Shown one piece after another: positions 1 through 22,479 of a DNA stretch of 22,479 nucleotides. Under the pieces are notes generated by a model. The model made no database searches. It had not been told where the DNA came from and saw only the letters and a program-made list of their open reading frames with translations. The DNA is from a virus: IMG/VR virus record IMGVR_UViG_3300022562_000654, positions 1-22,479 of that record; one strand, written 5' to 3'. Both the position numbers and the translations under genes were made by a program. The number at the start of each line of letters is the position of its first letter. The stretch's first letter is position 1.

Positions 1-50
1 TATAGTAACTTATAGTAACTTATAGTAACTATTATGTAACTATTAAGTAA
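1..50. repeat. Tandem TATAGTAACT repeats at the left edge
   Basis: Three perfect head-to-tail copies of the 10-mer TATAGTAACT occupy bases 1-30. A degraded fourth follows (ATTATGTAACT), then ATTAAGTAA. The array may continue left of the window. Such AT-rich 10-bp repeats could be protein-binding iterons or part of a terminal repeat, but nothing here decides between them. Confidence 0.75.
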
Positions 51-120
51 AATACCAGAGAAATTTTTGAGGGACTTAATGATATTCCCGGCCTACCCCC
101 GACCCCCCTGCTCCCCCGGA

Positions 121-169
121 TGAGAATCGTTCCCATGTGAGAATGGAGTGCAACTGCCACTCATTCTCA
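121..169. promoter_or_regulatory. Fur-box-like elements with inverted repeat
   Basis: TGAGAATCGTTCCCA (121-135) is an imperfect 7-1-7 palindrome. It is followed by TGAGAATGGAGTG (138-150) and CACTCATTCTCA (158-169), which are inverted copies apart from one missing base. The TGAGAAT half-site matches half of the common Fur box form TGAGAATnATTCTCA. Binding by Fur is inference. Confidence 0.4.
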
Positions 170-188
170 TTTGCCGAGCACCTGGCAT

Positions 189-208
189 GTTAGTGAGTAC
201 TTACTAAC
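189..208. promoter_or_regulatory. 20-bp operator-like palindrome, copy 1
   Basis: GTTAGTGAGTACTTACTAAC is a 20-bp palindrome with a single asymmetric pair. The second, perfect copy is at 367-386. Length and symmetry resemble dimeric repressor operators such as those of the TetR family, but no cognate regulator is seen in the window. Confidence 0.5.
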
Positions 209-211
209 TAA

Positions 212-249
212 GCACCATTTTGGTGCATTCGTCCGCACCATTTCGGTGC
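212..249. repeat. Twin 15-bp palindromes GCACC-ATTTy-GGTGC
   Basis: GCACCATTTTGGTGC (212-226) and GCACCATTTCGGTGC (235-249) are near-identical inverted repeats whose centres lie 23 bp apart, about two helical turns. The second directly abuts the GTACTAGTAC site at 250-259. The spacing would suit cooperative binding of two protein dimers on one DNA face. Confidence 0.55.
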
Positions 250-259
250 GTACTAGTAC
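250..259. promoter_or_regulatory. GTACTAGTAC palindrome, copy 1
   Basis: First of eight exact copies of the 10-bp palindrome GTACTAGTAC (the others start at 1628, 1718, 2068, 3039, 3099, 3165 and 5504). All lie between genes in the first 5.6 kb. Confidence 0.6.
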
Positions 260-280
260 CGGCCGAATGCGAACGCGAAT

Positions 281-299
281 GAGAATGATTCGCATTCTC
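281..299. promoter_or_regulatory. Fur-box-like palindrome
   Basis: GAGAATGATTCGCATTCTC is a perfect 7-bp inverted repeat with a 5-bp spacer. With its flank it also contains the overlapping hexamer pattern GAATGAGAATGATTC typical of Fur boxes. Confidence 0.45.
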
Positions 300-366
300 G
301 TTGGGTGCCCGACAGGGTGCCGGGACACTTGGCATGATTCTTGCATGCCCGCCCGCCGATCGGGGG

Positions 367-386
367 GTTAGTAAGTACTTACTAAC
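367..386. promoter_or_regulatory. 20-bp perfect palindrome, copy 2
   Basis: GTTAGTAAGTACTTACTAAC is perfectly self-complementary over 20 bp and matches the element at 189-208 at 19 of 20 positions. It lies 178 bp downstream of that copy. Confidence 0.55.
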
Positions 387-437
387 ATGGGAGCCCATAT
401 GTTTCAAATTGTTACGATCCTTCGACTATCATCGAAA

Positions 438-459
438 TGAGAACGGTTCCTATTCTTCA
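438..459. promoter_or_regulatory. Degenerate Fur-like element
   Basis: TGAGAACGGTTCCTATTCTT keeps the TGAGAA half-site and an inverted ATTCTT half but is less symmetric than the copies at 281 and 1560. It lies just before the intrinsic terminator. Confidence 0.3.
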
Positions 460-462
460 CGT

Positions 463-488
463 AACCCCTTGATTTCATTGGGGTTTTT
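463..488 (+). terminator. Intrinsic terminator, T7-like
   Basis: AACCCC (463-468), an 11-nt loop and GGGGTT (480-485) run into five T residues (484-488). It would end rightward transcription entering from the palindrome region, and insulates the promoters just downstream. Confidence 0.75.
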
Positions 489-515
489 CGATCCCCAACG
501 AGCCGACTAAGGGGA

Positions 516-563
516 TTGTGCACTGCACAAATTGACATATTCTGTTACGTTTGTAAGTACAAT
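516..563 (+). promoter_or_regulatory. Candidate early promoter P1 with operator
   Basis: A perfect 7-1-7 palindrome TTGTGCACTGCACAA (516-530) directly precedes a consensus -35 hexamer TTGACA (532-537). The best -10 is TACAAT (558-563), giving a 20-bp spacer that is longer than ideal. The operator-like palindrome would overlap an upstream activator or repressor position. The call rests on hexamers only. Confidence 0.4.
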
Positions 564-622
564 GTATCCCCTTACGAATCAATGGGTTACGTGCAAATGT
601 TTCAGTGTCTGTTACAATTCTT

Positions 623-653
623 TTTACATTGTGCGCCGCACACAGAGTATAGT
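623..653 (+). promoter_or_regulatory. Candidate early promoter P2 with internal operator
   Basis: TTTACA (623-628) and TATAGT (648-653) are separated by 19 bp. Between them lies TGTGCGCCGCACA (630-642), a perfect 6-1-6 palindrome closely related to the element at 516-530. A protein bound there would block polymerase, so this looks like a repressible promoter for the genes that start at 802. Confidence 0.4.
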
Positions 654-660
654 CTCTCCC

Positions 661-729
661 GTGGTCGCGATAACGGCGACCACCCGCCCGAGGCGTATAA
701 GCGCGGGCGGTCACGCGCGGTAACGCGCG
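661..729 (+). other. Leader with three consecutive hairpins
   Basis: Three GC-rich stem-loops follow each other: GTGGTCGC/GCGACCAC (661-668 with 676-683), CCGCCCG/CGGGCGG (684-690 with 704-710) and CGCGCG/CGCGCG (714-719 with 724-729). They would form in the 5' leader of the transcript for the gene at 802. No T-tract follows, so they are more likely RNA-stabilising or processing elements than terminators. Confidence 0.5.
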
Positions 730-801
730 GGTGCTGCGACGCATCGCAGCGGCTCACGCTCGGCCTTTCATGGGTGTCCACTCACACTAGAGGTATGCCT
801 A

Positions 802-993
802 ATGAAAGCACCCGTTGCCAGAGTCTATCTTCGCAAGCGCACGCGTGACGTGTATACGCTCACCGACGTTCGGACTGGGTTTACTCAGATCTACCGTCGC
901 GGCCAGCGTACCGGCTTCGCCATGCTCGCGGACACGCTCCATCGCATTTCGCGTTCGGGCGTGCGTGTAGACTACCATGCGGTCCCCGCGTAA
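802..993 (+). CDS. Hypothetical small basic protein (63 aa)
   Basis: The product is not recognised. It is a 63-aa, strongly basic protein rich in Arg, Val and Thr, with no membrane segment or cysteine. The start ATG at 802 follows an AGAGG ribosome site about 9 bases upstream. Codon use is GC-rich like the next three genes and unlike the replication block. It is the first gene after the candidate promoters P1/P2 and the hairpin leader, the usual place of immediate-early host-takeover genes in T7-type phages. That role is inferred from position only. Confidence 0.65.
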   Translation: MKAPVARVYLRKRTRDVYTLTDVRTGFTQIYRRGQRTGFAMLADTLHRISRSGVRVDYHAVPA

Positions 994-1044
994 GCGGGCA
1001 CCCATGAAGGGCCGAGCACCCTATTGACATTCGGGAGTCACGCT

Positions 1045-1533
1045 ATGGCTAAGCGGCGGTATCGTCGCGCGCCGAAGCGGACTGGCCGCATGGTAGCGGG
1101 AGTCTGGCAATCCGACTGTATGCTCGGCTCGGCCGACGCGCAGATGGATTACTTCGAGCGGGACTCGCAAGGTAACACGCGTGTCCGGGGCGCTCACGGG
1201 ATTGTGCCGACTACATGGACGGCGCGCTCGCGAGAGTACTGGGCTGGTGTCAACGCCTTCCGCAAGTCTCAGGGGCTCGAACCAATCCATCGGCCGTCGG
1301 TTGTGACGGGATACCGGAAGCAGGATCGCACGATAGGCGACCATCTAGCATCGCTTGCGAAAGCTTGCGGCCTAGATGTAGCGGAAGTGCGCGCCATCAA
1401 TCCGGGCAAGTCGGACGCTGAGATTCTACGCTCGTTGCGTCAGTTTGCTTCGATCGCAGCAGGAGTCTGGCCGGAGGGGCGTGCGCAGAAAAAGCGCGGC
1501 GCATCTCTGACAGCGAACGGACGGGCGCGGTAA
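1045..1533 (+). CDS. Hypothetical early protein (162 aa)
   Basis: No family is recognised. The ATG at 1045 is preceded by GGGAG with an 8-base spacer and is preferred over an upstream in-frame alternative start at 1024 that has no ribosome site. The first 16 residues are very basic (MAKRRYRRAPKRTGR), as is the C-terminal tail, which suggests nucleic-acid or acidic-partner binding. The middle (about residues 95-140) is helical, with a segment ending in LRSLRQFASIAAGV. GC-rich codons match its neighbours at 802 and 2192. It is followed by a 305-bp regulatory spacer. Confidence 0.7.
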   Translation: MAKRRYRRAPKRTGRMVAGVWQSDCMLGSADAQMDYFERDSQGNTRVRGAHGIVPTTWTARSREYWAGVNAFRKSQGLEPIHRPSVVTGYRKQDRTIGDHLASLAKACGLDVAEVRAINPGKSDAEILRSLRQFASIAAGVWPEGRAQKKRGASLTANGRAR

Positions 1534-1559
1534 CTCCGCGCCTTTCGTTCGACCGCTAA

Positions 1560-1582
1560 ATGAGAATGATTCTTATTCTCAT
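1560..1582. promoter_or_regulatory. Fur-box-like palindrome, best copy
   Basis: ATGAGAAT and ATTCTCAT are perfect 8-bp inverted arms around a 7-bp centre GATTCTT. The core TGAGAATGATTCTTA fits the 7-1-7 Fur model with one mismatch to TGAGAATnATTCTCA. It starts 26 bp after the stop codon at 1531-1533. Confidence 0.5.
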
Positions 1583-1627
1583 CTAGGAATCTCGCAAGAT
1601 CAGTCAGGCACGGGGCCGAGTGGATTT

Positions 1628-1637
1628 GTACTAGTAC
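1628..1637. promoter_or_regulatory. GTACTAGTAC palindrome, copy 2
   Basis: Context TTGTACTAGTACACC. The symmetry extends to TGTACTAGTACA, 12 bp. Confidence 0.6.
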
Positions 1638-1717
1638 ACCTTGCCGATCTACCTACGTGGATGGGCTAGCGTGTCCCTGTTGCAACTACGTCGGGCGTTC
1701 ATAGTTCCGGCATGCGT

Positions 1718-1727
1718 GTACTAGTAC
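1718..1727. promoter_or_regulatory. GTACTAGTAC palindrome, copy 3
   Basis: Context GTGTACTAGTACAAG. It lies 112 bp upstream of the gene at 1839. Confidence 0.6.
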
Positions 1728-1838
1728 AAGTCTACACCGTGGCGAGGTGTAGCCCTACATAGGCTAATGACCTATGGGAAAAAGCTCGGGCTAGTACGTG
1801 TCCATCGTGGTGTCCACTGAATCCAATGAGGTACCACG

Positions 1839-2048
1839 ATGGGTAATCGGATCAATTTCATCATCATCCGATGCAACAAGGATATCGACAAGTCTTGTTG
1901 CGCTTCGCCGTACGTTGTCGATGCCACCGTGATGGATAGTCACGGCAACGGTGTCACGGTGATCTCGGCCGATTGCAATACGAGATCGCAGGCAATGGAG
2001 TTGGCGAAGCGTATGATGGGAGCGACCGCCTTTCTGCCCGCTTCATAG
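1839..2048 (+). CDS. Hypothetical small protein (69 aa)
   Basis: The product is not recognised. The ATG at 1839 follows GAGG with a 7-9 base spacer. The protein begins with a hydrophobic strand (INFIIIRCN), has three cysteines in its first half (a CC pair near residue 20) and ends with a helix of the form RSQAMELAKRMMG, which suggests a compact alpha/beta fold. GTACTAGTAC sites flank the gene on both sides (1718 and 2068), consistent with individual regulation. Confidence 0.6.
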   Translation: MGNRINFIIIRCNKDIDKSCCASPYVVDATVMDSHGNGVTVISADCNTRSQAMELAKRMMGATAFLPAS

Positions 2049-2067
2049 CGGGCACCACGATGGGCAT

Positions 2068-2077
2068 GTACTAGTAC
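2068..2077. promoter_or_regulatory. GTACTAGTAC palindrome, copy 4
   Basis: It lies between the genes at 1839 and 2192. A second inverted repeat, CTGTTG/CAACAG around a 14-nt loop, follows at 2099-2124 in the same spacer. Confidence 0.6.
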
Positions 2078-2191
2078 GTCTGAGCCGAAGCATGGTGCTC
2101 TGTTGGTTCGAGGTTTAATCAACAGCGTACTCGACTGGTGTGATTCCACATCGGGAGTGCGTTGTTACCTTGAATCTAACGGAGGAATACC

Positions 2192-2980
2192 ATGAGCAAG
2201 GTATATGACGTCACGGCACTGATGGCAGGCGGAATGGAGTGCGACACACTCATCGACTGTGTGCAACAGCTCGCCCTTGTCTCGGCGGTTCGGGAGCAAG
2301 CCCGACGCGCAGATGAGGGTGCGTTCACGCGCATGATCGACGAGGCTCGCGTCATTCTCGGCAACGTGCTGACTGCGATGAAGGAGCAGGGTGTCAACGA
2401 CACCACCGAAGCCCCGCAAATCGCAGCGAACCTGTTCAAGGCGGCGTGCGAAACTGCTCGGATCGAAGCGGTCAAGCAGTTCTCACTCACCGAGGACAGG
2501 ATCAAGCTCTTTGCCCGGTATACCAGTGAGCTGGTGTCGGGCATGGTCGAGGGTTGCCCCCTCTTGGAGAGGGATGACTCGGGCAAGTGGAAGATCGGAG
2601 GTCGCACGGCTTTCTCCAAGTGGAGGAAGGATGCGGCAGACGAGGCAGAACGTGCCGCACTCAAGAAGGCAGCCGAATCCGGCAAGCACCTGAACCTTCT
2701 CCCCAAGAAGGACGAGGGCAAGGAAGAGGCAGCCGAAGGTGCCGCGGAATCGGCAGACGCACCGAGTCTGCTCGATCAAGTCAAGTCGCCGGAGTTGCGC
2801 GCAGATCTGGAGACTCTCATCAAGAGGGTCATCGACTGCGAGGCAACCGAGGCACGAGACGCGATCAAGCTGACCAAGCAGGTGCTGGACGGTGTGATGA
2901 CTCGCATCAACAACACCTTCCAGACCCTGATGGGTCAGGTGAAGCAGGCTGCGTCGGCTCAGAGCAAGAAGTCGGCCTAG
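2192..2980 (+). CDS. Hypothetical helical early protein (262 aa)
   Basis: No family is recognised. The start is well set by GGAGGA, 6-8 bases before the ATG at 2192. The protein is cytosolic, rich in Ala, Glu and Lys and predicted mostly helical. Residues 1-130 look globular with scattered Cys, about 155-190 are a charged Ala/Glu/Lys linker (KKAAESG..., EGKEEAAEGAAESAD), and the C-terminal 70 residues form long amphipathic helices ending in a Lys/Ser-rich tail. The GC-rich codon use is very clean. A stem (GGGGAGC/GCTCCCC) follows the stop at 3003-3020. Position suggests an abundant early protein. Long minus-strand frames here are shadows. Confidence 0.85.
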   Translation: MSKVYDVTALMAGGMECDTLIDCVQQLALVSAVREQARRADEGAFTRMIDEARVILGNVLTAMKEQGVNDTTEAPQIAANLFKAACETARIEAVKQFSLTEDRIKLFARYTSELVSGMVEGCPLLERDDSGKWKIGGRTAFSKWRKDAADEAERAALKKAAESGKHLNLLPKKDEGKEEAAEGAAESADAPSLLDQVKSPELRADLETLIKRVIDCEATEARDAIKLTKQVLDGVMTRINNTFQTLMGQVKQAASAQSKKSA

Positions 2981-3002
2981 TTCGCCGACGCCGGGGACTA
3001 GG

Positions 3003-3020
3003 GGGGAGCTTAGGCTCCCC
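3003..3020 (+). other. Hairpin after the 262-aa gene
   Basis: GGGGAGC, four bases and GCTCCCC form a 7-bp stem 23 bp after the stop codon. There is no T-tract, so it may be an RNA 3'-end stabiliser or processing site, not a full intrinsic terminator. Confidence 0.45.
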
Positions 3021-3038
3021 TCGTGTTCCATCGGGAGT

Positions 3039-3174
3039 GTACTAGTACGCACTTGAGCCAGTGTGGTAGGGGAGAGGTCCCGCCACATAGCCGAGTGCGT
3101 ACTAGTACACTCGCGCAAGCGAGAGGGGAGGGGGAGAGGCTCGCTCCGCTCGCTGACGGCGAGTGTACTAGTAC
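3039..3174. repeat. Array of three GTACTAGTAC palindromes (copies 5-7)
   Basis: Sites at 3039-3048, 3099-3108 and 3165-3174 are spaced 60 and 66 bp apart. The last two lie in a partly duplicated module: each is preceded by GAGTG and followed by CGCAAGCGAGAG (about 3115 and 3181). The array ends 28 bp before the 54-aa gene at 3203, as expected for an operator cluster. Confidence 0.65.
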
Positions 3175-3202
3175 CGCAACGCAAGCGAGAGAGGTGAGCG
3201 TC

Positions 3203-3367
3203 ATGCAATTCAAGTACGAGCGGCGTGAAGGATACGCCGTGCCCGTGCTCGTCGTCATCAACGACGAAGAGAAGCGGGACTACTGGGGCAGGAAGGGTGC
3301 TCGACGTAGGCGCATCCATCACGGAGGCAACAAGCCCGAGTTTCGGCCCGGCATTCGCTTCGTCTAG
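3203..3367 (+). CDS. Hypothetical small basic protein (54 aa)
   Basis: Not recognised. The ATG at 3203 follows GAGGTGA with a 6-base spacer. Longer upstream readings in the same frame run through the palindrome array and are unlikely. The product starts with a beta-like segment (VPVLVVIND) and has a very basic C-terminal half (RKGARRRRIHH), so it may bind nucleic acid. The stop codon is the first base pair of an AGTCAG/CTGACT stem at 3366-3385. Confidence 0.65.
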   Translation: MQFKYERREGYAVPVLVVINDEEKRDYWGRKGARRRRIHHGGNKPEFRPGIRFV

Positions 3368-3922
3368 TCAGGTGTAGCGCTGACTTAAAAATCAAGCGAG
3401 GTCGATCTGTCCTGATGGGACAGATTGAGAGCACACATGGGGTGTGCTGGCGAGGGTGGGTTCGGTTATAGGTATTCGTGTCAGTTCGCTAGAGTTAGTG
3501 CGATTCAAGTGACGTAGGGACAGGTTCGAAACTGGAATCCCCTCCGCTGACATGACAGGGAAGATCTACTGACGTGACATGGAATTGATCCACCATGGTT
3601 CATGGCTTTAGATGTTACTTGGTTCCGTGCAAAGCTTGGAATAGAGTAACGGAGTAACTCAAGCTCCGGTCCCGTGAGTGCGAGGGGTAGGGTGGGTGGG
3701 ATTTATTCTCGTTGCCACATGCGTTGGGCATAGTACAACGCACATCGAAAGGATGACAAATACTAATACCTCGTGTGGGTAGGAGGTGAGTCATGCTCTA
3801 GCGTACATAAGAGGCGGCTCTATCCGCCAGTTCTAAATACATCGACACCGAAGAGCGGAGCTGCGCGCTCGAATCAAATCGGCAGGGGTGGTGGGTGGGA
3901 TTATCTGATCGTGAGGTGTGAC
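3368..3922 (+). other. Non-coding structured spacer (0.55 kb)
   Basis: No gene is supported. Visible structures are a stem ATCTGTCC/GGACAGAT (3405-3412 with 3418-3425) and, directly after, AGCACAC/GTGTGCT (3430-3436 with 3442-3448). A GGGACAG/CTG..TCCC element around a GTTCGAAA loop lies at about 3517-3540. Two near-copies of a 16-mer (CTGACATGACAGGGAA and CTGACGTGACATGGAA) follow at about 3546-3583. A repeated GGTGGGTGGGATT occurs near 3692 and 3890. A perfect Shine-Dalgarno with a two-codon ORF sits at 3781-3801. Confidence 0.5.
3781..3801 (+). other. Perfect Shine-Dalgarno followed by ATG-CTC-TAG minigene
   Basis: AGGAGGTGA (3781-3789) is a 9-base perfect complement to the 16S anti-SD. 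It is placed 6 bases (counting from AGGAGG) before ATG (3793), CTC and TAG (3799-3801). No other start codon uses this site. Such two-codon minigenes with strong sites are known in lambda (bar) to trap ribosomes and sequester peptidyl-tRNA. That function here is inference. Confidence 0.4.
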
Positions 3923-4129
3923 ATGGCTAAGTCAAAGAAGGCATTGGACAAGCTCAAGAATAAACTCAACACAAAAGAGATGGTCGTCATCTACGTGGAT
4001 GAAAACGATCAACTCATCGTGTTAGGTACCACGCATCATGTCGACGACGAAGCAGAACATCTCGCTACGGTTCAAGCTCTCATCGCTGACGGCTACAGCT
4101 TCATGTGTACGCCTCGCGAAGTTCATTGA
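3923..4129 (+). CDS. Hypothetical small protein (68 aa)
   Basis: Not recognised. The ATG at 3923 follows GTGAGGTGTGAC, a GAGG-type site with a 7-base spacer. The upstream in-frame extension has no ribosome site. The product has a basic N-terminus (MAKSKKALDKLKNKLN), a beta-strand MVVIYVDENDQLIVLG and an acidic helix with several His, resembling a compact alpha/beta fold. It is followed by the large inverted repeat at 4142-4256. Confidence 0.65.
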   Translation: MAKSKKALDKLKNKLNTKEMVVIYVDENDQLIVLGTTHHVDDEAEHLATVQALIADGYSFMCTPREVH

Positions 4130-4141
4130 GTAGTAATCACT

Positions 4142-4256
4142 GCTCTCTGAGACGGGAAACCTAAGACTCGTAAGACCTAACATAACAACGGTAACCATAC
4201 GTTAGGCAGGGGTAGTACTAGGGTATAGGCTAGCACCTTAACTCGTCTCAGAGAGC
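4142..4256 (+). ncRNA. 115-nt structured element closed by 13-bp perfect stem
   Basis: GCTCTCTGAGACG (4142-4154) and CGTCTCAGAGAGC (4244-4256) are perfect inverted copies enclosing 89 nt. Inside lies a further stem CCTAAC/GTTAGG (4176-4181 with 4201-4206), leaving room for a third arm around 4215-4240. No coding frame spans it. It could be a non-coding RNA, a processed leader for the gene at 4286 or a DNA cruciform site. It is not a terminator because no T-tract follows. Confidence 0.45.
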
Positions 4257-4285
4257 TTCCTATTGCGTTACAGAGGCATGTTTAT

Positions 4286-4498
4286 ATGGTCGATGATGGG
4301 CGTCGTGCATGGGAGCCTGATCGTCTACTGTTCAGCCCCAAACTAGAGCTGCGTAAGCTCAAAGTTCTACGTCTCGTTGATTCGGACGCATCATTTACGC
4401 TCTGGGAACTACGCGTCATGTCGTACCGGAGTCGGGTCTTCGCTAAGGTAGTTCTACATCTCCTCATGTCGGGACAACTATCGAGGTTCAGGTTATGA
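4286..4498 (+). CDS. Hypothetical protein (70 aa)
   Basis: Not recognised. The ATG at 4286 has only a distant GAGG upstream, but its TGA stop overlaps the ATG of the next gene as ATGA (4495-4498), which supports translation. The product is basic with alternating hydrophobic residues and a central LRKLKVLRLVDSD segment. It starts 30 bp after the 115-nt structured element. Confidence 0.5.
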   Translation: MVDDGRRAWEPDRLLFSPKLELRKLKVLRLVDSDASFTLWELRVMSYRSRVFAKVVLHLLMSGQLSRFRL

Positions 4499-4788
4499 GA
4501 AACATGATCATCATCCGAGCAATCGGATTGATCACTCTATCTCAGCCAGTGTACGACAAGTACAAGAAAGCAGATGAGAAAGACTATCAGCACATGCTTC
4601 TTCGAACAAGAATGAAGCGTGTGTATCCAGAGTACAACGTACTCTTCGTGAATGAAAACATCGAGGCTGACTTCGCATCAGAAGTGGCTCGTCTGGCCCG
4701 AATTCCAAATCACGAACAGACTACGCTTCCTTTTCCCTACGATCACGACGTCGATCCCGATTGTGTCGTGATCATGAGCAACAACTAG
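4495..4788 (+). CDS. Hypothetical protein (97 aa)
   Basis: Not recognised. It is translationally coupled to the preceding gene through ATGA and preceded by GAGGTTCAGGT. The first 12 residues are hydrophobic (MIIIRAIGLITL). A charged helical middle (YKKADEKDYQHMLLRTRMKRVY) follows and the C-terminus is acidic (DHDVDPDCVVIMSNN). The next gene's ribosome site AGGAGG overlaps the stop region at 4786-4794. Confidence 0.65.
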   Translation: MRNMIIIRAIGLITLSQPVYDKYKKADEKDYQHMLLRTRMKRVYPEYNVLFVNENIEADFASEVARLARIPNHEQTTLPFPYDHDVDPDCVVIMSNN

Positions 4789-4796
4789 GAGGTTAC

Positions 4797-5006
4797 GTGC
4801 GCCCTCTATACAAGCTCTTCGGCAGAGCACTATTCAGTTCTCTGCTCTCCCTAACTGCTATCATCGTGGGTCTCATGCTCATGGTGAAGGCAACCATCTA
4901 CTACGAACACATGTTGTCGTTCGTATGTGTCTTCGTTGGAATCCTTGCTCTCGATCAGAGTGAACGGAGATGGATAAAATTCTTCCGCCAAAGAAACAAA
5001 CCCTGA
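4797..5006 (+). CDS. Small two-TM membrane protein (69 aa)
   Basis: The GTG at 4797 is chosen because AGGAGG precedes it with a 4-base spacer. The upstream in-frame start lies inside the previous gene. Two membrane segments are evident (about residues 11-30 and 39-52), joined by a short loop, with a basic C-terminal tail (RRWIKFFRQRNK) likely in the cytosol. The function is unknown. Candidates include a membrane-acting host-takeover or superinfection-exclusion protein, on topology alone. It overlaps the next gene by 37 nt. Confidence 0.65.
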   Translation: MRPLYKLFGRALFSSLLSLTAIIVGLMLMVKATIYYEHMLSFVCVFVGILALDQSERRWIKFFRQRNKP

Positions 5007-5227
5007 TTCCCTTGCGCTTGGCTATCTATCGGATAGTCAATGAGCATGATGGTCCCATTGCTTTAGCTGAGATTATAGATCAACTTCTATCTCTCGGCTA
5101 TACTCCAACACGCAGAACAATTCTCGAACGACTCGGTGAATTGACTTGCGATACCTGGCCTGAATTGAGAATCAATCGTGTTTATCCAGGCATTTACGTG
5201 AGACAAACAAAAAAGGCAGGTGATTAG
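4970..5227 (+). CDS. Small winged-helix-like protein (85 aa)
   Basis: The ATG at 4970 is preceded directly by ACGGAG and overlaps the end of the TM gene. Residues 15-65 (LRLAIYRIVNEHDGPIALAE, then IIDQLLSLGYTPTRRTILER) read as a winged helix-turn-helix, with a recognition-helix candidate at TPTRRTILERLGEL and a wing at RINRVYPGIYV. This suggests a small DNA-binding regulator, possibly for the palindromes nearby, which is inference. The stop codon lies in the loop of a terminator-like hairpin. Confidence 0.65.
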   Translation: MDKILPPKKQTLIPLRLAIYRIVNEHDGPIALAEIIDQLLSLGYTPTRRTILERLGELTCDTWPELRINRVYPGIYVRQTKKAGD

Positions 5228-5237
5228 CCTGCCTCTT
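5214..5237. terminator. Terminator-like hairpin, stronger on the minus strand
   Basis: AGGCAGG (5214-5220), loop TGATTAG and CCTGCCT (5228-5234) form a 7-bp stem. Downstream on the plus strand there is only CTTTGG. On the minus strand the stem is followed by TTTTTTG, a good U-tract. The stop codon TAG of the wHTH gene is inside the loop. Confidence 0.55.
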
Positions 5238-5625
5238 TGGTTTGCCTCAACGCACCCCGTTCGGGTCCCTCGTCTGACAGTAAATCAGATCGCCTAGTCC
5301 CCCGTAGAGAGGGTAGTTACATAACGGGTCCAGTTAGGAGGGCACTCCTTGTTGGTAGTAGTCTCCTCATCCATGTTGAATATGCCAATGAGCTTCATGT
5401 TTGTTGGATGACAGCCAACCCCTAAGTCGAGAGTCAAGTCACGGGTACGTAACTTTGACAACAACTCAAGACGAAAAGTCCATGCTCATTACACGTACAC
5501 GGTGTACTAGTACACACGATATGTTGTTCTGTTATGGCAACAGCGAACGGGACTGCCGTCTCGTTCGATTAAAACAAGTGGTAGTCCCGTTCCTCCCTAA
5601 TTCATGGTTGAAATAAGGAGGAAGC
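5238..5625. other. Non-coding spacer before the 789-aa gene
   Basis: A 62-codon frame here has no ribosome site and is discounted. The spacer holds GTACTAGTAC copy 8 (5504-5513) in the 14-bp palindrome GTGTACTAGTACAC. It also holds a long hairpin with 13-bp arms, GAACGGGACTGCC (5545-5557) and GGTAGTCCCGTTC (5580-5592), with one G-U pair and a 22-nt loop. That hairpin ends 22 bases before the AGGAGG of the next gene and could control its translation or transcription. Confidence 0.55.
5504..5513. promoter_or_regulatory. GTACTAGTAC palindrome, copy 8
   Basis: Most symmetric copy: GTGTACTAGTACAC is self-complementary over 14 bp. It is the last copy in the window and sits upstream of the largest early gene. 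Confidence 0.6.
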
Positions 5626-7995
5626 ATGGCGATGAAGGCGAGATCCCTGACGGAGGAGGACGAGAAACCTCCACCATCGTGGTCATTGGCCGCAAGGCCA
5701 CACATACCACTCAGGGTTGAACCGGAACCGCCGCCACTTGCAAGTGATGGCAAGGTGGTGTCGATCTGGAAGGGTCGACAGCATACTCGTGCTCTAACTC
5801 CTGTTGAGGAGCAACTCAAAGCCATGTTCGCCGAGATGGCGAAGGCTGAGTGCGGCATCAGTGTGCCACGGCTAGCAGATGCATCAGATGGTGCAGTGGT
5901 TGATGACTCAGAACATTACCACGCTGCCCTAGCTCACATCACACCGCTGGGAATGACGAGCGTAGTCAAGACAAATGGGACAGACTTGTTCGGCAACCCG
6001 CATCGGATCGATCGGATCAGTTTGGACGAACCATTCAACCCGTTGAAATGCGGGTCGGTTTGTACATGGGTAGGGTTCACCCAATCAGAGAACCCAGCAG
6101 CGTGGGCTGAAGCTGCCGTTCGTTGGAGACGAAGGACTAACCGTTCCAGGGTTAAGCGCCAACGATACAACAAGCCCGAGACCACAGCACGTGAGAACTT
6201 GGTAAGAATCGGTGAGTACACCAGACCACCATCGGTCATGTGGTTTTTGAACCACCCGACTGGTCGGTTCGACCGTCGATTCCAAACCCCTTGGCCTCCC
6301 GGAAGACAGGACCTCGGCCACGAACATGGCTCGATTACTGCACTCCACAAGAACAAGGAACAACTCTGGCGTGAGTGGTATGCATGTCTATCAGAAGAAC
6401 GTAGGTTCTTGATCGACATGCCGCGTAGTCATCCTTTGTTGGAGGAGGATGACATTCGTATGAGGGATGAATTGCTGCTTGAATTCCAACAGATACTGCG
6501 TTGGCAGTTCGAAAGTTTCAAGCAACCCGCACTCACACTGCCCGAAGAGGATATGTCTCTGCCCGAATGCGTAGAGAATGGGTATGCGTCGTTCATGCGC
6601 GTACTCGAAATCGTCGTACCGGAAGATGACATCCCGGTTGCAGTGGAAACGGAGAAAGGTAATCCGTTGGTGTGCGCTGAACCAACCCCGAAGATGGCGG
6701 ACGAGCCGTACATCGAGGGAGAGTTCGAGGTAGTGAGCGAGGAGAGTCAACCTCCCTCTGGTCTGCAACGAGTCGACACCCAGACACGGGTTAGCTCGGA
6801 CCAGTTCTTGGTGAACCTCGCTTTCAATGGTGATGTGCAGTTGAACCTGCTGTCACCGGAGTCCTTGGAGTTCCTGAGTAACACGCACATCCCGCGTGTC
6901 AGGGCTTACTTGGATGTGCTCGTCCGTTGCAAGCTGTCAGGTGAAGCGTTGCAACATGGTTCTCTTGCTGCATCAATGGCAGCCAACGATGATGTTAACA
7001 TCGATGGCCTCATGGATGATGCGAATATCGAGATGGAAGTGGAACGAGTGGTTGAGGAGGAGCCGTACTATTCGGTAGACAACATCGAAACCGGTGTGAA
7101 ACTACATATTACGGAGAGTGACCTTCTCACCCCGACCAATAGGGGTCGGTTGTATCCGCTTAACTATTATGGTTTGCGTCCCCTAACTTCGCTTCTCAAA
7201 GCGGAACGGAAGGCGCTGAACCCTAGTCGTTATGCAAAGTTCGAACGTCATGCATTTCGAACTGCCAATGCCAATCGTCAAATAACGATGGCACGCAGAG
7301 AGAGGGAAGCACAAGCCCTCATCGAGATGCACGAAGAGCGAAAGCGACAACTTCCAATCGAGATCGAAGCTATCAAGCGTATCGGCTTGCGTCAACGCAG
7401 CATGCAAGCTGTACGTGATTCACAATCACGTGCAGATCATGAGAAGATCGCAGCTATAACCAAAGAGCAGCTCGTCGTGGAACTACAAGCCCATCGCCGA
7501 GTGTTCAAGGACAAGCGTAGCTGGCTGACCAAGCAACGACAAAAGCTGGAGCTGAAGCTCAAGAACTTGCGAAGGGCTCACCATCGCAAGCTTTGGAAGA
7601 ATCCAGAATACGCAGCGGCATTCAGTGCGTTGCGGAAGCAGCCTCCAAAACTGCAAACGTCTGGTGTTGTGAGTCAGAAGGCCGTGACTCAGACCAACGA
7701 ATCGGCACAGATCATAGTCCTTGGGGATACTGCGGTACTACATAAGATCAAGAAAATGCGTGAGTGGTTGATTGTCAACACGACGCATGATCTGGTGGAA
7801 ATACTAAAGCATGAATCCCTCATCTACCAGCACTACCCTAGGTTGGGACAAGCCGACACTGAATCGGAAAAGAAACCGATCGTTGCCGTCCGTCCTCCAT
7901 ATCTTGAGGGTACTGGTATCATCAAGGGCAACCCGTATACAATGCGAGCAGCTCAACGCATTCATCAGCGGCGAGCGGCTCGCATGGCAGCGTAG
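5626..7995 (+). CDS. Large protein of unknown function (789 aa)
   Basis: This is the longest gene of the window, and I do not recognise it. TAAGGAGGA stands 6-7 bases before the ATG at 5626. The N-terminal 40 residues are Pro-rich and probably disordered (EDEKPPPSWSL, EPEPPPL). Residues about 60-330 look globular and Trp/Arg-rich (WLRRTNRSRVKRQRYNK-like basic patch near 165-185). About 340-500 is acidic. About 560-680 is a long charged helical, coiled-coil-like region (TMARREREAQALIEMHEERK). The C-terminus is basic (RAAQRIHQRRAARM). No nuclease, polymerase, ATPase or virion-protein motif is visible. It is not an RNA polymerase. Its place between early and membrane genes leaves host takeover or an internal virion protein as options. 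Confidence 0.9.
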   Translation: MAMKARSLTEEDEKPPPSWSLAARPHIPLRVEPEPPPLASDGKVVSIWKGRQHTRALTPVEEQLKAMFAEMAKAECGISVPRLADASDGAVVDDSEHYHAALAHITPLGMTSVVKTNGTDLFGNPHRIDRISLDEPFNPLKCGSVCTWVGFTQSENPAAWAEAAVRWRRRTNRSRVKRQRYNKPETTARENLVRIGEYTRPPSVMWFLNHPTGRFDRRFQTPWPPGRQDLGHEHGSITALHKNKEQLWREWYACLSEERRFLIDMPRSHPLLEEDDIRMRDELLLEFQQILRWQFESFKQPALTLPEEDMSLPECVENGYASFMRVLEIVVPEDDIPVAVETEKGNPLVCAEPTPKMADEPYIEGEFEVVSEESQPPSGLQRVDTQTRVSSDQFLVNLAFNGDVQLNLLSPESLEFLSNTHIPRVRAYLDVLVRCKLSGEALQHGSLAASMAANDDVNIDGLMDDANIEMEVERVVEEEPYYSVDNIETGVKLHITESDLLTPTNRGRLYPLNYYGLRPLTSLLKAERKALNPSRYAKFERHAFRTANANRQITMARREREAQALIEMHEERKRQLPIEIEAIKRIGLRQRSMQAVRDSQSRADHEKIAAITKEQLVVELQAHRRVFKDKRSWLTKQRQKLELKLKNLRRAHHRKLWKNPEYAAAFSALRKQPPKLQTSGVVSQKAVTQTNESAQIIVLGDTAVLHKIKKMREWLIVNTTHDLVEILKHESLIYQHYPRLGQADTESEKKPIVAVRPPYLEGTGIIKGNPYTMRAAQRIHQRRAARMAA

Positions 7996-8152
7996 TGCTA
8001 CTGCCAGTTGAAACCTGAGCAGTAACTGGTGCAAATCCAGTGACCGTCTGGCTACGTATTCAGTATTAGTACAGAGGATTGGAATGTATTGGCTACGTAG
8101 CCATACCTGGGTAGCCAGGAAGGAATCAGAAACCAGATAAAGGAGAGATCCA
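7991..8152 (+). other. Structured spacer with T-arm-like hairpin and GGCTACGTA repeats
   Basis: CGTAG (7991) and CTACG (8052) could close a domain containing TACTGC/GCAGTA with a 14-nt loop and ACTGG-TGCAAAT-CCAGT (8025-8041), which looks like a tRNA T-arm. The remaining arms of a tRNA are absent. GGCTACGTA occurs at 8050 and again inside the perfect 12-bp palindrome GGCTACGTAGCC (8091-8102). Confidence 0.4.
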
Positions 8153-8728
8153 ATGTCAACTGGGTCCCGCCATCGGTACCGGGTAAAGATGCGACCGGGA
8201 CCTGGTGGTAAGACGACTCCGTGGGTTCAGCAACAACTGTTCGGCTTTCTCTGGTGGCGCTGGTGGGAGCCAGTACCATATCGGGAACTGTCTGTGAAGG
8301 CCGAGATTGTTGAACTCAACAAGCGCATTCAAGAACTTCTTCCCGAACTAGAAGATGCCAAGAAGGATCGGGAGCGAGCTCAGAAGCAAGTAGATGACCA
8401 CAACCCTAGTGCAGGAATAAGCAAGACCTGGCTGGGCCCGCCTCGACCACGGCGAGGGATGATACCCGACACCGAGGCCGAAGTGAAACCCATCCTTGAA
8501 TTGTACAAGGGACAAGGAAGTCGAGCTCGACCTCATGGCGGCCATCGTTCTGCGTACTTTCCGGAAGGCCTAGCCCACCTCGCTACGCAAGTAGTTGAAG
8601 GTCAGAACTACGACCACGTAGTTGCCTACCGGAAGCCCAATCAGGGCAATCAACAGCAGCAACAAGGCGGCAAGAGGCACAAGCATGGTCATGGTGGTGG
8701 TGATCAACAGAACAAACCACCGTCATAG
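8153..8728 (+). CDS. Hypothetical protein (191 aa)
   Basis: Not recognised. AAAGGAGAG precedes the ATG at 8153 with a 6-base spacer. The N-terminus is basic with a Trp-rich stretch (LFGFLWWRWWEPV, about residues 29-41) that may insert in a membrane interface. Residues 48-80 form a charged coiled-coil helix (VELNKRIQELLPELEDAKKD). The C-terminal 40 residues are low-complexity Gln/Gly/His (NQQQQQGGKRHKHGHGGG) and likely disordered. Two hairpins follow the stop. The His-rich tail could bind metal, but no function is assigned. Confidence 0.8.
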   Translation: MSTGSRHRYRVKMRPGPGGKTTPWVQQQLFGFLWWRWWEPVPYRELSVKAEIVELNKRIQELLPELEDAKKDRERAQKQVDDHNPSAGISKTWLGPPRPRRGMIPDTEAEVKPILELYKGQGSRARPHGGHRSAYFPEGLAHLATQVVEGQNYDHVVAYRKPNQGNQQQQQGGKRHKHGHGGGDQQNKPPS

Positions 8729-8741
8729 CGTCACCAGAACT

Positions 8742-8795
8742 ATGCCCTCCTTGGTTTGGAGGGCATACTCCTGGGGGCTCAAGACCCAGGGTTTT
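8742..8795 (+). terminator. Tandem hairpins, probable terminator
   Basis: ATGCCCTCC/GGAGGGCAT (8742-8750 with 8758-8766) forms a 9-bp stem. CCTGGG/CCCAGG (8770-8775 with 8785-8790) is followed by GTTTTA. The second hairpin with its short T-run is a plausible weak intrinsic terminator between the genes at 8153 and 8824. Confidence 0.55.
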
Positions 8796-8804
8796 ACGTT
8801 AACA

Positions 8805-8821
8805 CGGAGGCATATATGTAA
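8805..8821 (+). promoter_or_regulatory. Ribosome site with start-stop codon (ATG TAA)
   Basis: CGGAGG (8805-8810) is ideally spaced (5 nt) to ATG at 8816, but the next codon is TAA. The real gene starts 2 bases later at 8824, 13 nt from the same site. Ribosomes may idle on the start-stop and reinitiate, lowering or timing expression of the downstream gene. Confidence 0.35.
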
Positions 8822-8823
8822 CC

Positions 8824-9024
8824 ATGAAACGGAGAACGAAATCCAGATCTCTCAAGAAGAGTGCTCTTGAGATGAGGCTGGAACATCTGCATCGAGAACG
8901 AACACTAGCTCACGTCGCCATCAACAATGCGAACAATCGTATCTCGCATTGTGACAAGGAGATCAAGGAGATAGAAGAAGTTCTCGCACAAAGGAAGAAA
9001 GAAACTCAGGAGGGAGCACTTTGA
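8824..9024 (+). CDS. Small coiled-coil protein (66 aa)
   Basis: Not recognised. The product is basic at its N-terminus (MKRRTKSRSLKKS), then one long charged helix, about residues 14-62 (LEMRLEHLHRERTLAHVAIN), with heptad-like spacing. It therefore probably forms a coiled-coil dimer. Its stop overlaps the TTG start of the next gene (TTGA at 9021-9024), indicating coupling. The start-stop codon just upstream may control it. Confidence 0.7.
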   Translation: MKRRTKSRSLKKSALEMRLEHLHRERTLAHVAINNANNRISHCDKEIKEIEEVLAQRKKETQEGAL

Positions 9025-9566
9025 ATCCCTTCAAGTTTCTCTTCCATCTTGTCACTCTCGGTATGTTTCGTAAATATCGAGGTGCCAAGATCCAAACCGG
9101 AGCACGACGGGCCATGGTCCAATTCCAACTGCCACGATGGGATCGTCCATCCGAAGCAGAGATCGTTGGGCTACTGTCTCTCTGGTTCAATGAGGAAGAA
9201 GTTCATCATCTCACGCATACGAGGTGGAACTTCGGTTCTCCTATTGCATGGGTTGAGAATACTCAATCTGGGCAACGGTTGGTAGAACATCTTTCTCGTC
9301 TCTTCCGCCAAGATATAAAGGCATACGTTCGTGCTTGCGATCCAGTCACATGGATTGCAAGAGTCTCGGATTACTATGATTTGGAGCATCTTGGCTGGTG
9401 CAAAAACTGTAAAGAAATCACTCAAGTTCGTTGGGACTACAACGAAGAAGAGGACGATGGAACCGACACACAAGTGTGTGCTAATTGCGGTTCATCTGAT
9501 GACTTTACTTCCTTCGAAGACATGTCGCCCAAGGAGGTAGACAAACATGTCAAACAGGCAGCGTAA
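9021..9566 (+). CDS. Zinc-ribbon protein (181 aa)
   Basis: The start is TTG at 9021, coupled to the previous stop and preceded by AGGAGGGAG. No ATG gives the full domain. Residues 126-157 contain CKNC (C127, C130) and CANCG (C153, C156) separated by an acidic loop, a four-Cys zinc ribbon. The N-terminal 120 residues are helical and amphipathic, with no clear family. Zinc ribbons of this kind bind nucleic acid or protein partners. The exact role is unknown. It overlaps the next gene by 20 nt. Confidence 0.75.
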   Translation: MNPFKFLFHLVTLGMFRKYRGAKIQTGARRAMVQFQLPRWDRPSEAEIVGLLSLWFNEEEVHHLTHTRWNFGSPIAWVENTQSGQRLVEHLSRLFRQDIKAYVRACDPVTWIARVSDYYDLEHLGWCKNCKEITQVRWDYNEEEDDGTDTQVCANCGSSDDFTSFEDMSPKEVDKHVKQAA

Positions 9567-10152
9567 CCGACAACGACGCAATCGGCACAACCACACTGCA
9601 TCTGCAGTGCAAACGCCGATCGCAGTCAAGTCGGTGGATCAGGAGTTCGAAGAGCTTGTCAAGTCAAGCCCGGCTCCCAACAAGCGATCGTTCCTGTCCG
9701 ATGGTCGGACATGGGTCATCGCTTTGCTTCTCGCAGTTGCGGGCATCACGGCAGCGGCCATCGCCAACGCCGAAGATGCAACTCCGATCCCTCAGCCACC
9801 GGCTGACGTCACGGTCGAATCGATCGTGCCCGAAGACACGGAAGCTGCGGAGCCGCAGGCTCAAGAGGAGCCATCGAGGTTCAGCAATGCTCTTCGATAT
9901 CTGTTCAAGGACGATTCCACTGGCATAGTGAGCGAAGCCGAAGCCGACTACAAAGATCGGGTGGCTGAGCTGGATGCCAAGGAAGCGCAGCTCACCGAGC
10001 TAGAACAGATCCTGCAGAACGAAGAGCAGGTGCTGTCACAGGACCAGCAAGAGTTCGATGTAAAGAACTCTGCGCTGGAGACCAGGATCAAGGCGTTGAC
10101 GAAGTGTGTCGCTGGTGCCATGGATACGGAGGTATCCACCAGTGAACCGTGA
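9547..10152 (+). CDS. Single-pass membrane protein with coiled-coil domain (201 aa)
   Basis: AAGGAGGT precedes the ATG at 9547. A basic 50-residue N-terminus (MSNRQRNRQRRNRHNH) is followed by one TM segment (about 56-73, WVIALLLAVAGITAAAIA). A Pro/Glu-rich linker and a coiled coil (about 133-190) come next, so the C-terminal domain should lie in the periplasm. This topology resembles i-spanins, but the gene is far from the holin/endolysin group and no paired o-spanin is seen. A signal-peptide-like AIANAED site could also release it. Unknown function. Confidence 0.8.
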   Translation: MSNRQRNRQRRNRHNHTASAVQTPIAVKSVDQEFEELVKSSPAPNKRSFLSDGRTWVIALLLAVAGITAAAIANAEDATPIPQPPADVTVESIVPEDTEAAEPQAQEEPSRFSNALRYLFKDDSTGIVSEAEADYKDRVAELDAKEAQLTELEQILQNEEQVLSQDQQEFDVKNSALETRIKALTKCVAGAMDTEVSTSEP

Positions 10153-10432
10153 AATCATCGCCACGATTCTGGCAATCGGCGTCGCCGTTCTGACCTACAT
10201 CATTCCGCCCGTCGTGCTGGGCGTGATGGTGCAGACGGTGGCAACGGCTACGGTCATCTACTTCCTTTGGGAAGGATGGGGTGACTGGGCCATTCAACAA
10301 GCACGAACCCTCTTCGTGAAAGGAGAAGAGCATGGCCAATCGGAATCACCGGAGGCGGCATACGATGCCGGCATTGCCGGAGACGGGAGCCAGCACCTCG
10401 ACCAGGACCGAAGTAGTGGTCCAACGGGGTAA
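10142..10432 (+). CDS. Two-TM membrane protein (96 aa)
   Basis: The GTG at 10142 is chosen because CGGAGG precedes it with a 9-base spacer. It overlaps the previous stop by 11 nt. TM segments are at about residues 4-21 and 24-43, followed by a cytosolic tail. The last 34 codons overlap the next gene (from 10332) in another frame, and this part is low-complexity (GQSESPEAAYDAG), so the tail may be evolving freely. Function unknown. Confidence 0.6.
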   Translation: MNREIIATILAIGVAVLTYIIPPVVLGVMVQTVATATVIYFLWEGWGDWAIQQARTLFVKGEEHGQSESPEAAYDAGIAGDGSQHLDQDRSSGPTG

Positions 10433-10619
10433 CATTCATCCAGTCTTGAAGATCATTCTGTTCATCAGCATGATCGTTCCGACAGTGGGCTGTATCCTGA
10501 TGGCGATGGGCGCGTGGCGTCCAGTTGGTGATGCTTGGGATGGAGGTCTGATCTCCGTCGTCAGCATCACTGGCTTCTTCGGCTTCATGGCCATCCTGCT
10601 GCTGGACAAGCTGGAGTGA
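10332..10619 (+). CDS. Two-TM membrane protein (95 aa)
   Basis: AAAGGAGAAG precedes the ATG at 10332 with a 6-base spacer. A basic N-terminus (MANRNHRRRH) and a Ser/Thr-rich stretch lead to two membrane segments (about 39-60 and 71-91) and a short acidic end (LDKLE). The small size and two TMs are compatible with a holin, antiholin or exclusion protein, but a better holin candidate is at 20414. It is followed by a hairpin. Confidence 0.7.
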   Translation: MANRNHRRRHTMPALPETGASTSTRTEVVVQRGNIHPVLKIILFISMIVPTVGCILMAMGAWRPVGDAWDGGLISVVSITGFFGFMAILLLDKLE

Positions 10620-10634
10620 TCCAGTGACCTCAAC

Positions 10635-10658
10635 CTGCCCCTTCGAAAGAGGGGGCAG
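10635..10658 (+). other. GC-rich hairpin between genes
   Basis: CTGCCCC (10635-10641) and GGGGCAG (10652-10658) form a 7-bp stem with a 10-nt loop, 15 bp after the stop codon at 10619. No T-run follows, so termination is uncertain. Confidence 0.5.
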
Positions 10659-10693
10659 TCTGGGTCTCACTGAACACAACCAAGGAGGATCAG

Positions 10694-10942
10694 ATGTTGA
10701 AGACCTTTGTGATCTGGGCAGTGCTGGCGATCACGACTGAGGATGCTGAAAAGATCCCGGTCGCTTTGACTTCTCCCGATCGCCCGTTCCTGTCCCAGGA
10801 GGAGTGCCAGCTCGCAGCTGAGCACGTCGTCGAGAAGTTGACTGTCGATCTGAACAAGTTCGGCGTCGAGAACTTCGGCATCATGGCCACGTGTGTCGAG
10901 GAAGTTCACACACTCGGTGGTCTGAAGACTTCGTACCTGTAA
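10694..10942 (+). CDS. Small probably exported protein (82 aa)
   Basis: AAGGAGGA precedes the ATG at 10694 with a 6-base spacer. Residues 2-14 (LKTFVIWAVLAIT) form a short hydrophobic segment that could be a signal peptide or a short anchor. The remainder is polar with two cysteines (C38, C67) able to form a periplasmic disulphide. No family is recognised. It sits in a run of membrane genes and is followed 9 bp later by the next start. Confidence 0.7.
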   Translation: MLKTFVIWAVLAITTEDAEKIPVALTSPDRPFLSQEECQLAAEHVVEKLTVDLNKFGVENFGIMATCVEEVHTLGGLKTSYL

Positions 10943-10951
10943 GGAGGACAG

Positions 10952-11143
10952 GTGGAAACAGAATGGATGGGGTGCCTTTACCTATTCGTCGGGACTGTAG
11001 TGGTACTACTCACTACTTTGGCACCACCTAAACGGGGCACAGATCGGATCGCTGCCATCCTCGTGGCGTGGAACGACTCGAAGAGTGGAGTCGTTCGAGG
11101 GTACGGCGATGAGGGATGGACTCCCTCACATGTCATTGTTTAA
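10952..11143 (+). CDS. Small single-TM protein (63 aa)
   Basis: The start is GTG at 10952, with AAGGAGGA 4-6 bases upstream. An in-frame ATG at 10967 is an alternative. One TM segment (about residues 7-23, GCLYLFVGTVVVLLTTLAP) is followed by a mixed cytosolic tail (DRIAAILVAWNDSKSG). Unknown function. The long structured non-coding gap begins directly after its stop. Confidence 0.6.
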   Translation: METEWMGCLYLFVGTVVVLLTTLAPPKRGTDRIAAILVAWNDSKSGVVRGYGDEGWTPSHVIV

Positions 11144-11731
11144 TCGACCACGTACATAACCCTTAAGCTGCACGCAGGGGTATAGGGAGCTGGTTCGAGA
11201 CCAGCCTTGAACTGTTGGGTGACACCCTTTGTACGATGGTCGTTAAATATCAGTGGTTTCTTTCGTCGGTATTAGGTTCAACTCCTACTGCTATCTTAGT
11301 TCTGAGCTAAGACGCATGCATGTGGCAACTCCCTACGCCAAACGCCAATACAGCACTGGGATTGCTAGGATGATACTGACATATGCACTCATGGGCTAGA
11401 GCTGCTAACCTATACCACAAAGAGGGCAGGTTAGATGGTGGTTCTTACGAGTTCAATTCTCTGATGCCTGATCTATGGGGACACCTGTGAAAACAGGATC
11501 GGTACAAGTCCGATATAGTAAACGAGATCGAGTGGCGGGGCTGGCGAGGAGCCGTAACGACTATACGCCCGGGGACTGATCACCCCGTAATGCACCGATC
11601 AGCGCAGAACTTACTGTGATAACAAATGTAAACGCCATTCATTGAGATTTTATGTGTTGCTACCGAAGAAAACGCCACGGATGGTAGCAGCATTTAGAAT
11701 TTCCCTTCTCAATTTCGAGTAGGAGATGGTG
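11144..11731 (+). other. Non-coding structured region with T-arm-like hairpins
   Basis: No gene is supported over about 590 bp. Perfect 5-bp stems with 7-nt loops resembling tRNA T-arms occur at 11190-11206 (GCTGG-TTCGAGA-CCAGC) and 11498-11514 (ATCGG-TACAAGT-CCGAT). Partial ones lie around TTCAACT (near 11294) and TTCAATT (11452). Other stems are CTAACCT/AGGTTAG (about 11405-11434), CCTGT-GAAA-ACAGG (about 11483-11497) and CGGGG/CCCCG near 11571-11589. I could not complete a canonical cloverleaf with CCA-ready ends for any of them. They may be decayed or unusual tRNA genes or other RNAs. Confidence 0.45.
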
Positions 11732-11929
11732 ATGATAGAGAAGGTTGGAGAACTTCTTCTCCAAACTCTCGTCAAGGTGGCAATCATCTTGGCCACTCTT
11801 GTGATGGCCTTGATATTTGCTACTCTATACTCGGAGGTTGACGCAGCAGGGGTAAAGACTTCGATCATAACCGAAGTGCATAGTTCCCTGGACCTTCCGA
11901 TAGGGTGGCATCCACCAATGCTCTTATAA
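11732..11929 (+). CDS. Small single-TM protein (65 aa)
   Basis: The ATG at 11732 is favoured over the one at 11726 because TAGGAG lies 6 bases before it. One TM helix spans about residues 11-33 (QTLVKVAIILATLVMALIFA). A short soluble tail with a Pro-rich end (DLPIGWHPPMLL) follows. Function unknown. It is the first gene after the structured gap. Confidence 0.65.
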   Translation: MIEKVGELLLQTLVKVAIILATLVMALIFATLYSEVDAAGVKTSIITEVHSSLDLPIGWHPPMLL

Positions 11930-11950
11930 CAACTACAAAGGAGGGATCAC

Positions 11951-12106
11951 ATGTCTACACGGGCAATTGATCTCGCGATTTCCCAGTTCGAGTGTAAGTG
12001 TCATGCTCTAATCGCCGATTTGAAAGCGGCATCTAAGGAGTATGAAGGAGATGCTCTAGTCGCTGCGATCGATAAGATCGGCGAAGACTACGGCATGACT
12101 CTGTAA
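11951..12106 (+). CDS. Small soluble protein (51 aa)
   Basis: AAAGGAGGGATCAC precedes the ATG at 11951, one of the best ribosome sites of the window. The 51-aa product is helical (MSTRAIDLAISQFECKCHAL) with a CKC pair near residue 16 and an acidic C-terminal half ending in KIGEDYGMTL. No family is recognised. Confidence 0.7.
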   Translation: MSTRAIDLAISQFECKCHALIADLKAASKEYEGDALVAAIDKIGEDYGMTL

Positions 12107-12186
12107 GAACTGGCGGTCTTTCCGTTTCTGTAACGGTTGTGCGAATACGCCAAGAGTCACAACCCCATGTGAATTGAGGAGTCTTT

Positions 12187-12351
12187 ATGTTCACTCAATT
12201 CGGGGTGTCGCCTGGGGATAGTTTGATTCTCCAGACGATTGTCATCAACCATGTACGTATGATCTGGATGCTAACGATGGTTCGTGTCCAACACGAGATG
12301 CATCTACGCCAGGTTGCACGTGCATACCGAAGCCATATTGGCAGAGGATAA
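12187..12351 (+). CDS. Small protein (54 aa)
   Basis: GAGGAG precedes the ATG at 12187 with an 8-base spacer. The 54-aa product is Met-, Val- and Arg-rich, with a helix (INHVRMIWMLTMVRVQHEMH) and a basic tail (RQVARAYRSHIGRG), possibly amphipathic and membrane-associated. The next gene starts 6 bp after its TAA, and the sequence GGATAAGG contains both its stop and the next ribosome site. Confidence 0.6.
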   Translation: MFTQFGVSPGDSLILQTIVINHVRMIWMLTMVRVQHEMHLRQVARAYRSHIGRG

Positions 12352-12356
12352 GGCTG

Positions 12357-12596
12357 ATGCGGTGGCTGAATCCGCTAAGCTGGATCACTCTGTTGTGGGC
12401 GTACGTCAAGAAGCATTTCTTCGCTTGGCACATTGCCGAGGGCTTGACGTGGGTGAAAGTAGGGATGCTCAGCATTGCCTACCCCGACTGGGCGCGAGAT
12501 GCGTGGGCATCCATCCCGGTCCTCTGGGATCACACGCTCACAACGTGCAAGGTTCTGGCTGAGGTGTGCGTGGATATCTTCCACAACACTTCGTAA
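12357..12596 (+). CDS. Trp-rich small protein (79 aa)
   Basis: GATAAGG precedes the ATG at 12357 closely. The product has eight tryptophans in 79 residues and two hydrophobic stretches (WLNPLSWITLLWAYV and the segment around IPVLWDHTL), so it is probably membrane-associated. C-terminal cysteines (C64, C71) are spaced as i/i+7. No family is recognised. Confidence 0.65.
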   Translation: MRWLNPLSWITLLWAYVKKHFFAWHIAEGLTWVKVGMLSIAYPDWARDAWASIPVLWDHTLTTCKVLAEVCVDIFHNTS

Positions 12597-12632
12597 GGGT
12601 TCTACAAGAAGCGCACAGCTAAGGAGGTACTC

Positions 12633-12797
12633 ATGTACGATCCTTGCATTCCCGAAGCGCTCGACATGTTCCGAGACATGACGACGAAACACAAACGCGA
12701 GCTGTATCGAAGTCGGCTCATTTGGAAAGAGATCAAGGCAGAAGATGGACTTCTGATCCAACTCGTTCCGATGTTGGATATGGAGTTCAAGTTCTGA
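12633..12797 (+). CDS. Small soluble protein (54 aa)
   Basis: TAAGGAGGT stands 5-6 bases before the ATG at 12633. The product begins MYDPCIPEALDMFRDM, then a basic helix (TKHKRELYRSRLIWKEIK) and ends with LIQLVPMLDMEFKF. No family is recognised. It is the last gene before the primase/helicase. Confidence 0.7.
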   Translation: MYDPCIPEALDMFRDMTTKHKRELYRSRLIWKEIKAEDGLLIQLVPMLDMEFKF

Positions 12798-12951
12798 GCT
12801 GGTCCTAGTACATGGTGCAACGGAACTTCAGAGCCAGTGCGTAGCCCCTGAAAAGGCTACGTACTGAGGCTGCTGGTACGTTGTATTGCTGGAATTTCGG
12901 CACGGTAGTTGCTGTCCAAGTGATCCCCATTACACAAGGATGGCACCTACC
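12798..12951 (+). other. Spacer with hairpins before the primase/helicase
   Basis: GCGTAGCC (12839-12846) and GGCTACGT (12855-12862) form an 8-bp stem with one G-U pair. ACGTAC/GTACGT could form an alternative stem at about 12859-12881. The GGCTACGTA motif is shared with 8050 and 8091. The arrangement suggests a leader that controls the replication block. Confidence 0.45.
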
Positions 12952-14637
12952 ATGCCACTCGTAAGTGGACAATTCGTCCGTCATTCCCCATGTACAGAGT
13001 GTAACAGCTCTGACGCCATGGCATTGTATCGTAAGCCCGATGGTTCGTATGATGCCTATTGCTTCTCGTGCGGACACTACGACAGTGACCCATTAGGCCA
13101 AGGCGACACGACAAATAATGGTCAGGCCAGTGAGGTTAGAGAGATCTTTTCTCTCGATTACTACGTCGAGTGTCCCACGAGGGGCATCCCCTCCCGTGGT
13201 ATACACCAATCAACCTGCGAATTCTACAACGTCAAGACTATTCTCAACGGTCTTGATGGCCAAACCCCCGTAGCCCTATTATTCCCCTATTATATATATA
13301 GTAATAATAGTATTACTCTATCTGGATATAAGAAGAGAATACTAGATAATAAGATCTTTAGTTCTATAGGTAATACTAAAGATACTTTTCTCTTTGGACA
13401 AGATAAGTTCTTAGAAGGAGGAAAGAGAGTATATATTACTGAAGGAGAAATAGATTGTCTATCTCTCTATCAAGTTCTTAAAGATCTAGCTAGTCCAGAA
13501 TATAGACACTTACATCCTTGTGTTGTGTCTGTCCCTCATGGTGCTCAATCCGCAGCCAAAGCTATCGCCCACAATAAATCCTTCCTTGATCTATTCGAAC
13601 AAATCATCTTAGTCTTTGACCAAGACGAAGCTGGTGAACAGGCAGTAGCTCAGATCTGTTCCTTCCTTGATCCCTCCAAGGTACGCGTAGCCCACTTCTC
13701 AGAGAAAGATCCTAACGACATGCTCATGAAGGGCAAGTCCTCTGAGCTCAAGTGGAGCGTTATAAGCCACGCTAAACCTTACGTACCCTCAGGTATTGCC
13801 ACCTCCCAAAGTCTTCTCACAAGCGCACTGGAGAGCCCTACGAAGGGATACTCATGGCCATGGCCCAGTATGACTAAGCTGACCATGGGCATTAGACCCG
13901 GTATTCATTTGATTGGGGCAGGTGTAGGTGTAGGGAAGACTGAATTCTTTCACGAACTAATCTGGAATCTAACACATGAACTTAAAAGACCGACTGGTAT
14001 CTTTCTTTTGGAAGAACCCCCTTCGAAAACTCTACGAATACTGGGAGGGAAAACGCTTAATATTCCGGCCCACCGATCGGATATCGTGGTTGATGTGGAG
14101 AAATTCAAGCGAGCAATATCGGAACTTAGCGAGCCAAGGGAATACCTCTATGTCTTCGATCATTGTGGATCGAAAGACTGGGACACAGTATTCAGTCAAG
14201 CTAAGTATCTCGCGGCTATCCACGGAGTCCGAGACATTATCATCGACCCTCTCACTGCAATCATCTCCCATGAAGAGTCCACTGATAGAGCCCTCCATCG
14301 GATAATGGCGGAGATGGCTTCCCTCACACAGGATCCATACAACTGTGCAGTGTATGTGTCCTCCCACCTGAACGAACCTCCTCGAGATAAGACACCACAT
14401 GAAGAAGGTGGACGTGTGCATGAGTCCCAGTTCGCTGGGTCTCGTGCCATGATCCGCTTCTCTGACTACGTGTGGGGTCTCGAACGTAACAAACAACATC
14501 AAGACATACTCAAGCGTAACACTACGACTGTTCGCAACCTGAAGGATAGACATCATGGTACTGCTACCGGTGAAACTTTTGAGATCTATTATGATCCAAG
14601 CACCGGTCGATATCAGGAGTTGAATCTTGAATTCTAG
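12952..14637 (+). CDS. DNA primase/helicase, T7 gp4 type (561 aa)
   Basis: Bifunctional replisome motor: it makes RNA primers and unwinds the fork ahead of the phage polymerase. ATG 12952 is chosen for the AAGGA about 11 bases upstream and for a length near T7 gp4 (566 aa); ATG 12940 is possible. A primase zinc finger uses C14, C17, C37 and C40. The TOPRIM domain shows YITEGEID (E165, D169) and VFDQDEAG (221-228). The RecA-like helicase shows Walker A GAGVGVGKTE (322-331), LLEEP with catalytic-Glu candidates E354/E355, Walker B DIIIDPL (428-434), and the SSHLNEP and QFAGSRAMIRFSD motifs toward the C-terminus. Codons about 13280-13500, between zinc finger and TOPRIM, are markedly AT-rich. Confidence 0.96.
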   Translation: MPLVSGQFVRHSPCTECNSSDAMALYRKPDGSYDAYCFSCGHYDSDPLGQGDTTNNGQASEVREIFSLDYYVECPTRGIPSRGIHQSTCEFYNVKTILNGLDGQTPVALLFPYYIYSNNSITLSGYKKRILDNKIFSSIGNTKDTFLFGQDKFLEGGKRVYITEGEIDCLSLYQVLKDLASPEYRHLHPCVVSVPHGAQSAAKAIAHNKSFLDLFEQIILVFDQDEAGEQAVAQICSFLDPSKVRVAHFSEKDPNDMLMKGKSSELKWSVISHAKPYVPSGIATSQSLLTSALESPTKGYSWPWPSMTKLTMGIRPGIHLIGAGVGVGKTEFFHELIWNLTHELKRPTGIFLLEEPPSKTLRILGGKTLNIPAHRSDIVVDVEKFKRAISELSEPREYLYVFDHCGSKDWDTVFSQAKYLAAIHGVRDIIIDPLTAIISHEESTDRALHRIMAEMASLTQDPYNCAVYVSSHLNEPPRDKTPHEEGGRVHESQFAGSRAMIRFSDYVWGLERNKQHQDILKRNTTTVRNLKDRHHGTATGETFEIYYDPSTGRYQELNLEF

Positions 14638-14818
14638 TGACGAAATGTATTTAATTGCTGGTCAATTTGAAGCTGCTTACAAAGAAGCATTCCCGAAGAC
14701 AGATACAACATACGCATTGCTTCTTGTAGCTGAAGTATTCCGAAAGATCGGTCATTTGTATTATAGTCAAGAACGCATGTTAGATGATATTTCTAAGGAA
14801 ATGCTCAATGAATTTTAA
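14627..14818 (+). CDS. Small hypothetical protein (63 aa)
   Basis: The TTG at 14627 has GGAG 7 bases upstream and overlaps the helicase stop. An ATG at 14645 gives 57 aa and is the alternative. The product is a helical acidic protein (AGQFEAAYKEAF, LLLVAEVFRKIGHLYYSQER). Not recognised. Its end overlaps the next start by 11 nt. Confidence 0.6.
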   Translation: MNSSDEMYLIAGQFEAAYKEAFPKTDTTYALLLVAEVFRKIGHLYYSQERMLDDISKEMLNEF

Positions 14819-15095
14819 TCTGACTATTACTGATGCAGATATATTTATTCCCAAAGATAAATTAAAAGAAGATGTTTATCATAGGTTAGGTTTTAAATAT
14901 CAACCTTTACCAAATAAAAATTCTTCTCATATAACACATTTACAGATGAAAAGAGATCAAGAGATAGTTATCAAACTAGAAACTCTAGAAGAGTTGCTTA
15001 ACTTGATCAAGGCTGTAGATCAAGTAGTCATCTATCCTTCTTTCGACTCAGAACAAGAGTTTGATATTGAAATCTATAATGGTTGGAGGGAATAG
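14808..15095 (+). CDS. Hypothetical protein (95 aa)
   Basis: The ATG at 14808 follows AAGGA with a 9-base spacer and overlaps the preceding gene. The upstream in-frame extension lacks an ATG/GTG with a ribosome site. The product alternates beta-like and helical segments (MNFNLTITDADIFIPK, ETLEELLNLIKAVDQVVIYP). Codons are strongly AT-rich (TTA, AAA, ATA, TTT), more than in the genes around it, which suggests separate acquisition. Function unknown. Confidence 0.65.
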   Translation: MNFNLTITDADIFIPKDKLKEDVYHRLGFKYQPLPNKNSSHITHLQMKRDQEIVIKLETLEELLNLIKAVDQVVIYPSFDSEQEFDIEIYNGWRE

Positions 15096-15096
15096 A

Positions 15097-15297
15097 ATGG
15101 ACTTCGATGAACTATACAATGGACAAGTGGTCGAATACCGCCGCAATCCACACAACATATGGACACTACGATGTGAGTGGATTGCCATGGATCACGCTGA
15201 GTTCTACGTGGTTGAGACCCGAGAGTACATCAGACTTAATCGTGATTCAGTTCAATGGTGTTGGCCTGTAATCTCTACACAAGATGGTGGGTTATGA
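15097..15297 (+). CDS. Hypothetical protein (66 aa)
   Basis: GGAGGG stands 7 bases before the ATG at 15097. The product is a small beta-rich protein (GQVVEYRRNPHNIWTLRCEW, EFYVVETREYIRLN) that resembles short SH3-like or OB-like phage proteins, without a certain family. The stop TGA overlaps the next start as ATGA. Confidence 0.7.
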   Translation: MDFDELYNGQVVEYRRNPHNIWTLRCEWIAMDHAEFYVVETREYIRLNRDSVQWCWPVISTQDGGL

Positions 15298-15455
15298 TGA
15301 AAGACTTCTTTAAAAAACTAATTGAATCTATTAGCAATGTAGTTGCTAACGTCATTGCTTATGGCGGTGCATTGTGGATTATGTGGTGGCTCTTCGATGA
15401 AGAGATTGTTCAAGTAACCGATTGGTTGATCGATACGTTGGACAGGATCTTCTAA
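15294..15455 (+). CDS. Single-TM small protein (53 aa)
   Basis: ATG 15294 is coupled to the previous stop by ATGA. One TM segment spans about residues 15-33 (NVVANVIAYGGALWIMWWLF), flanked by a basic N-terminus (DFFKKL) and an acidic C-terminus (DEEIVQVTDWLIDTLDRIF), giving a likely N-in topology. Unknown function. TAATG overlap to the next gene. Confidence 0.65.
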   Translation: MMKDFFKKLIESISNVVANVIAYGGALWIMWWLFDEEIVQVTDWLIDTLDRIF

Positions 15456-15643
15456 TGAAACCTAGTACATACAACTTCATAGGCCACGCTTACGGATTGA
15501 ATGGAGCCTTATCTCTAGCCACAGTTGGTTACGTCTATCTTAGGACTGATGTTATCAGCGCATGGTGGCTCTTCATTACGGCTATCTCCTTTGCTGGTGC
15601 TATGATTAATTGGAGTATCGCAAAGAATGCGGCGTCAGAATAG
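15455..15643 (+). CDS. Two-TM small protein (62 aa)
   Basis: The start at 15455 overlaps the preceding stop (TAATG). Two membrane segments are visible, about residues 14-29 and 35-53 (AWWLFITAISFAGAMINW), with a short loop between. It pairs with the preceding single-TM gene. The two may act together in the membrane, which is inferred from adjacency only. Confidence 0.65.
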   Translation: MKPSTYNFIGHAYGLNGALSLATVGYVYLRTDVISAWWLFITAISFAGAMINWSIAKNAASE

Positions 15644-15650
15644 AGGTCGA

Positions 15651-15854
15651 ATGCTTACTATGCCTAGTGACTTCGATCCTGAAATCAATTCTAGTATAGC
15701 TGCTGAAATGTACAATGTTACTGCCAGAACAATTCAGCGATGGCGTCAGGTCCTGAGAGATAAGCCCAAAGATGATATTGAATTCATGGATCCAGGTAAA
15801 CTCGAACAAAAAGACATTGAATGGCGGAACACATGGATAAAGAAAAGCTGGTAG
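15651..15854 (+). CDS. Small helix-turn-helix protein (67 aa)
   Basis: ATG 15651 is chosen because AGAGGT precedes it by about 4 bases. ATG 15627 would add 8 basic residues. Residues about 13-36 (SSIAAEMYNVTARTIQRWRQ) form a homeodomain-like/MerR-type helix-turn-helix with recognition helix TARTIQRWRQVL. This suggests a small DNA-binding regulator, or the small subunit of a terminase-like DNA binder, though the latter is unlikely inside the replication block. It overlaps the polymerase start. Confidence 0.7.
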   Translation: MLTMPSDFDPEINSSIAAEMYNVTARTIQRWRQVLRDKPKDDIEFMDPGKLEQKDIEWRNTWIKKSW

Positions 15855-17860
15855 ATGGAGTCAAGTATGACTCAGAGAAACTTCCTGTTCATTTGATTCC
15901 TCCGGAGATTATTCATGCGTTGGGTGAGATCCTCCGCTTTGGAGCAACCAAGTACGAACCCCGCAATTGGGAGAAAGGCATGGCCTGGTCCCGATGCTGG
16001 TCTGCATGTGAGCGACACATGTGGGCATGGTGGGGTGGAGAAGACAACGATCCCGAAACCGGAATGTCTCATCTATGGCATGCTGCTTGCTGCATTGCTT
16101 TCCTCGTAGCCGAAACAAACGGGATCGACTTTATTAAAGGAGATCATGTAGAACAAGCACACACTGTGTGGTGTATCTACACTAAAGATGTAGACACAGG
16201 TCGAGAAAAATACTGGGCGAAAGATGATGGCCCATTTCAATACGAACTATTGCAATTGTGTATCCAATATTTGGAGCAAGCAGATGAACTCATCGGACAC
16301 AACATCATTGAATTTGACATTCCCGTCTTGGGTAATCTATTTAATTTCAGACCTAGAGGCAGACTCACAGATACTCTTGTCCTTTCTCGACTCCTTAACC
16401 CCGACCGAGATGGAGGCCATAGCCTTGAGTCATGGGGCGAGAGATTTAATTTCTCTAAATCAGAGTTTAGTGATTTCAGTAGATACTCTGAAGAATTGCT
16501 GGGACGTTGTAGACAAGATGTGTTGCTTAATGAACGAGTATACAAAACACTTAGCGTCGAAGCCGAAGGATGGGGAGAGTCTGTCAAACTTGAGCATGAT
16601 ATCGCTGACATCATCCGCCGTCAATCCGAACATGGATTCTACTTCGACGTAGACAAAGCACGCAGTCTATTAGAGGCTGTGGTGGAGCAGATAAATGATA
16701 TTGATCGGGATCTGTTGTGTGATTCTAGCTTTAGGGTTGACACTCTGGCTACGGTCTCTAAGCCCTTCACTGTGGCGGGCAAGATGGCCATGGTGGCTAA
16801 ACGAGCTGCGGAGAATAGCAACATTGACAGCAGTCTCATTGCTGGTCCTTTCTCTAGCTTTGCTTATTCGCCGATTAATCTAGATTCAGATCAACAATTG
16901 AAGACATGGTTACTGGAGAAGGGATGGAAACCAGACGAGTACACTCCTACCGGACTACCAAAAGTAACTACAAGTTCGCTAGAAAAGTTCACTCCTATTG
17001 GGCCAAAGGTGTTACTGCGAGGACAGCTCGCTCACCGTCGTGGACAGATAGAGGGGTTGATCTCTTTCGTAAGGAGCGATGGTCGGATCAGTGGGGGAGC
17101 GAACCCTTGCGGGACGAACACCGGACGGATGAGACACCGAAGGATAGTCAACATCCCGAAGGTGAAAGCGTTCATGGGCTTCGAGATGCGAAGCCTGTTT
17201 ATCGCTACTCCTGGAAAGATCTTAGTTGGTTACGACGCTAAACAATTAGAGTTACGAATCCTTGCACACTACATAGGGAACGACGATTATGCAGACCGAA
17301 TCATTAACGGAACAAAAGACAATGACGTCCATGTACTGGCGGCTCGAGCAGGTGAATCAAATGATCGAGACGTTGGAAAAACTATCAACTACGCTCTCAT
17401 TTATGGAGCAAGAGATGCTCGATTGGGATCCATTGTTGGAGGATCCAGAGCCACGGGAGCTAAAATTCGTGCAGCCTTGTATCGAGAAATCCCTGGCCTT
17501 GAGTCACTCGTTAAAGGAGTGGACACTGCAGCTAAAAGAGGCTATCTGGTGGGGCTTGATGGACGAAAAGTATACGTCCGCTCGGGGAAATCCCCCCTCA
17601 ACTCTCTGATCCAATCGGGAGGAGCCATCTGTATGAAGTGGATTGCTGCATATCTAGATGATTGGATTGACGAAGATGGTCCACTTAAAAAAGTATTGGA
17701 TATGCACGACGAAGCACAATGGGAGATGCCTCCAGAAGATTTCAATAGATTCAAAGGCTATGTAATAGACACATTCGATGAATGTACTAAACATTTTAAA
17801 CTCAGATGTAGGCTAGAAGCAGATGTCAAACGTGGTAGATCTTGGGCAGAAACGCACTGA
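15821..17860 (+). CDS. dATP/dGTP diphosphohydrolase-like domain fused to family A DNA polymerase (679 aa)
   Basis: Phage replicative polymerase with an unusual N-terminus. Residues about 9-98 match the DUF5664/dGTP_diPhyd (MazZ-like) family, with GVKYDSEKLP, LIPPE, GATKY..RNWEKG, RHMWAWWGGEDNDPETG and HLWHAACCIAFL. Members hydrolyse dATP/dGTP to the monophosphate. Residues about 115-245 are a 3'-5' exonuclease domain with Exo II GHNIIEFD (159-166) and Exo III CRQDV (230-234). The polymerase shows motif A VGYDAKQLELR (D472), motif B RDVGKTINYALIYG (R516, K520, Y524, Y528) and motif C HDE (629-631). The Exo I DxE is VAE and the Exo III Tyr is Arg, so proofreading may be weak. An AAAGGAG-ATC-ATG-TAG at the junction (16136-16151) hints at a former separate start. 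ATG 15833 is an alternative start. Confidence 0.93.
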   Translation: MAEHMDKEKLVDGVKYDSEKLPVHLIPPEIIHALGEILRFGATKYEPRNWEKGMAWSRCWSACERHMWAWWGGEDNDPETGMSHLWHAACCIAFLVAETNGIDFIKGDHVEQAHTVWCIYTKDVDTGREKYWAKDDGPFQYELLQLCIQYLEQADELIGHNIIEFDIPVLGNLFNFRPRGRLTDTLVLSRLLNPDRDGGHSLESWGERFNFSKSEFSDFSRYSEELLGRCRQDVLLNERVYKTLSVEAEGWGESVKLEHDIADIIRRQSEHGFYFDVDKARSLLEAVVEQINDIDRDLLCDSSFRVDTLATVSKPFTVAGKMAMVAKRAAENSNIDSSLIAGPFSSFAYSPINLDSDQQLKTWLLEKGWKPDEYTPTGLPKVTTSSLEKFTPIGPKVLLRGQLAHRRGQIEGLISFVRSDGRISGGANPCGTNTGRMRHRRIVNIPKVKAFMGFEMRSLFIATPGKILVGYDAKQLELRILAHYIGNDDYADRIINGTKDNDVHVLAARAGESNDRDVGKTINYALIYGARDARLGSIVGGSRATGAKIRAALYREIPGLESLVKGVDTAAKRGYLVGLDGRKVYVRSGKSPLNSLIQSGGAICMKWIAAYLDDWIDEDGPLKKVLDMHDEAQWEMPPEDFNRFKGYVIDTFDECTKHFKLRCRLEADVKRGRSWAETH

Positions 17861-17957
17861 CCAACCTTTGTATCAAGTGGTATTCTATACCTATGATATT
17901 TCTAAATTTGAAAAGCTAGATGAAACTTGTTATGTGACGGAGGTTTTTTGTGTCTAA
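17823..17957 (+). CDS. Small hypothetical protein (44 aa)
   Basis: ATG 17823 lies inside the polymerase 3' end in another frame, with AGAAG just upstream. The frame then runs through otherwise empty sequence to TAA 17957, reading MSNVVDLGQKRTDQPLYQVV and YTYDISKFEKLDETCYVTEV, a beta-like small protein. The next gene's GGAGG ribosome site lies within its end. The protein-like composition beyond the polymerase stop supports it. Confidence 0.5.
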   Translation: MSNVVDLGQKRTDQPLYQVVFYTYDISKFEKLDETCYVTEVFCV

Positions 17958-18096
17958 ACAAACTGAAGCGAATCGTAATCGATTTCTTAATTCTCTACAG
18001 AACCTTTGTTACAAGCATGGCTTTGATTATGAACTCAATGGGAGTTCTATTTATATCTGTATTGGATCTAAGCGAGAAGACGACGAGGATGAATAA
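17950..18096 (+). CDS. Small hypothetical protein (48 aa)
   Basis: The GTG at 17950 is preceded by GACGGAGG with a 6-base spacer. The product reads MSKQTEANRNRFLNSLQNLC, then YKHGFDYELNGSSIYICIGS and an acidic tail (KREDDEDE). The stop overlaps the next start as TAATG (18094-18098). No family is recognised. Confidence 0.65.
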   Translation: MSKQTEANRNRFLNSLQNLCYKHGFDYELNGSSIYICIGSKREDDEDE

Positions 18097-18299
18097 TGCA
18101 CTACCTCGTACGACTGAACCGACTGGGGAGAGAGCTGTCTAAGGATTTCCGGTACCGATGGTGCCGTGATATCGGTAGCTTCTGGGTGGAATACGATGAA
18201 GACACATGTACGTTTACTCCCCTGGATGAATCATTTAACAATTGTTACTTCCACGACAATGAATTAACAATACTCGAATCACAGGAAGATGATGAGTAA
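18096..18299 (+). CDS. Small hypothetical protein (67 aa)
   Basis: The start at 18096 overlaps the previous stop. The N-terminus is basic (MHYLVRLNRLGRELSKDFRYRW) and the second half acidic (EYDEDTCTFTPLDESFNN, ILESQEDDE). The charge asymmetry suggests a small adaptor. Its own TAA overlaps the following ATG, so four genes here are chained by stop-start overlaps. Confidence 0.65.
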   Translation: MHYLVRLNRLGRELSKDFRYRWCRDIGSFWVEYDEDTCTFTPLDESFNNCYFHDNELTILESQEDDE

Positions 18300-18451
18300 T
18301 GTATTGGATCGTAGAAACCTGGGCTAAACCTGGAGAACAATTCATCGTACGTGAATATGGAAAGAATGGGTACTTGTGTGAGCAAACTCATGTTCTATAC
18401 CATGTATGGGACCTAAACTTTATACAGAAATTAGATGAAGAGGAAGATTAA
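18299..18451 (+). CDS. Small hypothetical protein (50 aa)
   Basis: The ATG at 18299 overlaps the preceding TAA. The product (MYWIVETWAKPGEQFIVREY, then GKNGYLCEQTHVLYHVWDLN) is beta-rich with an acidic C-terminus (KLDEEED). No family is recognised. Confidence 0.65.
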   Translation: MYWIVETWAKPGEQFIVREYGKNGYLCEQTHVLYHVWDLNFIQKLDEEED

Positions 18452-18557
18452 AACAAGACACAACCTTCAGAAGTTCAAGATTAAACAACACAAAGATAAA
18501 ACTAAATACGATAGGAAATCAAATGAGCAAATTCAATCCCAGTGCAAAAGAAACTAA
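18435..18557 (+). CDS. Possible very basic peptide (40 aa)
   Basis: This ORF in the third frame bridges the previous gene and the SSB-like gene (MKRKIKTRHNLQKFKIKQHK, about half Lys/Arg/His). The ribosome site is poor and the AT-rich, AAA-heavy sequence could give such a frame by chance. It is the only frame covering 18452-18522. A weak call. Confidence 0.25.
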   Translation: MKRKIKTRHNLQKFKIKQHKDKTKYDRKSNEQIQSQCKRN

Positions 18558-19110
18558 AACACAATTCGAACTAATCCCTGAAGGACCACACCCCGCTCGA
18601 TGCTCTCGCATCATTGAGATTGGTGAACAAGAAAGTCAATACGGAGTACAAACGAAAGTAATCATTGCATTCAATGTTACTGATTCGTTTATTAAACTCT
18701 CTGATGGTACTGAAAAACAACGGATGATTTCGAATCCGTTTGGTATCAACATGAGCAACAACGAGAAGAGCACGATGGCTCAGTACACGAAAGCACTTAA
18801 TGCTCGTGCATCTAGCCTCGGTGATTTCTTGGAACGCCCATGTCAGGTAAGTATTATCCACTACAAGAAAGACGACACTGTTCGCGATCGTCTTGATGCA
18901 GTGGCTCCTATTATCCCTGGCCTTCAGATTCCAGAATTGGATATCACTCCGTTCTGGTTTAAGTGGGATGCACCAGAAGTCGAACAGTGGGCGCTCATTC
19001 CTGAGTTTACTCAGAAACTAATCATGCAAGCAGTAAACTATAAGGGATCTGCTGTTGAAGATATGGTGAAGACTCTTGAAACCAAGGGTTCGACAAACAC
19101 TCCGTTTTAA
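18523..19110 (+). CDS. Probable ssDNA-binding protein (195 aa)
   Basis: AGGAAA stands 7 bases before the ATG at 18523. The N-terminal pattern (FNPSAKETKTQFELIPEGPH followed by PARCSRIIEIGEQESQYGVQ) is characteristic of phage OB-fold ssDNA-binding/DUF669-like proteins found beside T7-type polymerases. They coat single strands at the fork and recruit polymerase and helicase. The middle keeps the beta-rich core (KVIIAFNVTDSF, PCQVSIIHYKK). The C-terminus ends in TNTPF: the terminal Pro-Phe recalls the SSB tip, but the usual acidic tail is missing. Shorter than T7 gp2.5 (232 aa). Position between polymerase and exonuclease fits. Confidence 0.75.
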   Translation: MSKFNPSAKETKTQFELIPEGPHPARCSRIIEIGEQESQYGVQTKVIIAFNVTDSFIKLSDGTEKQRMISNPFGINMSNNEKSTMAQYTKALNARASSLGDFLERPCQVSIIHYKKDDTVRDRLDAVAPIIPGLQIPELDITPFWFKWDAPEVEQWALIPEFTQKLIMQAVNYKGSAVEDMVKTLETKGSTNTPF

Positions 19111-19297
19111 ATGTAAGAAGTGTCATCATTCCTGGACTCCGTACTACGACAGCGATCCCTTCTGTCCTGAGTGCGGGGTCCAGGGACCTCACCATAGGAT
19201 GGTATACACACATGCTAGCGGAGAAAATAGAACGGGCAATGATGAACGCGATTCTTCTGCCCACAATCTTTCTGATCCCCCCGAAGAAGGTGCCTAA
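19076..19297 (+). CDS. Small zinc-ribbon protein (73 aa)
   Basis: The start is most likely TTG at 19076, overlapping the end of the SSB-like gene, with GGTGAAG upstream; no in-frame ATG precedes the zinc site. Residues 11-34 hold CKKC (C13, C16) and CPEC (C30, C33) separated by an aromatic loop, a rubredoxin-like zinc ribbon. The C-terminal half is acidic/polar and probably flexible. Likely a nucleic-acid or protein adaptor of the replication block. Confidence 0.7.
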   Translation: MKPRVRQTLRFKCKKCHHSWTPYYDSDPFCPECGVQGPHHRMVYTHASGENRTGNDERDSSAHNLSDPPEEGA

Positions 19298-20182
19298 ATG
19301 CGAGCCCTCCTCGACTGCGATGTACTCTGTTACTCCGTAGGTAGTGCTAAAGATGAGATTGGTAACCCTCTATCCTGGCCTTTAGTACAGGCTAGGGTCG
19401 ATACCATTCTCAATGGCATTACTCGATCAGTTGAAGCGGACTCGTGGCAAGGGTACCTTACCGGAGCTGGTAACTTTCGAGAGAAAGTAGCCACAATCAA
19501 ACCTTACAAGGGTAATCGTGATAGAGATGCCAGACCTTTCTGGTATCAACGTATTTACGATTACCTATCTACTAATAGAAATTGTATTATAGTACATGGA
19601 ATGGAGGCTGACGATGCAATTGCGATCGCAAGCGACAAAGAATACAAAACCACCGTCATTATTTCAGCGGATAAAGACCTACTTCAAGTCCCTGGTTGGC
19701 ATGCAAGCTGGCCCTACTACGGCGAAACCGCCTCGAAAGCGTTCTTCGTCAGTGAAGAAGAGAGCTGGAAAGCGTTCTTCAAACAACTCCTCATCGGTGA
19801 CCAGTCCGATAACATCCCAGGATTGTACCGTATCGGGCCAAGCTCCCAATGTGTGAAGGATGTTCTTAATCTAACACATCCAGCAGATATGTTTGAGGTG
19901 TGTCAGTTTGAATATGAGAAGCGTTTCGGTTCTTATTGGAAACAATTCATAGAAGAAAATGGAACGCTTCTTTGGTTACTACGTCATGAAGAAGACAGCT
20001 TTAAAAAGAGAATGCAATGGTTCTTGGAAGAAGGATACCGAAGGCAAGAGCAGCGGCGAGACGCCGCTACTTTTCTTATGAGATTGAATGGGGAGGCTCT
20101 GTCGACGACTCCCCTCGAGTCATCTTCATTCACTACACAGATCTTGACCGTAATCTCCAACGAAGCTACTGCATCGCAATAG
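19298..20182 (+). CDS. 5'-3' exonuclease, T7 gp6 / FEN type (294 aa)
   Basis: Removes RNA primers and degrades host DNA from 5' ends. GAAGAAGGTG precedes the ATG at 19298, which directly follows the previous TAA. Conserved acidic metal ligands are visible in order: LLDCDVL (D6, D8), YKGNR (70-74), GMEADDAIAIAS (E103, D105, D106), ISADKDLLQ (D125, D127) and LLIGDQSDNIPG (D168, D171) followed by a helix-hairpin region GLYRIGP. Length is close to T7 gp6 (300 aa). The last 55 codons overlap another frame that also looks coding. Confidence 0.93.
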   Translation: MRALLDCDVLCYSVGSAKDEIGNPLSWPLVQARVDTILNGITRSVEADSWQGYLTGAGNFREKVATIKPYKGNRDRDARPFWYQRIYDYLSTNRNCIIVHGMEADDAIAIASDKEYKTTVIISADKDLLQVPGWHASWPYYGETASKAFFVSEEESWKAFFKQLLIGDQSDNIPGLYRIGPSSQCVKDVLNLTHPADMFEVCQFEYEKRFGSYWKQFIEENGTLLWLLRHEEDSFKKRMQWFLEEGYRRQEQRRDAATFLMRLNGEALSTTPLESSSFTTQILTVISNEATASQ

Positions 20183-20469
20183 GTAAACCTACATTGCGTA
20201 GTGTGTATAGGATTATACACGAGATCGTTGGTATGTTAAATGCAGAGATAGACCATGGCACGTTCGTACCTGACCCGAAAGCTCCGCCAGATTCTGGCGT
20301 ACCGGACTGGGTTCAACGCCAGAGAGAAAAGGCAAGAGAAAAGAAACAGCAAGAAAAGGAGCAAAGGAAAGGCTCCTTAATAGGAAAGAACGATCGTTCA
20401 AGGATGAACAACAATGACGATACCAACAGTATCAGTGGACGTATCGAAGATCTCGGACTCAATATTTAG
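20017..20469 (+). CDS. Hypothetical protein overlapping the exonuclease end (150 aa)
   Basis: ATG 20017 has AAAGAGA upstream. The first 55 codons overlap the exonuclease in another frame and the last 18 overlap the holin. Beyond the exonuclease stop the frame continues as a coherent protein (IAIGKPTLRSVYRIIHEIVG) and ends in a Lys/Gln/Glu-rich helix (QREKAREKKQQEKEQRKG). No later good start exists except a Met near 20232, which would cut off the folded part. The overlapped region (YFSYEIEWGG) also reads protein-like. Unrecognised. Confidence 0.6.
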   Translation: MVLGRRIPKARAAARRRYFSYEIEWGGSVDDSPRVIFIHYTDLDRNLQRSYCIAIGKPTLRSVYRIIHEIVGMLNAEIDHGTFVPDPKAPPDSGVPDWVQRQREKAREKKQQEKEQRKGSLIGKNDRSRMNNNDDTNSISGRIEDLGLNI

Positions 20470-20860
20470 TGGGCTCGATGAACTCTTCACGTCCGATGAG
20501 GAAAAGAAACAGGCTAAGCTTAAAGTCATGGAGGTCATGCAACAGCCTCACATTCTTCAAGCAATGGCTAACATAGAACAAGCGAAGCATACAAGTGTAT
20601 TTGTAGCCGGAGCTAGACCCGCACTTCTATGGCTATGTGTAGGATGTCTAGCATGGGCATGGATTCTTAGAGATTTCTTTATTATGGCCTTAACAATAGC
20701 AGGGTCATACATCTCTTCTTTAGAAGAGACTAAAGAGATCATTAATTTATTGCCAACCATCGATGCGGGTGAATTAATGACTCTTACTCTTGGTATGCTT
20801 GGTCTAGGCGGCATGCGTAGTTACGAAGCTAAACATGGTGTTAAGAGGAATAGACTGTGA
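20414..20860 (+). CDS. Holin, three-TM superfamily (148 aa)
   Basis: Membrane pore-former that times lysis by releasing the endolysin. AAGGATG lies about 10 bases before the ATG at 20414. The sequence matches the GTA-type 3TM holin family: an N-terminal helix with LFTSDEEKKQAKLK, then AGARPALLWLCVGCLAW (TM1, about 66-83), WILRDFFIMALTIAGSYI (TM2) and a C-terminal LPTIDAGELMTLTLGMLGLG segment (TM3), ending in the typical RSYEAKHGVKRN. It is followed by a coiled-coil gene, endonuclease I and the endolysin, a coherent lysis group. Start and next gene overlap (GTGA at 20857). Confidence 0.85.
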   Translation: MTIPTVSVDVSKISDSIFSGLDELFTSDEEKKQAKLKVMEVMQQPHILQAMANIEQAKHTSVFVAGARPALLWLCVGCLAWAWILRDFFIMALTIAGSYISSLEETKEIINLLPTIDAGELMTLTLGMLGLGGMRSYEAKHGVKRNRL

Positions 20861-21099
20861 CGAAACAAACTAAAGAGAAGATTCCTAAAAAGAAAAAAAT
20901 AGATGAAATGCGAGAATTTTTTCTACAAAAACTTGTAGATGCTGAAGAAGAAATGCTTCAAGCCTGGAGACAAGTGGAAGATCTAAAAAAAATCCATGCA
21001 TTTGAATTGAAAACTGTACACGGTCTTCTTGTTGACGAATTTACAAAAGGCTACAATGCGTGCATGAAAAATTATGGGCTTAAAAATAAAGAAGAGTAA
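20857..21099 (+). CDS. Small coiled-coil protein (80 aa)
   Basis: The GTG at 20857 is coupled to the holin stop (GTGA). A Lys-rich N-terminus (TKQTKEKIPKKKKIDEM) leads to a long helix (REFFLQKLVDAEEEMLQAWR) likely to form a coiled coil. There is no TM or lipobox, so it is not a recognisable spanin. Its end overlaps the endonuclease gene by 26 nt. Confidence 0.65.
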   Translation: MTKQTKEKIPKKKKIDEMREFFLQKLVDAEEEMLQAWRQVEDLKKIHAFELKTVHGLLVDEFTKGYNACMKNYGLKNKEE

Positions 21100-21502
21100 A
21101 CGTGCTAAGTATCGATCTGGATTAGAAAGAAAGATAGCACAGTCTCTTCATAAAAAGAAAGTTAAGTTCTCATACGAGAAAGATCAGATAGTTTACGTAG
21201 TCCCTAGTGTAGAGAGAACCTACATCCCCGACTTCTCGATCATAACCAAAAGCGGGAAGAGGATATTTATCGAGGCGAAGGGGATATGGGACGCACTAGA
21301 CAGACACAAACATCTGCTGCTTAAACGACAGCGTCCTGATTTAGATATAAGATTTGTGTTCTCTAATCCGAACATGAAGCTATCTAAGAAGTCTAAGACT
21401 ACATATGCAGACATATGTGAAGGACGTGGACGCTTCCCTTACAAAGATGTTATCTGGAAATACTCACACAAAACAATCCCTAACGAATGGTTGGAAGAAT
21501 GA
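21074..21502 (+). CDS. Endonuclease I / Holliday-junction resolvase, T7 gp3 type (142 aa)
   Basis: It resolves branched phage DNA before packaging and helps degrade host DNA. Catalytic residues align with T7 gp3 (E20, D55, E65, K67): here YRSGLE (E18), YIPDF (D53) and IEAKG (E67, K69). HKHLLLKRQRPDLDIRFVFS and PNEWLEE also match the family. Length is close to T7 gp3 (149 aa). The ATG at 21074 is the only in-frame start and overlaps the preceding gene. Its TGA overlaps the endolysin start (ATGA at 21499-21502). Confidence 0.95.
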   Translation: MGLKIKKSKRAKYRSGLERKIAQSLHKKKVKFSYEKDQIVYVVPSVERTYIPDFSIITKSGKRIFIEAKGIWDALDRHKHLLLKRQRPDLDIRFVFSNPNMKLSKKSKTTYADICEGRGRFPYKDVIWKYSHKTIPNEWLEE

Positions 21503-21939
21503 TTAACCTTCGATCCCAAAATAATCTTAAAGATGTACACCCCGATCTAGTTATGCTAGTTACTTTAGCTAACTCTATCTACGCAGACGAAGATAAAGAT
21601 TTTATCGTGACTGAGGGAGCCCGGTCTCTCGACCGACAGAAGGAGTTGATGGCAAAAGGGGCGACAAAGACGCTCAAGTCACGACACCTACGTACGTGGA
21701 CTGAAGACCACGGACTAGTGGCGCATGCCATTGACGTTGCACCTACGCTCGCCGGCAAGGTCCGATGGGACTGGCCCCTCTTTCACGATATTCACGAAGC
21801 CTTTAAGAAGGCAGGTGAAGAGTGTGGTATTGAATTTGAATGGGGTGGTAATTGGACTAGCTTCCCCGATGGTCCGCATTTCCAATTACCGCATAATAAA
21901 TATCCGGTATTGGAGACTCCTAAGTATGACGATGATTGA
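21499..21939 (+). CDS. Endolysin, M15 L-alanyl-D-glutamate peptidase type (146 aa)
   Basis: Cuts the peptide stems of peptidoglycan. ATG 21499 is chosen for the ATGA coupling; ATG 21487 adds 4 residues without a ribosome site. Family signatures are VTEGARSLDRQKELMAKGAT (37-56), the metal site SRH (H63) and HAIDVAP (D79), AFKKAGEECGIEFEWGGNW (101-119) and DGPHFQLP (H127 ligand). Between H63 and D79 there are about nine extra residues (RTWTEDHGLV) relative to the usual SxHxxGxAxD spacing, with another His at 71. No signal peptide, so export depends on the holin at 20414. Confidence 0.92.
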   Translation: MINLRSQNNLKDVHPDLVMLVTLANSIYADEDKDFIVTEGARSLDRQKELMAKGATKTLKSRHLRTWTEDHGLVAHAIDVAPTLAGKVRWDWPLFHDIHEAFKKAGEECGIEFEWGGNWTSFPDGPHFQLPHNKYPVLETPKYDDD

Positions 21940-22171
21940 TAACGTAATCGAACGAATGGAAGAGCTAGTCTTTGAACTCGATCAAGATCTTGTTAACACA
22001 GATCTAGTTCGAGAAGCCGAAGAGATTCTTGGTCTAATTAACGAGATGAAATATGGCACGGAAGAAGAAGCAACCAACGATCCGATGGAAGAGCTACCCT
22101 CAAACAAGACTTATGAAACTCTTTCGCCTAAAACAAGTGGAACTTCAGGTGTGGGACGAAAGTCAAAATAG
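21926..22171 (+). CDS. Small acidic protein (81 aa)
   Basis: ATG 21926 has GGAG 10 bases upstream and overlaps the endolysin end by 14 nt; ATG 21932 is an alternative. The N-terminal 45 residues form an acidic helix (IDNVIERMEELVFELDQDLV). The second half is low-complexity Thr/Ser/Glu-rich and overlaps another good frame from 22053, so the C-terminal part is less certain. Not recognised. Confidence 0.55.
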   Translation: MTMIDNVIERMEELVFELDQDLVNTDLVREAEEILGLINEMKYGTEEEATNDPMEELPSNKTYETLSPKTSGTSGVGRKSK

Positions 22172-22202
22172 ATACATCGATGTACCTTACGTAGAAGAAT
22201 AA
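22053..22202 (+). CDS. Small basic protein (49 aa)
   Basis: ATG 22053 in a different frame from the preceding gene reads MARKKKQPTIRWKSYPQTRL, then MKLFRLKQVELQVWDESQNR and ends YIDVPYVEE with TAA at 22200-22202. It continues 31 bp past the stop of the overlapping gene and looks like a compact folded protein. The ribosome site (ACGAG) is weak. The two frames together recall nested or embedded phage genes. Function unknown. Confidence 0.5.
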   Translation: MARKKKQPTIRWKSYPQTRLMKLFRLKQVELQVWDESQNRYIDVPYVEE

Positions 22203-22210
22203 TATATTTA

Positions 22211-22282
22211 CCACGCAGGGTCCCCTCCTTCCCTGTCGTGGTCCTTGAGCCCCGTTGGTGCAATGCCCGGGGCTCTTTTTTT
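22211..22282 (+). terminator. Strong intrinsic terminator (rightward)
   Basis: GAGCCCCG (22247-22254), a 13-nt loop and CGGGGCTC (22268-22275) are followed by seven T residues. Just upstream an additional stem CCACG.AGGG/CCCT..CGTGG (about 22211-22241) may assist. It closes the rightward transcription unit after the lysis genes. Confidence 0.9.
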
Positions 22283-22286
22283 GCCC

Positions 22287-22313
22287 AAAAAAAAGCCCGG
22301 ACTAAGCCGGGCT
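22287..22313 (-). terminator. Strong intrinsic terminator (leftward)
   Basis: On the minus strand AGCCCGG, a 6-nt loop and CCGGGCT are followed by eight T residues (A-tract 22287-22294 on the plus strand). It ends transcription of the minus-strand gene entering from the right edge. Confidence 0.88.
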
Positions 22314-22363
22314 AAAGGTCCCCTGTGATGTTCTGTAGGAACAGAACAAAGGTAGCGGGGATA

Positions 22364-22479
22364 TTATGCTGCGCGTAAGCGGTATGGTTTCTTCCTAACT
22401 TTATTAGAGTGTGGTCTACGTACTGAGACTAGATAGTCTGAGTAATCAGATGCACCACCTGTACCCTCAATAAATATAA
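22364..22479 (-). CDS. C-terminal end of a leftward gene (partial)
   Basis: On the minus strand an open frame runs from the window edge to TAA (22364-22366), giving the last 37-38 codons: FIEGTGGASDYSDYLVSVRR then PHSNKVRKKPYRLRAA. No stop interrupts it, the tail is basic, and a good terminator for this strand follows 51 bp later. This marks a switch in transcription direction. The missing N-terminus prevents identification. It could be a virion or packaging gene. Confidence 0.65.
   Translation of the reverse strand, partial: IFIEGTGGASDYSDYLVSVRRPHSNKVRKKPYRLRAA

Follow-up and report, generated by a model that had tools for sequence, protein, structure and literature searches.

The window analysed here is the entire virus record IMGVR_UViG_3300022562_000654 (22,479 bases), which probably represents part of a larger phage genome. 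It contains an ORF of 679 codons, open throughout and without an internal stop, that encodes a dATP/dGTP diphosphohydrolase domain followed by a T7-type family A exonuclease/polymerase (Table 1). Residues 13-97 match the Pfam family PF18909 (dGTP_diPhyd_N, dATP/dGTP diphosphohydrolase, N-terminal; DUF5664) with an E value of 1.5e-32 and a score of 111.9 bits (cut-off 27); residues 7-96 match the dATP/dGTP pyrophosphohydrolases of PHROG 801 (5.8e-36). The remainder matches DNA_pol_A (residues 348-677; 1e-37) and the DNA polymerases of PHROG 17 (residues 98-678; 1.9e-110). These results bear out an earlier note on this DNA, which had placed both enzymes in one uninterrupted frame; the hydrolase motifs quoted there are all present, and the strong Pfam match obtained with residues 1-110 removes the doubt it had raised about the family assignment.

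Table 1. Features of the fused ORF and of its neighbourhood (window positions).
Feature	Position	Strand	Basis
T7 gp4-like primase-helicase, 61% identical to that of the nearest relative (G002)	12886..14637	+	Pfam, PHROGs, comparison
Small HTH-like ORF directly upstream of the fused ORF, overlapping it by 34 nt	15627..15854	+	ORF list, Pfam
Fused ORF, 679 aa: DUF5664 (PF18909) domain and T7-type family A exonuclease/polymerase	15821..17860	+	ORF list, Pfam, PHROGs
DUF5664/dGTP_diPhyd_N domain, residues 13-97 (Pfam positions 4-88 of 99)	15857..16111	+	Pfam, alignments
Fusion junction, L95-V96-A97 then E98-T99-N100 (FLVA/ETNG)	16103..16120	+	Alignments, AlphaFold model
3'-5' exonuclease remnant, from residue 98 to about 245	16112..16555	+	Alignments, model
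Family A polymerase domain, residues 348-677	16862..17851	+	Pfam, alignment
PHROG 862 conserved gene, downstream, in SSB gene position, 50% identical to G002	18523..19110	+	PHROGs, comparison
5'-3' exonuclease (PHROG 107), 50% identical to G002	19298..20182	+	Pfam, PHROGs, comparison
Phage endonuclease I (PF05367)	21074..21502	+	Pfam

The nearest relative, G002, has the primase-helicase, the polymerase (49% identity), the PHROG 862 protein and the 5'-3' exonuclease in the same order. PF18909 was found neither in its record nor in that of G001. Queries with the primase and the exonuclease retrieved no closer kin, and no close relative was found in this lineage in which the hydrolase and polymerase genes are still separate. 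Since the flanks on both sides belong to one lineage, the join has the appearance of an internal deletion that preserved the frame and is either recent or an artefact. Elsewhere in the window, a 789-aa ORF (5626-7995) without a Pfam or PHROG match contains a 157-residue stretch that is 32% identical to a region of G002. In the left 5.5 kb, the palindrome GTACTAGTAC occurs eight times without a mismatch (positions 250, 1628, 1718, 2068, 3039, 3099, 3165 and 5504), and copies with one mismatch at 8063 and 12802 bring the total to 10, where 0.28 are expected and none of 100 shuffles reached 10; they may be operator-like sites or serve in the control of an early region. Near the left end, a 20-nt palindrome (GTTAGTRAGTACTTACTAAC) occurs twice in almost identical form, at 189-208 and 367-386.

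The hydrolase half retains every one of the 33 core positions that at least 85% of 34 homologues share, including K20, KY44-45, RNWE48-51, RH65-66, D77, E79, H84 and H87. The family assignment made earlier thus stands, although the domain is not complete, a point that had been missed: the last 11 of the 99 Pfam positions (89-99), which form the C-terminal GxDDR tail, are gone. The DDR columns are near-invariant across an alignment of 40 homologues, and PF18909 proteins, whether they stand alone or are fused to other domains, reach position 99, whereas the fused ORF ends at position 88. Its hydrolase half is 60-68% identical to small stand-alone proteins from another phage clade. The domain itself is widespread, being found in 1,024 phage records at an E value of 1e-5. 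Two other DUF5664 fusions with a complete domain were observed, one with a C-terminal NT5C-like 5'-nucleotidase (L055:5001-5801; weak match, E 0.003) and the other with an N-terminal DUF4406 (L062:4542-5264; E 3.8e-6).

In the polymerase half, the polymerase motifs are intact: D472 in motif A, K520, Y524 and Y528 in motif B, and H629-D630-E631 in motif C. Residue 524, at the position of E. coli 762, is a tyrosine, the type that adjoins gp4 helicases (PMC9069017). The earlier description of this half as a family A exonuclease-polymerase is supported, but the loss at its exonuclease end had been missed. The remnant keeps the Exo I glutamate (E98) and the aspartates of Exo II (D166, in GHNIIEFD) and Exo III (D233, in RCRQDV), and the motif set needed for proofreading is incomplete: the Exo I aspartate, equivalent to T7 D5, is absent together with the first exonuclease strand, and residues 80-97 contain no acidic residue in its place. 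Where the polymerase of the nearest relative begins MRLLFDIETN, the fused ORF reads CIAFLVAETN. Of 87 further polymerase ORFs with a length of 520 aa or more, 86 have the Exo I D-x-E, and the remaining one is truncated before the motif. As a separate observation, the exchange of the Exo III tyrosine for arginine (RC..DV) seen in the fused ORF also occurs in six related polymerases with an intact Exo I (L004, L006, L072, L073, L077 and L078).

An AlphaFold model of the fused ORF has a mean pLDDT of 86, with low confidence at residues 1-15 and 93-105. Residues 84-97 are modelled as the closing helix of the hydrolase, which leads directly into the exonuclease just past the expected site of the Exo I aspartate; the exonuclease lacks its first strand, and the earliest strand that it has is at 118-122. 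T7 polymerase (2ajq) matches the model with Z 36.0 over 524 residues at 2.1 A, the match starting at T7 residue 9, i.e., past D5/E7. One segment cannot serve at once as hydrolase helix and as first exonuclease strand; given the low confidence at 93-105, CIAFLVAETN could alternatively pair as that strand. In the high-confidence model of a full-length relative of the hydrolase (L018), the equivalent helix spans 86-103 and is followed by an ordered tail. This second model matches 2p06 best (Z 7.1), with DCTPP1 7mu5 (Z 4.2) and the S-2L MazG-like protein 7ody (Z 3.9) behind it, and the matches to MazG-type enzymes at Z of about 3-4 are no more than suggestive of the MazG-like all-alpha NTP pyrophosphatase fold; a Foldseek search with the hydrolase model gave nothing under an E value of 0.001. 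For folding, only alignment A6 was used; several MAFFT alignments placed the polymerase N-terminus wrongly.

The earlier note had allowed that a frameshift error might have joined two separate genes. A sequencing indel or frameshift that masks two intact genes is ruled out, because no frame near 16050-16158 holds the missing exonuclease start or the missing hydrolase tail. Just past the junction, outside the polymerase frame, a strong ribosome-binding-like AAAGGAGAT is followed by ATG TAG (16137-16149), probably by chance.

A survey of family A polymerases for the same arrangement, as had been proposed, gave no second case. There was no other DUF5664-polymerase fusion in 50,697 phage records or among about 90 viral-contig polymerases, and examination of 59 hydrolase loci and about 90 polymerase loci showed no further fused ORF. 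A phage search with the fused protein yielded no single-piece full-length match among the matches listed, a scan of viral contigs for the junction peptide pattern returned two unrelated short frames only, and scanning prokaryote genomes gave no hits. A conserved fusion family is thus rejected at this depth, and the literature searched does not report a DUF5664-polymerase fusion. This is a new domain combination with one occurrence, in which both partners are damaged at the join.

We consider it somewhat better than an even bet (probability of about 0.55) that an in-frame deletion in a phage with a T7-type module joined adjacent hydrolase and polA genes, leaving a polymerase without proofreading and a hydrolase that is probably weakened. 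In this scenario, a DUF5664 pyrophosphohydrolase gene would have been gained beside the family A polymerase gene of a phage whose replication module is of the T7 type; we infer this ancestral two-gene state, as no such unfused relative was found in the lineage. The deletion would then have taken out about 11 conserved positions at the end of the hydrolase, DDR among them, and, from the polymerase, its start with the first exonuclease strand and the Exo I aspartate. The product would be a replicative polymerase whose 3'-5' proofreading is gone or nearly so, attached to a hydrolase with an intact core whose activity, which in characterised relatives converts dATP, dGTP and dUTP to dNMP and PPi, is probably lower. 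Judged from its motifs, an active but proofreading-deficient polymerase with a weakened hydrolase is the most likely product. As the Exo II and Exo III aspartates and all 33 hydrolase positions are unchanged, the event looks recent, or else happened in the assembly only.

That the phage has two separate genes, and that the contig dropped the hydrolase tail, the stop, the spacer and the polymerase start, is a possible explanation that we hold to be unlikely. It would account for a cut that affects both domains exactly at the join and leaves the rest intact, and for the failure to find the fusion again in 50,697 phage records and some 90 viral contigs; besides, in the phages jiawei and S2B, DUF5664 is encoded by a gene of its own that immediately precedes the polymerase gene. 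However, the join is in frame, which would happen by chance about once in three times, the flanks belong to one lineage, so that the contig is not a chimaera of two genomes, and a search of the junction for repeats of at least 16 nt, at which an assembler could collapse, found none.

It is doubtful that the ORF encodes a genuine, selected bifunctional enzyme, in which the hydrolase would tune dATP, dGTP and dUTP or dimerise the polymerase while the loss of proofreading is tolerated or beneficial. The 33 retained core positions and the intact polymerase motifs speak for it, as do the fusions of phage DUF5664 to other nucleotide-related domains, including DUF550 (PMC12884076), and the exonuclease-dead phage PolA variants that are known (divPolA1; PMC11348598). 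Against it stand the loss of a near-invariant DDR tail that the other DUF5664 fusions keep, the unchanged Exo II and Exo III aspartates, which are not expected in a long-established exonuclease-dead enzyme, and the fact that no relative has kept the fusion. Kinetics weigh against it as well. Replicative polymerases of the T7 type extend DNA by hundreds of nucleotides each second. Beside this rate, DUF5664, with a measured turnover of 0.05-0.5 per second (PMC12884076), works too slowly to control the local pool, so a tethered hydrolase would probably be unable to shift dNTP levels around the polymerase. The proposal of the earlier note that the fusion brings dNTP-pool sanitising to the polymerase is therefore doubtful, also because the DDR tail and the Exo I aspartate are lost. 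It is likewise rather improbable that this is a natural polymerase that traded proofreading for a tethered purine-dNTP/dUTP pyrophosphohydrolase handling fidelity or dNTP balance, or one in which a hydrolase dimer couples two polymerases.

The proposed tie to 2,6-diaminopurine (Z) genomes, in which a MazZ-type domain and a DpoZ-type polymerase would form one protein of a 2-aminoadenine system, is very improbable: some PurZ and PurZ0 phages do have DUF5664 (PMC12884076), but so do canonical-genome phages, including named Arthrobacter phages (PMC12884076), the domain is common among phages, neither purZ-type PF00709 nor datZ-type PF12917 was matched in the 22.5-kb record, as the earlier note had already seen for the window (probably a genome fragment), or in the relatives searched, and the polymerase scores 41.4 bits with the NCBIfam DpoZ model, whose cut-off is 500. 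A link to 2-aminoadenine DNA is thus not supported, nothing in the 22.5 kb of phage covered demonstrating one.

Altogether, the locus gives the impression of a one-off fusion by deletion, or of an assembly error, and neither of a tuned two-in-one enzyme nor of a Z-DNA marker. A real join would mean a natural proofreading-deficient phage replicase born of gene fusion, and would allow a direct test of whether one polypeptide can house dNTP hydrolysis and DNA synthesis. Should the assembly be at fault, the case cautions against deducing two-in-one enzymes from single metagenome contigs in which conserved ends are missing at the join.

Among known systems, the gene order resembles that of Mycobacterium phage jiawei and Caulobacter phage S2B, where a DUF5664 gene follows the primase-helicase and lies directly upstream of a T7-like polA, but there the two genes are separate and intact. 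Common ancestry with this gene pair is doubtful: identity between their DUF5664 and that of the fused ORF is no more than about 40%, although the tree is weak because of long branches. On the hydrolase side, the DUF5664 protein of Arthrobacter phage Wayne (ALY10775.1) and the MazZ of Acinetobacter phage SH-Ab 15497 belong to the same Pfam family and share the core residues. The Wayne protein, which converts dATP, dGTP and dUTP to monophosphates and PPi with kcat values of 0.48, 0.05 and 0.22 per second (PMC12884076), has a complete domain, and the SH-Ab 15497 MazZ is a DUF5664-DUF550 protein, whereas the fused ORF lacks the GxDDR tail and has a polymerase as its partner. DpoZ, the aminoadenine-specific DNA polymerase, is also a phage family A enzyme, from which the fused polymerase is set apart by its score far under the NCBIfam cut-off and by a record without purZ or datZ.

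With T7 gp5-type polymerases, the fused ORF has in common motifs A, B and C, the Exo II and Exo III aspartates and a gp4-like primase-helicase in the module, but its polymerase part is shorter (about 582 aa), and a hydrolase helix replaces the Exo I aspartate and the first strand. The classic exonuclease-dead T7 polymerase carries changes at D5/E7, and 6n7w, among the structural matches, is labelled D5A/E7A. The phage PolA divPolA1, in which the 3'-5' exonuclease is inactivated (PMC11348598), is likewise a family A enzyme with a degenerate exonuclease domain; it lost all three aspartates by substitution, whereas the fused ORF lost the Exo I end alone, by fusion.
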